DNA from: Pirellulales bacterium | GTDB taxonomy: Bacteria > Planctomycetota > Planctomycetia > Pirellulales > DATAWG01 | Length of the DNA stretch: 64,000 nt | Assembly (NCBI GenBank): GCA_035939775.1 | Contig: DASZFO010000354.1 | Location: forward strand, 1-64,000 | Direction of reading: 5' to 3' | Part shown: positions 1-64,000 of the stretch, piece after piece | Layout of the letters: every line of letters begins with the position of its first letter | How positions within the stretch are numbered: the stretch's first letter is position 1 | Translations under genes and position numbers: made by a program | Notes under the pieces: model-generated | The model's input: only the letters and a program-made list of their open reading frames with translations | Told to the model about the DNA's origin: nothing | The model's database searches: none

Positions 1-1
1 C

Positions 2-2041
2 CGCTGTGCCCCGTGCTGCGGGGCGAACTATTGCGGCGCTCGGCAGCAATGCTGCACGGTCATGAAGACCTGCAAGGAAGTGGTCTACGAACAGCAAAAT
101 TACACCTGCTACAAGACCTGCTACGAGACCGTCTGCGAAAACAAGACGATCGATTGCGTGAAATACGTTGCCGAGACCGCGTACCGCACCTGCGAATACA
201 TGGTCTGCAAGCCGGTCTGGGAAACCAAAGTGAAGACTTGCAGCTACACGGTGTGCAAGCCGGTCTACGAGACCAAGACTCGCGAGATCTGCTACACGGT
301 CTGCAAGCCGGTCTGGGAAACCAAGACCCGCGAGATCTGCTACACCACGTGCAAGCCGGTCTATGAGACCCGCGAGTGCCACTACACGGTGTGCAAGCCG
401 GTTTACGAGACGAAGACGCGCGAGATTTGCTATACCGTCTGCAAGCCGGTCTACGAGACCAAGACGCAAGAGATCAACTACACGGTCTGCAAGCCGGTTT
501 ATGAGACCCGCGAGTGCCACTACACGGTGTGCAAGCCGGTCTACGAGACGAAGACTCGCGAGATCTGCTACACCGTCTGCAAGCCGGTCTACGAGACCAA
601 GACTCAGGAATGTCACTATACAGTCTGCAAGCCCGTCTATGAGACCAAAACCAAGGAAATCTGCTACACCACTTGCAAGCCGGTTTATGAAACTTGCGAG
701 CGGCAGGTTTGCTACACGGTCTGCAAGCCGGTTCACTATACGAAGACGATCCAGATTTGCTGCGGACATTGCGAAACGCAAGTGAGCGAGTGCCCCGGCC
801 CGGTCGTCACCAAGTGCTGCCAGGAGCCCGGCTGCTGGAGCTGGGATCCTTGCTGCTGCCGATGTGTGTATCACCCGGGCTGCTGCAAGCAGATTCAGGT
901 GCAATGCCCGCCGATCAAGGTGTGCAAGAAGGTCTGGGTGCCCGAGACTCGCGAGCAGACGATCGATTGCGTGAAGTACGTCAGCGAGACGGTCACCAAG
1001 AGCTGCCCCTACACCGTCTGCAAGATGGTGGCGGAAACGCACACCAAGACCTGCAACTATACGGTCTGTCACATGGTGCCCGAGGAACGTGTCAAGACTT
1101 GCCAGTACACGGTCTGCCACATGGTCCCCGAGACCATGACCAAGACCTGCCAGTACACCGTCTGTCACATGGTGCCGGAAGATCACGTCAAGAGCTACAC
1201 GGTGTGCAAGATGGTGCCGGAATGCCGGACAAAGACTTGCAGCTACACGGTCTGCCACATGGTGCCGGAAGATCATGTCAAGACTTGCAGCTACACGTGC
1301 TGCCACATGGTGCCCGAGTGCGTGCACAAGACATGCAACTACACGGTCTGCCACATGGTGCCCGAAGATCACGTGAAGAGCTACACGGTCTGCAAGATGG
1401 TGCCCGAGACCATGACGAAGACGTGCAGCTATCAGGTCTGCCACATGGTGCCGGAAGATCACGTCAAGAGCTACACGGTCTGCAAGATGGTGCCGGAATG
1501 CCACACCAAGACTTGCAGCTACACGGTCTGCCACATGGTGCCCGAAGACCACGTCAAGACGTGCAGCTACACGTGCTGCCATATGGTGCCCGAGTGCGTT
1601 CACAAGACGTGCAACTACACGGTCTGCCACATGGTGCCGGAAGATCACGTGAAGACCTACACGGTCTGCAAGATGGTCCCCGAGTGCCATACGAAGACCT
1701 GCGAGTACAAGGTATGCCACATGGTAGCCGAGACCATGACGAAGACGTGCAGCTACCAAGTCTGCCACATGGTGCCAGAGTGCCATAGCGTGGAAGTGCC
1801 ATATAAGTGCTGCCACATGGTCGAAGAGAAATGCGTCAAGCAGGTGCCCTACACGGTCTGCAAGCCGGTTCACTACAGCGAGACCATCCAGGTCGCGCAT
1901 TGTGTGCCGAAGCAGGTCGCGTATACGGTCACCCGTTGCGTGCCCAAGGTGATTTGCAAGGAAGTGCCGGTGCAGGTTTGCTGCCCGTGCCCTTGCAGCG
2001 AACCCTGCCACGCGGAGCCGAGCTGCGGCTGTGCCAAATAG
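2..2041 (+). CDS. Cysteine-rich YTV-repeat protein, 5' end outside the window
   Basis: The reading frame is open to the first base of the window and already Cys-rich there, so the gene begins upstream; 679 codons are visible. It is built from short units of 14-16 residues around Tyr-Thr-Val-Cys. Block one (about 60-770) repeats units such as YTVCKPVYETKTREIC; block two (about 960-1840) repeats units such as YTVCHMVPEDHVKTCS. A non-repetitive Cys-rich linker lies between them (about 770-940). Repeats of this YTV type are known from planctomycete proteins of unknown function. The regular cysteines suggest an extracellular, disulfide- or metal-rich polymer (inference). Within block two a stretch recurs almost unchanged at the DNA level about 276 bases later (compare 1221 and 1497), implying recent internal duplication. 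The product ends in a Cys/Pro-rich tail and the gene is closed by a terminator at 2107-2144. Confidence 0.85.
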   Translation, partial: RCAPCCGANYCGARQQCCTVMKTCKEVVYEQQNYTCYKTCYETVCENKTIDCVKYVAETAYRTCEYMVCKPVWETKVKTCSYTVCKPVYETKTREICYTVCKPVWETKTREICYTTCKPVYETRECHYTVCKPVYETKTREICYTVCKPVYETKTQEINYTVCKPVYETRECHYTVCKPVYETKTREICYTVCKPVYETKTQECHYTVCKPVYETKTKEICYTTCKPVYETCERQVCYTVCKPVHYTKTIQICCGHCETQVSECPGPVVTKCCQEPGCWSWDPCCCRCVYHPGCCKQIQVQCPPIKVCKKVWVPETREQTIDCVKYVSETVTKSCPYTVCKMVAETHTKTCNYTVCHMVPEERVKTCQYTVCHMVPETMTKTCQYTVCHMVPEDHVKSYTVCKMVPECRTKTCSYTVCHMVPEDHVKTCSYTCCHMVPECVHKTCNYTVCHMVPEDHVKSYTVCKMVPETMTKTCSYQVCHMVPEDHVKSYTVCKMVPECHTKTCSYTVCHMVPEDHVKTCSYTCCHMVPECVHKTCNYTVCHMVPEDHVKTYTVCKMVPECHTKTCEYKVCHMVAETMTKTCSYQVCHMVPECHSVEVPYKCCHMVEEKCVKQVPYTVCKPVHYSETIQVAHCVPKQVAYTVTRCVPKVICKEVPVQVCCPCPCSEPCHAEPSCGCAK

Positions 2042-2106
2042 CTGGCTCTAGTTAAACGCCTCGCCTTCCGTGAGTGGGAGGTGGGCAATGGTCTGGTCCA
2101 CCAACG

Positions 2107-2144
2107 GCGGCCCGGCTCCCTTGAGCCGGGCCGCTGTCTTTTTT
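2107..2144 (+). terminator. Rho-independent terminator of the YTV-repeat gene
   Basis: A perfect 12-bp stem (2107-2118 pairing with 2123-2134) with a 4-base loop is followed by TGTCTTTTTT. It lies 66 bases after the stop codon of the YTV-repeat gene. Confidence 0.85.
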
Positions 2145-2173
2145 GGGCGCCGCGGGCCAGACACGGTGACATC

Positions 2174-2251
2174 AGCCGGTTCGCTTGCGAACCGATAGTG
2201 GCGCGGAACGATCGTACCGACAATAGACTTCGGTTTGCAAGCGAACCGGCT
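2174..2251. repeat. Inverted repeat, AGCCGGTTCGCTTGC type
   Basis: Twenty-base arms at 2174-2193 and 2232-2251 are complementary at 19 of 20 positions and are separated by 38 bases. It is intergenic, between the terminator of the YTV gene and the 3' end of the HAD gene. It resembles a dispersed palindromic repeat; no second copy was noticed in this window. Confidence 0.7.
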
Positions 2252-2284
2252 AACGGGAGCGTACTCAGGCATCCGATCGACCGC

Positions 2285-2962
2285 TCATTCGGGCGGCGCC
2301 GGCAGCTCGAGTGCGGCATAAACCCGCGGATCGGCCAGACTGCCGGCCACAAAACGGGCGCCGGTAAAGTCATGAGTCCAACTGTGACCGGCGGGTACTG
2401 CGACAGCAAATGTGCCGGCGGCGACCGCGGCACGGCAGCCGTTTTCGCTGTCTTCAAGCACCATCACTTGCCGTGGCTCGAGGCCAAACCGCTCCGCCGC
2501 CGTTTGATAAATCTCCGGCGCGGGCTTCCCTTCCACGACATCCTCGCTCGTGAGGATGAAGTCGAATCGCGGCGCGAAATTGAATCGCCCCAGCACGTTT
2601 TGCACAAACCGCCGCGCGCTGCCCGTGGCGATCGCCTTCGGCATCCTGATCGACTCGAGCGCATCGAGCAATGCCTCCAGGCCCGGCATGCACTGCAACT
2701 CGTGATCCAGGATTTCCGAGAAAATCCGCTCGCTCTCTTCGGCAAGAATTGGCACTGTGTCCGGTAGACCGTGCCAATCGATCATGATTTGCAGGGCAAC
2801 GGCGCTCTGCCGCCCCATCATCCGGTCCAGCAATTCGGCCTCAAATTGCTTGCCGCGCCGGCGCAACAATTCCGTGCCGACATGTTGATACAGAGCTTCC
2901 GTATTGAACATCAGCCCATCGAGATCAAACACGACGGCCGACAAACCTTTTGAATCAGACAT
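2285..2962 (-). CDS. HAD-superfamily hydrolase, beta-phosphoglucomutase/phosphatase-like
   Basis: A 225-residue protein of normal length for HAD subfamily I. Motif I, VVFDLDGLMFNTE, near residues 10-22 supplies the nucleophile and acid/base aspartates. A Thr/Ser in ATGSARRFV is motif II, the Lys in EGKPAPEIY is motif III, and LEDSENG is motif IV. The region between motif I and II is helical, as in the cap domain of beta-phosphoglucomutase and related sugar-phosphate phosphatases. It probably dephosphorylates or isomerises a small phosphorylated metabolite in the cytoplasm; the substrate cannot be told from sequence. The gene stands alone on the minus strand, with a 105-base gap to the acetyltransferase gene upstream of it. 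Confidence 0.88.
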   Translation of the reverse strand: MSDSKGLSAVVFDLDGLMFNTEALYQHVGTELLRRRGKQFEAELLDRMMGRQSAVALQIMIDWHGLPDTVPILAEESERIFSEILDHELQCMPGLEALLDALESIRMPKAIATGSARRFVQNVLGRFNFAPRFDFILTSEDVVEGKPAPEIYQTAAERFGLEPRQVMVLEDSENGCRAAVAAGTFAVAVPAGHSWTHDFTGARFVAGSLADPRVYAALELPAPPE

Positions 2963-3067
2963 GTGACGTGGCGCGGCTTTGGCGGACGGCGGGATGGATC
3001 AACTGAAAGTGTAGAACCGTAGGGCTAGAAGAAAAGGACCGCTGGGGAACTGCGCCGCCCCGGCAAC

Positions 3068-4207
3068 TCAGTATTGCCGCAGACCGCGAATTCGGCGCAG
3101 CAACGGCAATCCTGCGCGGTATGCAAGGTCGAGCAGGTTTCCGGCCCGACTTCCAGAGTTAAGGACTAATCGCCCCACCGGATAGGTCGTGGTTGCCCAT
3201 TGCGATGTCGCGTCGGAGAGTGGTCCGACGAAATCGACGAGGTGACAGTCGGACTCCGAGCTGAACCGTTCGAAGAGCCGCCGACGCAACATCTGTCCGG
3301 GGCTTAATCGCGCGAACGCTTCGTCGTAGCCGACTTTAGGGGAGAAATAGCAGCCCTTTGCCTTCCAGCCGTATTCGAAGGCAATCGGTTGGCCTCGGTG
3401 TTCGAGAAACGTAAGTTGCAATTCGCCGCGTTCGGCGATTTGCCGTGCCTGCCGCAGATAGAATCCGAACGATCCCGGCGACCGAAGCACGGACGTGCCC
3501 GCCGCACCCTTCCAGTTCCGGTCCTCGACTTCAAATCCACGACGAAGCAGCGCCTCGACGCGCTCCGGAGCGATGTCACGAAACACGGCCAGATCGGCGC
3601 CTCCCATTTGGTCGGCACGTTTTTCGATTCGCCCCAACTGCCGACGGTGGTTTTTCGACCAATGACGTTGGCACGCACCCCAATTGTGGTCAATCTCAAC
3701 CTGTCCGACGCGGAAGCCGTCGCGCATATTCACCGCAAATCCGTACTCTTTCGCCGCCGCGATGAACCGCCGCCAGCGTGGCATTTCAATGGGGATGGCG
3801 TCGAACCAGAGCAATGGCCAGCCGAAGTGCGCGATTCGGCCCATGAGCACTCTCAGCGCCTCGTCCCCAGCGGGCGATGGATCGAGCAAAAGATCCCCCG
3901 CCCAAAAGCAATTATTCATCGGGAGGCGCGCGACGGGCAGTACCCTTTTTATACGCCCGCCAATCAATGGCAGCGCCGCGACAAGTTGGCCGTTTTGTTC
4001 GACGGCAATAGCGCGGACTGGGGCCGTCGGCGCACAATGTTCGATCCACTGAGCGATCAATTCGGCCCGCGCGATCGGAAGCGCCACGTCGCTGCGCAGC
4101 CAGAGATCGTCCCATCCCGCTGCGGCGGCGCGGAGGGCGGAAACTGAATCAAGCTGAATCAGACGTGGATCGGCCATCCCGTGGAAACCCTTTGCGGCAG
4201 ATGCCAA
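3068..4207 (-). CDS. GNAT/FemAB-like acetyltransferase (BioF2/CelD type)
   Basis: A 379-residue protein resembling the Acetyltransf_6 (BioF2-like, CelD) group. The typical segment NHRRQLGRIEKRA near residue 185 matches the basic helix found between the two GNAT-like halves, and the C-terminal half contains FLEHRGQPIAFEYGWKAKG followed by the SPGQMLRRRLFE region, as in acyl-CoA-dependent transferases of this family. Members often act in exopolysaccharide or surface-glycan modification, but no polysaccharide genes are adjacent, so the acceptor is unknown. A start ten codons further in (MADPRLIQLD) is also possible. Single gene on the minus strand, diverging from the cytochrome-domain gene at 4363. 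Confidence 0.75.
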   Translation of the reverse strand: MASAAKGFHGMADPRLIQLDSVSALRAAAAGWDDLWLRSDVALPIARAELIAQWIEHCAPTAPVRAIAVEQNGQLVAALPLIGGRIKRVLPVARLPMNNCFWAGDLLLDPSPAGDEALRVLMGRIAHFGWPLLWFDAIPIEMPRWRRFIAAAKEYGFAVNMRDGFRVGQVEIDHNWGACQRHWSKNHRRQLGRIEKRADQMGGADLAVFRDIAPERVEALLRRGFEVEDRNWKGAAGTSVLRSPGSFGFYLRQARQIAERGELQLTFLEHRGQPIAFEYGWKAKGCYFSPKVGYDEAFARLSPGQMLRRRLFERFSSESDCHLVDFVGPLSDATSQWATTTYPVGRLVLNSGSRAGNLLDLAYRAGLPLLRRIRGLRQY

Positions 4208-4362
4208 TAATCAAGCATGGCACACGCTTACCCTTGACGGAACCTGAACGGCCGGCGAGGGTTTAGATTATGACGAGACAGATCGCCGAATTTCGATTAT
4301 AATGCATCGCTGATATACCAACCGGAAATCGCGGCAAACTCCATCCCACCCGGCCGCAAGTT

Positions 4363-6759
4363 ATGCTACCCATCTGCCGACAGCTTGCGCTTTCGCGCTG
4401 GGGCGCTGCCGCGCTCTCGGCGGTCGGCGCGACATTGGCGGTCGGTCTGCTGACGCGATCTGCATCATCGGTTGAGTCGACGAGCAGTGCCGTCGGCCGC
4501 GACGCGTTTTCGCAGAAGATCGTTCCGTTTGTCGCCAAATACTGTGGCGATTGCCACGCCGGTTCCAAGCCAGAGGGAAACCTCGATTTGACGAAATTCA
4601 AGGACGCCGCGGCCGTAGCCGGCAACCGCAAGATTTGGCGAAAAGTGCTAGGCAAATTAACCGCGCACGAAATGCCTCCAGCCGATCAGGAGCAGCCCCC
4701 CGCGGCCGAGACCGAATCGGTCACGCACTGGGTCGACGCTGAACTTGCCCGACCGGTCCCCTTCGACGCGCAAGATCCGGGTCGGGTTACCATCCACCGG
4801 CTGAATCGGGCCGAATACAACAACACGATCCGCGATCTGGTCGGAGTGGATTTCCAGCCGGCCGACGATTTTCCAGCCGACGACGTGGGATATGGATTCG
4901 ACAATATCGGCGATGTGTTGTCGCTATCGCCGCTATTGCTCGAAAAATACCTGGCCGCCGCCGAACGGATCATGGACCAGGCGATCGTCGTTCCGCGGGC
5001 CAATGTCGTCCCGCCGTCGACTGCGTTCGACGTAATGAAACTCGATGCGACCGTGCCGGCCGAACCGAACTTCCGCGGCACCGGCCGGCGGATGTACAAG
5101 AATGGCGAGTTTCGCCACACCTGGAAGCCGCCATTCGATGCCGACTATCGCTTGCGCCTGCGTGCCACGGGTCAACAAGCCGGCTCTGATCCGCCCCATG
5201 TCGTCGTCAAGGTAGACGGCAAGGAAGTCAAAAGCTTTGACTTGAAGTTGGATCGCAATGCGCCGCCGTATGAATGCAAAACCCACCTCACGGCCGGGGA
5301 GCATGTTCTGGCCGTCGCCTTTACGAACGAATTCTCCGATCCCAAGGCGTCCGATCCACGCAAGCAAAACAGCTCGCTCATGCTGTTAAAATTTGAGGCC
5401 GATGGCCCGCTTGGAGCGCTGCCGTTCGAGGCGCTTCCCGAGTCGCACCGACGGATTTTCATCTCCGCGCCGAAGTCAGCGGGAGCGACGCCCGAGGAAA
5501 AGGTCGATTTCGCTCGCCAGATCATTCGCCGATTTGCCGATCGCGCGTTCCGCCGACCGGCCACAGAGTCCGAGATCGCGCGGCTGGTCAGGCTCTGGTC
5601 GATGGCCGACAAGGATGGCGAGCCATTCGAGCGCGGCATCCAATTGGCGCTGGAAGCGGTGCTGGTTTCTCCCCATTTTCTCTTTCGCGTGGAAACCGAT
5701 CCGCAACCCGATGGCCCCGGGGCGAAGCACGAAATCAGCGACTACGAGCTGGCGACGCGGCTCTCGTATTTCCTTTGGAGCAGCATGCCCGACGACGAGT
5801 TGTTCGCGCTTTGCTCGAAAGGATCGTTGCGCAAGGGCGGGAATCTCGAAGACCAGATCCGCCGCATGCTCAAAGATTTCAAGTCTCACGCGCTCGTCGA
5901 TAATTTCGCCGGCCAGTGGCTGCAAACCCGACGACTCCCCACGATCACTCCCGATAAATCGGTGTTTCCAGACTTCGACGAATCGTTGCGGTCTGCGATG
6001 AAGAAGGAGACCGAGTTGTTCGTCTCGCACGTCATTTCCGACGATCGCAGCGCTCTGGAGTTCCTCGACGCGGATTACACCTGGGCCAACGAACGGCTGG
6101 CGAAACTGTACGGCATACCAGATGTGCATGGTGACGAATTCCGGCGCGTGTCGCTCGAGGGCACGCATCGGGGCGGATTGTTGACGCAGGCCAGCGTGTT
6201 GCTAATCACGTCGAACCCGGGCCGAACCAGTCCGGTAAAGCGTGGCAAATGGGTTCTTGAAACATTGCTCGCCGCGCCGCCGCCCAATCCACCGCCGAAC
6301 GTGCCGGCTTTGCCCGACGACAAAAAGGCGCCGCTCACCGGCACCTTACGACAGCGGCTCGAGCAGCACCGGGCCGATCCGATCTGCGCCTCGTGCCATA
6401 AGACGATGGATCCATTGGGTTTCGGGCTAGAGAATTTCGACGCCGTCGGCGGCTGGCGGACGAAGGACGGGGGTCTGCCGATCGACTCTTCAGGCGTTTT
6501 ACCGGGTGGCAAGGCTTTCCAAGGCGTGGAAGGTCTAAAAGAGATTCTCAAGGCAAAACGGGACCAATTCGCTCGGTGTTTGGCTGAAAAGATGTTAACC
6601 TATGCACTGGGCCGCGGCTTGGAGGATTTCGACGACGCTGCCGTGGACCAAATCGCTCACGCCGCCGGTCAAAATGATTGCAGATTCTCTAGCTTTGTAA
6701 TCGAGATTGCCCATAGCGCGCCATTCCAAATGCGCCGCGGCGCGACGAGCGGTAAGTAA
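4363..6759 (+). CDS. Planctomycete cytochrome c plus DUF1587/1595/1592/1588/1585 protein
   Basis: A 798-residue exported protein. A signal-anchor-like hydrophobic N-terminus is followed by a cytochrome-c-like domain with CGDCH at residues 61-65, then a DUF1587-like stretch (IHRLNRAEYNNTIRDLVGV, about residue 147), a beta-rich PA14/CBM-like section, and the DUF1595, DUF1592, DUF1588 and DUF1585 order typical of this family. The DUF1588 part has a second CxxCH (CASCH, about residue 674) in DPICASCHKTMDPLGFGLEN. This architecture is common in planctomycetes and verrucomicrobia and is usually followed by a DUF1552 gene, as here 100 bases downstream. It is thought to be periplasmic and redox-linked, perhaps in polymer breakdown, but no activity is established. 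The start is the first ATG before the signal segment. Confidence 0.92.
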   Translation: MLPICRQLALSRWGAAALSAVGATLAVGLLTRSASSVESTSSAVGRDAFSQKIVPFVAKYCGDCHAGSKPEGNLDLTKFKDAAAVAGNRKIWRKVLGKLTAHEMPPADQEQPPAAETESVTHWVDAELARPVPFDAQDPGRVTIHRLNRAEYNNTIRDLVGVDFQPADDFPADDVGYGFDNIGDVLSLSPLLLEKYLAAAERIMDQAIVVPRANVVPPSTAFDVMKLDATVPAEPNFRGTGRRMYKNGEFRHTWKPPFDADYRLRLRATGQQAGSDPPHVVVKVDGKEVKSFDLKLDRNAPPYECKTHLTAGEHVLAVAFTNEFSDPKASDPRKQNSSLMLLKFEADGPLGALPFEALPESHRRIFISAPKSAGATPEEKVDFARQIIRRFADRAFRRPATESEIARLVRLWSMADKDGEPFERGIQLALEAVLVSPHFLFRVETDPQPDGPGAKHEISDYELATRLSYFLWSSMPDDELFALCSKGSLRKGGNLEDQIRRMLKDFKSHALVDNFAGQWLQTRRLPTITPDKSVFPDFDESLRSAMKKETELFVSHVISDDRSALEFLDADYTWANERLAKLYGIPDVHGDEFRRVSLEGTHRGGLLTQASVLLITSNPGRTSPVKRGKWVLETLLAAPPPNPPPNVPALPDDKKAPLTGTLRQRLEQHRADPICASCHKTMDPLGFGLENFDAVGGWRTKDGGLPIDSSGVLPGGKAFQGVEGLKEILKAKRDQFARCLAEKMLTYALGRGLEDFDDAAVDQIAHAAGQNDCRFSSFVIEIAHSAPFQMRRGATSGK

Positions 6760-6859
6760 AAGTCGTAGCGGAATTCACAAGTAGCCCAAGACCATGATAG
6801 AATGCGGCTGGATTCTGGACAGTTCAGCGTCTGGCACGATTTGAGCAAGGGGAATTCAA

Positions 6860-8212
6860 ATGAGCGTTTCAATCCAGCTTTCGCGGCGAACTCTGTTGCG
6901 CGGCGTGGGCACCGCGATTGCTCTGCCGATGCTCGACGCGATGCTTCCGCGCTTTGCCGCCGCGGCCACATCCACGGCGGCCGCGAAGTCGCCGTCGCGG
7001 GTCGCCTGGGTCTATGTTCCCAATGGCGTCAACATGTCGAATTGGACGCCGACCGCGGTCGGCGCCGATTTCGAACTGCCGCAGACGCTCTCATCGCTCA
7101 AGGACTTTCGCCAGGATTTGCTCGTCCTCTCGGGGCTTACGCAGAACGGCGCCCGCCCGCTGGGAGACGGCGCCGGCGACCATGCCCGAGCGCTGGCCAG
7201 CTTCTTGACGGGCTGCCATCCGCGCAAGACCGGCGGTGCCGATATCAAGACGGGTATCTCGGCCGACCAGGTGGCTGCCGAACAACTCGGTCGCAAAACC
7301 CGATTTGCGTCGCTCGAACTCGGCTGCGAAGCGGGGCAGCAAGCCGGCTCCTGCGATAGCGGTTATTCCTGCGCCTATTCATCGAACATTTCCTGGAAAA
7401 CGGAGTCCACTCCGGTCGCCAAGGAAATCAATCCGAAATCGGTTTTCGAGAGGCTCTTCGCGGGCGGACCGGGGAACGAATCCGATCAGGCCCGAGCGCG
7501 CCGCGATCGCTATCAAAAGAGCGTGCTCGATTTTGTGCGCGACGACGCCGATCAGCTCGAGCGCCAGCTCGGCCATAATGATCGCCGCAAACTCGACGAA
7601 TATCTCACCTGTGTCCGCGAGCTGGAGCAGCGGATTACACGGATTGAAACGGCCCCGCCCCCCAAGCCGGATATGCCGAGACCCGATGGCATTCCGCAAG
7701 ACTATGCCGAGCACATCCAACTGATGTTCGACCTGCTGGCGTTGGCATTTCAAACCGACGTGACGCGCGTGGCGACGATGGTCATGGCAAACGAAGGGAG
7801 CAATAAGAGCTATCCATTCATCGGGGTGAACGATGGGCATCACGAGATGTCGCACCACGGGGGTGACAAGATCAAGTTGGAAAAGATCGCCAAGATCAAC
7901 CGCTTCCACATGGACCAATTCGCCCGTTTCATCGGCAAGCTCAAGGGCGCGAAGGAAGGCAATTCCAACGTGCTGGAGAATTCGATGATCGTTTACGGGA
8001 GCTGCATCGGCGACGGCGACCGCCACAACCACGACGATCTGCCGGTCCTGCTCGTCGGCCACGGCGCCAGCACGCTCAAGCCAGGCCGCCACGTTCGCTA
8101 CCCGCAAGATACTCCGCTCAACAACCTCTGGCTATCGATGCTCGACCGCCTCGAAGTGAAAACAGAGAAACTTGGCGATAGCACGGGGCGGTTGAAGATG
8201 CTCGAGGGGTAA
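6860..8212 (+). CDS. DUF1552 exported protein
   Basis: A 450-residue protein matching the DUF1552 family, the regular partner of DUF1592-type cytochrome proteins. The N-terminus SRRTLLRGVGTAIALPMLDA has adjacent arginines followed by a hydrophobic stretch, suggesting Tat export. Family-like segments include AWVYVPNGVNMSNW, DHARALASFLTGCHP and the C-terminal VYGSCIGDGDRHNHDDLPVLLVGHG. The His/Asp-rich C-terminal segment resembles the fold of DUF1501/sulfatase-like proteins, but catalysis is unproven. A purine-rich AAGGGGAATTCAA lies before the ATG. It is probably co-transcribed with the preceding gene and acts in the same periplasmic pathway. Confidence 0.9.
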   Translation: MSVSIQLSRRTLLRGVGTAIALPMLDAMLPRFAAAATSTAAAKSPSRVAWVYVPNGVNMSNWTPTAVGADFELPQTLSSLKDFRQDLLVLSGLTQNGARPLGDGAGDHARALASFLTGCHPRKTGGADIKTGISADQVAAEQLGRKTRFASLELGCEAGQQAGSCDSGYSCAYSSNISWKTESTPVAKEINPKSVFERLFAGGPGNESDQARARRDRYQKSVLDFVRDDADQLERQLGHNDRRKLDEYLTCVRELEQRITRIETAPPPKPDMPRPDGIPQDYAEHIQLMFDLLALAFQTDVTRVATMVMANEGSNKSYPFIGVNDGHHEMSHHGGDKIKLEKIAKINRFHMDQFARFIGKLKGAKEGNSNVLENSMIVYGSCIGDGDRHNHDDLPVLLVGHGASTLKPGRHVRYPQDTPLNNLWLSMLDRLEVKTEKLGDSTGRLKMLEG

Positions 8213-8297
8213 CACTCGTACCAAGCGTATGCTTGCTCGACATCTTCCGCCGCCTCCGGCGCAAGTGCGAATTCAACGGCCATACAACTCCGGAATG

Positions 8298-10349
8298 CTA
8301 CCGCTTTGTCCGCTCCGAATCGATTGGGCTTGGCTTGTCAGTCAGTGGAACAATCGCTTTCGCGTGAAGAACTGGCGTTACCGTCTCGGCAAGAACTGAC
8401 TTGCCGTCTGCCGCGAGTAGTTCACCTCGGATCACCATATCGTAGCCCGCCAACGGCAGGTCGGCCGGTACGAGAATCGGCAAGGTTGCATCGGTCTGGT
8501 CCGCCGCAATGGTCGGCGAGCCTTCCAGCCGCAGCGCGCGGGCGGGGTCGTCGCGCTCTTGATCTTGGTTGTTGACCTTCACCTTCTTCTTCGGCATCGG
8601 CTGCGACGTAACGAGCGAGAGGCGGAGCGGCCCGGTCGCTCCCGCGCCGCGCGATAGCTTCACTGCCAGCGGAGTCTTGCCGCCTTTTGTGAGTGCCAGC
8701 TCGTCGGCACTTTTGTCGGCCAATGTCAGAGCAAGGGCCGGCGCGGCGACTTCGGCTATTGCCAACTCCGTCCGCAGCCAGGGCAGGCGGGCAGCCTCGC
8801 TGTTGCCATCGGGAGTCTGCGCGGTGCGGCGGATCGTGTGGTCTCCATCGGCGCCTTGGCCAGCGAGCGAAACGACGGCCGCTTCCGCCGCGGCCGACTC
8901 GCCATGGAACTCGATAAAGGCTAAATTGCTTCCGGCGGCAATCTCGTCGCCAACAGGCTTTATTCCAGACGGCAGTCCATGGAACTCAAGCTTGATCGGG
9001 CCATTAAACCCGTTGCGATTGGCCGTGACCCGCACGAGCGCGTTGCCGCCCGCCGGAATCAAATGCCGATCGTCGGCCAGACTTAGCGAAAAGTCCGGCC
9101 GATCTAGCCGCGCGATGCCCAAATGGTAGACGAAATCCGGACCGCCGCGACCGGTGACGTCCTTTAGAGCAACAACAATTGCGTTCGTGCTCGCGGGCAC
9201 AGTGAAATCGAGACCCGGATCGATTGTGTTGGGCTGATCGTCGTTCGTCGCGAGCTGGTTTCCCTTCTCGTCGCGCACGAACAGCACCCCGTCGAACGGC
9301 GAGCCAATCCGCGAGGCCATCACTTCGATACGGAGCCGCATGCCCGGAGTCACGGTGACGCGGTAGCGATCTTCGCGCAGCGGCTTGTCCAGACGGCCAT
9401 TGATCCCGACAGGTGCTGTGACCTGCTGCGGCGAGCCATCGTCCGGCTGCGATCTAATCACTTGCTCGTCGTCACTCGCCAGCACGCGCGGCGGAAATCC
9501 GGCCGCTTGCGCGTCCGAGGGCCATGGCGCCGGCTGGTCGGTTCCGTCGGCGGGCATCGAGAAATCGACCTTCGATCCGGCGGGGAGGTTGGTCGAAGCG
9601 AATTCGACCGATGCCTTCGTGCCGCGACGAACGACGGGAGGAAACGCCAGATCGGCGTAATGCCATGCCCCGATCTTCAATCGAAAATAGCCAGGGCCCT
9701 GCGCCTGATAAAGCGCATCGCGAAGTTGCACTTTATACTGGCCGTCGGCTGGGGCCAAGAATGTCAACCGCGCGTCGCCCCCCAATGCGGTTGTTGCCTC
9801 CGCCCAGGCGAGCGGCAACTTGCGGTCGTCGAGCAGATCGATGATTGGATCAAGCCCGCTGCCGAGGCGCTTCGCCTCGACTTCGACGACGATCCGCGCG
9901 CCCTTCTTGAGACTGAACGACGTTTGAGCTACCTGCCCCGCGGCGATCGTGCCCGATAGGGCCGCCGGCAGCGTCGAAAGCTGCTGAGGCACAGGGAGCT
10001 GCGCGAGTGAATCGACGCCGGTAAGGACCGGGTTGGAAACGCCCGCCGGGGTCGCAACGCGCAGATGGTAAATCCCTGGAACCACATCGGCGCCGAGCGC
10101 GATCTCGAACTCGACGTGTCCGCTGCGTGCGCCGGACCGAACTGACTGTCTCGCGACCGGAATCGGCAATAATAGACGCGGCTCCGGGAGTAGTTCACTG
10201 CCGTCGATTGCAATCGTTGTCGTCGCGCCGGTTTGTAAACCGCGCAGCGAAATGCTGTTGATCGACGGCGGCGCGGCGAACACCCTTTGCGCCGCAATCA
10301 GGCAAGAAACACCCGCGAGCGCCACAACGATCAACCGGCGGCCAACCAT
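8298..10349 (-). CDS. Exported protein with PPC (pre-peptidase C-terminal) beta domains
   Basis: A 683-residue protein beginning with a signal peptide that appears to end at RVFAAPPS. The chain is beta-rich with two stretches resembling bacterial pre-peptidase C-terminal (PPC) domains, about residues 135-225 (from LSGTIAAGQVAQTSFSL) and about 315-405 (LREDRYRVTVTPGMRLRIEV to VYHLGIAR). The rest looks like Ig-type sheets, and no catalytic domain is evident. Proteins of this kind are abundant in planctomycetes, often near cytochrome/DUF1552 gene pairs; the neighbour at 6860-8212 converges on this gene. It starts 10 bases after the stop of the gene at 10360-11664, so the two probably form one operon. 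Function unknown beyond extracytoplasmic location. Confidence 0.75.
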   Translation of the reverse strand: MVGRRLIVVALAGVSCLIAAQRVFAAPPSINSISLRGLQTGATTTIAIDGSELLPEPRLLLPIPVARQSVRSGARSGHVEFEIALGADVVPGIYHLRVATPAGVSNPVLTGVDSLAQLPVPQQLSTLPAALSGTIAAGQVAQTSFSLKKGARIVVEVEAKRLGSGLDPIIDLLDDRKLPLAWAEATTALGGDARLTFLAPADGQYKVQLRDALYQAQGPGYFRLKIGAWHYADLAFPPVVRRGTKASVEFASTNLPAGSKVDFSMPADGTDQPAPWPSDAQAAGFPPRVLASDDEQVIRSQPDDGSPQQVTAPVGINGRLDKPLREDRYRVTVTPGMRLRIEVMASRIGSPFDGVLFVRDEKGNQLATNDDQPNTIDPGLDFTVPASTNAIVVALKDVTGRGGPDFVYHLGIARLDRPDFSLSLADDRHLIPAGGNALVRVTANRNGFNGPIKLEFHGLPSGIKPVGDEIAAGSNLAFIEFHGESAAAEAAVVSLAGQGADGDHTIRRTAQTPDGNSEAARLPWLRTELAIAEVAAPALALTLADKSADELALTKGGKTPLAVKLSRGAGATGPLRLSLVTSQPMPKKKVKVNNQDQERDDPARALRLEGSPTIAADQTDATLPILVPADLPLAGYDMVIRGELLAADGKSVLAETVTPVLHAKAIVPLTDKPSPIDSERTKR

Positions 10350-10359
10350 TATTCCAGAC

Positions 10360-11664
10360 TCAATTCTTGAACGGATCGTCGTCCTTCTTCATTTGCGGCG
10401 CGGTCTTGTCTGTCGGAGCTGGCGCTTTCGCATCAGGTGCGGATTTCGAGGGCGTCGCTGGCTCGTCGCCAAACGGATCACCCGGCTTTTTCGCCGCGGC
10501 GGCCGGCGGCGCGGCGGCAGGCGGCGCCGCAGCCGGACCGGCGGCTTTAGCGGGGCTTCCGCCGCCGAGGCCAAACGGATCATCGCCAGGTGCGGCTGCC
10601 GAGGCGCCTTGTGCACCGCTCGCAGCGGGGGCTTTCGGTGCAGCACCACCGGGCGCGGCCGAATCGCCGCCGGGAATTGCTCCGCCCAGCGCTTTGAATA
10701 TTCCGCGAACCGCGCCGGGTTGTGCCTTCACGGCAGCGGCCGAAGCATCAGCGGCGGCATCGGGCTTTTTGTCGGCGGCCGGAGTGGCAGACTTCTCGGC
10801 CGGTTTTTCGGCCGGCTTTTTGTCGCCGAACGGGTCGGACGAATCCGCTGCTGGCTTTGCGGTAGGTTTGTCGGCAGAATTGTCAGCCGGTTTCGCGGCG
10901 TCGCCGAATGGGTTCGCTGCGTCGGCCGGTTTCTCGACCGATTTCGCCGCCGGATTCTCGGCCGGCACGGTCGCCGGCGGTTCGGCAGGCTTCTTAGCCG
11001 TCTCGTCGCCAAACGGATTGGCTGCTTCGACCGGCTTTTCGGTCGCGGCTTTGTCAGGCGTCTCGCCGGCCGGCTTTGCCGCAGGGGCGCTGAACGGGTC
11101 GACGACGGCCGCCGACTTTGGCGCCGCGGGTTCAGCAGAGTTTGCGGCCGGTTGCTTCGCGGCTTGATCGGGCGCGGGGGCTGGAGTCAACTCGGCGGAA
11201 GGAATGTCGCGCCGCAGCAGCGTAGCCTCATTGGAATGCTGCTGTGCGAAAACTGTCTGCCGTTGCTGCAAATCGCGCTGCAATGCGATGGCGCGCGCGT
11301 TCTCGCGATATTGCTCGAGCGTCGCCCGGACCGGCCCTTGAATTCGCTCCAATGCTTCACTGACGGGATAGCGGCCATTAGAATCGGCTGTTTCGAGGTC
11401 CGCCCCTTTCTCGAAATCAGCGGCGGCGTCCGGCTGTCGGCCGAGCCGCAATTCGGCAAGACCACGGAAGTAATAGGCCCGCGGATCGTGTGAGCCGCCG
11501 CGGATCGCGGCCGAGAGACTTTCGAACGTCCGGCTGAAGTCGCCGCCAAAGTAGGAATGGACTCCGTTGCCGTACATCTGATCTAAAATGGCCTCATCGG
11601 CGCAAGCCGACCCAATGCCAAACACTATGACTCCGGCGGAAATCAGCGCAACCTTGCGTAACAT
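10360..11664 (-). CDS. Exported Ala/Pro-rich protein with TPR-like N-terminus and DPFG repeats
   Basis: A 434-residue protein. A signal peptide (MLRKVALISAGVIVFGIGSA) is followed by about 120 residues of TPR-like helices (AYYFRGLAELRLGRQPDAAA). The remainder is a low-complexity Ala/Lys/Pro tail in which short motifs such as NPFGD, DPFGL and DDPF recur about seven times at intervals, ending DDDPFKN. Regularly spaced NPF/DPF motifs in a disordered tail look like linear binding sites for a partner, but none is known here. Not a recognised family. First gene of a two-gene operon with the PPC-domain protein downstream. The high GC of the tail also leaves long open frames on the other strand, which I treat as shadows. 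Confidence 0.7.
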   Translation of the reverse strand: MLRKVALISAGVIVFGIGSACADEAILDQMYGNGVHSYFGGDFSRTFESLSAAIRGGSHDPRAYYFRGLAELRLGRQPDAAADFEKGADLETADSNGRYPVSEALERIQGPVRATLEQYRENARAIALQRDLQQRQTVFAQQHSNEATLLRRDIPSAELTPAPAPDQAAKQPAANSAEPAAPKSAAVVDPFSAPAAKPAGETPDKAATEKPVEAANPFGDETAKKPAEPPATVPAENPAAKSVEKPADAANPFGDAAKPADNSADKPTAKPAADSSDPFGDKKPAEKPAEKSATPAADKKPDAAADASAAAVKAQPGAVRGIFKALGGAIPGGDSAAPGGAAPKAPAASGAQGASAAAPGDDPFGLGGGSPAKAAGPAAAPPAAAPPAAAAKKPGDPFGDEPATPSKSAPDAKAPAPTDKTAPQMKKDDDPFKN

Positions 11665-11945
11665 AGCCGCTATCCTCCCGGAAAAGATTGGTAATCAACT
11701 CAGTTCCGCGCCTCGGCCCAAGCCTATCCCAACCAACCTGGCGCATCTTGTCATGGTACTTGCCGAGCCAGCGGATTTCAAGCAATTCGCGACGTAACCC
11801 ATGAATAACTCTTGAGATAGTCTTCGTGCCGCTGTGAATCTGACCTCACCGAACGGAGGGATTTCCATGATCGGCGCATCGGTTTTCAGAGGGTTATCGA
11901 CTTCGCCTGCTTGGAAGGACAAAATGTGGACTGCCAGGTCGTCGA

Positions 11946-13622
11946 TTGCGCAGGTCAGCCGCTGGCCATTTGAACCGCGAGTTTCGGGTGCCACTAGCCA
12001 CAAGCTACGACGAAGTCCCCTATCCGCGGCTGGCGTTTCCGCTCACCCATCCTTCGCATCTGGCGACAATCGGCCGGCTGTTAGGAATGCGGCCGACGGC
12101 GGTTGAAGAGTGCCGCGTGCTGGAACTTGGCTGCGCGAGCGGCAGCAATATCGTGCCGATGGCCTACGCCCTGCCACGGACTACGTTCGTCGGCATTGAT
12201 TTCTCCGAGCGGCAGATTGCCGACGGAAAACAGTTCGCCGCAGCGATTGGATTGACCAACATTGATCTCCTGCAGCTCGACATTCGCACGGCTGCCGGTC
12301 GGTTGCGCGCCGCAGGGCCGTTCGACTACATCATTGCTCACGGCATCTATTCCTGGGTTCCCGATCCGGTGAAGGATGCACTCTTGGCGACGTCCGGGCA
12401 ACTCCTGGCGCCCAATGGAATCGTCTACGTGAGCTACAACTGCTATCCGGGTTGCCAGGCTCGCGACATGCTCCGGCAGATGTGCCAATACCACGGTCGC
12501 AAATCGTCCGGCTCAAGGGAATACGCGGCGACGACCCGAGAGTTTCTAGGATTCTTGAAGAAATCGCTCGGCGGCGGCCAAGGGGCCTATCGCGCGGCCG
12601 TGGGTCAGCAAGTCAACGACCTGCTTCAGGTGCCCGACGAAGTCCTCTTGCACGACGATCTGGAAGGGGATAACGATCCGCGGTTCTTCCATCAATTTAT
12701 GAGCCACGCCGCCCAGCACGGCCTGCAATACTTGGGTGACGCGTATTTTGGGCAGATGTTCGGGGCCGGAATCCGGCCGGCCGCGCTCGAGAAGATTCGG
12801 CATGCGGGCGATCGACTCGCGTTCGAGCAATACCTCGATTTCCTTTACGGCCGATCGCTCCGCACCACGCTGCTGTGCCATGACGCGGTCCCCGTCAGCG
12901 GCGAGATCGTCCCGAATGCATTACGAGGGTTGTGGATCGCGAGCGAGGCAAAACCCGTTGATGGCGCCGGAAAACCGGTCGAGATTGGTGAAGGCAATCC
13001 CGAGTCTAACGATCCGCTGACGTTCCGTGGCGACGAATCCACGCTAAGTGTGGCCACTCGCTTGGGCAAGGCGGCATTGCTCGAATTGGCCAAAGCCGCA
13101 CCGAAGCCCATGCCGTTTGAAACATTGTTGGAGCGAGTTCAGCGGCGTCTCGCAACCTCATCCGCGACAGATTCCGACGAAGCTGTTCGGAACGAAGTTC
13201 CGTCTGCCGATACCGGCACGCAATTGACGGATATGGTGATTGAATGGTTTGTCATGCGATTGGTCGAGCTATATGCCTACTGCCCGCCGGTGGCGACGCA
13301 AGCGGTCGAGCGTCCGGTGGCGAGCGCCGTCAGCCGGCATCAAGCGGCACAGGGCTGGTGGCGGGTCACGAATCTTTTTCATCGGCGAATTCGGCTCGAT
13401 GGCGAATTGGCCAGCCGCGTGATCCGCATGCTCGATGGTCGTCACGATCGGCCCGCGATTATCGAAGCGCTGGTCGAACCCGTGGTCGCCGGAAAGGTTG
13501 AAACGCGCGTCGCCGGCAAGCGGCTCAACGATCCCCGCCGAATCCGGCCGATTCTCGCCGAACGGGTCGAGGCCTGCCTAAGCGATTTCGTCCGGCACGG
13601 TCTCTTGGTGGAAGCCAGATGA
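11946..13622 (+). CDS. SAM-dependent methyltransferase with regulatory domain (paralogue 1)
   Basis: A class I methyltransferase followed by a methyltransferase regulatory domain (PF10119-like). SAM motif I is [11 protein letters not shown], preceded by the characteristic SYDEVPYPRLAFPLTHPSHLATI segment and followed by [28 protein letters not shown] is the motif IV/post-motif region. The C-terminal part contains RMLDGRHDRPAIIEALV, reminiscent of PqqD-like/winged-helix tails. The start is uncertain: TTG at 11946 or GTG at 11988 both precede the conserved region; the paralogue starts close to it. The last codon overlaps the next start (ATGA at 13619-13622), indicating translational coupling. 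Substrate unknown. The gene heads the run that leads into MoxR, DUF58 and the transglutaminase-like gene. Confidence 0.82.
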   Translation: MRRSAAGHLNREFRVPLATSYDEVPYPRLAFPLTHPSHLATIGRLLGMRPTAVEECRVLELGCASGSNIVPMAYALPRTTFVGIDFSERQIADGKQFAAAIGLTNIDLLQLDIRTAAGRLRAAGPFDYIIAHGIYSWVPDPVKDALLATSGQLLAPNGIVYVSYNCYPGCQARDMLRQMCQYHGRKSSGSREYAATTREFLGFLKKSLGGGQGAYRAAVGQQVNDLLQVPDEVLLHDDLEGDNDPRFFHQFMSHAAQHGLQYLGDAYFGQMFGAGIRPAALEKIRHAGDRLAFEQYLDFLYGRSLRTTLLCHDAVPVSGEIVPNALRGLWIASEAKPVDGAGKPVEIGEGNPESNDPLTFRGDESTLSVATRLGKAALLELAKAAPKPMPFETLLERVQRRLATSSATDSDEAVRNEVPSADTGTQLTDMVIEWFVMRLVELYAYCPPVATQAVERPVASAVSRHQAAQGWWRVTNLFHRRIRLDGELASRVIRMLDGRHDRPAIIEALVEPVVAGKVETRVAGKRLNDPRRIRPILAERVEACLSDFVRHGLLVEAR

Positions 13623-15172
13623 CGACGATCTACGATCAAATCCCATATCCGCGCCACACCTACGGGTTCACTCATCCAGACCGTTTGGCGACGCTGGCAA
13701 CGCTGCACGGTTTGGAGCCGCCACCCGTCGATAGCTGCCGCGTGCTGGAATTGGGCTGCGCGAGCGGATCAAATCTGATTCCAATGGCCTACGCTCTGCC
13801 CCGATCGGAATTCGTCGGAATTGATTTATCGGCGCGGCAAATTGCCGACGGGCAGCAATTCATCACCGCGGTTGGGGTCAAAAACATCCGGCTCGCGGTC
13901 ACCGATATCCGCTCGATCGATGAAAGCCTGGGCAAATTCGACTACATCATTGCTCACGGGGTACATTCTTGGGTCCCACCCGACGTGCAGGAGGCCATTC
14001 TGCTGGTTTGCGGGCATCAGTTGAGCGAACAAGGCGTGGCGCTCGTGAGCTACAACGCCTATCCGGGCTGCCACCTGAGGCAAATGGTCCGCGGCATGGG
14101 CCAGTTTCACGTCCGCGACATCGAGAACCCACCGGAGCGCGTCGCCCAATTGCACGCGCTCGTCCGATTCCTCGTTGGTTCGCTCGGCGACGACTACAAG
14201 GTCTATCGTGAAGTTCTGCAAGACGAAGCCGACCGGCTCGCCAAGCTCAGCGACGTGTTCATTCTGCACGACGTGCTCGAGGAGTGGAACTACCCGATCT
14301 ATTTTCATCAATTCGTCGAGCAGGCCGCGCGGCACGGCTTGCAGTATCTTGCCGAAGCACTGCCCCTCGGCCGGCATCGTGCCACGATTGCTCCGGACCT
14401 GCTAGATGAAATGCGGCGCAAATACGATCTGATCGAATATGAGCAGCACCTCGATTTTCTCGACGGCACCGCCTTTCGTCGAACTCTTATCTGCCGCGAA
14501 TCGAATCGCCTTAACCGCAATCTGCGATCTGCTGCGCTCGAACGTCTTCTGATTGCGTCGCAAGCCAGCCCCGTTTCGGCGGCGCCCGAACTCCACGGCG
14601 ATCGACCTGAGGAGTTTGCGGCTCGCAAGGGGCAAATGGCGGCGGCCATTCGCTGCGACCGTCCCACTGCCAAAGCAGCCATGATGATTTTGAACGACGC
14701 TTATCCGAGGGCGATGACGCTGGCGACGATTCTTCAAGCGTCAGCCGACAAATTGAGCCGTTCGCCGGCCGCAGAGGACGAGCGCGAGATTCGAGAGGTG
14801 ATTCTTGGTGGTTTCGACGTCGGGGCGATTGAGCTACATTGCTGGCAGCCCAATTTTGCCGACGCAATCAGCGAGTTCCCCGAGGCCAGTGCGATTGCCC
14901 GCCACGAAGCCGCACACGGTTGGGACGCGACCACGCTCTGGCACGACCGGCTCGTTTTGAACAACCCCGTCTCCCGCCAGCTTTTGTCCAGTTTGGACGG
15001 CCGGCACGATCGCCAACGCATCGTCGAACATCTCGTCTCGGCGATCCTGGCCGATCGAGTATCATCCCCAGGGCCCGTCACACACTCAGCGTCGGAAGTG
15101 CGCGCAGAAGTCGAGAAAGAACTCGACACGGCGCTCCGCGATTTGGCCCGATCCGGTATATTGATTAGATGA
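13619..15172 (+). CDS. SAM-dependent methyltransferase with regulatory domain (paralogue 2)
   Basis: A 517-residue paralogue of the preceding gene. The N-terminus ([20 protein letters not shown]), SAM motif I ([11 protein letters not shown]) and [14 protein letters not shown] match it closely, and the C-terminal [17 protein letters not shown] repeats the PqqD-like tail. The ATG overlaps the upstream stop by four bases and its own stop overlaps the MoxR start in the same way (15169-15172), so all three are probably translated as a coupled unit. The pair looks like a tandem duplication with substantial divergence in the regulatory half. Acceptor substrate unknown; the context suggests protein or cell-envelope modification linked to the MoxR/DUF58/transglutaminase module (inference). 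Confidence 0.85.
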
Positions 15173-16131
15173 CTTCAGACAGGACCGGGATGGCGACGGA
15201 GATTCAAAATCGCGTCGCCGAGTTGGAAACCAACCTGGCCCAGGTGATCCTGGGAAAACCCGATGTCATCAGGATGTGCGTCGTGACGTTGCTGGCCGGC
15301 GAGCATCTGCTGCTCGAAGACGTGCCTGGAGTCGGCAAGACGCTGGTCGCCAAGGCCCTGGCAAAAAGCGTCAACGGCGACTTCTGCCGGATCCAGTTCA
15401 CGCCGGACCTACTGCCGAGCGACATTATCGGCAGCAGTCTGTTCCAGGCCCAATCCGGCGAGTTCGTCTATAGCCGTGGGCCGATCTTCGCGAATATCGT
15501 GCTCGCCGATGAGATCAATCGCACGACTCCTCGCACGCAAAGCGCCCTGCTCGAGGCGATGAGCGATCGGCAGGTGTCCGTTGACGGGCAGACGCATCCG
15601 TTGCCGCTGCCGTTCATGGTGATTGCGACCCAGAATCCATTTGAATTCGAAGGGACGTATCCGCTCCCCGAAAGCCAGCTTGATCGGTTTCTGATGCGAA
15701 TCTCGATCGGTTATCCGGGCCGCGGAGACGAACTGCAAGTGCTTTCCGCCCACCGCGCGGGAGAGCCGGTGGATTCGCTGCGGCCGGTCGTCGACGGCCC
15801 ACAGATTCGCGACTTGCAGGACTCGGTGCGCCAGGTGACGGTTGACGACGCGATCCAAGAATACTTGCTGAACATCATCGACGCGACGCGGCGATGCGGC
15901 GAACTGCAAGTCGGCGCCAGCACTCGCGGCGCGCTCTGCCTGTACCGCGCGAGCCAGGCGCTGGCAACGGTCGAGGGGCGCGATTACGTCGTGCCCGACG
16001 ATGTGAAGCGGCTCGCCGTGCCTGTGCTCGCGCATCGCGTGATCGCCAAGAGCTACGCCCACGCCGGCCAGCGAAACGCTCTGGAGACTTTGATCCAGAG
16101 GTTGCTCGACGGAATCCTGACACCTGACTAA
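15169..16131 (+). CDS. MoxR-family AAA+ ATPase
   Basis: A 320-residue MoxR-type AAA+ ATPase. Walker A is [14 protein letters not shown] (GVGKT at 54-58), Walker B is [13 protein letters not shown], sensor 1 is [20 protein letters not shown], and the arginine-bearing LDRFLMRI follows. The C-terminal lid includes [18 protein letters not shown], also typical. MoxR ATPases act as chaperone-like remodelers for envelope or metalloprotein complexes and usually sit beside DUF58 and transglutaminase genes, exactly as here. ATG at 15169 overlaps the upstream stop; a second in-frame ATG at 15190 preceded by AGGACCGGG is an alternative start. Confidence 0.95.
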
Positions 16132-16146
16132 CATCACCGCCAGACC

Positions 16147-16210
16147 GTAGCGCAATTCACCAGAATTCCCGGTCTTATCGGCAAGTCCGAATTCTGGCGA
16201 ATTCGGCTAC
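16147..16210. repeat. GAATTC-centred inverted repeat, copy 1
   Basis: Arms of 22 bases at 16147-16168 and 16189-16210 pair with three mismatches and share the core ATTCxCCAGAATTC. It fills most of the 118-base gap between the MoxR and DUF58 genes. A related inverted repeat is at 49815-49883, so this is a dispersed family. Confidence 0.75.
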
Positions 16211-16249
16211 AATTCTGCGTTTCGATTCCCTATAGCGTTGAAAACGCAA

Positions 16250-17422
16250 ATGCTCGGCAAACGGCGAACTCGATTGACGCAAGAGGGATGGTGCTTTGTC
16301 CTTGTCTTGGCGCTGGTGTTGGTGCGCGCCTCGATGAAGGACATCAACCTCATGCTGGCGTTCGCCGGGATGATGGCCGGAGCGCTCTATTTCAATTGGT
16401 TCGCGCTGAGAACGATGCTGCGCCGGTTGCAGATTCGCCGCCAACTGCCGGAATCGGTCTCTGCCGGCGACACCGCCACCGTGGAACTTCAAGCCACGGC
16501 CCGGCACCGAGGAGCGGCTCTTGAAATCGAGGACTCGTTTGAACTTGCCGGCTCAACGCGGCCGGAGGATCGCGGTCGAGGGATTGCCGTCGTTCCGCAG
16601 GTCGCCCGCGGAAAATCGGCTCGGGCCGAATATCAAGTCCGATTCGGTCGGCGTGGACGCTACGAATTCGGCATGGTTCGGGCGACAAGCCGCTATCCAT
16701 TTGGCCTCGTTTCCCGCACGATCAGCCTTCGCCAGCCGGGGCAACTCATTGTGCTCCCGCGTCTCGGGCGACTAACCGGCCGCTGGACCGACGTCCGCCG
16801 CGGCCCCGAGCCGGGAGCACGCCGCGTTCTCCAGCGGCAAGGGCTGACGGAAGGGGATTTCTACGGCATGCGCGACTGGCGTGCGGGGGACAGCCGGCGG
16901 TGGATCCACTGGCGCACTTCGGCCCGCCGGGGGAGCCTGATGGTCAGGCAATTCGAGCAGCCGAGGAGCGAAGACCTCACGCTGTTGGTCGATCTCTGGC
17001 TGCCGGCGACTCCAACGCCGCGCGACGAGGAAAACGTCGAACTCGCCGTCAGCTTCGCGGCCACGATCGTCGCCGACGTCTGCCGGCGCGGGGGCTGCCA
17101 ACTGTCAGTCGTCGTTACCGGGCAAGCATTGACCTCACTCAGCGGCGGGGCATCGCGAGCGCTGGCCCGCGACGCGCTCTTGCAGTTGGCCCTCGCGGAA
17201 GCCGCGGCAGACTCACCGTCGAACGAGATGATCGAGCGCGGTTTGAACGGCGGCCCAACTGCCGGGCGCATCGTGCTCATCAGCACTCGGTCCCAAAGTC
17301 CGAACGAAGCGCACTGCGCGGCGGCAACTTCCGGCACGCCGCAGCAGACCGCCGCGCTGGCCCGCATGGTGCGGATCGACGCGAGCGGAGATGAACTATT
17401 CGAGTATTTCCAGATCGATTGA
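16250..17422 (+). CDS. DUF58 domain protein
   Basis: About 390 residues. An N-terminal basic segment leads into two membrane helices (about CFVLVLALVLVRAS and LMLAFAGMMAGALYF), then a beta-rich section and the DUF58 hallmark RDWRAGDSRRWIHWRTSARR followed by LMVRQFEQP and a vWA-like strand TLLVDLW. DUF58 proteins are membrane-associated partners of MoxR ATPases in envelope-related modules. I prefer the ATG at 16250 (MLGKRRTRLTQEG); a TTG twelve bases upstream is in frame. The stop at 17420-17422 nearly abuts the next gene. Confidence 0.9.
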   Translation: MLGKRRTRLTQEGWCFVLVLALVLVRASMKDINLMLAFAGMMAGALYFNWFALRTMLRRLQIRRQLPESVSAGDTATVELQATARHRGAALEIEDSFELAGSTRPEDRGRGIAVVPQVARGKSARAEYQVRFGRRGRYEFGMVRATSRYPFGLVSRTISLRQPGQLIVLPRLGRLTGRWTDVRRGPEPGARRVLQRQGLTEGDFYGMRDWRAGDSRRWIHWRTSARRGSLMVRQFEQPRSEDLTLLVDLWLPATPTPRDEENVELAVSFAATIVADVCRRGGCQLSVVVTGQALTSLSGGASRALARDALLQLALAEAAADSPSNEMIERGLNGGPTAGRIVLISTRSQSPNEAHCAAATSGTPQQTAALARMVRIDASGDELFEYFQID

Positions 17423-17442
17423 GATTCCGCCGCACGACGATC

Positions 17443-20022
17443 ATGGAATTCTGGCGACAAAACCGCCTGCGAATAGCCGCGACCTCGGTCGCCGGCGGTC
17501 CGCGCAAATCCCCGCTCAGCGTCGAACGGCTGTTGCAGATCAACATCGCCATGCTCGTGCCGCTCGGGACGATGATGCTCGGCATGGGCGATCGTGGAAT
17601 GCCGCTCGCCGCCGCGGTCCTCATCGCCTCCCTCGCCTCGATGTTTCTGACCGATCGATGGGGCTGGATTCGGTTGAATCGCCTGGTGGCCAACGTGATC
17701 GCCCTCGCGGCCACGGTCGTCTCGGTATCCCAGTTCGTCCACGTCGCTAGCGGAGAACAGCTCCTCGCGATCGCGAACTTGCTCGTCTATTTGCAAGTCG
17801 TCCTGCTATTTCAGCAAAAGACGGTTCGACGCCACTGGCAGTTGCTCGTGCTGAGCGGATTGGAAGTGGTCGTGGCGACGGCGATCAATCTGAGCCTGCT
17901 CTTTGGCGTGCTCTTGGTGATGTATTTATTCGTGGCACTGGCCGCGCTGGGGCTGATCTTTATTCTGCGTGAGACGGAGCGTTACTCGCGGCGCACCGCG
18001 GCCGCAGAGCAAAGGTCGCGCTCCGCCACCAACGGCGATTCCACTCAAGCAAGATTGCGCTGGCCACTGCGCCGAGAAATCGAGATCATCGCCGCGCGGC
18101 CGCCGGACCTGCCGCGACAAATCCTCGGCGCGGGCATCCTGTGGCGCACGGCCGGCATCGGCGGCGGCACGCTGATCGTCGCCACGATCTGCTTCCTGTT
18201 CCTGCCGCGATTCGGCAAGGCGCTCACCGATGCGACCGGCCAGCAGGCGACGGTCGGTTACAATCCGACCGTGAAGCTCGGCGATCTGGGGCCGCTGCTC
18301 GAGGACCCCGAAATCGTGATGCAGGTCGAGTTCCGCAATGCCGCCGGCGATTTGATTACGCCGACTAGCCCGCCCCTGCTCCGCGGTTCGCTCGTGAACC
18401 ATTACCAACAGGGGGAGTGGAAGCTCGTCGGGGCCGATGTGCAGCCGCGCGACCCCGATTCCGGGGCCGTGGTTCGGCTCAGGTCGGCTCCGGCCGGGCC
18501 GGAGCTGGTCCGCGAGCGAATCACGATTCAGCCGATGCGCCAATCGGTTTTGTTCGGCGTCTACCCGCCCTACCAATCCGAGGCGCCGAAGTCGCGGCGC
18601 TATGTGCGATACGATCCAAATCGCCAGCAACTCATTCGCACCGGGCGCGATGTGCTCTCGCAGGAATTCGAATACGAAGTGCTCACCACGGGACTGTCGC
18701 AAAACCATCAATCGCGGGTCGTCCCAAAACTGCTGCCGCGCGAGCATGAAATGGACGACCTGTTGCAGCTCCCCGATAATCCGCCGCCGCGAAGCGGGAC
18801 TCCGTCGCCCGAGAACCGCCGGGGATTGTCCCCTTTTGTGGAGTCTTCGGAACAAAAGGGGACTGTCCCCCTCTCCTCAGGCGGTTCTCCGATAGGCGCT
18901 AAGCGCGACCAACTCACCGGGCTGCGTGCGTTCGCGGCGCAAAAGGTGCGCGAGTTCAAAATCGGGGCCGATGATCATTACGCCGCGGCCCGCCTGCTCG
19001 AGCGGGTTCTCGCGCTGCCGCCGTTCGAATACTCGCTCGCCCGCCCGCCGGCCGAGCCGGGCGCCGATCCTATCGAGGATTTCGTCACCCGTAATCCGCG
19101 CGGGCATTGCGAGTATTTCGCGAGCGCCCTGACGCTCATGCTTCGCAGCCTTGGCATCCCTTCCCGCATGGTGATCGGTTATCGCAGCGGCGACTGGAAC
19201 CAGATCGGCTCGTATTACGACGTGCGGCAATTGCACGCTCATGCCTGGGTCGAGGCCTACCTGGATGCGAACCAGATCAAGAACGTGCCGGAAAACGAGC
19301 GGCCCGCCGGGGTCTCGCTCGACGACGGCGCCTGGCTGGTTCTCGATCCGACGCCGGCGGCGCAAGCCAATGAGGCCTTCGCCCCGGGTTCGTTCATGTC
19401 GTCGATCGCCGGTCTGTCGGACTATATACAGGTGCTTTGGAACACCTACGTCGTCGGGCTCAATTCCGAGCGGCAAGACAAGGCGATTTATCAGCCGGTC
19501 GCGGAGTTTGGCCGCGCGCTCCAAAAGCTGGCGACGGATCCACCGCAAGCGATCGGCGATTTATTCCGGCATCTGCGGCACTGGCTGTTCGGCGGCGGCG
19601 ACGGCTCGGATGGTGGGCTGGATTGGTATGTGCTGGCCGCGATGGTCGTTCTGGCGGTCGCGGCGTGGCTCGTCTATCGGCTGACGCGGCTCGTCGCGCG
19701 AGCTACATTCCGCCAGCTCAAGCGCCGCCGTGCCGCCTCGGCCGCCCGCAGTCGAGTCGAGTTCTATCGCCGCTTCGAAGTGCTCTTGGCGCGGCACGGA
19801 ATCCGCCGCGCCGCCGGTCAGACCCAGCTTGAATTGGCCCATTACGCCGCCGCGCGATTGACGGCGTCGCTCGGCCCGCGCCGCGCCGCGGCCCTCCCCG
19901 CGCACCTCGTCGCCGCGTTCTACCGCGTCCGCTTCGGCCACGCCACCCTGAACGCCTCCGAAGCTCTCGCAGTCGAACAGCTACTGAGTCAACTCAGTCA
20001 GGGGCTGGGGACAACGCGATGA
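17443..20022 (+). CDS. TgpA-like membrane transglutaminase (DUF3488 plus transglutaminase core), with in-frame repeat insertion
   Basis: About 859 residues. Multiple N-terminal membrane helices (DUF3488/TgpA-like) are followed by a periplasmic transglutaminase-like core with the triad visible: Cys in GHCEYFASALTL, His in LHAHAWVEAY, Asp in WLVLDPTP. A further membrane helix (WYVLAAMVVLAVAAWLVY) precedes a C-terminal DUF4129-like cytoplasmic tail. It completes the MoxR-DUF58-transglutaminase set. ATG at 17443 is preferred; an upstream TTG at 17419 overlaps the DUF58 stop. Oddity: about 30 codons (18805-18895), just before the catalytic core, are a palindromic element of the GGGGACTGTCCCC family read in frame (RRGLSPF..KGTVPLS). 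It sits in a linker, so the enzyme is probably still functional. Confidence 0.9.
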   Translation: MEFWRQNRLRIAATSVAGGPRKSPLSVERLLQINIAMLVPLGTMMLGMGDRGMPLAAAVLIASLASMFLTDRWGWIRLNRLVANVIALAATVVSVSQFVHVASGEQLLAIANLLVYLQVVLLFQQKTVRRHWQLLVLSGLEVVVATAINLSLLFGVLLVMYLFVALAALGLIFILRETERYSRRTAAAEQRSRSATNGDSTQARLRWPLRREIEIIAARPPDLPRQILGAGILWRTAGIGGGTLIVATICFLFLPRFGKALTDATGQQATVGYNPTVKLGDLGPLLEDPEIVMQVEFRNAAGDLITPTSPPLLRGSLVNHYQQGEWKLVGADVQPRDPDSGAVVRLRSAPAGPELVRERITIQPMRQSVLFGVYPPYQSEAPKSRRYVRYDPNRQQLIRTGRDVLSQEFEYEVLTTGLSQNHQSRVVPKLLPREHEMDDLLQLPDNPPPRSGTPSPENRRGLSPFVESSEQKGTVPLSSGGSPIGAKRDQLTGLRAFAAQKVREFKIGADDHYAAARLLERVLALPPFEYSLARPPAEPGADPIEDFVTRNPRGHCEYFASALTLMLRSLGIPSRMVIGYRSGDWNQIGSYYDVRQLHAHAWVEAYLDANQIKNVPENERPAGVSLDDGAWLVLDPTPAAQANEAFAPGSFMSSIAGLSDYIQVLWNTYVVGLNSERQDKAIYQPVAEFGRALQKLATDPPQAIGDLFRHLRHWLFGGGDGSDGGLDWYVLAAMVVLAVAAWLVYRLTRLVARATFRQLKRRRAASAARSRVEFYRRFEVLLARHGIRRAAGQTQLELAHYAAARLTASLGPRRAAALPAHLVAAFYRVRFGHATLNASEALAVEQLLSQLSQGLGTTR
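18811..18889. repeat. GGGGACTGTCCCC element, copy A (inside the TgpA-like gene)
   Basis: Outer arms GAGAACCGCC (18811-18820) and GGCGGTTCTC (18880-18889) are perfectly complementary. Inside are GGGGATTGTCCCC (18821-18833), a TTTTGT..ACAAAA dyad (18834-18857) and GGGGACTGTCCCC (18858-18870). The inner 24 bases are the exact reverse complement of those in copy D. The element is inserted in coding sequence without breaking the frame. Confidence 0.9.
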
Positions 20023-20043
20023 AGCCGGTAAAATGCTTTGCAA

Positions 20044-20137
20044 CGCCTGACAAATCCGGCGGGGACTGTCCCCCTTTTGCGAATTCCGCGCAGCAAAACG
20101 GAGACTGTCCCCTTCTCCCAGCCGGATTTGTTAGGCG
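20044..20137. repeat. GGGGACTGTCCCC element, copy B
   Basis: Outer arms at 20044-20060 and 20121-20137 (CGCCTGACAAATCCGGC against GCCGGATTTGTTAGGCG) pair with one mismatch. The core has GGGGACTGTCCCC (20061-20073), a TTTTGC..GCAAAA dyad, and GGAGACTGTCCCC (20100-20112). Intergenic, just downstream of the transglutaminase gene. Outer arms match those of copy F, so B and F belong to one subfamily. Confidence 0.9.
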
Positions 20138-20143
20138 CTCGTA

Positions 20144-20177
20144 CGGCCTCCAGCGTTCCCTCAAAGCGAAGCTTTGA
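20144..20177 (+). pseudogene. Remnant of an S23-type four-helix-bundle gene (3' end only)
   Basis: Thirty-four bases match the last 34 bases of the intact gene at 21613-21990 (21957-21990) at 31 of 34 positions, including the final codons for LKAKL and the TGA. Nothing else of that gene is visible upstream. It is followed, as the intact gene is, by a C-rich tract of CCCTCGTCCC type. It looks like the 3' scar of a second copy. Confidence 0.6.
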
Positions 20178-20212
20178 GCATTTTCCCCCTCGTCCCTCAC
20201 CCCTCGCCCCTA

Positions 20213-21484
20213 ATGAAAATCGGTCTCATTGGTTATCAAGGTTCCGGCAAGAGCACGCTCTTCGAATGGCTTACCGGCGTGAAGCCCGATCCGGCGCTGG
20301 CCCATGCCTCGCAAAGCGCGATGGCCACGGTCCCCGAGCCGCGCGTCGAGCCGCTGTGCCAGGTCTACCATCCCAAGAAGGTCACGCTCGCGGCCCTCGA
20401 ATTGGTCGACACCCCCGGCCTGAGCCGCACGCACGAGGGCAACGCCGCCCGCCTCGGACTGATCCGCGAGGCCGGCTGCCTGGTGCTAGTCGTCGCTGGA
20501 TACGCGGGCGGCAATCCGCTGGCCGATCTGGTCGCGTTCGATGAAGATTTCCTCCTGGCCGACATGGAGATCGTCGGCGGCCGGATCGAGCGGCTCAAGG
20601 AATCGCTAAAAAAGCCCCATCCCAAGGCCGAGCGCGAGCACGAGCAAAACGAGCTGGCCGCCCTCGAGCCGCTGCTAACCAAATTGGAGGCCGGCCAGCA
20701 TCTCAATCAATCGGAGATGACCGACGAGCAGCTCAAAGCCACCAGCAGCTTCCGACTGCTCACGCAAAAGCCGAAGCTCGTTGTCGTGAACCTGGCCGAC
20801 GACGATTCCCCCGACCGCTTCGCCGAAAAAAACGCCAGGGGACTGTCGCCGCATTCTCCCTCTCCTTCGGGAGAGGGCCGAGCTGAGGGTGCCGAGCCCG
20901 GGGGACTGTCCCCTTTTTCGCAGCGGGCACCATCGCCAGATGGTCGGGAGAAAAAGGGGACTGTCCCCCTCTCCGCCGGCGGTTCCCAATCTTCTCCCTC
21001 TTCCTCGACGGGAGAGGGCCGCCCTGCCGTGAGCTTGTCGAAAGGGGGTGAGGGCGCCTCCGTCCTAAAAACTCTCTCCGGCGTCCCTCTCGTCGCCATC
21101 CCCCTCGGCCTGGAAGTTGAACTCGCCCGGATGACGCCCGAGGATCGGGCCGAATTCGAGCGCGAAATGGGGGTCGGCCACGGCGACCGCGACAGCCTCC
21201 TCCGCACGATCCTGAACGTCTCCGGCCAGATGCTCTATTTCACGGCCGGGGATAAAGAGGTCCGCACCTGGATGCTCCGCCAAGGGGGCACGGCCCTGGA
21301 AGCGGCCGACAACATCCACAGCGACCTGGCCCGCGGCTTCATCCGCGCCGAAGTGATGCAGTGCGCCGACCTGATCCGCCTTGGCAGCGAGCGCGAGATC
21401 AAAGCCCACAACCTCATGCGCCAAGAGCCGAAAGACTACGTCATCCGCGACGGCGACATCCTCCACATCCGCTTCAGCGTGTGA
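20213..21484 (+). CDS. YchF/Obg-type GTPase with DUF933 (TGS-like) domain and in-frame repeat insertion
   Basis: About 423 residues. The P-loop is GYQGSGKST near residue 7; ELVDTPGLS is the G3 region and KPKLVVVNLADDD resembles the G4 strand. The C-terminal domain (EVRTWMLRQGGTALEAAD, DLARGFIRAEVM, KDYVIRDGDILHIRF) matches the DUF933 domain of YchF, a translation-associated ATP/GTPase. Classic YchF has GxPNVGKST, so this is a divergent relative. ATG at 20213 directly precedes the P-loop strand; an earlier in-frame start would translate repeat DNA. Oddity: about 73 codons (20838-21056) between the G4 strand and the following VPLVAIPLGLEVEL strand are nested repeats, including two GGGGACTGTCCCC copies and two CTCTCCC-type hairpins, all in frame. 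Whether the protein remains active is uncertain. Confidence 0.85.
   Translation: MKIGLIGYQGSGKSTLFEWLTGVKPDPALAHASQSAMATVPEPRVEPLCQVYHPKKVTLAALELVDTPGLSRTHEGNAARLGLIREAGCLVLVVAGYAGGNPLADLVAFDEDFLLADMEIVGGRIERLKESLKKPHPKAEREHEQNELAALEPLLTKLEAGQHLNQSEMTDEQLKATSSFRLLTQKPKLVVVNLADDDSPDRFAEKNARGLSPHSPSPSGEGRAEGAEPGGLSPFSQRAPSPDGREKKGTVPLSAGGSQSSPSSSTGEGRPAVSLSKGGEGASVLKTLSGVPLVAIPLGLEVELARMTPEDRAEFEREMGVGHGDRDSLLRTILNVSGQMLYFTAGDKEVRTWMLRQGGTALEAADNIHSDLARGFIRAEVMQCADLIRLGSEREIKAHNLMRQEPKDYVIRDGDILHIRFSV
20838..21056. repeat. Nested repeat insertion inside the YchF-type gene (element copy C plus CTCTCCC hairpins)
   Basis: From left to right: a degenerate GGGGACTGTCGCC (20838-20850); a hairpin CCCTCTCC-TTCG-GGAGAGGG (20858-20877); GGGGACTGTCCCC at 20901-20913 and again at 20956-20968 around a TTTTT..AAAAA dyad; a second CTCTCCC-like hairpin near 20997-21020; and a G-rich tail to about 21056. 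All of it is open in the reading frame of the host gene. Confidence 0.85.
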
Positions 21485-21490
21485 GGGGAA

Positions 21491-21548
21491 GGGGCTGGGG
21501 GCTGGGGACTGGGGAAATGTAGCAGGCACACCCCCTGTGCCGTCCGCC
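21491..21548. repeat. G-run repeat (left of S23 gene) plus partial GTAGCAGGCACA repeat
   Basis: A GGGGCTGGGG/GGGGACTGGGG tract lies at 21491-21514. From 21519 a GTAGCAGGCACA..CTGTGCCGTCCGCC half-repeat follows. The tract is the inverted partner of the tract at 21998-22019 on the other side of the four-helix-bundle gene. Confidence 0.75.
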
Positions 21549-21612
21549 TGCGCGGAAAGAAACTGGGGGCTGGGAATGAAACGAACTCACATCAAATCAA
21601 GGAGATCACGAA

Positions 21613-21990
21613 ATGAGCGATGAAAACTCGGTCCGGTGTTATCAGCAGTTGCAGGTTTGGCAGTTGGCTATGGACGTTGCCGAGGAAACCTATCGTCTGA
21701 CGTCCCCATTTCCGAAGCACGAGCTGTATGGGCTTTGCAGTCAAATGCAGCGTGCGGCCGTTTCAATACCTTCGAACATTGCCGAGGGCCATGCGCGCGA
21801 TTCGACGCGCGAATTCTTGCACCACATTTCCATCACTTTCGGCTCAATCGCCGAGCTTGAGACACAGCTTCTGCTGTCAAACCGCCTCGATTATCTCGCC
21901 AAGCCAAAACTCGACGAGGTCATGCCGCAAATCGATCGCGTCGGCCGAATGCTCGGCGGTCTACAGCGCTCCCTCAAAGCGAAGCTTTGA
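21613..21990 (+). CDS. Four-helix-bundle protein, 23S rRNA intervening-sequence (S23) type
   Basis: A 125-residue protein of the S23/four-helix-bundle family (PF05635, TIGR02436-like): LQVWQLAMDVAEETYRLT, CSQMQRAAVSIPSNIAEGHA and FLHHISITFGSIAELETQL are the family's hallmark segments. Homologues are encoded within intervening sequences of 23S rRNA genes in some bacteria and otherwise scattered in genomes; the biochemical role is not settled. A good ribosome-binding site (AAGGAG) lies 8 bases before the ATG. The gene is bracketed by inverted G-run repeats (21491-21514 and 21998-22019), and a 34-base remnant of its 3' end lies upstream at 20144-20177. This arrangement suggests a dispersible unit. 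Confidence 0.9.
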   Translation: MSDENSVRCYQQLQVWQLAMDVAEETYRLTSPFPKHELYGLCSQMQRAAVSIPSNIAEGHARDSTREFLHHISITFGSIAELETQLLLSNRLDYLAKPKLDEVMPQIDRVGRMLGGLQRSLKAKL

Positions 21991-21997
21991 TCCCACT

Positions 21998-22019
21998 CCA
22001 GTCCCCAGCCCCCAGTCCC
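21998..22019. repeat. C-run repeat right of the S23 gene
   Basis: A CCAGTCCCCAGCCCCCAGTC-type tract, complementary over 16 bases (CCAGTCCCCAGCCCCC) to the tract at 21491-21514. A third tract of the same kind sits at 27521-27548, inside the leader of the large pseudopilin-like gene. Confidence 0.75.
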
Positions 22020-22025
22020 TCGCCG

Positions 22026-25000
22026 CTACTCAATGTAGCGGCGGAGCAGAATCGCCCGATTCACATTGTGATTCTGCCCGCGCTCGTAGCCGACGGGGAT
22101 CGAGCGGTCGAAGATGTAAAACGCTCGATGGCGGACAATATCCCCCGTATCGCTCCCCAACTCGGCCCCAAGCTGAAAGCCATCGGCATGGGCCTTTATG
22201 TCGTCGGGAGTGAAACTGGAAGGAGATGTAACAGTCATCCCCGGCCCGTAGTTGATCCCCCTCTGCGGCCAAGGCAGCACCTCGAAATAGCCAACCGTCA
22301 GCCACACGGCGAACACATTCGACCGCGTCGTGACATTGTTTCCGATCCGTTCTAGTCCCTGGTAGTAAAAATATGAGTTGCGCGTAGGCTGATTGTAATC
22401 GCCGACCAACGCGCCCAAACCTTTCAACGTGTCCAAGCCGAATAATGGCCGTTCGGGATTGGTGCCGATTCCGGTAGCTGACGGAGGGACTGTCGGGTCA
22501 GCGCGGAGTAGCGACAAATCGACACCTCTATGGAGCATATTGGCAAGAGGCACCAAGTCGGCGGCGCCGGCGGCGCGGAAGGGCGCCGCCACGGAAGTCG
22601 GAAAATCCTGGTCGGCGGTGATTAGCCCAGTGTTGTTAGTCTTACCGTCGCCGCGCCGGCTCATGATCAACCTATTCAACAACGTTGGATATCCGCCCTT
22701 TGCAGGATCCATTGGCACCCCGATCAAGGCGGCAAGCACGTCCGAGCTAGTGACCGTGTTAATGTTGATCCGCCCTGGATCGCGATAGTTCGACACTTTG
22801 TTGAACGGCGGCAGGAACGGCGATTGGCCCGACGTGCTAGTGAACACACTGGGGTTCAACACAGTATCCGAGCCGATGAACCGGGATGGAACAGTCAGAT
22901 AGTCGAGCACGCGATAGAGGTTCCCCGCAGTGTCCCCTTTATCCGCGGGATCGTGATAGTCCGTCGAGTTGAAGAAATTGAGCAGATGTTGAAATGGCGC
23001 ATGGAAACTCACATTCGCAGCAAAATACGGATCGGGGGTTTGCGCCGAGGCACTTATCGTCCCCGGACTCGAAAAGTCCATCAGCAAGCGGTCGGGAGAG
23101 CTTCCCGGCACAAGCAGCAGCTCCATCACATTCGCATAGGGCCGAGCATTCCAAGCGATCCAGGGGAACGGCTTCTGCGGGTCACCAGCATACGCCGCTC
23201 CAGGCCCACCTGCTGCGGCCGCCTGCGTGAAACCTTGTCCAAACCCTGTGTTAAGATACCCAATGGTGTGCTGAAGTTGATGGTTGAAGTTCCAAACGTT
23301 GTTGCCAAGCATATCGCGAGGCAAAGCGTCAGTCGGCTGACCCCAAAGATTGTTTCCACTGGCGGGGGGCGGGTTCGTATAACCGCCGCGCTGGCGGCTC
23401 GATAAATTCACCGGCCCTATCGCGTCGTCAGGATCGGGATCGGCCGATTCGCCGCTAAACGTCGTCAGGTCAATCGGCATCCAGTCGACGGTAATGTATG
23501 GATTCTTGACCCTGTCCCAAGCGGCGCGCGGATCTGCTAGCCTCTGCAGCACCACATGTTTATAGAGTTGCTTAGTTCCGGTCTTCGCCACGCCGGTCAG
23601 ACTCAGAGGACGGTTTAATGCGTTCGGGTCGCCGGTGCCCAGTTCCAACGGGTTGTTGCGGAACGGAAACGCCGAATCGCCGATAAGCCCATTGTTCGTC
23701 GCGTTCGGAGTGCCGCCGTAAGCGTCCGTCAGGTTTGTCCCGGGGTCCAATACAGTCGGCTCCGGATAATAGTACTGGGAAGTCGGAAGCGGCTCAGAGA
23801 CATTGAGACCGATTCCCTGCGGTGCAGTCTTCGCCACATTGCCCCAACTCGCCGGAGGATTCGCCGCTATGATGACTCCAACGACCTGCTTCCTATCAGT
23901 GTTCTGGGGGTCCGAGTATGCGGTATTCAAGCTGGTGGCGCTGTTTGCGCTAACCGTTATCGACTGCGACGTCGCGGTTTTTTCGCAATATGAGGTGGGA
24001 TCCTTGATCGATCCGACGTAAGTCTTCGGTCTGGGGCCAATCACTGCATAGGCCGCCGGTGGCACAAAGATTGGCGATTGGTTCCAGTTATAAAAGAGGC
24101 CTGGTGTCGCCGGCGTCGGCGGCTTGACGGTCGGAAACCAAATAATCCTGTCGACATTCGCCGTCAATGCGCTCGAAAACGTATTGATAATCAACGACTT
24201 CATAGTCGTCACATTGTCCGTGGTGTCGTTTTGAATCGTGAACGTATCCTTATTGGTCGTCGCGGCGGTGGTGAGGTTTGTCGTCGAGTCCGTGATCACC
24301 ATCCGCCAGACAGGATTGCCGTCCGGAGCTTGTTTGCTCAGTTCGAGACACCACTGTCCGGTGTTCTTGTCTTTGGTATACAGATCTGTCGGATAAATAG
24401 GATTGCTTGGATTGCGGCAACAATAGAGTTCAATGAAGAGCGATCCTTGCGGCACGCGGATCTGATCGAAGTTCTTGTCGTTCTTAAGTGGATCAGGGTC
24501 CTGGGGATCGGTGGTCTTCCTCTTCGGCCCATCGTCGAATCTCGTGTCCGCCGTAGCACGATCGTGGAATGCCAGCGTTTCTGTCATCACGATGTCGGGC
24601 GGCTTGCAGCCCCAAACGATCTGAAGATCGGCACTGGCGGCTTGATTCGGCGGCACCTGACTTGGATCACCGCTGGCTTTCCAACCGGCGTAGTCACTTT
24701 GGAAGATATGCGAGTGGTAGACGAAAGGTGTCATCACCGACGATGAATCGCGGAAGCAAACGGCATTGATGGCCCATTGAGCTGCGCGGCGCGCATTGGC
24801 CGCTTGAATGTTCGCGGCGGCGATTGGATCGGTGGTCCAGTTGCTGAATTTTGGGTCAGAGAAATCGGAAAAGGCCATCACCAGCGTATACAGATACCGA
24901 GCCATCAATTGCCGACCCATTTGAGGCGTCGCCACGCCGTCGGTAATGTCGAGATTGACCGATGCGGGGTAAGACGACGGCCAATATGGAAAGTCACTGC

Positions 25001-27569
25001 TCTTGATCTTTTCCTGCGGGGGCGGATTGCCGTTTCCAGTGTCCCCGGGCTCATCGACGATCCCGTCGCCGTTGTCATCGCGGCCATTGCCGAATGGCCG
25101 ATTGATGTCCATCTTCAGGCCGCCAAACATTTCAGGCGGCATTATCCTTCCAAGTTCGGCGTCGAGCGCCGTAGTAATCTGCGATGCGCTTGCGTTGACC
25201 GGGAGGACCCCGCTTAGCGGGCTTTTGAAGCTATTGTACAGCTTTGCCCGCAAAAGATCGGCGAATTGGAACACCCGGCCGCCGTATGCAGGAAATTTTG
25301 CCGGGTCAATCCCCATTGCTTTCCAATAGGCATCGACATAGTCATGGGCAGCCTGTTGCCGAAAATCGCGCGGCACGGCGAGGCCCGGAACCGGCGAGTC
25401 CCAGCTATCGGTTGTAAGGTCGTTGGTCTTTGCCGCGATTTGCGCCGGTGTGAAGGTGCTCGTGCTAGGATCGAGCGAAGTTAGAAGACTAGCCAAGCGC
25501 GGCGCGAGCGACCGCGCATCGACATCATGCGACCGCAGCACTCGCTCCAATTCGGCGGGCGTGAACGGATTGTCCAATCCTGCTTGTGTCATGCCGCGGC
25601 CGGGCCGCGGGGCGTTCAGGTCAATTCCATAGGGAGTGTCCACCGCCTTGATCAAGGTGGAACTCACGTCAAACACTTCGCTCGTCCAATAGTTTCCGTT
25701 CGTCGCGTTTGCGCCCGGTGTGATGAATAGCGGCTGCCCGCGGTAGTCGAGGCCCACGGTGCGGCGGGACTTCAAGTCGCCGGGAGTGCCGAAGGACGTA
25801 AGCACATCGTATTGACTGTTGGCTTTTGTGACATCTCGGTAATCATTCAGCGGATACTCGAACATCTTGACGGCCGTCATCGGCCGATTGGAGACGGGCG
25901 AAACTCCCATTCCGTGACGACCCTGCGTGGTCGTGTTTATGTTGTTCGGACCGACGCCGAAGATATTCTGCATTTCGTTCGACGAAAGAATCCGCGTTAG
26001 GTCAATGTCGGCCGGGCCAAAGCCCAGTCCGGCCGCAAGTTGTACGGGCGTTCCGCCGGCCAACGGACCAGTCGAGGTTTGTTGAAAGTTCGAATCCTGC
26101 TGGGCATAGCTTCCGTGAGCATTGAGATTCACGCGGCCGTCGAGATCGAGGATCAGCGGCGCGACCAGAACCTTATACGTCCGACCATCCTTCGAGGTCA
26201 TTACTGGTAGACCCGGATCAATCCAGATGCTGTCGGGAACGCCGTTCCCCATGTTGTCGACGTCAAGTGGGGTACTAGACACCCCGGGACCCCCGGGATC
26301 CGTGGAACTCGCGGGAGGCCTGTTAAAGGCGGAGTTGGTCGCAGCACAGAAGATCGGGTGGTCAGTTATGGTAGGACGGAAAAGAACCCTCCGTGCAATG
26401 GAGCGTATTAGGTCGGGAGTGATACTAGGCGTCGATTGTATTCGTTTGTTCCAATACGCATATAAATCTGCGCGATGAAACGACGGCAGGACGCCGCCGG
26501 TGTTGTTCACCAAGCCCAAATACATATTGTTGTAGTCGTAGGCCGTGTAATCGACGTTCGCCCCGCCGTTGCCGGCCGGATCGGTATACGGAGGATTCGA
26601 CGTCGCGTTTGGCTTGAAATAGGCAGGATTGGGCAGTAGGGCGTATTCCGCGTTGATCGGATCCCTCGAATCCTTCAGGCCGTTCCAAACCGTTAACCCT
26701 GTTGTGGGGGGGTCTTTTGACGCACCGGTCCAGTCGTAACCGCGCCCCATGCCGGCGTAGGCCGGGCCATTGACGAGAAAGCTGTCGCCTGGGTAATTCG
26801 TGCTAGGATCGGCAGAGTTCGGATAGAGCAGCCCCGCGTCGGCATGGAACTGCATGACGGTCAGACCGGTGCCGTTGGAAGCCACGATCCGGGCGCTTAG
26901 TCCGGCACAGGGGCCGTTGAGCATTGTCAGGACGCAGCCTTGGTAATAGTAATTGGCGGATTGATAGTTCGTCGGAGTGCTCGCTAAGACGATATTATAG
27001 AACTGCCCGCCGGTGCCCGTTGCGGTCCCCGAATTCTTGCCGACGTTGCCGCGGAAGCTCGCGTTGCCGTAAATCCCTTCGAGCAGGCTCCAGGTGTGGA
27101 AAGGGGAATGGACGTCCGTCGTGTCGCGGAAGAGGACCATTGCCAGGGAATCGAGCAATTGAGCCGGGGAGTCGCCGGATTGCTCGTGGCGGCCGATGGC
27201 TTTGGTCGCCCCGCGTTCCTTGGAGGCCACGAGCACGTAGGTGACCGTCAGCAATACGAACAGCACCAGCACGCTCAGCACGACCAGGAGCAGCACCCCG
27301 CGCCGCCGCCGCTCCGAAGGCCGCCGAGCGAGAGACAAGGGGCGAGGGACGAGGGATGAGGGGCGAGGGACGGACTGCCTGCTCCCCTCGCCCCGTTGCG
27401 GGAGAGGGGCCGGGGGTGAGGGGCTGGAATGATTTTGGATTTTGGATTTTGAATTTCCGACTTCGGACGCGGGGCATCCCGCCGCGAGCGGCGCGGCTAA
27501 CTTCCGTCCTCCGACCTCCGAGCCCCCAGCCCCCAGTCCCCAGTCCCCATCTTGATTGGCAAGCGACAT
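22026..27569 (-). CDS. Very large prepilin-like/GspK-type protein with repeat-derived leader
   Basis: About 1847 residues, last gene of the pilus-like operon. After a long leader comes RRRRG-VLLLVVLSVLVLFVLL, a prepilin or GspK/PilX-type hydrophobic N-terminus. The rest is extracytoplasmic, with segments such as GRDDNGDGIVDEPGD that resemble calcium-binding loops and SPLSGVLPVNASASQI-type helical parts; no enzymatic domain is recognised. GspK minor pseudopilins are about 320 residues, so this is several times the usual size. ATG at 27569 is chosen; a GTG two codons upstream is in frame. Oddity: the first 91 codons are mostly repeats (a GGGGACTGGGG tract, a GGAGAGG..CCTCTCC-type hairpin, and GAGGGGCGAGGGAC tandem repeats) before the cleavage-like Gly at 91. 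Confidence 0.75.
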   Translation of the reverse strand: MSLANQDGDWGLGAGGSEVGGRKLAAPLAAGCPASEVGNSKSKIQNHSSPSPPAPLPQRGEGSRQSVPRPSSLVPRPLSLARRPSERRRRGVLLLVVLSVLVLFVLLTVTYVLVASKERGATKAIGRHEQSGDSPAQLLDSLAMVLFRDTTDVHSPFHTWSLLEGIYGNASFRGNVGKNSGTATGTGGQFYNIVLASTPTNYQSANYYYQGCVLTMLNGPCAGLSARIVASNGTGLTVMQFHADAGLLYPNSADPSTNYPGDSFLVNGPAYAGMGRGYDWTGASKDPPTTGLTVWNGLKDSRDPINAEYALLPNPAYFKPNATSNPPYTDPAGNGGANVDYTAYDYNNMYLGLVNNTGGVLPSFHRADLYAYWNKRIQSTPSITPDLIRSIARRVLFRPTITDHPIFCAATNSAFNRPPASSTDPGGPGVSSTPLDVDNMGNGVPDSIWIDPGLPVMTSKDGRTYKVLVAPLILDLDGRVNLNAHGSYAQQDSNFQQTSTGPLAGGTPVQLAAGLGFGPADIDLTRILSSNEMQNIFGVGPNNINTTTQGRHGMGVSPVSNRPMTAVKMFEYPLNDYRDVTKANSQYDVLTSFGTPGDLKSRRTVGLDYRGQPLFITPGANATNGNYWTSEVFDVSSTLIKAVDTPYGIDLNAPRPGRGMTQAGLDNPFTPAELERVLRSHDVDARSLAPRLASLLTSLDPSTSTFTPAQIAAKTNDLTTDSWDSPVPGLAVPRDFRQQAAHDYVDAYWKAMGIDPAKFPAYGGRVFQFADLLRAKLYNSFKSPLSGVLPVNASASQITTALDAELGRIMPPEMFGGLKMDINRPFGNGRDDNGDGIVDEPGDTGNGNPPPQEKIKSSDFPYWPSSYPASVNLDITDGVATPQMGRQLMARYLYTLVMAFSDFSDPKFSNWTTDPIAAANIQAANARRAAQWAINAVCFRDSSSVMTPFVYHSHIFQSDYAGWKASGDPSQVPPNQAASADLQIVWGCKPPDIVMTETLAFHDRATADTRFDDGPKRKTTDPQDPDPLKNDKNFDQIRVPQGSLFIELYCCRNPSNPIYPTDLYTKDKNTGQWCLELSKQAPDGNPVWRMVITDSTTNLTTAATTNKDTFTIQNDTTDNVTTMKSLIINTFSSALTANVDRIIWFPTVKPPTPATPGLFYNWNQSPIFVPPAAYAVIGPRPKTYVGSIKDPTSYCEKTATSQSITVSANSATSLNTAYSDPQNTDRKQVVGVIIAANPPASWGNVAKTAPQGIGLNVSEPLPTSQYYYPEPTVLDPGTNLTDAYGGTPNATNNGLIGDSAFPFRNNPLELGTGDPNALNRPLSLTGVAKTGTKQLYKHVVLQRLADPRAAWDRVKNPYITVDWMPIDLTTFSGESADPDPDDAIGPVNLSSRQRGGYTNPPPASGNNLWGQPTDALPRDMLGNNVWNFNHQLQHTIGYLNTGFGQGFTQAAAAGGPGAAYAGDPQKPFPWIAWNARPYANVMELLLVPGSSPDRLLMDFSSPGTISASAQTPDPYFAANVSFHAPFQHLLNFFNSTDYHDPADKGDTAGNLYRVLDYLTVPSRFIGSDTVLNPSVFTSTSGQSPFLPPFNKVSNYRDPGRININTVTSSDVLAALIGVPMDPAKGGYPTLLNRLIMSRRGDGKTNNTGLITADQDFPTSVAAPFRAAGAADLVPLANMLHRGVDLSLLRADPTVPPSATGIGTNPERPLFGLDTLKGLGALVGDYNQPTRNSYFYYQGLERIGNNVTTRSNVFAVWLTVGYFEVLPWPQRGINYGPGMTVTSPSSFTPDDIKAHADGFQLGAELGSDTGDIVRHRAFYIFDRSIPVGYERGQNHNVNRAILLRRYIE

Positions 27570-27796
27570 ATTCACACCATTCCGCTTAGGAGCCGGCCCC
27601 TTGCCCAGAAGCCGCCTCGTTGATTTGCTTTTTCTCGTGCCAGGCTCTTTGATTGAACCAAGACAAGCATTTTATTTATGAGGAAACCAGGAAGACAGGA
27701 AGAGAATTCATGTAGATCACGACGCTCGCTCCTGTTTTCCTGGCCTCCTCATAAAAATCCGTTTGGTCGCGGCCATCGGCCGCGCTTTTCCTTGCT

Positions 27797-29341
27797 TCAA
27801 TTCGACCACATCGACGGGCCTTCCAGGCGGACCGTGCGTTCGTATACTGCCACGGCGCCGTCGTAAATGAACGCCCAAAACTTCGGATACGAAGTGCCTT
27901 GCCAGTCCTTCCAATACGGCTGCTGTACGATTGCCATGTTCAAATCGGGGCCGCTAATCGTAAGATTGCGGGCATAATACTTGGCCGATCGATTTGGATT
28001 GCTCGGATCGTTGTTGATGTTCGGGGACAAAATCGGTCCCGCCGAGACCACTCGATACCAGCGAAAGAACGGCCGCTGGGTCTGGCCGCTCGAATCCTTG
28101 GGCGCGTTGATGTCGTATACCATCGTTCCGAGCATGATCCATTCGCCGACGTTGACCGCCAAGTTCGGACGTTCCGTGACGGAAATGGGAGGGACAGCCA
28201 CCTCATCAGTAATCTGCAGCTCGCCCGCCCCGATGCCAACCGCAGGCGCCGGCACGCCAGCGATCGACGTGCCGGTAAAGGTCGCCACATCAGCCCGTTC
28301 CGCGCTGATGTTCACATTGTTGACCACCGTGCCCGGAGCGACCGCCGTTGGCCGTTGGTTGAAGACGACGATCGACAGAGTCATCAAGTTGCGGTTCACT
28401 GGCTTCCCAGGGTCTCGCGGCGTCGTCGAAGTTGCCGGTGTCGGGGGCACAAGCTCATCACCGTAGACGGGCACAAGTGTGGCGAGCCAACTGTAGCGGC
28501 CATCAAAGGCCCGCTTGGTGCCATTCGAGTTGAATCCGCCGATCGGAACCGCATCCGGGTCGCCGCCGGGAATGGTGAACGCCAGATCGTCCTGCGAGAC
28601 GGAAGCCTGATCGGCCGCCGACCCCAGCACGGTCGAGAGCGTCAACCGCGCCATGGACACCGGGGGCGACGAGGCCGAGCCATTGCTCGCGAACGTGCCG
28701 ACGACCGGATACTTCGCCGCAAACCGATTGATGATGAGCGGATCAATTGCCACCGGCGGAAATGCCTGCGGCGCGGTAATTTCCCTACCCGTTTGATTCA
28801 CTGTGTCGCACAACACCGCGCCTACGTCCGTGGGCTGGTCGAAAACGCAAAAGTTCGCATTGTTCGAATAGCGCCAATTGTCCGGGCGGAGGAAACCGCG
28901 CGTCTTGAGTTCGCGGGTGGCGATTTGCCCAACCTGCGATTTGCGGTCGTCGACCGTCGAGCGCTGGATCTGCAATCCGGCCACGGGCAACAGCGAGGCC
29001 ACGCTCACCAGCCCCACCGCCAGCACGAAGATCGACATCAGCACCTCGAGCAGGGTGATGCCACGTGAGGGGCGAGGGACGAGGGACGAGGGGCGCGGGA
29101 AACTGTAGCAGGCACACTCCGTGTGCCGTCCGCCGGGATTGGTTATGGCACGCGGAGCGAGTGAGGAGGGGCGAAGCGAATTCTCCCCTCTCCATTTGGC
29201 GGGAGAGGGGTCGGGGGTGAGGGGGTAGCGCGTCAGCCGGCGCAGCACCCTCACCCAGGCCCTCTCCCGTCGAGGGAGAGGGAGACTCGACTTTCCCGGT
29301 CTTGTCGCGCCAAGCGGAGTGTGCCTACTACGGTTGAACAT
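27797..29341 (-). CDS. Pseudopilin, GspI/PilV-like, with repeat-derived leader
   Basis: About 514 residues. The prepilin N-terminus is RG-ITLLEVLMSIFVLAVGLVS with the conserved Glu at +5, followed by SLLPVAGLQIQRS and TRELKTRGF, like GspI/PilV minor pseudopilins but with a long globular C-terminus of unknown fold. The ATG at 29341 comes one base after the stop of the upstream gene (TAA at 29343-29345), a coupled start; a GTG at 29353 is also in frame. Oddity: between that ATG and the cleavage Gly there are 94 codons made of repeats: half of a GTAGTAGGCACAC repeat directly after codon 4, two CTCTCCC hairpins, the other GGCACAC half and GAGGGGCGAGGG tracts. Without these the leader would be only a few residues. 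Confidence 0.8.
   Translation of the reverse strand: MFNRSRHTPLGATRPGKSSLPLPRRERAWVRVLRRLTRYPLTPDPSPAKWRGENSLRPSSLAPRAITNPGGRHTECACYSFPRPSSLVPRPSRGITLLEVLMSIFVLAVGLVSVASLLPVAGLQIQRSTVDDRKSQVGQIATRELKTRGFLRPDNWRYSNNANFCVFDQPTDVGAVLCDTVNQTGREITAPQAFPPVAIDPLIINRFAAKYPVVGTFASNGSASSPPVSMARLTLSTVLGSAADQASVSQDDLAFTIPGGDPDAVPIGGFNSNGTKRAFDGRYSWLATLVPVYGDELVPPTPATSTTPRDPGKPVNRNLMTLSIVVFNQRPTAVAPGTVVNNVNISAERADVATFTGTSIAGVPAPAVGIGAGELQITDEVAVPPISVTERPNLAVNVGEWIMLGTMVYDINAPKDSSGQTQRPFFRWYRVVSAGPILSPNINNDPSNPNRSAKYYARNLTISGPDLNMAIVQQPYWKDWQGTSYPKFWAFIYDGAVAVYERTVRLEGPSMWSN
29105..29331. repeat. Split GTAGCAGGCACAC inverted repeat with nested CTCTCCC hairpins
   Basis: A GTAGCAGGCACACTCCGTGT arm begins at 29105 and its partner GCGGAGTGTGCCTACTAC lies at 29314-29331. 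Between them are two hairpins of the CTCTCCC family (about 29186-29210, and 29260-29282 with arms CCCTCTCCC and GGGAGAGGG). This looks like repeats inserted into an older repeat, all within the leader of the GspI-like gene. Confidence 0.8.
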
Positions 29342-29342
29342 C

Positions 29343-30716
29343 TTAATTTCCACCCGAGACTTGGTTGCCGCTGGCGTAGCGGCGGGAGTTCATCACAGCG
29401 TTGATGACGCCCGCCCATTCCGCGGGGTTTTGCGGGTATTGGCCGCTGGTCGTATAAGCGGGCGGCACGCCGGCTGGCGAATTCACAAATGCGGGCTGTA
29501 GAGGCGCAACATCCGTTGTCGTCACCAATCCCGACTGCCGCGTTACGCTCACCCAGCGGCATTCGGGGTCTTGATAGTTGGGCAAATGGCTCGGATCGTT
29601 CTGCACCGGGCCCGCCGCCGACAGAATCTTCTCGATCTTCCCGACAAGAAAATAAGCGCCGGACAGCGGCGCGGTTTGGTAGTTGAATGGGTTATTGACA
29701 ACGTATGGCGTAGGCGGCGTCCCAATCGTGTAAAACTTGTACGTACAGGAATAGTAAAGCTGATCGAGCGTCCCTGCCGAATTGAACGTGACGATCACCG
29801 GGCCGCACGTATCCGGTATCGGCACGCCGGCCGGGCCTGGAACCGTCGGCGATTTGGTGTTGATGGTACCGAGCGCGCCGAACATCGCTCGCATCGAAGC
29901 AAGCGGGTTGCTCGGGTAAGTATCGCCTGTCGCGGCAGCGACGATCGCTGGCGTCTGCGGCGGTGCCAAGTCGACTCCCGAAAAATACCAGTCGATCGCC
30001 GCGCCGTCGGAGAGTTGCACAGGCGGATCGACTGTCTTGACCGGCTGGCGGAAGATCTGGAATGGGACGGCGACCGCTTTCTGCGGAAACACCGCGTTTG
30101 GGTACAGCGGTGTCACAAGCAGATTATTGCTCGTGATGTAATAGTCGGGCGGAGAAGGCGTGGGCGCCGAAGGGTCCGTCGTCACCACGAATAGGTCGCC
30201 GCGATAATTAAAGCGAATCAGGTCGCCGTTGCGGATCAATTTTTGCGTCGTCGGCGGGTTCGTGCTGTTGTTGTAAGCCGATAAGCCTGAAAAGGTCGGC
30301 GGCGCGAACCCAGTGGGGCCCTTCGGGCCATTGATTTGCACGTTAAAGGGCGGGTTTGTTAACGCGTTCCAACCCGCGGGGAAATTGATTGCGGCCGAAT
30401 AGCCGACATCATCGCCGGCATACGGCGGCGGGACCTCGACGAGATATATCTCCATCGAAGCGTAGGGGTTGTTCTTCATCGGCTGGAACAAGACGCCGAC
30501 GGAGCGGCCGCTCGAGATCGCCCGCGTTTGGGCGGTCGAGAGCATGGTGCTCACTAGCCGAGCCCCTTCGCGCAGCCGCCGCGAATCGGAAGCGGACGAC
30601 AAGATCGGGATCATCGCCGAGGTCAGGATCACCATGATAATGATCACGACCAACAACTCCATCAGCGTGAAGCCGCAGCGGGACTCGCGATGAATTGCGT
30701 TGGGTTTGCCGCTCAT
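29343..30716 (-). CDS. Pseudopilin, GspH-like
   Basis: About 457 residues. A short basic leader ending RCG is followed by FTLMELLVVIIIMVILTSAM, a textbook prepilin N-terminus with Glu at +5. ASDSRRLREGARLVSTMLSTAQTRAISSG follows in parts, matching the helix of GspH/FimT minor pseudopilins. The C-terminal globular part is long. ATG at 30716 gives a 15-residue leader; a TTG eight codons upstream is in frame but less likely. This is the only one of the six prepilin-like genes here whose leader contains no repeat sequence, so it serves as the internal reference. It lies between the pseudopilin genes at 30745 and 27797, with coupling to the latter. Confidence 0.85.
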   Translation of the reverse strand: MSGKPNAIHRESRCGFTLMELLVVIIIMVILTSAMIPILSSASDSRRLREGARLVSTMLSTAQTRAISSGRSVGVLFQPMKNNPYASMEIYLVEVPPPYAGDDVGYSAAINFPAGWNALTNPPFNVQINGPKGPTGFAPPTFSGLSAYNNSTNPPTTQKLIRNGDLIRFNYRGDLFVVTTDPSAPTPSPPDYYITSNNLLVTPLYPNAVFPQKAVAVPFQIFRQPVKTVDPPVQLSDGAAIDWYFSGVDLAPPQTPAIVAAATGDTYPSNPLASMRAMFGALGTINTKSPTVPGPAGVPIPDTCGPVIVTFNSAGTLDQLYYSCTYKFYTIGTPPTPYVVNNPFNYQTAPLSGAYFLVGKIEKILSAAGPVQNDPSHLPNYQDPECRWVSVTRQSGLVTTTDVAPLQPAFVNSPAGVPPAYTTSGQYPQNPAEWAGVINAVMNSRRYASGNQVSGGN

Positions 30717-30744
30717 ATCGTTGGCTCTTTTCCGTACCAATTAG

Positions 30745-32604
30745 TTACCGCGCCCCGATCAATTGGTTGGTGATGTTGTCGCTGATTCCGAGGCTACGGG
30801 ATGCACTTCCGGGCGGCAAATAATTACCCTGATCGTCGAAAATCGCGGCCGTCCCAATCGGGCCGGGTCCAGTCGGCGGAACCGGAAAATCGGTCGTGTC
30901 CGTCAGGCTGGCGAAAGGGTTGTTGCGTGGGTTCGACGTATTGACGTAATGAAAGGTTTTCCCGGATTTTGAAACCATATCGAAATAACCGTCCGGGCCA
31001 GCAGAGTAGATCAGCGGGTAGAGCGCGAACGTCACAGGTTTGTCCGTTTGTGGCAGGCCGGTCGTGTTGTCGTAAACAATCGGATGGCCATAGATTCCGG
31101 TCGGGTCAGTCTGATCCGGCATCCGTCCGTCCGTATATGTTTTCCCGCCAACCGGACTTGCCGGGAAGGGATTGGGGGCCGGCTGCAACGGCGAATAAAA
31201 CGCCGGTGCCCAGCGAAGAAATCCAATCGGCTTTCCCCATGCGTCGAGAAAAACCTTGTGGCCCGAATGGTCGTAGTCGCCAATGTCGCCCTCCGAAAAA
31301 TTCTCCATGATATCGGGGTCGTCCATTCCGATCGTCATCATCAGATAGAGGCATTTTGCGCCCTCATAGGCGTTCGGAACCTTGGTGAAATCCATGACGC
31401 CATTTTGGTTTGCCTCTGGAACCTGTCCCCAATAGGCGTTCGTCACGGCAGGCAGCAACATGCTCACGACAGCCGGTTGCGTTGGATTGGCCACGTCATT
31501 GTAGGTAATCGGAGCCGCCGGATTACTGTTATCGGCGACCGTGATTAGCGCTGGCGCATCGAGATCCGTCCAGCGCTCCGGCATTTCCATTCGCATCAAT
31601 TGTCGTATAACGTCGCACCGGATCGTGGCGAGCGCCTTCAAAGGCGTCGGCTTCGGAATCGGATTCCCCATCATGTCAAACGGGCCATTAGCTGGATCGA
31701 GCACCTCGCCAGGCATCGTGATCGGCAGCCGCCGAGTGCGGTAGGATTCGTATTTCTGCATCACGAGCGCATTGAGCCGGGCGATGAGGGAACGGGTCTT
31801 GGCGATTTGGGCCGCTTCCTGCGCGCCGGCCACCGCCAGGGCCATCGCCGCCGCTAGGATCGCCATGATCGCCATCACCACCATGAGTTCGACGAGCGTG
31901 AAAGCGCCATGCACCCTCACCCCGGCCCTCTCCCGTCGAGGGAGAGGGACAAAGCGCTGAGCGCGGCGGGGCCGCGAGGCCAGAGTAGCAGGCACACTCC
32001 GTGTGCCGTCCGCCTGCCTCTGTTGCACGGCATGCACATTGCCTGTGTTGACGCCGTTCGTCGGAGTTGGTTGCGGCACACGGAGTGTGCCTACTACATT
32101 GCCGGCGGCGACGCGACCAGAAACGAGGGTCGAGGGACGAGAGGCGAGGGGCGAGGGGTGAGCAATTCCTCGGCCTGAAAGGCCGGAGGAGCCCAGCCCA
32201 GGGTGGAGCGACGTTCTCTGCCAGGAGAACGGAGCGGAACCCTGGGACGGCCGAAGCCTCCCGCACGCTTGCGGCCTGAAAGGCCGCCGGAGGGCGCGCG
32301 ACACAACGGAGCCCAATCCAACGGCTCGCTGGGTGATGTCGATGCAGGAATTCCGTCGCCCGTTCAGGGCTAAGAGCCTATCCGAAAACGGCCCGCGGAG
32401 AGGGGGACAGTCCCCTTTTGTTCCGAAGACTCCACAAAAGGCGACAGTCCCCGGCCGTTTTCGGATAGGCTCTAAGAGTTCGTTGGACATCGCATACCCA
32501 GGGTTTCGCTCGCCCGCCCTAACGGACGGACTTGCTTCACCCTGGGCTGGGCTCCGTTGGCCTTTCAGGCCATGCAGTAGCGGGATTGATTCGATTGCCG
32601 CCAT
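30745..32604 (-). CDS. Pseudopilin (paralogue of the gene at 32619-33848), leader inflated by nested repeats
   Basis: The recognisable protein starts at HG-AFTLVELMVVMAIMAILAA (A codon at 31905) and continues GAQEAAQIAKTRSLIARLNA, nearly identical to the upstream paralogue, then about 380 residues including ENFSEGDIGDYDHSGHKVF. The frame stays open 233 codons further upstream to an ATG at 32604, only 14 bases after the preceding stop, but almost all of that DNA is repeats: two copies of a GGCCTGAAAGGCC/AGCCCAGGG element, GGGGACTGTCCCC element copy D, a complete GTAGCAGGCACAC element and a CTCTCCC hairpin. An alternative is a GTG at 31920, giving a five-residue leader, with GGGAGAGGG from the last hairpin as ribosome-binding site. 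Which start is used cannot be settled from sequence. Confidence 0.75.
   Translation of the reverse strand: MAAIESIPLLHGLKGQRSPAQGEASPSVRAGERNPGYAMSNELLEPIRKRPGTVAFCGVFGTKGDCPPLRGPFSDRLLALNGRRNSCIDITQRAVGLGSVVSRALRRPFRPQACGRLRPSQGSAPFSWQRTSLHPGLGSSGLSGRGIAHPSPLASRPSTLVSGRVAAGNVVGTLRVPQPTPTNGVNTGNVHAVQQRQADGTRSVPATLASRPRRAQRFVPLPRRERAGVRVHGAFTLVELMVVMAIMAILAAAMALAVAGAQEAAQIAKTRSLIARLNALVMQKYESYRTRRLPITMPGEVLDPANGPFDMMGNPIPKPTPLKALATIRCDVIRQLMRMEMPERWTDLDAPALITVADNSNPAAPITYNDVANPTQPAVVSMLLPAVTNAYWGQVPEANQNGVMDFTKVPNAYEGAKCLYLMMTIGMDDPDIMENFSEGDIGDYDHSGHKVFLDAWGKPIGFLRWAPAFYSPLQPAPNPFPASPVGGKTYTDGRMPDQTDPTGIYGHPIVYDNTTGLPQTDKPVTFALYPLIYSAGPDGYFDMVSKSGKTFHYVNTSNPRNNPFASLTDTTDFPVPPTGPGPIGTAAIFDDQGNYLPPGSASRSLGISDNITNQLIGAR
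31926..31948. repeat. CTCTCCC hairpin repeat
   Basis: Arms CCCTCTCCC (31926-31934) and GGGAGAGGG (31940-31948) with loop GTCGA, preceded by CCCTCACCCCGG. The same unit occurs at 29260-29282 (identical arms and loop) and, with variations, at 20858-20877, about 27385-27420, about 29186-29210 and 35150-35169. Confidence 0.85.
31985..32097. repeat. GTAGCAGGCACAC inverted-repeat element, complete copy
   Basis: Arms of 23 bases at 31985-32007 and 32075-32097 pair at 22 of 23 positions (left begins GTAGCAGGCACACTCC, right ends GTGTGCCTACTAC), enclosing about 67 bases. Half copies lie at 21519, 29105 and 29314. The element lies in the open leader region of the pseudopilin gene at 30745-32604. Confidence 0.85.
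32172..32245. repeat. GGCCTGAAAGGCC / AGCCCAGGG repeat, copy 1
   Basis: GGCCTGAAAGGCC (32172-32184) is followed by AGCCCAGCCCAGGGTGGAGC and, after about 30 bases, AACCCTGGGA. A second GGCCTGAAAGGCC stands at 32273-32285. The opposite-orientation copy is at 32497-32571. Confidence 0.75.
32374..32472. repeat. GGGGACTGTCCCC element, copy D
   Basis: Outer arms GAGCCTATCCGAAAACGGCC (32374-32393) and its perfect complement at 32453-32472 enclose GGGGACAGTCCCC (32403-32415), TTTTGT..ACAAAA (32416-32439) and GGCGACAGTCCCC (32440-32452). The seven bases CTAAGAG occur at both edges (32370-32376 and 32472-32478), possibly a target duplication. It is read through in frame by the pseudopilin leader. Confidence 0.92.
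32497..32571. repeat. GGCCTGAAAGGCC / AGCCCAGGG repeat, copy 2 (opposite orientation)
   Basis: CCCAGGGTTTCGCTCGCCC opens the unit and CACCCTGGGCTGGGCTCCG followed by GGCCTTTCAGGCC (32559-32571) closes it; arms CCCAGGGT and ACCCTGGG pair. It is the reverse-oriented relative of the unit at 32172. It begins only ten codons after the ATG at 32604. Confidence 0.75.
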
Positions 32605-32618
32605 ACGAACACACGCGC

Positions 32619-33848
32619 TTATCGCGCCCCCATCGAATGGCTGTGAATGTTGTCGAAGCTCCCCAGCGCGCGGCTGCCGCGGTCCGTCTTCGGGAATATG
32701 GCCGGCGCGCCGATGGGGCCGTCGGGAAACTTGTTGGTCGTCAATTGGTCGATGCTGGCGAACGGATTATTGGGAGGACTCGTCCGTGAGTATTGCAGCA
32801 CGCTGCCACTGGCGTTGGTCATGTCGGGGACGATATCGTAATGGCCGTCCGGGCCGGCCGAGTAAACGAGCGGATAGAGCGCGAAGGTGTCCCAATTGGT
32901 TACGGCCGGCGCCGGCGGCTCGGTGCGCGGAATCCCGTTCACGGCGCTCGAGTCGAATCGCGGCGTGCCGTACACCCCGGTCGGATCGGTTTGGTCCGGC
33001 ATCCGCTGGTCCTTCGTGGCCGCGCTGGTCGGCGTCGGCGGCTGGAGCGGCGAGACGAGCCCCGGCGCCCAGCGGAGAAAGTTGATGGGATTTCCCCAGG
33101 CGTCGATAAACACCTTGCAGCCCGAGTGGTCGAAGTCGGCGATGTCTCCCTCGGAGAAGTTTTCGAGCACGCTCGGTTCTTCCAAGCCCATCGTCACGAG
33201 CAGATAGAGGCACTTGGCCCCTTGATAATTTGCGCCCAGCTTGATGAACGCCGGCGTGTTCTGAACCGAATTGTGAGACGCCAGATAGGCTTGGCTGGAA
33301 GCGGATCGCTGCATTTGGATTGTCTGTGAATTGGTCGTGGGATCTGTGTATGCCGGTCGCGTCGGGGAAGTGACGTCCTCCATTTTGATTGGAACCGCGT
33401 CATCGATAATGTCCCTCCAGCGGTCGGGCATTTCCATCCTCATCATCTGCCGCAGCACGTCGCAGCGCACCTTGCGGCTCACTGCCGAAGGCATCTGAAC
33501 CAGGCTGCCGCTGGGATCGATGACCTCGCTGGGGATCGTGACCGGCAGGCGGCGCGTGGCATACGATTCGTATTTCTGCATCACCAGCGCATTGAGCCGG
33601 GCGATCAGAGAACGGGTCTTGGCGATTTGCGCCGATTCTTGCGCTCCGCTCACGGCAATCGCCATCGCCGCGGCGAGGATCGCCATGATCGCCATCACGA
33701 CCATGAGTTCGATGAGGGTGAAGGCGCGGGGGAAAAGCGAGGGGCCAGAGGCCAGGGGCCGGGGGCCAGGGACGAGGAGCGACGGCCGACAAATGCTCCT
33801 TGTAGAGCGCGGACGCGAAGCGCGATTTGGGTTCGATTGATCGTGCAT
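32619..33848 (-). CDS. Pseudopilin (tandem paralogue), leader with repeat tract
   Basis: A 409-residue protein. The N-terminus RA-FTLIELMVVMAIMAILAAAM with Glu at +5 is a class-III-type prepilin motif (cleavage residue Ala rather than Gly). GAQESAQIAKTRSLIARLNA and ENFSEGDIADFDHSGCKVF match the downstream gene closely, so the two arose by tandem duplication. ATG at 33848 gives a leader of 42 residues. About half of it (Ser/Leu/Pro repeats such as LLVPGPRPLASGPS) is encoded by a GAGGGGCCAGAGGCCAGGGG tract of the same G-run family found in other leaders. Probably a surface pseudopilin assembled by the ATPases and PilC-like protein encoded upstream. Confidence 0.85.
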   Translation of the reverse strand: MHDQSNPNRASRPRSTRSICRPSLLVPGPRPLASGPSLFPRAFTLIELMVVMAIMAILAAAMAIAVSGAQESAQIAKTRSLIARLNALVMQKYESYATRRLPVTIPSEVIDPSGSLVQMPSAVSRKVRCDVLRQMMRMEMPDRWRDIIDDAVPIKMEDVTSPTRPAYTDPTTNSQTIQMQRSASSQAYLASHNSVQNTPAFIKLGANYQGAKCLYLLVTMGLEEPSVLENFSEGDIADFDHSGCKVFIDAWGNPINFLRWAPGLVSPLQPPTPTSAATKDQRMPDQTDPTGVYGTPRFDSSAVNGIPRTEPPAPAVTNWDTFALYPLVYSAGPDGHYDIVPDMTNASGSVLQYSRTSPPNNPFASIDQLTTNKFPDGPIGAPAIFPKTDRGSRALGSFDNIHSHSMGAR

Positions 33849-33929
33849 GTCTCGTTCTCTGTCATCGTAGTCATCACGCTCCGTCGTGATGAACGGTCCT
33901 CACGCGGAGCGCGAGGAGTACACTGCGGT

Positions 33930-35084
33930 TCATTTCGGGATCGAGTCGCCGAGGTTCTTGGGGCTGAAGTTGGTCAGGTTGTCTCGGTCGCCGCCGCCGT
34001 AAAAAGTTCCCGAGGGGAAATAGCAGAGGGTCGGAAGGCCGCTCTTCCCTTGGTCATCGACTCCGCCACCGCCGAATGCGCCATCCAGACCGGCCGAGAT
34101 GATTTGGAATGAATTGGGATTCACCGGCTGCGGCCCCTGGTTCTTCGGCCAATTTCCATTCGCTGGGAATTGTCCTGCGGGCGGATCGGAGGCATAGGGA
34201 CGAACGACGCCTTGGCCCCCCTGTTGCCAAACCGTAGTGTCGTAGGGATACGCGATGGAATGTCCGGTACCATCATCTTTGGGAGACTCTGTCGTGGGGT
34301 CCCTCACTACGTAGTTCTGCGAGGCGAAATAAACGTACGGCACACCGGGCGTGTCGGCCGGTGAATACACTGGAACGGTTAGATACCAAGTGTTACTGGA
34401 GTCGCAATAGGCCCAAATGCCGTTCTGCAATTGGACGACGGTCGGACCGCTATTGGAGACCTGGGGCCAGCCCGGCTGGCGCTGCACCCGCGCCTGGGCA
34501 AACTCGAAAAACGGCGACCGCGTGGGCAACGACATGGCGAGTGCAGCCGCTACGGTTGTGCCCGGTGCCGGAAGCAAGCCTTTGATTGGATGCTCCGGAT
34601 CGGGGCTAAAGCCGCTGAGCCAAAACACCATTGCGTCGGCCGGACTGAAGAACCGCAGACTGGGGTTCACCCGCCACGGCTGCTGAATGTAAAGAAGCTC
34701 CTGCGTAACATCGCAGCGCGGAAAAGCCTTCGCCAAGTGCCGCGCCGCCGAGCTATTGGTGTTGACCACCCCGCTGACGATCATGTCGCTGAAATCGGAG
34801 GGCGGATAGCTGCCGTATTTCTCTTTGTATGCCTTCAAGGATGTATCGAGTCCGGCGATATCGCCGATGATCCGCGCCTCCCTGGCATTGCCCAGCGCGA
34901 TCATGATCACCGGGGTCAAGAGTCCCATCAGGATGATGATGATGGTGATCACCACCAGGAGTTCGACCAATGTGAACCCGCGCCGGCTGGGAGAAGGGGA
35001 CAGTCCCCATTTTGCTGCGCGGACTCCGCAAAAGGGGGACAGTCCCCGCCGGCTTTCCGTCTGCGCTACAACATTGCTGAACAT
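33930..35084 (-). CDS. Pseudopilin, GspG-like, with GGGGACTGTCCCC element inside the leader
   Basis: About 384 residues. RRG-FTLVELLVVITIIIILMGL is a classic prepilin N-terminus; GDIAGLDTSLKAYKEKYGSYP matches the helix and following loop of GspG major pseudopilins, though the protein is much longer than GspG. The start is the ATG at 35084, with AAGGA nine bases upstream; earlier in-frame starts overlap the PilC gene and lack this site. Oddity: the 36-residue leader contains element copy E read in frame (RRGLSPF..KWGLSPSPS). The insert of 66 bases sits between two copies of CGCCGGCT, so that an RRG tripeptide occurs both before it and after it at the cleavage site. Removing it leaves a normal 14-residue leader (MFSNVVAQTESRRG). 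Confidence 0.85.
   Translation of the reverse strand: MFSNVVAQTESRRGLSPFCGVRAAKWGLSPSPSRRGFTLVELLVVITIIIILMGLLTPVIMIALGNAREARIIGDIAGLDTSLKAYKEKYGSYPPSDFSDMIVSGVVNTNSSAARHLAKAFPRCDVTQELLYIQQPWRVNPSLRFFSPADAMVFWLSGFSPDPEHPIKGLLPAPGTTVAAALAMSLPTRSPFFEFAQARVQRQPGWPQVSNSGPTVVQLQNGIWAYCDSSNTWYLTVPVYSPADTPGVPYVYFASQNYVVRDPTTESPKDDGTGHSIAYPYDTTVWQQGGQGVVRPYASDPPAGQFPANGNWPKNQGPQPVNPNSFQIISAGLDGAFGGGGVDDQGKSGLPTLCYFPSGTFYGGGDRDNLTNFSPKNLGDSIPK
34982..35054. repeat. GGGGACTGTCCCC element, copy E (inside a prepilin leader)
   Basis: GGGGACAGTCCCC at 34996-35008 and 35035-35047 flank a TTTTGC..GCAAAA dyad. Short arms GCCGGCT (34982-34988, 35048-35054) are palindromic; extended by one base they give an 8-bp direct repeat CGCCGGCT at 34981 and 35047, exactly 66 bases apart. 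Confidence 0.9.
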
Positions 35085-35149
35085 GTTCCGTTGTCCTTGA
35101 ATTGAGATAACCTGAATCGATCGCGGCTGGTGATTCCCCTCACCCCGGA

Positions 35150-35169
35150 CCTCTCCCAGGGGGAGAGGG
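35150..35169. repeat. CTCTCCC hairpin repeat between pilC-like and gspG-like genes
   Basis: CCTCTCCC pairs with GGGAGAGG (about 35150-35157 and 35161-35169), preceded by CCCCTCACCCCGGA. It lies in the 152-base gap downstream of the PilC-like gene. I see no T-run for termination. Confidence 0.7.
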
Positions 35170-35236
35170 AGTTGTCGATACGGCCCTTCGCCGCAAAGTG
35201 CCCTTCTGAATCCTGCATTCTGCGTTTGGCATTCAA

Positions 35237-36577
35237 TCACTTCCCGCCGCCGGTGAGGCTGGTGATCAGCGAGACCAACGGCATGAACAAGGCGATCACG
35301 ATGAACCCGACGCAACCGCCCAGCACGATAATCAAGAGCGGCTCCATCAGCTTGGTGAGGCTTTCGGTGAGCACGGCCACCTCTTCGTCGAACGTGTCGG
35401 CGACTTTGTAGAGCATCGTGTCCAATTCGCCCGTTTCCTCGCCGACGTCGACCATGTTGACCACCAGATCGTCAACCACCCGCTGATTCATCCGCAGCAC
35501 ATAGAGCAGCCCGCCGATGACCGGGATGAAAATCATCCAGAACATCAGGGCGATGGCATTAAAACTGGCGCGGGAATGCTCCTTGAGCGGCTTGGCGATG
35601 CTCTCGCCCTCGCGGATCGAATCGGATACGCGGCCGTAGAGCTTCTCGAACATGGCGTTGCCGGAGGTCTCGCGCGTGATGTTCAGGGCCTCGAGGATCG
35701 GCACGCCGCTGGAGACGAGGGTGCCGAGGGTGCGCGTGGTGCGGGCCAGGATGTTTTTCTCGACCATCTGGCCGAAGATCGGCACCTTGAGCGTGAACAA
35801 GTCCCATCCCTCCCGGCCGTAGTTGAATTTGCGAATCAGCTTAATGAACAGCCAGAAGGCGACGGGGATGAGCGGGATGGCCCACCAGAAGTCGTAGGCC
35901 GCGTGGGCGATGCTGATCAGGATCGTGGTGACGGTGGGCAAGGGCTGCTTGAAGTCCTTGAAGATCTTTTCGAAGGCCGGGACGATCTTGATCATGATGA
36001 AGGTCAAGATGCCGACGGCGACCATGATCACGACGATCGGATAGACCATCGCACCTTTGACCTTGCGCTTGAGCGACTGAGACCGCTCCTGGAACTCGGC
36101 CAGGCGGCGGAGAATGACTTCGAGCGCACCGCCGGCCTCGCCGGCCTTGATCATGTTCACATACAAGCGGTCGAAGGCCTTCGGCGATTTGGACATGGCC
36201 TCGCTCAGCGTCGCACCGCCTTCGATTTCGTCGCAGACATCCATCAGGCAGTTCTTGAATCGGCCCGGCTTATTTTGCTGCTCGAGAATCCGCAGGCTGC
36301 GGAGGATCGGCAGACCGGCGTCTTGAAGGATCGACAACTGGCGGGTGAAGAGCACGCGGACGCGCGAACTCACGCCCCCCAGCGCGAACTGCCGCTTCTT
36401 CTTGGTGACCTGCTTTTTCTCGGTGGGCGATTTCCGGGCTTTCTTGACCGAGATCTTGGTTACGAAGTAGCCCATCTGGCGAATGGTCGCCTGCGCCTCG
36501 GCTTCGTTGGGCGCATCGACCATGTCCTTGATCTCCTGGCCGGTGGAGTCCATCGCCTCGTATTGGTAGATCGGCAT
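35237..36577 (-). CDS. pilC: Type IV pilus/type II secretion inner-membrane platform protein (PilC/GspF)
   Basis: A 446-residue protein. Starts MPIYQYEAMDSTGQEIKDMV as PilC/GspF proteins do. The first GspF domain has FTRQLSILQDAGLPILRSLR, the second ARTTRTLGTLVSSGVPILEAL; each is followed by helices including YPIVVIMVAVGILTFIMIKI and MEPLLIIVLGGCVGFIVIALF. VNMVDVGEETGELDTMLYKV is the conserved GEETG segment. An extra hydrophobic stretch (ALMFWMIFIPVIGGLLYVL) lies before that segment, a feature I associate with planctomycete members. It forms the membrane platform between the ATPases encoded upstream (36645, 38489, 40079) and the pseudopilins downstream. Only one such gene accompanies two PilB-like ATPases. 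Confidence 0.95.
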   Translation of the reverse strand: MPIYQYEAMDSTGQEIKDMVDAPNEAEAQATIRQMGYFVTKISVKKARKSPTEKKQVTKKKRQFALGGVSSRVRVLFTRQLSILQDAGLPILRSLRILEQQNKPGRFKNCLMDVCDEIEGGATLSEAMSKSPKAFDRLYVNMIKAGEAGGALEVILRRLAEFQERSQSLKRKVKGAMVYPIVVIMVAVGILTFIMIKIVPAFEKIFKDFKQPLPTVTTILISIAHAAYDFWWAIPLIPVAFWLFIKLIRKFNYGREGWDLFTLKVPIFGQMVEKNILARTTRTLGTLVSSGVPILEALNITRETSGNAMFEKLYGRVSDSIREGESIAKPLKEHSRASFNAIALMFWMIFIPVIGGLLYVLRMNQRVVDDLVVNMVDVGEETGELDTMLYKVADTFDEEVAVLTESLTKLMEPLLIIVLGGCVGFIVIALFMPLVSLITSLTGGGK

Positions 36578-36644
36578 GGGAGTAACCTAGGGGAGTCGGC
36601 GGTCAGTTGTCAGTTGCCAGTTGGAATCCAAAATCGAATTGTCT

Positions 36645-38363
36645 TTATGCTTCCAGGATTGTTTCGCGGATGACTTCTTCGGCGGTGGTCGTGCCGTCGA
36701 AAACGGCGGCGATTCCTGCGTCGCGGAGCGTGACCATGCCCTCGTTGCGCGCGGCGGTGCGCAATTGATCGGTCGAAGCGTTGTTCATGATCATCTCGCG
36801 GATGTCGTCGTTGACGGGCATCATTTCGAACAGGCCGACGCGCCCTTTGTAACCCGTGCGGTTGCAATGTTGGCAGCCGCGGCCGCGGAAGAACTTCTTG
36901 CCCGCGATCGAAGTGGAATCGAGTTCCAGGTCGGCGAGCATCTCGGCGGTCGGCATGACTTCTTCCTTGCAGTGGGCGCAAATCCGCCGCACCAGCCGCT
37001 GGGCCAGGATCCCCTCGATCGTGGCCGTGATCAAAAACGGCGGGATGCCCATATCGCGCAGCCGCGTGATCGTGCTCGGCGCGTCGTTGGTGTGCAGCGT
37101 GCTGAAGACCGTGTGCCCGGTGAGCGAGGCTTGCACGGCGATCTCGGCCGTTTCCGTGTCGCGAATTTCGCCGACGAGGATTTTGTCCGGGTCTTGGCGG
37201 AGGATCGACCGCAAACACTGAGCGAACGTATTGCCGATCGACGGATCGATGGGCACCTGAATGATGCCGTCGAGATCGTATTCGACCGGGTCCTCGGTCG
37301 TGATGATCTTATCGGCGATCGAGTTCAGCTCGGTCAGCGCCGAATACAAGGTGGTGGTTTTTCCCGATCCGGTCGGCCCGGTGACGAGGATAATCCCGTT
37401 GGGTCGGTTGATTACCTCGCGGAATTGCTTGAGCGTGGGGGCGTCCATGCCGGTCTTTTCGAGATCGAGCGAAATGACCGAGCGATCGAGCACGCGCATG
37501 ACCACGCTCTCGCCGAACATGGTCGGCAGCACACTGACGCGCAGATCGACCGGGTGGCCGCCGACGTTCAGCTCGATCCGCCCGTCTTGCGGGAGCCGGC
37601 GTTCGGCGATGTCGAGGTCGGCCATGACCTTGATGCGGGTGGTGATCGCGAACGACAGATGCCGCGGCGGGGGGACCATCTCGAACAGCACGCCGTCGGC
37701 CTTGATCCGAATCCGGAATTCATCCTCGAACGGCTCGAAGTGCAGATCGCTGGCGTGGTCTTTGATCGCCATCAACAAGACCATGTTGAGCAGCTTGCGG
37801 ACCGGAGCGCTGTCGGCCAGTGCCTCGACGCTGGTCAGATCGATCGGCCCGTCGCCGGCGGCGGCCTCGGCGGCCCTTTGCAATTCCTTGTCTTCTTCCA
37901 TGCCGGCGACGATGCTCTCGACGCTTTCCGTTCCGCCGGCGTAATATTTGTCGAGCGCTTTTTGGATGTCGCGCTCGGTGGCGACCGCCGAGCGGATGTC
38001 GAAGCCGAGGAACGTTCGCAATTCGTCCTCGACCGACAGCTTCTGCGGGTCGCAGGTGGCGATCGTCAGCACATTGCCTTCCAGCGAAACCGGCACCACG
38101 CGATACAACTGGGCCATCGCCTCGGGCACCGAGGCGAGCACATTGGCCGGGATCGGCAGCTCGGCCAGATAGATCATCTTCAGGCCGAACTGCTCGGAGA
38201 GGGCTTGGGCCAACTGCTCGTCGTTGATGTAGCCCATCTGCTCGGCGATACGGCCCAGCGACTCTTCCGGATTCCGCTCGTGCTCCTGCTGGATTTCCGC
38301 GAGCTGATCGTCGCCGATGAAGCCGAGATCGACCAGAACTTGTCCAAACTTACGTAGTGCCAT
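36645..38363 (-). CDS. pilB: Assembly ATPase PilB/GspE (second of two)
   Basis: A 572-residue ATPase of normal size. The N-terminal MshEN-like domain (LGRIAEQMGYINDEQLAQAL) precedes the catalytic domain: Walker A GPTGSGKTTTLYSAL near residue 327, Asp box TTEDPVEYDL, Walker B KILVGEIRDTETAEIA, His box STLHTNDAPSTITRL, and two CxxC pairs (CAHC, CQHC) that bind zinc in this family. It powers extension of the pilus or pseudopilus. ATG at 38363; 67 bases separate it from the PilC-like gene, so it is co-transcribed with it. It shares all motifs with the ATPase at 40079-41785 but differs clearly in sequence. Confidence 0.95.
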   Translation of the reverse strand: MALRKFGQVLVDLGFIGDDQLAEIQQEHERNPEESLGRIAEQMGYINDEQLAQALSEQFGLKMIYLAELPIPANVLASVPEAMAQLYRVVPVSLEGNVLTIATCDPQKLSVEDELRTFLGFDIRSAVATERDIQKALDKYYAGGTESVESIVAGMEEDKELQRAAEAAAGDGPIDLTSVEALADSAPVRKLLNMVLLMAIKDHASDLHFEPFEDEFRIRIKADGVLFEMVPPPRHLSFAITTRIKVMADLDIAERRLPQDGRIELNVGGHPVDLRVSVLPTMFGESVVMRVLDRSVISLDLEKTGMDAPTLKQFREVINRPNGIILVTGPTGSGKTTTLYSALTELNSIADKIITTEDPVEYDLDGIIQVPIDPSIGNTFAQCLRSILRQDPDKILVGEIRDTETAEIAVQASLTGHTVFSTLHTNDAPSTITRLRDMGIPPFLITATIEGILAQRLVRRICAHCKEEVMPTAEMLADLELDSTSIAGKKFFRGRGCQHCNRTGYKGRVGLFEMMPVNDDIREMIMNNASTDQLRTAARNEGMVTLRDAGIAAVFDGTTTAEEVIRETILEA

Positions 38364-38387
38364 GTTATGAGAGGTCGGAGGTCAGAT

Positions 38388-38442
38388 TGTTGGAGTTCAG
38401 CCTTTAGGCTGCGGCAGGCAGGCTAAAGCCTGAACTCCAACA
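38388..38442. repeat. GGAGTTCAG..CTGAACTCC inverted repeat
   Basis: Arms TGTTGGAGTTCAG..GGCTG (38388-38411) and its partner at 38419-38442 pair at all but a few central positions around a 7-base loop. Intergenic between the PilT and PilB genes; looks like a dispersed palindromic repeat. Confidence 0.75.
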
Positions 38443-38488
38443 GTCGGTCGGAGGTCGCAATACGTCGTCAAATCTCACTTGCCACTTG

Positions 38489-39667
38489 TCACTTGCCCTT
38501 TACGCCGTCGCGCTTTGGTCCTTCGTTTTCGTCCTCGTCTTCACCGTCCTTGCCGTCCTTGGCGCGACGATTGATGTCTTCCTCATCGTCGAACATGCCG
38601 GCCTCGGCCTTGGCGATGCGCTTCGACAGATCGTCGGGGTTTTGGGCCTTGATCATCACCTCATCGACCGTGACCTTCTCGGATTTCCAGAGGCTGAACA
38701 GATGGTCGTCGAGCAATTGCATGCCGAGCTTTTGGCCGGTTTGAATGGCCGAATTGATCCGGAACGTCTTGTTCTCGCGAATCAGGTTGCCGATGGCGGA
38801 TGTGACCACGAGCATTTCGTAGGCGGCGATGCGGCCGCCGCCGATTTTCGGCAACAGCGCTTGCGAAAGCACGCCGATGATCGCGCTCGACAACTGCACG
38901 CGGACCTGTTCCTGCTGGTTGGTGGGAAAGGCGTCGATGATGCGGTTCACGGTGCCTTGAGCGCCGGTGGTGTGCAGCGTGCCAAACACGACGTGGCCGG
39001 TTTCAGCGGCGGTGATGGCGGCCTCGATCGTTTCCAAATCGCGCATTTCGCCGACGAGGATCACGTCCGGGTCTTGACGCAAGGCGCGCCGCAGCGCCTC
39101 GGAAAAGCTCGGCACATCCACGCCGACTTCGCGCTGGTTGACCGTCGATTTCTTGCTCGAATGGTAGAACTCGATCGGGTCTTCGATCGTGATGATGTGG
39201 TGGTCGACGGTCTCGTTGATGAAGTTGATCATGCTGGCCAGCGTCGTGCTTTTGCCAGAGCCGGTCGGCCCGGTGACGAGGAATAACCCTCTCGGCCTCA
39301 TGCAGAGCTTTGCGCAAACCGGCGGGGTCCCCAATTGCTCCATGGTCAGCAGTTTGTTGGGAATCTGCCGCAGCACCATTGCCACGTGTCCCTTCTGCTT
39401 GAACACCGAGACGCGGAACCGGGCCAATTCGCCGAAGGCAAATCCAAAATCGCAGCCGCCGACCTCGGCCAATTCATGTTGGCAGCGGTCGGGCGTGATG
39501 CTCTTCATCAAGGCGACCGTGTCGTCGGACTCGAGCACTTTGGTTTCGAGTCGCCGCATTCGTCCGTCCATGCGAAACACCGGCGGTTGTCCGACCGTCA
39601 GATGGATATCGCTGGCATTCTGCTTCACGCAGGCGGAGAGCAGCTTGTCGATGAGAATATTGCCCAT
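38489..39667 (-). CDS. pilT: Twitching-motility/retraction ATPase PilT-like
   Basis: About 392 residues, near the usual PilT length. LSACVKQNASDIHLTVGQPP is the PilT N-terminal signature; Walker A is GPTGSGKSTTLASMI (about residue 130), Asp box TIEDPIEFYH, Walker B VILVGEMRDLETI, and AAETGHVVFGTLHTTGAQ the His box. No CxxC zinc pairs, which fits PilT rather than PilB. PilT retracts pili by disassembly. I use the ATG at 39667 (MGNILIDKLLS); an earlier in-frame start ten codons upstream is possible. The acidic/lysine-rich C-terminal tail (EDINRRAKDGKDGEDEDENE) is longer than usual. Its presence suggests a retractable filament and not only a secretion pseudopilus. Confidence 0.93.
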   Translation of the reverse strand: MGNILIDKLLSACVKQNASDIHLTVGQPPVFRMDGRMRRLETKVLESDDTVALMKSITPDRCQHELAEVGGCDFGFAFGELARFRVSVFKQKGHVAMVLRQIPNKLLTMEQLGTPPVCAKLCMRPRGLFLVTGPTGSGKSTTLASMINFINETVDHHIITIEDPIEFYHSSKKSTVNQREVGVDVPSFSEALRRALRQDPDVILVGEMRDLETIEAAITAAETGHVVFGTLHTTGAQGTVNRIIDAFPTNQQEQVRVQLSSAIIGVLSQALLPKIGGGRIAAYEMLVVTSAIGNLIRENKTFRINSAIQTGQKLGMQLLDDHLFSLWKSEKVTVDEVMIKAQNPDDLSKRIAKAEAGMFDDEEDINRRAKDGKDGEDEDENEGPKRDGVKGK

Positions 39668-40078
39668 ACGTAGTCGTTTCCGCACGAAGGCGGTCAAATG
39701 GCGAAGATGGCGGACCGGATACCTAATGCCAGATCGAAACGGCTCAACAAGTTGCTAACCGACGTTCCGCCCACAAAGTGGATTTCAAAAATGGCGCGCG
39801 ACGGAAACTCGCGACCGAACGGTTTGCCTTTTCCGAATCCAACCTCGCCGGCGGACCTGCTTTCCACTGCTTAGCTTTTACTGCGCAGTTTTTGCAGTGT
39901 TGCTTGTGCAGTGTTTTCTGTGCTGCGGTTAATTGTGGTACCAACCTGACCCTGTAAGCCCCCGGCCCGTTGGTCAATCGCGAAAATCACCAACAAGGGG
40001 CTTAAGCCGTTTGCTTGCTAGACGATTATTCGCAGTGCTAGCGGGACGCTCAAGTTTTTGGTGCAACAAACGACAGAA
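39668..40078. other. Intergenic gap between PilT-like and first PilB-like gene, with nested dyad
   Basis: No gene is evident. A nested dyad spans 39956-40005: TAAGCCCC pairs with GGGGCTTA, and inside it GTTGGT pairs with ACCAAC. It follows the 3' end of the gene at 40079 in transcription and may attenuate or terminate. A short GCAGTGTT-rich stretch lies near 39880-39920. Confidence 0.5.
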
Positions 40079-41785
40079 TCAGTGCTCCTCCGTCTTTTTA
40101 GCAACGCGAAAGACCTCTTCAATCGTGGTAATTCCCTTGAGCACTTTGAGAATTCCGTCGCTATAGAGGGTGGTCATGCCTTGAGCGATCGCCGCCTTGC
40201 GAATGGCCTGGGTGGGCGCGCCCTCGAACGCCAATTCACGAATTCGCGATGACATCAGCATGAGTTCGAAAATCCCCAACCGCCCTCGATAGCCGGTGCG
40301 CTGGCAGTGTGTGCAGCCTTTTCCCTTGGAGAACGAGGCCCCGACTGCCATCTCTGGCGTAATTCCCGCGGCATCGAGGACCGAGTCGGGAGGCGTAAAT
40401 GGCTGCTTGCACTTGGTGCAAATCACGCGCACCAACCGCTGTGCAAGCACGGCGATGATGCTGCTGGAGACCAGATAAGCGGGAACTCCCATGTCGATCA
40501 TGCGCGTAATAGCTCCGGGCGCATCGTTCGTATGCAGTGTACTGAAAACCAAGTGTCCCGTCAAAGAGGCCTGTATGCCCATATTTGCCGTCTCGTTGTC
40601 GCGCATCTCACCGACGAGAATCACATTCGGGGCCTGTCGCAGCATCGAGCGGATAATCAGTGCAAAATCCAGCCCGATGCCGTGCTTTACCTCCACTTGG
40701 TTGATCCCGGGCAGATAGTATTCGACCGGGTCTTCGGCGGTGATGATCTTGACATCGGGGCGGTTCAACTCGTTGAGTGCGGCGTATAGCGTTGTGGTCT
40801 TTCCGGAGCCGGTCGGACCGGTAACGAGCACGATTCCATTGGGCCGGCGGATCAAATTGCGAAACGAGCGGAAATCCCCCTCAGATAGCCCCAACTGCCT
40901 GACGCCGACTCGGATATTGTCCTTATCGAGGAGCCGCATCACCACCGATTGGCCGTGGTTCGAGGGGAGCACGCTGACGCGCAAGTCGAGTTCTTTCTCG
41001 CCGACGGTGATCTTGATCCTCCCGTCTTGCGGCCGGCGGCGTTCGGCAATGTCCATTTTCGCCAGAATCTTGATGCGGGAAAGCAATGCGCCGAGCAACC
41101 GCCGCGGGGGGCTATCCCGTTCGACGAGAACACCGTCGATCCGGTATCGAATTCGCACCCGATTCTCGAACGGCTCGACATGAATATCGGACGCCCGAAG
41201 CTGCACGGCCTCGCTGATGAGCAGATGCACGAGCCGGACGATCGGGGCGCTCGATTCATCGACCGCTTCATCGGGCCGGACCGTTTCTTCCGCAGTTTCG
41301 GTGAAATCAATCGCCGTATCGGTGAATTCCTGAAGCATCGAGTCGGCGCTTTCGCCATCGACCTGCCCATAATGGCGGTTAATGGCGTCGATAATGCTCT
41401 CTTTCGGGGCGAGTGCGACGTCGATGTTGCGATTGACGATAAAGCGGATTTTCTCTCGCGTGTCGTAATCCAGCGGATCGCTCATGATAATCTTGAGCGA
41501 GCCGTCTTCTTCTGACATCGGAAGGATGGCATTTTCGCGGGCCAGCGACTCGGGAACCAACTCGACGACCGATGGCGGAATAACCACTTCCTTGAGGTTT
41601 ACGAAATCCAGCCCATGCTCCTGGGCGACTGCCCGCATCACTTCGTCGCCGCTCGCATATCCGAGTCGGATCAATTCGTCGGCGACTTTTTTGCCGGATT
41701 CCTTGGCCAGACGTTTGGCCTCGGCCAATTGGTCGGAACTGATAATGCGTTTGCGGATCAGGATTTCGGTAAAATCGCCAGCCAA
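40079..41785 (-). CDS. pilB: Assembly ATPase PilB/GspE (first of two)
   Basis: About 568 residues. The N-terminal MshEN-like part begins FTEILIRKRIISSDQLAEAK. The catalytic domain shows Walker A GPTGSGKTTTLYAAL (about residue 320), Asp box TAEDPVEYYL, Walker B VILVGEMRDNETAN, His box STLHTNDAPGAI, and CxxC pairs CTKC and CTHC. First gene of the operon. The start is uncertain: TTG at 41785, ten bases after AGGAG, is my choice; a GTG three codons earlier and a TTG at 41905 are in frame. Two full-length PilB-type ATPases beside a single PilC suggest either division of labour or alternative engagement of the platform (inference). Confidence 0.92.
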   Translation of the reverse strand: MAGDFTEILIRKRIISSDQLAEAKRLAKESGKKVADELIRLGYASGDEVMRAVAQEHGLDFVNLKEVVIPPSVVELVPESLARENAILPMSEEDGSLKIIMSDPLDYDTREKIRFIVNRNIDVALAPKESIIDAINRHYGQVDGESADSMLQEFTDTAIDFTETAEETVRPDEAVDESSAPIVRLVHLLISEAVQLRASDIHVEPFENRVRIRYRIDGVLVERDSPPRRLLGALLSRIKILAKMDIAERRRPQDGRIKITVGEKELDLRVSVLPSNHGQSVVMRLLDKDNIRVGVRQLGLSEGDFRSFRNLIRRPNGIVLVTGPTGSGKTTTLYAALNELNRPDVKIITAEDPVEYYLPGINQVEVKHGIGLDFALIIRSMLRQAPNVILVGEMRDNETANMGIQASLTGHLVFSTLHTNDAPGAITRMIDMGVPAYLVSSSIIAVLAQRLVRVICTKCKQPFTPPDSVLDAAGITPEMAVGASFSKGKGCTHCQRTGYRGRLGIFELMLMSSRIRELAFEGAPTQAIRKAAIAQGMTTLYSDGILKVLKGITTIEEVFRVAKKTEEH

Positions 41786-42387
41786 GGTTGCCACGCTCCT
41801 GAAGTTTTGGCCCGTTCCGTTGGACGGGTGCCAGAGATTCCCGCGCTCGTCGTGAAAAGCGAGAGACGCCCCGGCGCTGGAAAGCGGGGGAGAAGGCCTC
41901 TCCAAACTCAGCCTAATGGCGCGTTATCTGCCTGTCAACTAACGGCTTGGCGGTTTTGCCAAGAGCGCCCAACAAATCCGGCGGGGACTGTCCCCCTTTT
42001 GCGAAGTCCGCGAAGCAAAACGGGGACTGTCCCCTTCTCCCAGCCGGATTTGTTAGGTGCTCTAAATCGCGGATTCGATTCTCCGCCGACACGGGTCGCA
42101 GCCGGACGGCGCACGATGAGAGCCCAATTCAAGTTTGGTCCGCGGCGCCAGCCGGTGCCAAGCGCTAAAATGGCGCAACCCATACGACCGTTTTCTCCTC
42201 GCTGCCTCCGTCGGTTTTCGGCTCCCCACGGCATGCGGTCGCTATGCACCTCCGGTCAGGCCAATTACCATGAGCGCTAACGGCCGCCACTCGGCATTTT
42301 CTCGTTCGAGCGGTAAGGTGGTCCCAATCGTCCAATTTGGGCCAAGTGCACGGATGCGACGGTCACGTTTCATCCGGAGCAACTGCC
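41786..42387. promoter_or_regulatory. Divergent intergenic region between pilus operon and surface-protein gene
   Basis: About 600 bases without a supported gene. It must hold the promoters of the leftward pilus-like operon and of the rightward gene at 42388. It contains GGGGACTGTCCCC element copy F (41963-42062). No convincing promoter consensus was identified by eye. Confidence 0.45.
41963..42062. repeat. GGGGACTGTCCCC element, copy F
   Basis: Best-preserved full-length copy. Outer arms GAGCGCCCAACAAATCCGGC (41963-41982) and its partner at 42043-42062 pair at 18 of 20 positions. Core: GGGGACTGTCCCC (41983-41995), TTTTGC..GCAAAA dyad, GGGGACTGTCCCC (42022-42034), then TTCTCCCA before the right arm. 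Shares arms with copy B, 22 kb away. Confidence 0.92.
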
Positions 42388-45300
42388 ATGCGTTGGTTTC
42401 GCTCGAATCGGAATCTCCCTTCGCGACGGCAGAGCGCCCCACGGAAAACCCGACTCTTCTTTGAGCGGTGCGAATCGCGCCAGCTGCTATCGACCAACAC
42501 GTCGGCCGGCATGGTCACGTATCACAACGACAATTCCAGCACCGGCCAGAACCTGACCGAGACACAGCTTTCACCCAGCAACGTCAACTCGACGGAGTTC
42601 GGCAAGCTCTACACGGCGGTCGTCGATGGGCAGGTTTACGCCCAGCCGCTGTACCTGTCGGGCGTAAACGTCACGGGCGGCTCGTCGATGGGGGTTCACA
42701 ATGTGGTTTACGTGGCGACCGAGCACGACAGCCTGTACGCCATCGATTCGAACAGCGGCGCCGTGTTGTGGAGAGTCAGCTTCATCAATCCGGCGGCGGG
42801 GATTACCACAGTTCCAAGCGGTGATGTTGCGAGCACGGACCTTGCGCCGGAAATCGGTATCACCGCCACGCCCGTGATCGACGCGGCATCCGGCACGCTC
42901 TATCTGATTTCCAAGACCAAACAGACGTCGGGCAGCCAACTCCATTATGTCCAAACGCTTTACGCGATCGACGTTGCCAGCGGCGCACTAAAGGGCTCGA
43001 CGGTGATCGCCGACACGATCGCCACCAATCCGGGCAATATCAAGACCAGCGCTTATACCTACGTCAGCGGTCCGGCCGTCAACGGATCGGGCGATGGCAG
43101 CGTTAACGGCGTCGTGCATTTCAACGCCCTGCGACAGCTCGAGCGTCCGGGGCTGACTTTGGCCAATGGCAGCATCTACATGGCCTTTGCGTCACACGGC
43201 GACAACGGTCCCTATCACGGCTGGGTGCTCAGCTTCAATGAGCAGACGCTGGTATTGAACGGCGTTTTCAACACCACTCCCAGCGGCAGCGAAGGGGGCA
43301 TCTGGCAATCCGGCGACTCCGTGGCCGTCGACGCCCAAGGGGCGCTTTACGTCGAGACCGGCAACGGCACTTTTGACACCACGATGAACGCGGGCGGCAT
43401 GCCGATTCACGGCGACTACGGCGATTCATTCATTAAGATCGTCGTCGATCCGACGACCAGCGCGACGAGCCAGAACGTCAATGGTTGGGGGCTGAAGGCG
43501 GTCGACTACTTTACACCCTTCAATCAGGCAACGTTCGATGCCCACGACACCGATCTCGGCTCCGGCGGACCGATCCTGCTGCCCGATTCGGCCGGCAGCT
43601 CGGCCCACCCGCATCTTTTGGTTGGCGGCGGCAAGGAGGGCCGGATCTACCTGATCGACCGCGACAATATGGGCCGCTTCAGCGCCACAACCGATCACGT
43701 TGTGCAGGAACAAACTAGTGCGGTCGGACCGATCTTCGACACGCCGGCGTATTTCAGCAACGGCACTACAAACTACATTTACTATGGAGCGGTCGGCGAT
43801 TCGCTCAAGGCGTTCACCGTGGCCAACGCTTCCTTCTCGAAGGCCGCGGTCATGCATTCCAGTGACACGCTCGCGTTCCCCGGCGCCACCGCGAGCGTAT
43901 CCGCTAACGGCGCGTCCGGCGGAATTGTGTGGGACGTGGATCACGGCACGAATCAACTGCGGGCTTACGATGCGAATAACCTGGCGAACGAACTTTACAC
44001 CAGCGCGCAAGCAGCGGGCAGCCGCGACGCGCTGGGATCAACGACAAAATTCTCCGTGCCGACAGTGATCAACGGCGAGGTGTTTGTCGGCACCGGCAAC
44101 AGCCTGGTGATTTACGGGCTGTTTCCGCCGCCGCAGTTGGGACCGGGACCCTATTCACTTTGGACTACGTCGACAGTTCCCGGCTGGATTGACAATCCCG
44201 ATGGCAATGCCGTTGAGTTGGGCATGAAATTTCGCTCGGACGATGACAGCTATATCAGCGGCCTCCGCTTTTACAAGAGCACGAACAACACGGGCGTTCA
44301 CGTCGCCGATCTTTGGACCAGCGACGGCATGCTCCTAGCCACGGCCACGTTCAGCGGCGAGACGGCCTCGGGCTGGCAGACCGTTTACTTTGCTCAGCCC
44401 GTGGCGATCAAGGCCAACACGGTCTACATCGCCTCGTATCACACCGACACGGGCAACTACTCGGACAACATTGGCTACTTTACATCTGGCCTGAACAACG
44501 GCCCGTTGCACGCGCCGGCCAACGGCGTGAGCGGCCCGAACGGCGTTTATGCCTACGGCGCGTCGGGCAGTTTCCCGACGAGCACATATAACGCGAGCAA
44601 TTATTGGGTCGACGTGCTGCTCACTTCGTTGGTGAACTCCGTCACGCCGACCAATGGCGCGGCCGGAGTGGCCATCGACTCGTCCATCACAGTGCGGTTC
44701 AACGCCCCAATGAACTCGGCCACGGTCAATTCGAATACAATCCTGCTGCAAGATTCCTCGGGCAACGCGGTCGGCACGCAAGTCAACTACGACACAACCA
44801 GCATGACGGCGACGCTCATGCCTCAATCATCACTGGTCAAAGGAAGGAGTTACACGGTGATCGTCGTCGTCGGCGCCAACGGTGTTGCCGACCAGGACGG
44901 CAACACGCTCACAAGCAATTTCAGTTCCGCCTTCACGACCGTTGCCCCGCCGATTCCGCTGGGGCCTGGTCCATTCAGCATTTGGAGCAACTCGACGACG
45001 CCGTCGGTGATCGATAATCCGGACAGTCAGGCCGTGGAACTGGGAGTGAAATTCCGTGCCTCGGGCGACGGGTACATCACGGGAATCCGCTTTTACAAGA
45101 GCACGAAAAACACGGGAACTCACGTCGGCAATCTCTGGGCCAGCGACGGCACCCTCCTGGCGACTGCCACGTTCACGAGTGAATCGGCCTCCGGCTGGCA
45201 AACGGTCACTTTCGCGCAGCCGGTGGCGATCAAGGCGGGCACGACGTATATTGCCTCGTACCACACCAATGCGGGCAACTACGCCGACGACATCGGTTTC

Positions 45301-46278
45301 TTCTCGTCGAAATCCGTGACCAACGGGCCACTTACTGCGCTGGCCGATGGTACTGACGGCCCGAACGGCGTTTATCAATACGGTGCGTCGAGCGCATTCC
45401 CATCGAACACCTATAGCGGCAGCAACTATTGGGTCGACGTGGTGCTTACATCGCTAGTTAACTCGATCACGCCGGCCAACAAGGCGACCGGAGTGGCAAC
45501 CGGCGCGACCGTGCAGATCAAGTTCAACGCGGCAGTGGACCCGACGACGCTCACCTCAAGCACGCTGTCGTTGCGAAATTCGTCGAATACTGTCGTCGCC
45601 ACATCAATCGGCTACGACGCGAACAGCCAAACCGCCACGCTCACGCCGCAGGCCGCGCTCGCCAATAGCGCAACCTACTCGGTCGTCGTCAAAGGAGGCG
45701 CGGCAGGCGTAACGGATATCATTGGCGACCAGATGGCGAGCGATTTGATCTCGACCTTCACGACCGCCGTTTCCGTGATGTCGCAAACCACCACGAGCAT
45801 CTGGAGCACTTCAACCGTGCCAACCTGGATCGATAATCCCGACCCGAACGCCGTTGAGTTGGGTGTGAAGTTCCGCTCGGATGTGGACGGCTTCATCACC
45901 GGCATCCGCTTCTATAAAAGTGCGAACAATACCGGCACGCACGTCGGCAATCTGTGGGCCAGTGATGGGTCGCTCTTGGCGACCGCTACCTTCTCGGGCG
46001 AATCGACCTCCGGCTGGCAGACGGTGACCTTCTCGCAGCCAGTTGCGATCAAGGCCAACACAACCTACATCGCCTCCTACCACACCAACAGCGGAAACTA
46101 TTCCGACAACATCGGCTACTTCGCAAGCGGCAGCATCACGAATGGCCCGTTGCACGCGCTGGGCGACGGCGTCGATGGCCCCGATGGCGTCTATCACTAC
46201 GGCGCGGGCGGCGTTGTGCCCAGCGACACGTATCACGCCAGCAACTATTGGGTTGACGTGCTCTTCACGACTCCGTAA
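42388..46278 (+). CDS. Large surface protein: PQQ-like beta-propeller, three DUF4082 and two Ig-like (Big_5) domains
   Basis: About 1296 residues. The basic N-terminus with KTRLFFERCESRQLLS resembles the planctomycete N-terminal motif (LExRxLLS) seen on many exported giants. Residues about 40-570 form a PQQ-type propeller (YVATEHDSLYAIDSNSGAVL, LVGGGKEGRIYLIDRDNMG). Then come DUF4082 (about 588-750), Big_5 Ig-like (752-850), DUF4082 (855-1015), Big_5 (1018-1115) and DUF4082 (1130-1296). The DUF4082 copies share VELGxKFRSD, ISGLRFYKSTNNTG and SNYWVDVLLT. It is probably a secreted or surface adhesin or carbohydrate-interacting protein (inference). ATG at 42388 has GGAG eight bases upstream. It is divergent from the pilus operon and could be its export or display substrate, which is speculative. 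Confidence 0.88.
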   Translation: MRWFRSNRNLPSRRQSAPRKTRLFFERCESRQLLSTNTSAGMVTYHNDNSSTGQNLTETQLSPSNVNSTEFGKLYTAVVDGQVYAQPLYLSGVNVTGGSSMGVHNVVYVATEHDSLYAIDSNSGAVLWRVSFINPAAGITTVPSGDVASTDLAPEIGITATPVIDAASGTLYLISKTKQTSGSQLHYVQTLYAIDVASGALKGSTVIADTIATNPGNIKTSAYTYVSGPAVNGSGDGSVNGVVHFNALRQLERPGLTLANGSIYMAFASHGDNGPYHGWVLSFNEQTLVLNGVFNTTPSGSEGGIWQSGDSVAVDAQGALYVETGNGTFDTTMNAGGMPIHGDYGDSFIKIVVDPTTSATSQNVNGWGLKAVDYFTPFNQATFDAHDTDLGSGGPILLPDSAGSSAHPHLLVGGGKEGRIYLIDRDNMGRFSATTDHVVQEQTSAVGPIFDTPAYFSNGTTNYIYYGAVGDSLKAFTVANASFSKAAVMHSSDTLAFPGATASVSANGASGGIVWDVDHGTNQLRAYDANNLANELYTSAQAAGSRDALGSTTKFSVPTVINGEVFVGTGNSLVIYGLFPPPQLGPGPYSLWTTSTVPGWIDNPDGNAVELGMKFRSDDDSYISGLRFYKSTNNTGVHVADLWTSDGMLLATATFSGETASGWQTVYFAQPVAIKANTVYIASYHTDTGNYSDNIGYFTSGLNNGPLHAPANGVSGPNGVYAYGASGSFPTSTYNASNYWVDVLLTSLVNSVTPTNGAAGVAIDSSITVRFNAPMNSATVNSNTILLQDSSGNAVGTQVNYDTTSMTATLMPQSSLVKGRSYTVIVVVGANGVADQDGNTLTSNFSSAFTTVAPPIPLGPGPFSIWSNSTTPSVIDNPDSQAVELGVKFRASGDGYITGIRFYKSTKNTGTHVGNLWASDGTLLATATFTSESASGWQTVTFAQPVAIKAGTTYIASYHTNAGNYADDIGFFSSKSVTNGPLTALADGTDGPNGVYQYGASSAFPSNTYSGSNYWVDVVLTSLVNSITPANKATGVATGATVQIKFNAAVDPTTLTSSTLSLRNSSNTVVATSIGYDANSQTATLTPQAALANSATYSVVVKGGAAGVTDIIGDQMASDLISTFTTAVSVMSQTTTSIWSTSTVPTWIDNPDPNAVELGVKFRSDVDGFITGIRFYKSANNTGTHVGNLWASDGSLLATATFSGESTSGWQTVTFSQPVAIKANTTYIASYHTNSGNYSDNIGYFASGSITNGPLHALGDGVDGPDGVYHYGAGGVVPSDTYHASNYWVDVLFTTP

Positions 46279-46284
46279 AAGCAC

Positions 46285-46321
46285 GCGACCCCGGCGCGTC
46301 GTTGCCGACGGTCGGGGTCGC
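46285..46321. terminator. Hairpin between convergent genes
   Basis: GCGACCCCG (46285-46293) pairs with CGGGGTCGC (46313-46321) 7 bases after the stop of the surface-protein gene. No T-run follows on either side, so termination is only probable. Confidence 0.5.
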
Positions 46322-46361
46322 TTGAGGATGGTTGCAGTAGTCGCTGCCGCGACGGCGCCGC

Positions 46362-47243
46362 CTAGCGCACCGCCTCGTTCAGCATCTTCGCGTTCGGCAC
46401 GCTGTGGCGGTTCAGCAGTCCGTGCTCGTCGGTTTCGATGATGGTCGAGACCGGGCCGACTTCGCGAACGATTCCGTCCATGCCGGCCACGCTCACGTGA
46501 TCGCCGGTCTGAAGTCGCTGCCGGACATAGTAGCCCGCCAGGATTCCGCCCATCACCTCACGCCCGCCGAGGCCGAAGGCCAGGCCGAAGCCGAGGGCCG
46601 TCGCGCCGAAGGCGATCAGAATCAGGTCCTTGAACAGCTCCAAATCCATGCCGAGCTGAAGTTGAGTCAATGCGGTATAGAACGTGAGCAGAGCCAGCAC
46701 GTAGTAGCAGCCGCTGGCGAGTTTTTCGGCATAGCTGATGCCGACGCGGTCGGCGCTGGTGGCGATCACTCCGCGGAGGAAACTGGCCAATAGCAGGCCG
46801 ACCACGACAACCACCGTGGCGACCAACAGCTTGGGAATGTAGTTGACGACCGTGCCCATCGCTTCCGACAGCTTGGTGAGTTCAAGGATATTGAACGCCG
46901 CCATCAAGAACACGCACATGAGCAACCAGAACACGATCGTGCCCACGACGCCCGACACGTTGCGCTTGATCCCCATGTGCTGCATCGACTGGGCCAGGCC
47001 GCTATGCTCGGCCGCCTTTTGCAGGCCGGCCTTTTCGCAGAGCAGCGTGATCAGCCGTCCCACGAGCCGGGCCACAATGTAGCCGACCACCAGGACCACG
47101 ATCATCGCCACTAGCCGCGGAGCAAACTCGATGACGTTATGAAACGCCTGGTTGAAGCTGTTCTGCAGAACCTCGTTCCATTTCTCGAAGGTTCGGGTTA
47201 CGCCTTCCGTGGCCGTCTGAGTAGTCATCGCGATATCTGCCAT
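46362..47243 (-). CDS. Small-conductance mechanosensitive channel-like protein
   Basis: About 293 residues. The N-terminal helix APRLVAMIVVLVVGYIVARL is the conserved TM-helix segment (PF05552 type) that precedes some MscS-like channels; further helices follow (TIVFWLLMCVFLMAAFNIL, PKLLVATVVVVVGLLLASFL, YVLALLTFYTALTQL). ALGFGLAFGLGGREVMGGI is the pore-lining-helix-like region, and LQTGDHVSVAGMDGIVREVG is the start of the MscS beta domain. The C-terminal cytoplasmic domain is short, so this is a minimal member. Start at ATG 47243, preceded by GAGGAGAG; an upstream in-frame start adds 22 codons with no ribosome site. Likely role is osmotic release through the inner membrane. Confidence 0.85.
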   Translation of the reverse strand: MADIAMTTQTATEGVTRTFEKWNEVLQNSFNQAFHNVIEFAPRLVAMIVVLVVGYIVARLVGRLITLLCEKAGLQKAAEHSGLAQSMQHMGIKRNVSGVVGTIVFWLLMCVFLMAAFNILELTKLSEAMGTVVNYIPKLLVATVVVVVGLLLASFLRGVIATSADRVGISYAEKLASGCYYVLALLTFYTALTQLQLGMDLELFKDLILIAFGATALGFGLAFGLGGREVMGGILAGYYVRQRLQTGDHVSVAGMDGIVREVGPVSTIIETDEHGLLNRHSVPNAKMLNEAVR

Positions 47244-47335
47244 AAAATCTCTCCTCTCAATCCCTGGGGATTGAAGTTGTGGGCCGGTTCGGCCCCCCTT
47301 TTGCGCCAAGGTCTTGTAAAGTTAGTGGGCGAAGC

Positions 47336-47581
47336 TCACGGCGCTGGCCGGTTGTCGTCCTGACGTCCCGACTCGAACTTCCCCGTTACGGTCAGTTTCA
47401 ATAAATCCGCGACGGCTCGGGCGAAATGCGTCACGGCAAACCCGAAACCGCGTGTGGCCAGGTCGACGAATTGGCTCGCGACCAGCCGCTTGTTGATTCG
47501 TTCGTGCAATGCCCGATTGAACGTCGGCGGCACCGGCGGCACGGGCAAATCGGCAAGTTGTTCGAACAGGTCCGTCGCCAT
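47336..47581 (-). CDS. Small protein translationally coupled to an ECF sigma factor
   Basis: An 81-residue protein whose ATG follows the sigma-factor stop directly (TAAATG), which indicates coupled translation. It begins ATDLFEQLADLPVPPVPPTF, then HERINKRLV and a moderately hydrophobic stretch VDLATRGFGFAVTHFARAVA. Similar short proteins follow ECF sigma genes in planctomycetes as far as I recall, but no function is established. The hydrophobic segment is weak for a membrane helix. An anti-sigma or regulator role is the obvious hypothesis from position, without motif support. Confidence 0.7.
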   Translation of the reverse strand: MATDLFEQLADLPVPPVPPTFNRALHERINKRLVASQFVDLATRGFGFAVTHFARAVADLLKLTVTGKFESGRQDDNRPAP

Positions 47582-48160
47582 TTATAGCTGCATTCCGAAA
47601 CGTTCTTGAATCTTGTCGCAGGCCCGGCTGATTCGCATTTTGCAGGCGCTCACCGAGTGCCCGAAGATATCCGACAGTTCGTCGTAGTTGTAGTTCTCCG
47701 CGTATTTCAGGATCAGCATCGCGCGATCTTCCTCGTCCAGAATCTCCAACATGCTCAACAAGTCGAGCGACAGGCTCGAATCGCTCTGCGAGCGATCGGG
47801 CGCTTGCTGCTCGAAGGACTCATCCGAGGCGATGTTTTCATGTTTCTGTCGCCGGCCGCGGCCCCGCCGGATCGTGAGGCAGGTGCGGACCGCGATGCCG
47901 TGGACCCAGGTCGAGTATTTCGATCGCCCCTCGAACTTCGTTCGGTTGAGAAATAGTCGGACGAACACCTCTTGGGCCGCGTCGTTCGCGTCGTGCTCGT
48001 TGCTCAACAGGCGAAAGCAGATTTGCCAAACCCGCTGCCGGAACCGTTCGACCAAGGCGACAAACGCCGGTCCATCGGAACCTTCGCGGGCCGCCGCGGC
48101 AGCCAATTGCTCGTCGCTGAGTTCGGTGACGTTCACAACCGTTTCTACGAGCCGAACCAA
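47582..48160 (-). CDS. RNA polymerase ECF-type sigma factor
   Basis: A 192-residue sigma-70 family protein of ECF size. Region 2 contains FRQRVWQICFRLLSNEHDANDAAQEVFVRLF (in parts), with the region 2.4 segment FEGRSKYSTWVHGIAVRTCL. Region 4 is LDLLSMLEILDEEDRAMLILKYAENYNYDELSDIFGHSVSACKMRISRA in parts, with the helix-turn-helix. Region 1 and 3 are absent, as in ECF factors. The downstream small gene is coupled to it; no classical anti-sigma with a zinc (HxxxCxxC) motif is present. The target regulon cannot be read from sequence. The gene lies between the channel gene and the esterase gene on the same strand, with gaps of about 90 and 230 bases. Confidence 0.93.
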   Translation of the reverse strand: MVRLVETVVNVTELSDEQLAAAAAREGSDGPAFVALVERFRQRVWQICFRLLSNEHDANDAAQEVFVRLFLNRTKFEGRSKYSTWVHGIAVRTCLTIRRGRGRRQKHENIASDESFEQQAPDRSQSDSSLSLDLLSMLEILDEEDRAMLILKYAENYNYDELSDIFGHSVSACKMRISRACDKIQERFGMQL

Positions 48161-48388
48161 GCCGATGGCGGCGAATCCGTTCGCCTTTCAAACGGTTAGT
48201 AGCCACGCTAGCCGGGGCGGTCACAATAAATGCCGGCGGCCGGGAATCGCGCTATAAGGCATTGCAGCCAAAGAAGATGCGATTCCCGCTCGCGCCGCCG
48301 AAGGGATTGAGGCGACGTATGGAAGCAGAAACGGCGGGCGCGGTCAAGTACAAAGCCTGCCTTTGAAAGTCTGAAAGTCTCGGCCAAG

Positions 48389-49801
48389 CTAGCGGCCGAT
48401 GATCTTCACGTTGGTCGAAAGGAAAAGCGGTACGCCGTCGCCGTCGTAGACTGCTTCGCCGAAGAGGGCGGCGAAGCCGGTTGCGGGCTTTGACAAATCG
48501 AATGAGTAGCTGCCGTTGTCCGTGTTCGCGGGATGCGAGTCCCATTTGGAGTCGCGGAAGTCGCGGCTGGCGGAGGTGGTTGTCCAGATGCGGACCTCGC
48601 GCGGCTTCTTGTCCGATTGGATTTGAAGCGTGGCTTTGTCGTCGCTGTTGTAATAATGCCAGGAGAGTTTCGGCAGGGGCTTGCCGTCGGCCACTTCATG
48701 GTGCAGCGCGGCGAGCGCGCCGGCGATCCGCGCGGGATCGTTCAGACTGTGGCCGCTGTTGGGCGTGTAGCAGACGTACTTTTCTCCCTGCAAATCGTCC
48801 CAATAGAGGTTCAGCGCGTCGAGAGTCCAATAGCGATCGTTGGTTCCGAGCAGAATGAATTTCGGCTGCGTAATCGCCGCGCGATAGCTATAGGGATCGA
48901 CGATCGCCTGCAGGCGCTTGCCGCGCTCCGTGTCGAGGAAGCCTTGCAGCCCTTTGTCGGAGTAATCGCGAAGCTGCTCCGAAAAGCGGCCGTACGCCTC
49001 TAATTGATGCTTGGTCTGCAAATCGAAATTGAGCGTGTCGATCACCATTGGGGCGAGACAGTTCACGCGCGGATCGACCGCGGCCGTGAGCCAAGTGGTC
49101 CAGCCGCGCTTCGAGGCGCCCGTGACCGTGAAGTGCTTGATGTCGAGCGACCACTCTTTGCCGCAGAATTCCTGCACGGCATCCATTCCGCGGACCGCGC
49201 TCTTCGTCATCGGCAGAAGCAAGAGCCATTCGGAATCGTTCGTCAGGAAGTACTCCAAGAACGTATATGCGATGATCTTGTCCTCGACGAGCCCGCCGAA
49301 AATCGGCTGCTCGGGGACTTGCATCAGCACCGCCACCGGGGCCTGCAAATGCTCGGCCAGATCGGCGATCTTTTCGACTTGTTGGACTCCGCGCTCGTTG
49401 TAGTCGAGCGGCGCCCCCTCGGCGATCGGCTGCTCAAGCTCGGATCGCCAGGCGCCGCCGGCGATTATCAGCAATCCTTGGGCGGCGTCGTTCACGTGCG
49501 ACGGGCGATAGATGAAAAGCTGATGCTTCCAGACGATATTCTTCCAAGTCTGAGAGGTGAGCGTCAGCTCGACGAAGGTCCCCTTACCGGCCTTTCCCTC
49601 GCGGCGCTTCGTCCAGCGAAAGCTCTTATCTTCCTTGGCGATGTAGGCCTTGAGTTCGCCGTCGGGCGCCTTCACCGTCGCGGACTCTTCGGCTACCGAT
49701 CGCTGCGCGCCGACGAGGCAAGCAAAACAGGCGAGCGTGATTCGGGCCAAATAGGAAAGGATGTGTCGGTATCGCGCGCCGCGAATTGGGTTGGTCAACA
49801 T
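48389..49801 (-). CDS. PhoPQ-activated pathogenicity-related protein (PqaA-type alpha/beta hydrolase)
   Basis: A 470-residue protein. A signal peptide or anchor is present (ILSYLARITLACFACLVG). The alpha/beta-hydrolase nucleophile elbow is VTGASKRGW (Ser near residue 235), followed by AAVDPRVNCLAPMVIDTLNF, the family hallmark of PhoPQ_related (PF10142). LGTNDRYWTLDALNLYWDDL and TPNSGHSLNDP supply the acid and histidine regions. The family is named from Salmonella PqaA, but in environmental bacteria it is better seen as a secreted or periplasmic hydrolase of unknown substrate. Alone on the minus strand, with the GAATTC palindrome upstream. Confidence 0.9.
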   Translation of the reverse strand: MLTNPIRGARYRHILSYLARITLACFACLVGAQRSVAEESATVKAPDGELKAYIAKEDKSFRWTKRREGKAGKGTFVELTLTSQTWKNIVWKHQLFIYRPSHVNDAAQGLLIIAGGAWRSELEQPIAEGAPLDYNERGVQQVEKIADLAEHLQAPVAVLMQVPEQPIFGGLVEDKIIAYTFLEYFLTNDSEWLLLLPMTKSAVRGMDAVQEFCGKEWSLDIKHFTVTGASKRGWTTWLTAAVDPRVNCLAPMVIDTLNFDLQTKHQLEAYGRFSEQLRDYSDKGLQGFLDTERGKRLQAIVDPYSYRAAITQPKFILLGTNDRYWTLDALNLYWDDLQGEKYVCYTPNSGHSLNDPARIAGALAALHHEVADGKPLPKLSWHYYNSDDKATLQIQSDKKPREVRIWTTTSASRDFRDSKWDSHPANTDNGSYSFDLSKPATGFAALFGEAVYDGDGVPLFLSTNVKIIGR

Positions 49802-49814
49802 CGTCGGTCCTCAA

Positions 49815-49883
49815 GCGGAATTCGCCAGAATTCCGAAGTGGGGGAGAAAGCGAAGGCGACTGAATCCTGGCGAATTCAGCTAC
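49815..49883. repeat. GAATTC-centred inverted repeat, copy 2
   Basis: Left arm GCGGAATTCGCCAGAATTC (49815-49833) pairs with GAATCCTGGCGAATTCAGC (49862-49880) with few mismatches. Related to the repeat at 16147-16210. Fills the 87-base gap between the esterase and S1-domain genes. Confidence 0.75.
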
Positions 49884-49888
49884 AAGAT

Positions 49889-51541
49889 TTACCACTTGAG
49901 TCCGAATTGCGAGCCATCGCCGACGCGGCCCAGGCCGCCCTTGAGCGGCGTCTTGCGCTTCGCAGGGGCAGCTTTAGGCGGTTCGGGCTCTTCCGCGGCC
50001 GCGGTGGCTTTCTTAATGGGCTCGGGCCGCAGTTGCAGTGCTTTGAGCGACAAGCTGATTCGTTGTGCCTCGGGATCGACGGAGATCACCTTGACCTCGA
50101 CCTCCTGTCCCTCGGCCACTACATCGCTTGCTCGAAAGACTCGCTGGTGGGCCAATTCGCTGATGTGGATCAGTCCCTCGACGCCAGGCTCCAAGCGGAC
50201 GAACGCCCCGAATTCGGTCAGCTTCGAGACAGTCCCGCTGACGCGACTGGTTGCCGGATACTTCGCCGTGACGTTGCTCCAGGGGTTTTCCGAGAAATCG
50301 CGGAGGTTGAGGCTGATCTTGTGAGTCTGCGGGTCGATCTTTTCGATCTTCACGCGGACTTTCTGTCCCACTTGGAGCACATCGCCCGGATGCTTGATGC
50401 GGTCCCAGCTTATTTGGCTGACGTGCAACAGGCCATCGACACCGCCCAAATCGACGAACGCCCCGAAGTCGCGTAGACTGCGGACGATCCCCTCGCGGAC
50501 CTGACCGGGGGCGAGTTCTTCCAACAGCCGCTTCTTGGCATCAGCCTGCTCGCGCTCGATCATTGCTCGGCGGCTGAGCACGAGATTCCGCCGATCGGGA
50601 TTGGCTTCCGTAACAATGCAGGGAAACTTCTGCCCGACGAATTGCTCGATCTGCTCGACGCGAAAGGTCGCGATCTGGCTCACCGGGATAAAGCCGCGAA
50701 TGCGGTTCACCTCGACCTCGAGGCCCCCTTTGTTGTGCCCAGTCACATTGGCCTCGACGACCATTCCCTCCGACACCTGCGACCAATCGCCGACCTCGAC
50801 GGCTGCGTCCGGCAAACTCACTTCATACAAACCCTCTTCGGCGTTGAAGCGGATAACCAACACATCAAGCATCGTTCCCGGCTCGGGCGGCTCGGCGAAT
50901 TGGCGAATTGAAACAACTCCTTGATTGCGACCAGGGAGTTCCAGGAATACGTCGTCGCGATACACGTGGACGACCTTACCGAGCTGACGCGACTCCAGCT
51001 CAAGTTCCATTCCGACGGCGGCAGCGGTGGCGGCGCCGCGCCCTTCCGCTGCAAGAAGGTCGTCGACCGACATGTCGCCAAGTGCTTCCTGAAGCTCTTG
51101 GGCCAATTCCGGAGGCAACTCAGCCCGAAGGTTCGGTGGAGGAACCTTCTCGCCGGTTCGAGCGGGCACGACAAACTTGCGGGGCGTTTTTCCCTGAGCC
51201 AGCGGCGCCGGTTTGGGTTGAAACTCACCCGTCGGCGCCGGCTGAGACTCCGCCGATGGTACAGCCGTCGCCGTCGATTCTGCCAACTGAGAAGCGGACT
51301 CGATCGGGGACGATTCCTGCGGCGATTCGGAAGCCGTCTGTTGAGTCTGGGCTGGCCCCGCGGGTGTCGCGCCGCCGGGCGATGCCGGGTCCGGAGTCAA
51401 GAATAGGGTCTTCACACGCGGCGGAATCCGCGGCGGCGGGGCGCCCTCTCGCTGGCTGCCGATCTTGATCCGTGGTTTGTTGCGGTCCTCGTTGGCCGTC
51501 GAATCCGGCGCGGCGGGGGATTCGTGCGGGTCGCTCGTCAT
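49889..51541 (-). CDS. S1 RNA-binding domain protein (four S1 repeats, ribosomal protein S1-like)
   Basis: About 550 residues. Residues 1-180 are Pro/Ala/Ser-rich and probably disordered. Four S1-type OB folds follow at about 187-243 (degenerate), 258-325, 347-415 ([29 protein letters not shown]) and 432-500 ([28 protein letters not shown]). E. coli S1 has six S1 domains; four is typical of S1 homologues elsewhere, though the long disordered N-terminus is unusual. It likely binds mRNA or structured RNA during translation. ATG at 51541 ([12 protein letters not shown]) is chosen because earlier in-frame codons run through the promoter and start of the divergent glycosylase gene. Confidence 0.88.
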
Positions 51542-51601
51542 AATGGGCTCGTAGTTGACCGGTCGATTGTCAGTTTGCGTGTCAGCGGGTAGTTTCAATC
51601 T

Positions 51602-52219
51602 ATGAAGGAAGCGACCAAAATGCAACGCTGCGCGTGGGCCACGAGCGAATTGGGGATCATCTATCACGACCGGCAATGGGGCGTGCCGCTACACGACGAT
51701 CGAGCGCTGTTTGAAATGCTGATCCTCGAAGGAGCGCAAGCCGGCTTGAGCTGGGAGACGATCCTTAATAAGCGCGAAAACTATCGAGCCGCATTCGACG
51801 ATTTCGACGCCGAAAAGATCGCCGGCTATAGTCGACGCAAAATCGCCAAGCTCCTGGCGAATCCCGGCATCGTCCGTAACCGACTGAAGGTCGCGGCCGC
51901 AGTCCGAAATGCGCAAGCGTTTCTCCAAGTTCGCGAGGAGCACGGCACGTTCGACGGCTACATCTGGCTGTTCGTCGACGGCCGCCCGATACAAAACCGC
52001 TGGCGAAATGTGAGGCAAGTGCCGGCTCACACACCGGTGTCGGACGCAATGAGCAAGGATCTGTTGCGTCGCGGCTTCAAATTCGTCGGCACGACGATCT
52101 GTTATGCCTACATGCAGGCCGTCGGTATGGTGAACGACCACCTGCTCGATTGTTTCCGATATGCCGAGGTCTCGGGCACCGGCGAATCGCTCGGTAGGAT
52201 GCGTCGAGCGAAGCGCTGA
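51602..52219 (+). CDS. tag: DNA-3-methyladenine glycosylase I
   Basis: A 205-residue protein. The zinc-binding residues of Tag are visible: Cys in MQRCAWATS, His in IYHDRQWG, His and Cys in [33 protein letters not shown] and [23 protein letters not shown] are family-defining segments. Removes 3-methyladenine from alkylated DNA in base excision repair. The first in-frame ATG is used; a second (MQRCAW) six codons later is closer to the usual Tag start. The last few codons (about 52195-52219) come from a palindromic repeat (52198-52225) that also supplies the stop codon. Divergent from the S1-domain gene. Confidence 0.93.
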
Positions 52220-52225
52220 CGCATC
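52198..52225. repeat. GATGCGTC..GACGCATC palindromic repeat at the end of tag
   Basis: Arms GATGCGTC (52198-52205) and GACGCATC (52218-52225) enclose GAGCGAAGCGCT. Related to the larger inverted repeat at 59205-59277. Confidence 0.75.
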
Positions 52226-52248
52226 GGCGCCCGCGACCGACCAAAGAG

Positions 52249-53163
52249 CTATCGCGCCGCGAAGCGAGCTGCCTGACTGGCGATATCAAGACCAACCGTT
52301 TCGCCCCAGGCTCGCAAAAGTCGCGAATAAACCAATCCCGGCGTGGCGGAGCCGATCGGGCGGCCATCGAACCGCGTGACCGGAAGCAAGCAGTTCGGAG
52401 TGCTCGACAGTAAGACCTCATCCGCTTCGGCCACGTCGTCCGGCATGATTTCGCGATCGACAATTGAGAGGTTCAGCTTGCCGGCCAATTCGATCACGAA
52501 TTCCAAACTCACGCCCGGCAGCACGCTCGAACGCGGCGGCGAAATCAGACCGACGCCGCTAACGTAGAGCAGAATGTTGGCTGTCGAAGTTTCCGTCACG
52601 TGCCCGGCGGCATCGAGCAGCATCGCCCGAGCGCCCGGTTCCTTGGCGGTCGCTTCCTTGTCGGCGAGGAAATAGTGCATCCGGCTGCGGCACTTGAGTT
52701 CGGCCGGCCAACATTGGGACGGGACCTGCTGGATCGAGGTCGTTACGAGCGACAGTCCCTCGCTGTAGCATTTCGCCCAGAGTCGGAACGCCAGCGGAAA
52801 CGTGTGCAATCCGACGGTCGCGATGTGGTTCCGACTCTCGGCGAGCGCCGGATATGGCCCAGGCGTGACGAAGATCGCGAGCCCCAGATCGTCTCCCGGC
52901 GCCAAAAGCGGATGGTTTCTCGCGACCAACTCCTCGGCAATCTGCCCGAACTCTGCGTTGGTCAACCCGGAGTCGATGCCGCAAACCTCGAGAGAATGTC
53001 GCAGCCGCTCGAGGTGCCGACCGAGGCGGAACAGTCGGCCGCCGAAGGTGCGCAGTTGCTCGGTGACTGTCGCCCCCGTCACGAACCCGGCGTCGTCGAT
53101 CGGCAAAGTCGCCTGACTCGCCGGCAGGATTCGTCCATTTAGAAACGCATATGGTTCGCTCAT
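52249..53163 (-). CDS. Aminotransferase class IV (branched-chain/D-amino-acid/ADC-lyase type)
   Basis: A 304-residue PLP-dependent fold-type IV protein. FLNGRILPASQATLPIDDAGFVTG is the usual N-terminus. The catalytic lysine is likely in PAELKCRSRMHYFLADKEA, and VTETSTANILLYV carries the cofactor-binding Glu and Thr/Ser; SVLPGVSLEFVIELA follows. The class includes IlvE, D-alanine transaminase and PabC. The residues that discriminate these are not decisive here, so I do not assign one; folate-linked PabC is possible, but no pabA/pabB genes are nearby. Ten bases separate it from the HTTM gene at 53174, which would place the two in one transcript. Confidence 0.87.
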   Translation of the reverse strand: MSEPYAFLNGRILPASQATLPIDDAGFVTGATVTEQLRTFGGRLFRLGRHLERLRHSLEVCGIDSGLTNAEFGQIAEELVARNHPLLAPGDDLGLAIFVTPGPYPALAESRNHIATVGLHTFPLAFRLWAKCYSEGLSLVTTSIQQVPSQCWPAELKCRSRMHYFLADKEATAKEPGARAMLLDAAGHVTETSTANILLYVSGVGLISPPRSSVLPGVSLEFVIELAGKLNLSIVDREIMPDDVAEADEVLLSSTPNCLLPVTRFDGRPIGSATPGLVYSRLLRAWGETVGLDIASQAARFAAR

Positions 53164-53173
53164 TTCCCCAGTG

Positions 53174-54178
53174 TCAGACCGCCGCCTCGGGTTGACAAGC
53201 CCTTTGCGATCCGCGGAATCGCGCGACGAGGCCGGCGAGCGGCGAAAACGTGGTCCATTCCGCTCCTGGCGTGGCCGAGATCAAAAAGACCGAGCCGGTG
53301 AATACTCCCATGACCGCCGAAAAGGTATAGAGCCGCATGAAAACGGCGATTCCGATATGCAGGCTGATCGTAGCCAGCGCCCAGAAGGTCCGCGTGCGCC
53401 TTGGCCAGACAAAGATCGGATATCCGGCCTCGATCACCAGCGTTCCCAAGCCCGCCAGTTTTGGCAGCAGCGGGACGGAGGCGAGCCAGCTCATGTCGAA
53501 TCCGCAAAGGTCGCTGCGCATCAAGGCGCACCAGATCGCTTCGCCATTCCACCAATCGTCGCCTGCGCCTTTCTCCAGCCCGCACGATAGGTACATGATG
53601 CAGAGATGAATCTGAATGACGCGTAGTCCCAGTCGTGCGCTGGACGACGACTCTCCGCTGGTGCGTCCCGCCGAGCGATCGAGCGACAGGGCGCCGCCGA
53701 TCGGCATCCACATGCCGTAGAAGAGGGCGATTTGAGCAAACGAATCGACGCCGTAGATCGATGCCCCGGCGCTTGATTTCATCATGAGGTGAGTAATGTA
53801 AGCCGCGACCGCGGCATAGCGCGTCCGATAGCCGAGCAACAAGGCTGCAAGGGATGCGACATAAACCAAGAACACGCCCTTAACGCAAGCGGCGTCCGAA
53901 ATCCCGACTGGTGAGAGCGCGTCGGCCAGCCAACCGAGTCGCGGGACAAACTCGTGCAGCGTTGGATCCATCACCTGCCACTGGACGATCCCGCGGCTGC
54001 CATATAGATCGAGCAGATTCTGCGCTATCGACAGCGCCTGGAATAAGAGCACGCTGGCTAACCCGATGCGGAACACCGCCAATGGGGCCGGCGAAGCCGG
54101 GGCGGACACGAAGCGGACGAATCCCGCCGCTAGGCGGCGAGGCAAGGAAGCGGCGGCGGAGGCGATCGACTCGATCAT
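53174..54178 (-). CDS. HTTM-domain membrane protein (copy 1)
   Basis: A 334-residue polytopic membrane protein resembling the HTTM (horizontally transferred transmembrane) domain related to vitamin-K-dependent gamma-carboxylase. Family-like segments are PLAVFRIGLASVLLFQALSI, YRTRYAAVAAYITHLMM, FYGMWMPIGGALSLDR and VIQIHLCIMYLSCGLEKGAGDDWWNGEAIW in parts. No C-terminal lumenal carboxylase domain is present, so carboxylation is not implied. Paralogue of the protein at 59289-60227. Its usual small partner is probably the protein encoded upstream at 54420-54911. Confidence 0.85.
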   Translation of the reverse strand: MIESIASAAASLPRRLAAGFVRFVSAPASPAPLAVFRIGLASVLLFQALSIAQNLLDLYGSRGIVQWQVMDPTLHEFVPRLGWLADALSPVGISDAACVKGVFLVYVASLAALLLGYRTRYAAVAAYITHLMMKSSAGASIYGVDSFAQIALFYGMWMPIGGALSLDRSAGRTSGESSSSARLGLRVIQIHLCIMYLSCGLEKGAGDDWWNGEAIWCALMRSDLCGFDMSWLASVPLLPKLAGLGTLVIEAGYPIFVWPRRTRTFWALATISLHIGIAVFMRLYTFSAVMGVFTGSVFLISATPGAEWTTFSPLAGLVARFRGSQRACQPEAAV

Positions 54179-54419
54179 GGTGATACCTGCGTCCTAAAGC
54201 AAGAGCGTGATGAACCGAACCGAGAAGCAATAAAACCGCATGGGCACGAAGACACGAAGGAAGCAATGGAAGATTTGTTTAAAGATGCGTCCACTTCCTG
54301 GTGTCTTCATGCCGTTGCGGTTTCGGTTGCTGAAGGCGCTTTGGCCGTGCGGCGTTAAGAAGTTAAGCGTAGGCAGGAGCGAGATGTTACATGGGTTTGC
54401 GATCAGGAGGCACTCGAAG

Positions 54420-54911
54420 TTAGCCGCCATCGCGGCTGAAGCTGGTGGTGTAGACGGTGTCCCACTCCGGCCGGCAGCCTTCGCGATAGCCCTTCATCGT
54501 GGGCATGTCCTCCGCCACGGCGAGAACTTCGATTTGGCGAACATGCGGGTAGCGGCCGAACAGGGCGGCTGCCCACGACTTGGCGACCTCACCGCGAAGC
54601 TTCTTGTAGGCAAACATGCTCGCCGTGCTATCAAAACGTAGATTGGCCTCGCGGGTCGTTCCTTGTTCGCCCGATTCTTCCCAGGTATTGCCGGCGTCGT
54701 CGGTCAGCGTGAAATGGACCTGAAACTGCGGCGCAACGCCAGGAGCGAAAAATCCGAAGCTGTTGTCCGCCCCGGATAATGCGGAATAAGCCGTGACGGT
54801 CTGCCCAACGGGAGTGCGTGGGGAAAACAGGCGAATGTGGGCGGCGCCACAGGCAACCAATACGAGGTGGAAGGCGGCCAACGCGGTCAAGAAGGCGAAG
54901 CGGAGGGTCAT
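54420..54911 (-). CDS. Membrane-anchored or exported protein, probable HTTM partner
   Basis: A 163-residue protein with an N-terminal hydrophobic helix (FAFLTALAAFHLVLVACG) and then a soluble domain (SALSGADNSFGFFAPGVAPQ, FRYPHV-like tail). I do not recognise a named family. The position, 241 bases upstream of an HTTM gene and co-directional with it, resembles the second module at 59289-61014, where an HTTM gene also follows a single-helix exported protein. The gap contains a GGCACGAAGACACGAAGG sequence near 54243, a repeat type I know from other genomes, and nothing else evident. Confidence 0.6.
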   Translation of the reverse strand: MTLRFAFLTALAAFHLVLVACGAAHIRLFSPRTPVGQTVTAYSALSGADNSFGFFAPGVAPQFQVHFTLTDDAGNTWEESGEQGTTREANLRFDSTASMFAYKKLRGEVAKSWAAALFGRYPHVRQIEVLAVAEDMPTMKGYREGCRPEWDTVYTTSFSRDGG

Positions 54912-55108
54912 GGCGAGGGTCCTTTCGGGTCAAAAATGGAGTTCTATTCGACCGGCCTGCGTTTCTTAGCCCTCTCAATACTTGAGAGGGCGGAGTAAGG
55001 GAGAGACTGCAAGTGTGCGACTCCCGCTTACCCCGGCCCCTTTCGAGCCATCGGCAGGCTCACGTCGAAAGGGGCAACGCGGGGTGAATCAACGCTGGTC
55101 CAAGAAAT

Positions 55109-55139
55109 GACGGCGCCGGTCACTTGGACCGGCGCCGTC
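55109..55139. terminator. Strong hairpin downstream of the CGSYNSDR-repeat gene
   Basis: A perfect 13-bp stem (GACGGCGCCGGTC, 55109-55121, against 55127-55139) with a 5-base loop. In the direction of the minus-strand gene it is followed by ATTTCTT; on the other strand by GAGCTTTTT. It is 19 bases beyond the stop of the gene at 55158 and probably terminates it. Confidence 0.75.
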
Positions 55140-55157
55140 TCGAGCTTTTTGGCCGAC

Positions 55158-55940
55158 TTAGGCATCGTAGCCGTCGTCGCATCCACCGTCGTAACCGCCA
55201 TCGCAACCATCGTCGCAACCGCCGTCGCAGCCTCCGCCGAAGAAGCTGCCGAAGCAGCCATCGCCACCGAAGAAGCTGCCGAAGCAACCGTCGCCGCCGC
55301 AGTTCATATCACCGCGGTACGAGCGGAAGTTGCCGCATCGATCACCTCGGTATTCGCCGCAACGGTCCGAGTTGTAGCTGCCGCATCGGTCGCCGCGGTA
55401 GTCGCCACAGCGATCCGAGTTGTAGCTTCCGCAACGGTCTGAGCGGTAGCTGCCGCAACGATCCGAGTTGTAGCTGCCGCAGCGGTCCGAGTTGTAGCTT
55501 CCGCAGCGGTCCGAATTGTAGCTGCCGTAACCGCCGGAGCGGTCGGAGCCGCATTTATCGCTGCCATTGTAGTCGCTGTACGACTTGCAGTTGTCGTCGC
55601 TATAGGACTTGTAGCTCTTGGAGCTGTAGTCCTGGTACGACTTCGAGTTGTAGTCCTTATACGACTTCGAGCTGTAGTCTTTGTACGACTTGGAACTCTT
55701 GTCGCTGTAAGACTTTGAACTGTAGCTGCCGCTCTTGTGGCTGTTGCTGGTCATCCGCTTGTTGTTGGTCTTGCCGCTGGTGTGGGGCATATTATGGGCC
55801 ATGTTGTGACCGCTTCCCTTAACCAACGTGGGCTTGATCTGGTTCAGCGACACGCCAGCTTGGGGGTTGGTGGTAAGCGTGATGATGGCAATACCGGCGA
55901 CGAGCGTGGGGACGGCCCCGAGAAGCATTTTCCGCAACAT
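55158..55940 (-). CDS. Secreted low-complexity Tyr/Ser/Cys/Gly repeat protein
   Basis: A 260-residue protein. A hydrophobic signal segment (MLLGAVPTLVAGIAIITLTT) is followed by three repeat zones. First, about six SKSYKDYS-like octapeptides (about residues 70-120); then about nine Cys-Gly-Ser-Tyr-Asn-Ser-Asp-Arg octapeptides (about 130-205, CGSYNSDR with variants CGDYRGDR); and a C-terminal zone of GGDGCFGSFF and GGCDDGCDGG motifs. No known domain. The regular Tyr and Cys suggest crosslinking or metal binding outside the cell, for instance in the coat or an adhesive (inference). The DNA repeats are near-identical in the CGSYNSDR zone, so copy number probably varies between strains. Ends before a strong hairpin terminator. 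Confidence 0.8.
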   Translation of the reverse strand: MLRKMLLGAVPTLVAGIAIITLTTNPQAGVSLNQIKPTLVKGSGHNMAHNMPHTSGKTNNKRMTSNSHKSGSYSSKSYSDKSSKSYKDYSSKSYKDYNSKSYQDYSSKSYKSYSDDNCKSYSDYNGSDKCGSDRSGGYGSYNSDRCGSYNSDRCGSYNSDRCGSYRSDRCGSYNSDRCGDYRGDRCGSYNSDRCGEYRGDRCGNFRSYRGDMNCGGDGCFGSFFGGDGCFGSFFGGGCDGGCDDGCDGGYDGGCDDGYDA

Positions 55941-56131
55941 GGTAGAACTCCTTATTGGCTGTGGGTTTGTTTCGTGGGGGCCGACCTCCGACCTCCCACA
56001 GGGAGTTCAGCGTGGTGCGATTGCAAATGTTACAAGAAAAAGAATGGCCGGCGGCCGGGAGCGCGGCGACAGCCAGCGGCGAATCGAAACGGCAACGGCC
56101 GCCGGGAGACCGATAGCGGCGCGGTTTCGGC

Positions 56132-57157
56132 CTACTTCGCGGCGTCGAGAAAGAGAAACGGCAGCATGTCGATTACAAGGCTGTCGTTGTAGAAATACCG
56201 CGACCATTCGTGCTGCTTGCCGATCGTGCAACAGACATCGAGTTGCTCGATTTTCTGCGTGTCGAACGGGCCGCAAACGCCGACGTAGCCGAGCGCCTCG
56301 GCGCTCGAGCAGCGTTCCAGGTGCGGGTAAAGCTTAAGCGCGGAATCGCAACCGTTGTTCAGCAGCAACATCCTGTCCGCAAACGGAACGGCCTCGCCGT
56401 TGGGATGGCCAGGCGATATCCAATCGCAATCCTCGGCCGCGGCCAAGAGCACGGCCCGGACGGTTCGATGGGGCGCCTTCGCGTCGGCTGGCACTGTCAG
56501 ACCGAGCAACTGCCCGCCACCAAGCAGGTGCAACGCCCCGGTTGCCACTCGGGCGCCGAGGCTATAACCAATCAAGCCAATCTTCGCATGGACGTCGATC
56601 CGTCCGATCAGCCAGGCGAGGTAATAGGCATCGACGTCGGAGCGATGAGCGTGCATCCGCGTCGTCCGCAACGGGTGCTTCCCCTGATCGGTCGGCCACG
56701 ACCAGATCACAAATCGCAAACCCTGGTTTACCGCGGCGTGAGCCGCTAGACGGGCGTAAATGGTAAAACCCTGTTCGACGGCATCGTCGGCGCTATCGAA
56801 ATTCCCGTGAACGTAGAAATCGGTCGCTGCGCTTGGATCGTCAGTCGCGAGAAACGCGGCAAGCGTCGAATCAGTCCAGCCGCCGTTGCCGTTATACTTC
56901 CAAAGCCGCAAGGCACGCGCAGCCCCATCGCTCGGGCAACCCAATTCGCGCGTGCTGATCAACCAGATTTGGTCGCGCTGGCGAAGATCGTTGCATTTCC
57001 TGGGGGCCGGCGTCGCCGGGCGCGACGTCGGTGATTTGATCGCGGGCGGATCGTCCGCGGTGCTCGCGGACGCCAACCGTCCGTAGCCGACGATCGTCGC
57101 GGCGACTGCAATGACAACGCAGCCGAGCAAGTGCTGACGCCGATCTTCGATGTTCAT
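56132..57157 (-). CDS. Exported alpha/beta hydrolase-like protein
   Basis: A 341-residue protein. A hydrophobic N-terminus (LGCVVIAVAATIVGYG) indicates export or anchoring. The alpha/beta-hydrolase fold is supported by FYVHGNFDSADDA (oxyanion strand) and LIGYSLGARVATGALH, with the nucleophile Ser near residue 200. The acid is probably in the region around RAVLLAAAEDCDWI, and the C-terminal KQHEWSRYFYNDSL could supply the histidine. Substrate unknown. The gene is single, divergent from the small Cys-rich gene at 57479, and lies between two repeat-rich secreted-protein genes. Confidence 0.75.
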   Translation of the reverse strand: MNIEDRRQHLLGCVVIAVAATIVGYGRLASASTADDPPAIKSPTSRPATPAPRKCNDLRQRDQIWLISTRELGCPSDGAARALRLWKYNGNGGWTDSTLAAFLATDDPSAATDFYVHGNFDSADDAVEQGFTIYARLAAHAAVNQGLRFVIWSWPTDQGKHPLRTTRMHAHRSDVDAYYLAWLIGRIDVHAKIGLIGYSLGARVATGALHLLGGGQLLGLTVPADAKAPHRTVRAVLLAAAEDCDWISPGHPNGEAVPFADRMLLLNNGCDSALKLYPHLERCSSAEALGYVGVCGPFDTQKIEQLDVCCTIGKQHEWSRYFYNDSLVIDMLPFLFLDAAK

Positions 57158-57478
57158 ACTGAGCGGATTCAGGATTGCGGACCACCGGCTGCTGACGATC
57201 GCCTCGTAGGTATCTCATCGGCAGTTTTTTGAGCGGCCAGCCGACAGGCAGGCGGTCGACTTACAGGATGCCCGACCCCGCGGCCGAGAGATTCGTTGCA
57301 TCCGTTTCAGACGGACGGATCAATGTAGCATTATTTCGACGCGCGGGCGTTGAATTCTGGCCACGGCCGGTTGCGGAAATTCAACATGTTTCATTTGCAC
57401 TTCAGCGGATGTGTTGTAGAGTTGCTTGACCTACGGCTCGCCTGGTTCACGTTTTGGTTTCAAACGGAGATTACCGCC
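57158..57478. other. Divergent intergenic region
   Basis: About 320 bases with no supported gene, between the alpha/beta hydrolase (left) and the small Cys-rich protein (right). It presumably holds both promoters; I see no clear consensus. Confidence 0.4.
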
Positions 57479-57748
57479 ATGAAGAGGCTTCTGATCCTGA
57501 CGGCTTTGGCGCTCATGACGTGCAGCGCGGCTGGTTGCGAGTGCTGCGGAGTGGGCGGCGGGGGGATGTTGCAAATGTTCCGCAGGAACCGTTGCAATTC
57601 CTGCAGTCCGTGCGAATCGTCGATCCCCTGCAGTTCGTGCTCGCCGGTGATGCAGTCGAGCGGCTGCGGCTGCGGCAATGGCGAGCCGGTGATGAGCGCC
57701 CCGAGCATCTCTCCGGGACCTGAATCGTACAGCATGTCGCACAAATAA
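57479..57748 (+). CDS. Small Cys-rich lipoprotein-like protein
   Basis: An 89-residue protein. MKRLLILTALALMTCSAAGC is a signal peptide with a lipobox-like SAAGC. The mature part is dense in cysteine (CECCGVGGGG, RNRCNSCSPCESS, CSSCSP, GCGCGNG), then an Ala/Ser/Pro tail. ATG at 57479 with GGAG ten bases upstream. No named family. The Cys pairs could bind metal or form disulfides. It is one of three Cys-rich exported proteins in the window. Confidence 0.75.
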   Translation: MKRLLILTALALMTCSAAGCECCGVGGGGMLQMFRRNRCNSCSPCESSIPCSSCSPVMQSSGCGCGNGEPVMSAPSISPGPESYSMSHK

Positions 57749-57944
57749 CGGCGCCCCAGCCTGGAGTTCAGCCCGAGACGGGACTTCGGACCAATGACCT
57801 GCCGCGGGCCGGTCGCGCGATCCTGATCGCGACCGCCCGTGGGAGGCCGAGGGAACTGGGAAATGAGTAGGGTATGAATTGCGCGAATTCAGTCTACAAT
57901 GACTGGATTATCCGTCGCTCGCACCTCATGCCCAGCAGGTCGCC

Positions 57945-59195
57945 GTGTCTGATTCGACTCAGCCATTGCTCGAAGGTGCGCCGCTGCGCGAATGCGCTCC
58001 AGGAACGGGGGTCGCGCAGGTCCGGCTGAAGCCGCGTAAGGTCCGGCCCTTCTTCGGCCGGCATCCGTGGGTTCTCGACACTGCCATTGCCAGGATCGAC
58101 GGTCATCCGGCGGACGGCGACGTCGTCGATTTGATCTCGGACAAGGGACGGTTCGTCGCCCGCGGGCTGTTCAACAGCCGAAGCCGAATCCGCGTGCGGC
58201 TCTATAGCTGGCTGGCCTCCGAGCCGCTCGACGATAGTTTCTGGCGGCGGCGACTGGAAGCGGCCATCGCCTTGCGTCGCAATCTTGGCTACACCGATCC
58301 AAACGGCGCGGCGCGGCTCGTCTTCAGCGAGGCCGATGGGCTAAGCGGCTTGATCGTCGATCGTTATGGGCCGTATCTGGCGATTCAAACGACGGCGCTA
58401 GCGATGGCCCAGCGGCTGGATCTGTTGACGCCGATGCTCGTTGAGTTGATTCAGCCGCGCGGGATTGTTGTTCGCAATGAGCGCGGTCTGGCGCAAACCG
58501 AAGGGATTCAAGTGGTGGAGGGGCGGCACTGGGGGCAGATGCCGGACGGGCCGGTCTTCATCGAAGAACATGGGCTGCGTTATGGCGTCGATTTACGAGA
58601 AGGGCAAAAGACGGGCTTCTATCTCGATCAGCGGGAGAATCGCCGAATTGCCGCCGGCTATTGCCGCGGGCGGCGCGTGCTCGATCTGTTCTGCTATAGC
58701 GGCGGATTTGGTCTCGGTGCTTTGGCGCTAGGAGGCGCGCGGGAAGTGCTTGCCGTCGATAGCAGCCAAAAGGCTCTGACGCTCGCGCGAGCTAACGCCG
58801 AATTGAACGGCGTGTCGAACATCCATTTTCAGGCCAGCGACGGATTTGAGATGCTCGATTCGCTGCGCGCTGCAGGCGAAAGATTCGGGGCAGTGATTCT
58901 CGATCCGCCGAAATTCGCCCGCAGCCGCGCAGCGCTCGACGACGCGCTGATGGCCTATCACCGCTTGAATCGCACGGCCGCCGAATTGCTCGAACCGGGC
59001 GGCATTCTTGTCACGTGCAGTTGCTCGGGGCACGTCACCCGCGAGGATTTTCTGCACATGCTCTCCGGCGTGGCCCAACGCTCCGGGCGCGATATTCAGG
59101 TGCTCGAACAGCGAGGCGCCGCCCCCGATCATCCGGTCGGCGCAAGCTGCCTGGAGACCGAATACCTCAAATGCTTCATCTGCCGCGTTGTGTAG
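57945..59195 (+). CDS. Class I rRNA methyltransferase, RlmI-type (23S rRNA m5C)
   Basis: A 416-residue protein of RlmI length. An N-terminal PUA-like domain (HPWVLDTAIARIDG, VVDLISDKGRFVARGLFN) is followed by LRYGVDLREGQKTGFYLDQR, a hallmark of the RlmI/YccW family, and SAM motif I VLDLFCYSGGFGLGAL. ILDPPKFARSR is the motif IV and VTCSCSGHV carries a cysteine pair (Cys-Ser-Cys), the likely nucleophile of m5C methyltransferases. It probably methylates a cytosine of 23S rRNA; the exact position (C1962 in E. coli) is by family only. The start is a GTG. Followed by the palindrome at 59205-59277. Confidence 0.92.
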   Translation: MSDSTQPLLEGAPLRECAPGTGVAQVRLKPRKVRPFFGRHPWVLDTAIARIDGHPADGDVVDLISDKGRFVARGLFNSRSRIRVRLYSWLASEPLDDSFWRRRLEAAIALRRNLGYTDPNGAARLVFSEADGLSGLIVDRYGPYLAIQTTALAMAQRLDLLTPMLVELIQPRGIVVRNERGLAQTEGIQVVEGRHWGQMPDGPVFIEEHGLRYGVDLREGQKTGFYLDQRENRRIAAGYCRGRRVLDLFCYSGGFGLGALALGGAREVLAVDSSQKALTLARANAELNGVSNIHFQASDGFEMLDSLRAAGERFGAVILDPPKFARSRAALDDALMAYHRLNRTAAELLEPGGILVTCSCSGHVTREDFLHMLSGVAQRSGRDIQVLEQRGAAPDHPVGASCLETEYLKCFICRVV

Positions 59196-59204
59196 CAAGC
59201 AGCC

Positions 59205-59277
59205 GTAGGGTGCGTCGAGTCCGCGAAGACGCGGCACGTCGCGCCGGTGCGTCAGCGCTGCGCTTGACGCACCCTAC
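59205..59277. repeat. GTAGGGTGCGTC inverted repeat
   Basis: Perfect 12-base arms GTAGGGTGCGTC (59205-59216) and GACGCACCCTAC (59266-59277) around 49 bases. It begins 9 bases after the stop of the RlmI-type gene and lies between two convergent genes. Related to the shorter palindrome at 52198. Confidence 0.85.
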
Positions 59278-59288
59278 AATCTAGATCG

Positions 59289-60227
59289 TCAAGCCGAAGT
59301 GGTTCGTCTCTCAAAGCAATTGCGCAGGCAATCCGGCGAGACAAACGCCAGATTGGCCACTAGCATCATAAGCACCCAGCTCGTCATGCCCGTCAACAGC
59401 GCCGTTCCGATCCAAATCGGCAGCGACAGCCCCAAGAGCAGCGGCCGGGCCATTCTATTCCAAATCAAGAATGCGAAGCACAACTCGAAGAGCACGATAG
59501 CCAGCGTCCAGAGGTTAATCACATACATATGGTTCGCTAAGCCCGTCAGATCGAGCAGGCGCGACTCGGGTTTGACGATGAGCCCCCAAACGGCCCGTCC
59601 GGCCAACCACACCGGGCTCCTCAGTTTGGCCATCGCCATCATGAAATAAATCACTGAAAGGTGCACCTGCATCAGGCGAACGACGACGGTCGCCCCCCAA
59701 CACTGTCTTGGCGCGGTTTCCGCGGCCGCTGTTTTGCGTCGATCTCTCCAAGAGTCGAGCGACAACGCCGCTCCACACGGCCCGAGGCAAAGATAAAACA
59801 TCAACATGGCGACAATGTCGTCCACCGGACGAGCCAACATCGGTCCGCGATGAATTAGCGATAGCACGGCGAACAGGGCCACCACCGCCGTTACGCGCGT
59901 AAATAGACCCACGAGAAACAACGCCAGAGCCGCGGCGCCGATCCAAAAGAGCGCCCACAGCGACGACGTTGAATTCGCGTAGTCAAAGGCCGAAAAGACT
60001 TTTGCGTCGCGGAGGTGCAAGACGGCGTTTTCCGGCAGCAGTCCGTCCGGCCCGAACCAGCGTTCCAGGTCGGGAATGCAGCTCAGGTAAAGACCCAGGG
60101 CCACGATCGCCGTCAGCACCCGAATCATGCCGAGCGTGAACGGATCGCTCGGGGTAAACCAGAAACGGTTCCAGCTTTCGCCGAAGCGTCGCGCGAGCGT
60201 GTCGAAATAGGATCGAATTGCGGGCAT
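59289..60227 (-). CDS. HTTM-domain membrane protein (copy 2)
   Basis: A 312-residue polytopic protein of the HTTM type: FTLGMIRVLTAIVALGLYLS, ALALFLVGLFTRVTAVVALF, LMFYLCLGPCGAALSLDSW and LMQVHLSVIYFMMAMAKLRS are shared in kind with the protein at 53174. The ATG follows the stop of the upstream gene after a single base (TAATATG), so the two are translationally coupled. Lacks the lumenal domain of gamma-carboxylases. The module (single-helix protein plus HTTM protein) resembles the module at 53174-54911, although sequence similarity is modest. Confidence 0.87.
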   Translation of the reverse strand: MPAIRSYFDTLARRFGESWNRFWFTPSDPFTLGMIRVLTAIVALGLYLSCIPDLERWFGPDGLLPENAVLHLRDAKVFSAFDYANSTSSLWALFWIGAAALALFLVGLFTRVTAVVALFAVLSLIHRGPMLARPVDDIVAMLMFYLCLGPCGAALSLDSWRDRRKTAAAETAPRQCWGATVVVRLMQVHLSVIYFMMAMAKLRSPVWLAGRAVWGLIVKPESRLLDLTGLANHMYVINLWTLAIVLFELCFAFLIWNRMARPLLLGLSLPIWIGTALLTGMTSWVLMMLVANLAFVSPDCLRNCFERRTTSA

Positions 60228-60228
60228 A

Positions 60229-61014
60229 TTATTTGTCGGCGGAGCGCGGCGCGGGTGCGGAGAGCGATTTCGTCGAGGTCCGCGGGCTCGGTTTCGGCTT
60301 CAGCTCGGCCTGTCGATGGGCGGGCGATGTCTCCGCCGCGGGCAGATTCTCGAAGAACGTCGGTCGATCATGATCCAGGACCACAACGCCGTCGATCGCG
60401 ACGCCAAAATACCGCGCGTCGAATGGATTGCGTTCGCGCGGATCGTCGGAATCCAATTCAGTCAGGCTGATGCCCTGATGATAAACGCACCGTAGCGAGA
60501 CCGATGTCGCGTCGTGATGTTGGCGAATCAATTGGCCGCCGATCCCTTCGAGAAGCTGTGTTTTGCGTTGCGTATCGATTTCCTCCGCTTCCGTGGCGGT
60601 TGCACGAGCGGCGTAGACCGCCACCGTTCGCGCGAGTTGCTGTTCGCGCTGCACGCGCTCGCTGGGCCAGGTCGATGGTTCGGGAATCACGATCGGCGGG
60701 TCGGCGCGTCCATTCGCATACTTGACCGTTGCTTCCAATCGATGGTCCCAATCCAACGGCAAATCGTTCATCAAGTGATAGTCGTAGCCGCGATCCAGCC
60801 AGAATTGAGCCAGGTACGGCCCGAGACCCGGTGTCTGTTGCTTGATGCTGCCGAGCAGAGCGGCCCTGGCAGTGCCAAAATCGCCATCGGTCATTACCGC
60901 CATGCCAACCGCGAACAGATGCACGAAGAGCAGCAACGATACGATCGTCCTGATGTTTTGGCTGGGTCCGCCGAAGAGATTTGAGGTCTCTTCGCGGTCG
61001 TTGGATGAATTCAT
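60229..61014 (-). CDS. Single-helix exported protein coupled to an HTTM gene
   Basis: About 261 residues if the ATG at 61014 is used (MNSSNDREETSNLFGG); the frame runs further upstream to about 61242, but that part lacks any recognisable feature and crosses the promoter of the divergent gene. A hydrophobic helix (RTIVSLLLFVHLFAVGMAV) anchors a soluble domain with YLAQFWLDRGYDYHLMNDLP and LARTVAVYAARATATEAEE. The C-terminus is Pro/Lys-rich. No named family; coupling to the HTTM gene indicates joint function at the membrane. Confidence 0.7.
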   Translation of the reverse strand: MNSSNDREETSNLFGGPSQNIRTIVSLLLFVHLFAVGMAVMTDGDFGTARAALLGSIKQQTPGLGPYLAQFWLDRGYDYHLMNDLPLDWDHRLEATVKYANGRADPPIVIPEPSTWPSERVQREQQLARTVAVYAARATATEAEEIDTQRKTQLLEGIGGQLIRQHHDATSVSLRCVYHQGISLTELDSDDPRERNPFDARYFGVAIDGVVVLDHDRPTFFENLPAAETSPAHRQAELKPKPSPRTSTKSLSAPAPRSADK

Positions 61015-61307
61015 GGCTTTTTGGGGCACTGGCCTCGGTCGGCTTTGAAGAGATGATGTCGAAGACGAAACCAGTGTAGTCACCATGCGACCCGCGAGGA
61101 AGTGGCGCAGCGGGCCACGCCGATTAACCATAGATCGGACCGCTTGAATCCGCCGCTCGACGCCGGCGGTTTCAGACTGTGCAGACGACATAACCGTTGC
61201 CACGAGAAAACGTGTTGCATGCCGCACCTCGGCTCGTGGCATTGGTCGATAAGATGATTCGATGAGCGCACCCTGCGCTCGGTCCGATCCGTCCGGGAAT
61301 CCAAGCC

Positions 61308-62237
61308 ATGCGAACGATGCGAGTCGCCCTGATTTCGTTGGCCACGATCGGCTTCGTCATTTTGAGCGAGGCGGCCGCCAGGGATCTGTTTGTCAACAAT
61401 TCGGCCGGCGACGATTTGTTCGACGGCGGGTCGCCAACGAGCACCGGGGTTGGCCGGGGTCCGGTGCAGACCTTGCGGCAAGCGTTGTGGCTGGCGAACA
61501 CTGGGGACCATGTTTCTCTGGCCAACACCGGCGAGCCGTATCGCGAATCGGTCACGCTATTTGGGGACAAGCACAGCGGTTATCCATCGCGCCCCTTCAT
61601 CATCGACGGCAACGGCGCCAAACTCGATGGTTCACTGGGCGTGCCGCCCGAAGCTTGGCAGCACGACCACGACGACGTGTTTCGCTTTCGCCCCGAGCGG
61701 ATGGCGTATCAACAGTTGTTTCTCGACGGACGCCCTGCGGTGCGCCGAAGCCTGACGTCGACGACGGGCGGCTTGCCGGAATTAAAACCGCTGGAGTGGG
61801 CCATGACCCGTGGACAAATTTATTTTCGTGTCGAGCCGGACCGACTCCCGGATCAATACAATCCCGCCGACACCAATTTGACCGTCGGGCTGACGCTCTA
61901 CAAAGTCGAGCACGTGGCGATCGCCAATTTGTTCGTTCAGGGTTTTCAGCTTGACGGCATCAATTTGCAGGACGTGCGGTCCCCGTGCACGCTGACTCAA
62001 ATCTCCGCCCGCGGCAACGGACGCAGCGGGATCGCGGTTTGCGGGGCATCGCGAGTCGCGATCGACGCCTGCTTGGCGGGCAACAATGGCCAGAGCCAAC
62101 TTCATCTCGAGGGCCCGAGCGAAACCCACGTCGAGAATTGCGATCTCATCCCAAATACCGGCCCGAAATGGACCAGAGGGTCCGACAGCCGCTTGTTTGT
62201 TGACGGAAAGGCAACGGATGACAGGATGACAAGGTGA
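61308..62237 (+). CDS. Exported right-handed parallel beta-helix protein
   Basis: A 309-residue protein with a signal peptide (VALISLATIGFVILSEAAA). RDLFVNNSAGDDLFDGGSPT and GPVQTLRQALWLANTGDHV match the start of beta-helix domains such as DUF1565/pectate-lyase-like proteins. The later section (VEHVAIANLFVQGFQLDGIN, GRSGIAVCGASRVAIDACL) has the regular short strands of a parallel beta-helix. Probably binds or cleaves a polysaccharide; catalytic residues cannot be picked out. ATG at 61308; a second ATG at 61317 would fit equally. Convergent with LivF, the two stop codons being 4 bases apart. Confidence 0.75.
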   Translation: MRTMRVALISLATIGFVILSEAAARDLFVNNSAGDDLFDGGSPTSTGVGRGPVQTLRQALWLANTGDHVSLANTGEPYRESVTLFGDKHSGYPSRPFIIDGNGAKLDGSLGVPPEAWQHDHDDVFRFRPERMAYQQLFLDGRPAVRRSLTSTTGGLPELKPLEWAMTRGQIYFRVEPDRLPDQYNPADTNLTVGLTLYKVEHVAIANLFVQGFQLDGINLQDVRSPCTLTQISARGNGRSGIAVCGASRVAIDACLAGNNGQSQLHLEGPSETHVENCDLIPNTGPKWTRGSDSRLFVDGKATDDRMTR

Positions 62238-62240
62238 GCG

Positions 62241-62951
62241 TCACTCACCGAGATACGCATCTTTTATCCGCTGATCGGCCAGCAGTTGCCCCGCCGGGCC
62301 GGTCATGGTGATTTGACCGGTCTCCATTACGTAGCCGCGGTTGGCGAGTTTGAGGGCCATTCGGGCGTTTTGCTCGACGAGGAGCACGGCGATGCCGTCT
62401 TGATTCAGGCGGCGTATTACGTCGAAGATCTTGCTCGCGACCAGCGGGGCCAGGCCGAGCGACGGCTCATCGAGCAAGAGCAGCTTTGGCCGCCCCATGA
62501 GCGCGCGAGCGACGGCCAACATTTGTTGCTCGCCGCCCGATAAGGTTCCCCCTTGTTGCGCGGCGCGCTGGCGGAGGATCGGAAACAAATCGAAATTGTG
62601 CTCCAGATCTCGTCGAACGCCGTCATGGTCGCGGCGGGTGAAGGCGCCCATCTGAAGGTTTTCAAGCACAGTTAGCCGCGGGAATATCTTCCGCCCTTCC
62701 GGCGAGTGGCAAAGTCCGAGCCTGACGATCTCGTGCGCTGGAAGCGGATGGATTTCGCGGCCATTGAACCGCACGCGGCCGGATCGAATGCGGTTCAGGC
62801 CGGAGATCGCCATGAGCGTTGTCGTTTTGCCCGCGCCATTGGCCCCGATCATCGCGACGATCTCCCCCTCACGGACCTCGACCGAAATGCCTTTGAGCAC
62901 TTCGATCGGCCCGTAGCCGGAATGCAAGTTTTCGATTTCGAGCAGTGGCAT
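62241..62951 (-). CDS. livF: Branched-chain amino acid-type ABC transporter ATP-binding protein (LivF)
   Basis: About 236 residues, standard LivF size. Walker A GANGAGKTTTLMAI, Q-loop region HSPEGRKIFPRLTVLENL, signature LSGGEQQMLAVARAL, Walker B LLLLDEPSLGLAPL and the H-loop in LLVEQNA are all present. LivF is one of two nucleotide-binding subunits of high-affinity branched-chain amino acid or urea importers. ATG at 62951 is chosen because the family starts MPLLEIENL; an upstream in-frame start adds 17 residues of no similarity. It follows the LivG-like gene with a gap of about 54 bases. Permease and binding-protein genes are not in the window. Confidence 0.92.
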   Translation of the reverse strand: MPLLEIENLHSGYGPIEVLKGISVEVREGEIVAMIGANGAGKTTTLMAISGLNRIRSGRVRFNGREIHPLPAHEIVRLGLCHSPEGRKIFPRLTVLENLQMGAFTRRDHDGVRRDLEHNFDLFPILRQRAAQQGGTLSGGEQQMLAVARALMGRPKLLLLDEPSLGLAPLVASKIFDVIRRLNQDGIAVLLVEQNARMALKLANRGYVMETGQITMTGPAGQLLADQRIKDAYLGE

Positions 62952-63005
62952 TGCGAGGGAGCGGTGGGGTGAGAGGCGAGGGAAGTACGATTCACAAGGC
63001 AATCC

Positions 63006-64000
63006 TCATTCAGTTGAGCCGCTTTCTTCCTTTCCGAGATAGGCCTCGATCACCTTCGGATTGGAGCGGACTTCGGCCGGAGTTCCTTCTGCGATTTTGA
63101 CGCCGTGGTCGAGCACAGCCAAACAATCGGAAATGCCCATGACCACCTTCATGTGATGCTCGATCAGCAGCACCGTCACGCCGCTATCGCGAATCCGCTT
63201 GATGAGCTTCATCAGTTCGGCTGACTCGGTTGGGTTCATTCCGGCCGCCGGCTCGTCGAGCAGCAGCAATTGCGGCTTGAGTGCCAATGCCCGAGCGATT
63301 TCCAATCGCCGCTGATCGCCATAGGCCAGCGACCCGGCGAGCGCACCGGCCTTCTCCTGTAATCCAACGAACCCCAGCCCGTCGAACGCGCGGCGCACCG
63401 ATTCGGTTCGTCGGGCGATGCGGTCGACGGCCACCTGAACGTTTTCCAGCACGGTCATGCTCGTGAACAGGCGGATATTCTGAAACGTCCGGGCGATTCC
63501 ACCCGCGGCGATCACATCCGGCGTGCGGCGGGCGCGGTTCCAAACTACGTATGTTCCAGCCGTTGCCACGATCAAGCCTGCGACAAAAGCAATCCACTCG
63601 ACGCGCAGTTGGGATTGGCGGGCGCGAGCGACGTCGGCGAGCATGTCCGAATCGGCCGCGATTCGCCAGCGGTCGGCCGCATTTGGCAATGATTCAAGCG
63701 AAGTCGCGCCCGCAACGACGGGGTCGAGCAACGAAGCCAATTGGCGAGCATCGCTCCGTCGCTTGGCAACGCCAAAAACTGGTCGCGAATCATTCCAGGG
63801 AACCACGGCCCAATTTGTTCCCTTTCGTTCGACCGCAAGATCCCCGCGCAAATACCCACAGAAATCATGCCAGGCCTCGGTCGAAGAAAACGGCGCCGAC
63901 CGATCTTGAAGATTTCGTTTGATGGTCGCCCGCCAAAGCGCGTTGACATCGACACTAACCAAAAGGGCCGCAAAGCTCGTCAGGATTCCGACGGTACCGC
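63006..64000 (-). CDS. Chimeric LivG-like protein lacking Walker A, fused to a membrane segment, runs off the window
   Basis: The frame is open to the window end, so the gene continues beyond 64000. From about 63524 downstream it encodes the last two thirds of LivG: GIARTFQNIRLFTSMTVLEN (Q-loop), SLAYGDQRRLEIARAL (signature), LLLLDEPAAGMNPTE (Walker B) and LLIEHHMKVVMGI (H-loop). The part of LivG before the Q-loop, with the P-loop GPNGAGKTT and about 70 residues, is absent. In its place are a hydrophobic stretch near the window edge (TSFAALLVSV), about 115 residues of unknown domain (WHDFCGYLRGDLAVERKG) and a second membrane helix (VEWIAFVAGLIVATAGTYVV) ending at RARRTPD. Such an ATPase could not bind nucleotide normally. 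Either a real fusion or deletion, or an assembly join. Confidence 0.7.
   Translation of the reverse strand, partial: GTVGILTSFAALLVSVDVNALWRATIKRNLQDRSAPFSSTEAWHDFCGYLRGDLAVERKGTNWAVVPWNDSRPVFGVAKRRSDARQLASLLDPVVAGATSLESLPNAADRWRIAADSDMLADVARARQSQLRVEWIAFVAGLIVATAGTYVVWNRARRTPDVIAAGGIARTFQNIRLFTSMTVLENVQVAVDRIARRTESVRRAFDGLGFVGLQEKAGALAGSLAYGDQRRLEIARALALKPQLLLLDEPAAGMNPTESAELMKLIKRIRDSGVTVLLIEHHMKVVMGISDCLAVLDHGVKIAEGTPAEVRSNPKVIEAYLGKEESGSTE

Follow-up and report, generated by a model that had tools for sequence, protein, structure and literature searches.

Why does a small S23 gene, lodged between two protein-coding genes, stand between G-rich tracts that run in opposite orientations? The gene lies in a 64,000-nucleotide stretch of DNA (the window) on contig C354 of a 6.39-Mb genome, G000, probably that of a planctomycete. 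An initial annotation had drawn attention to the tracts and proposed that the gene and its tracts move or are copied as a unit, leaving short 3' scars. The features of the window that bear on this proposal are listed below.

20144 to 20177, plus strand: truncated 3' end, as we read it, of a second S23 gene (GLQRSLKAKL and a stop), 31/34 identical to the 3' end of the window S23 gene
20185 to 20211, minus strand: heptad arm of a different kind, GGGGCGAGGGGTGAGGGACGAGG, adjoining the truncated copy
21485 to 21514, plus strand: 5' arm, G-rich heptads of the GGGGGCT/GGGGACT kind, GGGGAAGGGGCTGGGGGCTGGGGACTGGGG, score 41 against the 3' arm
21519 to 21560, plus strand: hairpin repeat GTAGCAGGCACAC... 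dividing the 5' arm, with more copies at 29105, at 31985 and in the relative G199
21562 to 21575, plus strand: inner 5'-arm fragment ACTGGGGGCTGGGA, read by eye
21613 to 21990, plus strand: S23 / 23S_rRNA_IVP gene, 125 aa, from a profile match and a structure model
21998 to 22019, minus strand: 3' arm, the heptads of the 5' arm inverted, 7 bases past the S23 stop
27523 to 27548, minus strand: lone arm with GGGGACT/GGGGGCT heptads, located at the 5' end of a long prepilin-like ORF

As for the gene, a profile search assigns its product to PF05635 with an E-value of 5.4e-37 and 126.7 bits (curated cut-off 33.8), and it is the sole credible ORF between the arms. An AlphaFold2 model of the protein (24 sequences, pLDDT 94.3) is a four-helix bundle, the closest chains to which are 2GSC (Z 18.4) and 2RLD (Z 17.6), crystal entries with five chains each. 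The accessory protein Avd of diversity-generating retroelements (DGRs) superposes with Z-scores of 15.4 and 14.9 and an rmsd of 1.6-1.7, a likeness not far above that of the first unrelated bundle (13.3), and the Pfam bAvd profile matches the S23 protein with an E-value of 6e-7, which falls short of its cut-off. Homology between S23 and Avd has been published previously (PMC10053308).

The bracketing tracts are as first described. The two arms align in inverted orientation over 22 of 23 bases, and their heptamer type is GGGGGCTGGGGACTGG, convergent. The 5' arm starts immediately past the stop codon of the YchF-like GTPase gene upstream, and with this gene and the long prepilin-like ORF as its neighbors the S23 gene occupies a site that is not a 23S rRNA helix. 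The hairpin repeat at 21519 cuts off the G-arm fragment at 21562-21575, which is closer to the S23 gene, from the main 5' arm. In the nearest relative compared, G199, in which the GTPase is 75% identical, the stretch compared has the GTPase gene without S23 after it, and its short syntenic gap is without remnant or tract.

Upstream, the 34-base near-copy at 20144-20177 aligns to the 3' end of the window S23 gene with a BLASTN E-value of 3e-10 (in a 210 x 550 comparison), which suggests that it is what is left of a truncated second S23 gene; it is absent from the syntenic gap of G199. The initial annotation had seen in it one of a class of 3' scars. We dropped the idea of a family of 30-40-base scars, since the 18-base core of the near-copy, searched with up to two mismatches, has only two matches in the 6.39-Mb genome, both within the window. 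A reversed-pattern control for this core also gave two matches, and the evidence for the truncated copy is thus the 34-base alignment and not the count. The C-rich tract said to follow the near-copy is present as well, although its heptads (GGGGCGAGGGGTGAGGGACGAGGGGG on the minus strand) are unlike those of the window S23 arms and no partner arm was found within ~480 bp upstream. A further tract, of the type found at the window S23 gene and noted near 27521 in a prepilin leader, lies at 27523-27548 and is solitary.

Searching the whole genome with PF05635 returned four matches. By eye, all four S23 genes lie between inverted tracts, of four different kinds: GGGGGCTGGGGACTGG at the window gene, TGACGAATGTCTAATGAATGACGAAGC at L004, GAGTAAGAGTAGGATT at L003, the S23 gene of which is interrupted by a stop, and GTCAGTGGTCCGTCGTC at L002, which sits between nuoC and nuoD (identified by Pfam) and where a second small ORF precedes the 3' arm. 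By the arm score described below, L001, L003, and L004 stand out, while L002, with its 3' arm past the second small ORF, is below threshold; the HMM used for core-based scoring did not pick up L004 (own set 2/3), which scores 50 in the earlier scheme. The initial annotation had named other S23 genes without the same flanks as evidence against its proposal. Taken literally, this is what we found, because the other three S23 genes have different arms; each of them nevertheless has an inverted pair of its own.

We compared S23 genes across bacteria by a common score, in which the 250 bp that precede the HMM core are aligned with the reverse complement of the 250 bp that follow it and a value of at least 30 counts as inverted arms. 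Controls were shifted 45 bp into genes, and flanks shorter than 150 bp and duplicates were left out. The phylum set consists of the best-scoring S23 matches and the all-bacteria set of the best 80 of 567 confirmed loci, from 21 phyla, neither being a random sample; before filtering, the pools held 73 S23 ORFs (L037-L105) and 86 (L156-L235). Inverted arms are present at 57/70 S23 genes in the phylum set and 64/82 in the all-bacteria set, the remaining 13 and 18 scoring below threshold. At the same score, neighboring genes of the same loci yield 5/160 and 8/263, and arm pairs drawn across loci 7/738 and 11/763, while HepT-like genes of the same phylum yield 0/29 (30 were taken, one being too short). 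An earlier version that scored from called ORF ends, giving 40/74 and 39/82 versus 3/149 and 6/248 in controls, missed arms within over-long ORFs, such as those of both Xanthomonas codiaei genes, hence the use of HMM-core ends. The excess of inverted arms appears in both versions.

The arms follow common rules, which we examined in 154 pairs scoring at least 26 from our own, the phylum, the all-bacteria, and the named-genome sets, the last of which repeats some places of the all-bacteria set. Of these, 116 pairs have 7 as their best period, 22 have 8, and 9 have 9, with a mean self-identity of 0.63 at lag 7 versus 0.24-0.36 at other lags. When the S23 coding strand is read, G exceeds C in the 5' arm of 144 pairs and C exceeds G in that of 9. 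Median length from arm to arm is 478 bp (n = 134). Where the upstream gene is codirectional (n = 89), a median of 3 bp separates its stop from the start of the 5' arm; at the other end, the S23 stop and the 3' arm are a median of 3 bp apart and overlap in 58/134. Within one genome, arms match their own partners in 28/35 cases, as against 4/98 for arms belonging to other S23 genes, two of these four being the sister copies L037 and L066. Across many phyla, then, S23 genes have arms that are inverted, element-specific, and polar, with a period of 7-8. A tree of 81 S23 proteins mixes the phyla, and with 44/78 inner branches unresolved it does not prove transfer. A rule placing S23 genes at operon junctions was dropped, as the excess of codirectional neighbors on both sides is weak (71/125 versus 47% for control genes). 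The S23 sites that we read include groES-groEL, nuoC-nuoD, accB-accC, and positions beside carA/carB.

Two kinds of comparison indicate the extent of the unit. The sister copies L037 and L066, on different contigs of genome G011, are 87.8% identical over 452 bp, and this identity runs from ~44 bp before to ~41 bp after the 357-bp gene and then ends. The second comparison concerns the gap between groES and groEL (flanks identified by Pfam Cpn10 and Cpn60) in seven genomes of one genus. Three of these (G095, G172, and G231) carry S23 with arms, of three different heptad kinds; in G034 and G002 the gap is a 66-bp spacer, and in G230 and G232 it holds a sulfotransferase gene, in each case without S23 or arms. 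In a second genus, where the locus was found in 2/17 genomes, G069 has S23 with arms and G220 an unrelated ORF with no arms. At the sites compared, the S23 gene and its arms are therefore present or absent jointly: all five genomes without S23, at two junctions, are also without arms, as expected from the initial proposal. At groES-groEL the former spacer is replaced and no target-site duplication is visible, though the genomes are too distant to exclude a short one. Because the S23 proteins at this junction are just 50-58% identical, one old insertion with drifting arms looks the same there as several insertions. The groES-groEL gap of the Kiritimatiellota genome L201 also holds S23.

Together, these findings make it likely that an S23 gene and the pair of arms around it constitute one copy of a miniature mobile element, ~480 bp long, which we call the S23 element. 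Its layout would be a 5' G-rich heptad arm, the S23 gene, and a 3' C-rich heptad arm. We infer that it spreads within and between genomes, although movement was not observed, and that S23 acts on its own arms. The idea of a unit of gene and tracts is thus supported by arms across bacteria, sister units, and joint absence; what did not hold is the G-run tract as the mark of S23 and the class of short scars.

That arms also occur without the gene is apparent in G000 itself. With one mismatch allowed, the GGGGGCTGGGGACTGG arm has 42 matches at 34 merged sites (control 1), and the L004 arm GACGAATG has 54 matches (control 0). G-run tracts are hence not a companion of all genes, and they are not exclusive to S23 either. 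The L002 arm kind proved unusable for such a search, its 33 matches at three mismatches versus 13 in the control being near background. Sixty loci were fetched, from which we examined 27 distinct sites of the GGGG kind and 22 of the GACGAATG kind. A convergent partner lies within 500 bp at 13/26 GGGG sites and 14/22 GACGAATG sites, a divergent partner at 0/27 and 0/22. Merged by hand, these make 10 GGGG pairs and 11 GACGAATG pairs, one of each with an S23 gene, leaving 9 and 10 S23-less convergent pairs with loops of 20-166 bp. It is these pairs, and not scars, that are the true gene-less relatives of the S23 locus, and we suggest that they are non-autonomous derivatives of it. Scans for arm pairs in other genomes found one inverted pair (not G-rich) in 400 kb spread over a genome with 13 S23 genes and none in 1.2 Mb of three S23-free genomes, and these scans do not show a genome-level association with S23.

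Cyanobacterial repeats of the heptamer style go by the name STRR. In Xanthomonas, GGGAATC heptamers form convergent pairs, 70 in one genome and 75 in another, the Nostoc repeats are GGGGA(C/T)T, and both generally have no association with mobile elements (PMC4692102); the TAACTGA repeats of Beggiatoaceae have a period of 7, and a mobile-element origin was considered for them (PMC4679880). The terms "S23" and "four helix" have 0 occurrences in these two papers, and in the open-access literature no paper turned up that connects S23 genes to heptamer repeats, a search from which preprints were excluded and subscription journals mostly absent. The X. codiaei genome has two S23 genes. One, with GGGATT/GGGAATC arms, lies between accB and accC and the other, with GGGGACC arms, before carB; GGGAATCGGGAATCG, of the GGGAATC kind, has 75 matches in this genome (control 0). 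Rhodanobacter OK091 has 13 GGGAATC matches, yet its S23 arms are GAGGAGTGAG.

Could heptad pairs be an independent repeat class, with S23 settling as a passenger within pre-existing pairs? Gene-less pairs do outnumber S23 pairs in G000, and Rhodanobacter OK091 illustrates that the heptad family and the S23 arms of one genome can differ. However, the arms are specific to each S23 gene even within a genome, are missing at the compared sites that lack the gene, and fit the gene tightly, the S23 stop lying close to the 3' arm or overlapping it, and we find this explanation unlikely. The resemblance of convergent arm pairs to REPINs (PMC3116915) would suit a third account, in which an enzyme acting in trans, either a REP-type tyrosine (HUH) transposase or some other that recognizes hairpins, mobilizes the unit and S23 is cargo or accessory, but the gene between the arms is S23 and not a transposase in the loci examined, which makes this quite an unlikely account as well. 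The S23 element remains our preferred reading, and it also has to be weighed against a role in RNA alone.

In the predicted RNA fold of 21475-22025, the arms are paired (z -3.88). Such a stem could have been selected in the transcript for processing or control without any mobility, as an RNase III site or for autoregulation, with gene-less pairs serving as terminators or insulators. The stems of 23S rRNA intervening sequences (IVSs) are indeed cut by RNase III (PMC4990558), and the closeness of 5' arms to upstream stops would suit such a role. Arm letters, on the other hand, are unrelated between loci yet shared with dispersed copies in the genome, sister units occur at two places in one genome, and related sites lack the entire unit; we regard RNA processing without mobility as improbable. 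Finally, chance or base composition, by which short tandem G-rich text self-aligns in any orientation, is hardly credible: some arms are of low complexity and direct-orientation matches at S23 genes are also raised (13/70 and 7/82), but neighbors, cross-locus pairs, and HepT genes give 0-3% at the same score, and a reversed, uncomplemented control gave 1% in the earlier scoring.

How an S23 element might move is the least certain part of our proposal, and its RNA intermediate, borrowed enzyme, and arm-to-arm copying are speculative. The element would be transcribed from a neighbor or from its own promoter and fold into a long stem that has the ORF in its loop. The S23 protein, with its Avd fold and the five chains of the crystal entries, might bind this stem, and some host or resident enzyme would take over the nucleic acid for reintegration into intergenic gaps. 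Tandem heptads can pair in many registers, and the two arms could stay alike while their letters drift if one served as the template for the other. To our knowledge S23 has no catalytic motif, which is why an enzyme is missing from this picture. In its fullest form the proposal is tentative: S23 would be the sole coded part of bacteria-wide mini elements with an RNA intermediate, an Avd-like pentamer binding the arm-folded RNA and recruiting a reverse transcriptase or repair polymerase, with arm-to-arm copying; the heptamer repeats of cyanobacteria, Xanthomonas, and others would be gene-less copies, and S23-bearing IVSs elements caught in rRNA.

An important implication is that S23 ("four helix bundle protein") genes, widespread, familiar chiefly from insertions in rRNA genes, and hitherto without a function, would acquire a testable role through one architecture, and that the heptamer intergenic repeats described in several phyla without an agent would be supplied with one. 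The mobility proposed for IVSs would gain a home outside rRNA, and the origin of S23-bearing IVSs, an open question (PMC4990558), would be tied to S23 and heptamers by the same architecture. Provided that the class is real, such a mobile element would have no recognizable recombinase, just a small protein of Avd fold.

Several known systems resemble the S23 element in part. S23 shares the fold of the DGR accessory protein Avd but falls under the cut-off of the bAvd sequence profile; unlike in DGRs, there is no reverse transcriptase and there are no template or variable repeats between the window arms. The heptamers of Xanthomonas, Nostoc, and Beggiatoaceae, published without a link to S23, have the period and style of the window arms, which are tandem G-rich 7-base units between genes. 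As in REP/REPIN-RAYT systems, a gene is tied to a repeat that is also dispersed as gene-less inverted intergenic pairs (PMC3116915), but the gene is S23 and not an HUH transposase, the window arms enclosing no credible ORF that could be a RAYT, and the repeat is a tandem heptad tract whereas REP is a compact palindrome. We thus read the element as laid out like REP/RAYT and rRNA IVSs, but with no recombinase. With the IVSs of 23S rRNA, it has in common the protein family and complementary ends around an S23 ORF. The IVS of Coxiella burnetii measures ~430-445 nt, its complementary ends pair into a stem, and it has been called a selfish genetic element; an earlier proposal was that of a mobile IVS unit that depends on its ORF for mobility (PMC4990558). 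IVSs lie in 23S rRNA helices and their ends form a 28-bp stem, heptads being unmentioned in the accessible text (PMC4990558), whereas the S23 elements described here lie between protein genes, have heptad arms, and have gene-less relatives. The class lacks what defines each neighboring kind, be it an rRNA site, a RAYT gene, or a reverse transcriptase. S23-bearing IVSs are its closest relation and may turn out to belong to the S23 element class as a special case, in which a unit of this kind would have come to lie within an rRNA helix.

Some gene junctions look like insertion hot spots, since the same gaps hold S23 (four-helix-bundle) genes in some relatives and other inserted genes elsewhere. 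For example, gaps that carry S23 in some relatives are occupied by a sulfotransferase-domain gene (identified by Pfam) in genomes G230 and G232 (loci L240 and L244), and by an ATPase-like ORF, read by eye, in G220 (L237). Loci L207, L079, L090 and L185 each have two S23 genes near one another, with flanking arms (inverted heptad tracts) that mostly differ. Additional elements are as follows.

L002:1934-2167, a second, short ORF (MAKRKNSRLGHKIRIGQ...) located past the S23 gene and ahead of its distant 3' arm
Window 20046-20139, inverted repeat ACAAATCCGGC ... GCCGGATTTGT, preceding the remnant S23 end
Window 18858, 20061, 20901, 20956, 32403, 34996, 35035, 41983 and 42022, perfect 13-base repeats, GGGGACTGTCCCC or GGGGACAGTCCCC
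Window 21519, 29105 and 31985, and locus L137, hairpin repeat GTAGCAGGCACAC...GTGTGCC
Window 27673-27750, intergenic imperfect hairpin, GAGGAAACCAGGAAGACAGG...CCTGGCCTCCTCATAAA, resembling a terminator

The second ORF at L002, another S23 locus of the same genome, is possibly cargo. The hairpin repeat is also present in the related genome G199, and some of the 13-base repeats fall within coding frames. Within the YchF-like GTPase ORF upstream of the window S23 gene, there seems to be an in-frame insert (20830-21060) built from GGGGACTGTCCCC palindromes and CCCTCTCC-type repeats; several relatives have shorter open frames. As for the remnant, the inverted repeat preceding it, which contains two GACTGTCCCC sequences, could represent an independent small insertion by which the 5' part of this truncated S23 gene was removed.
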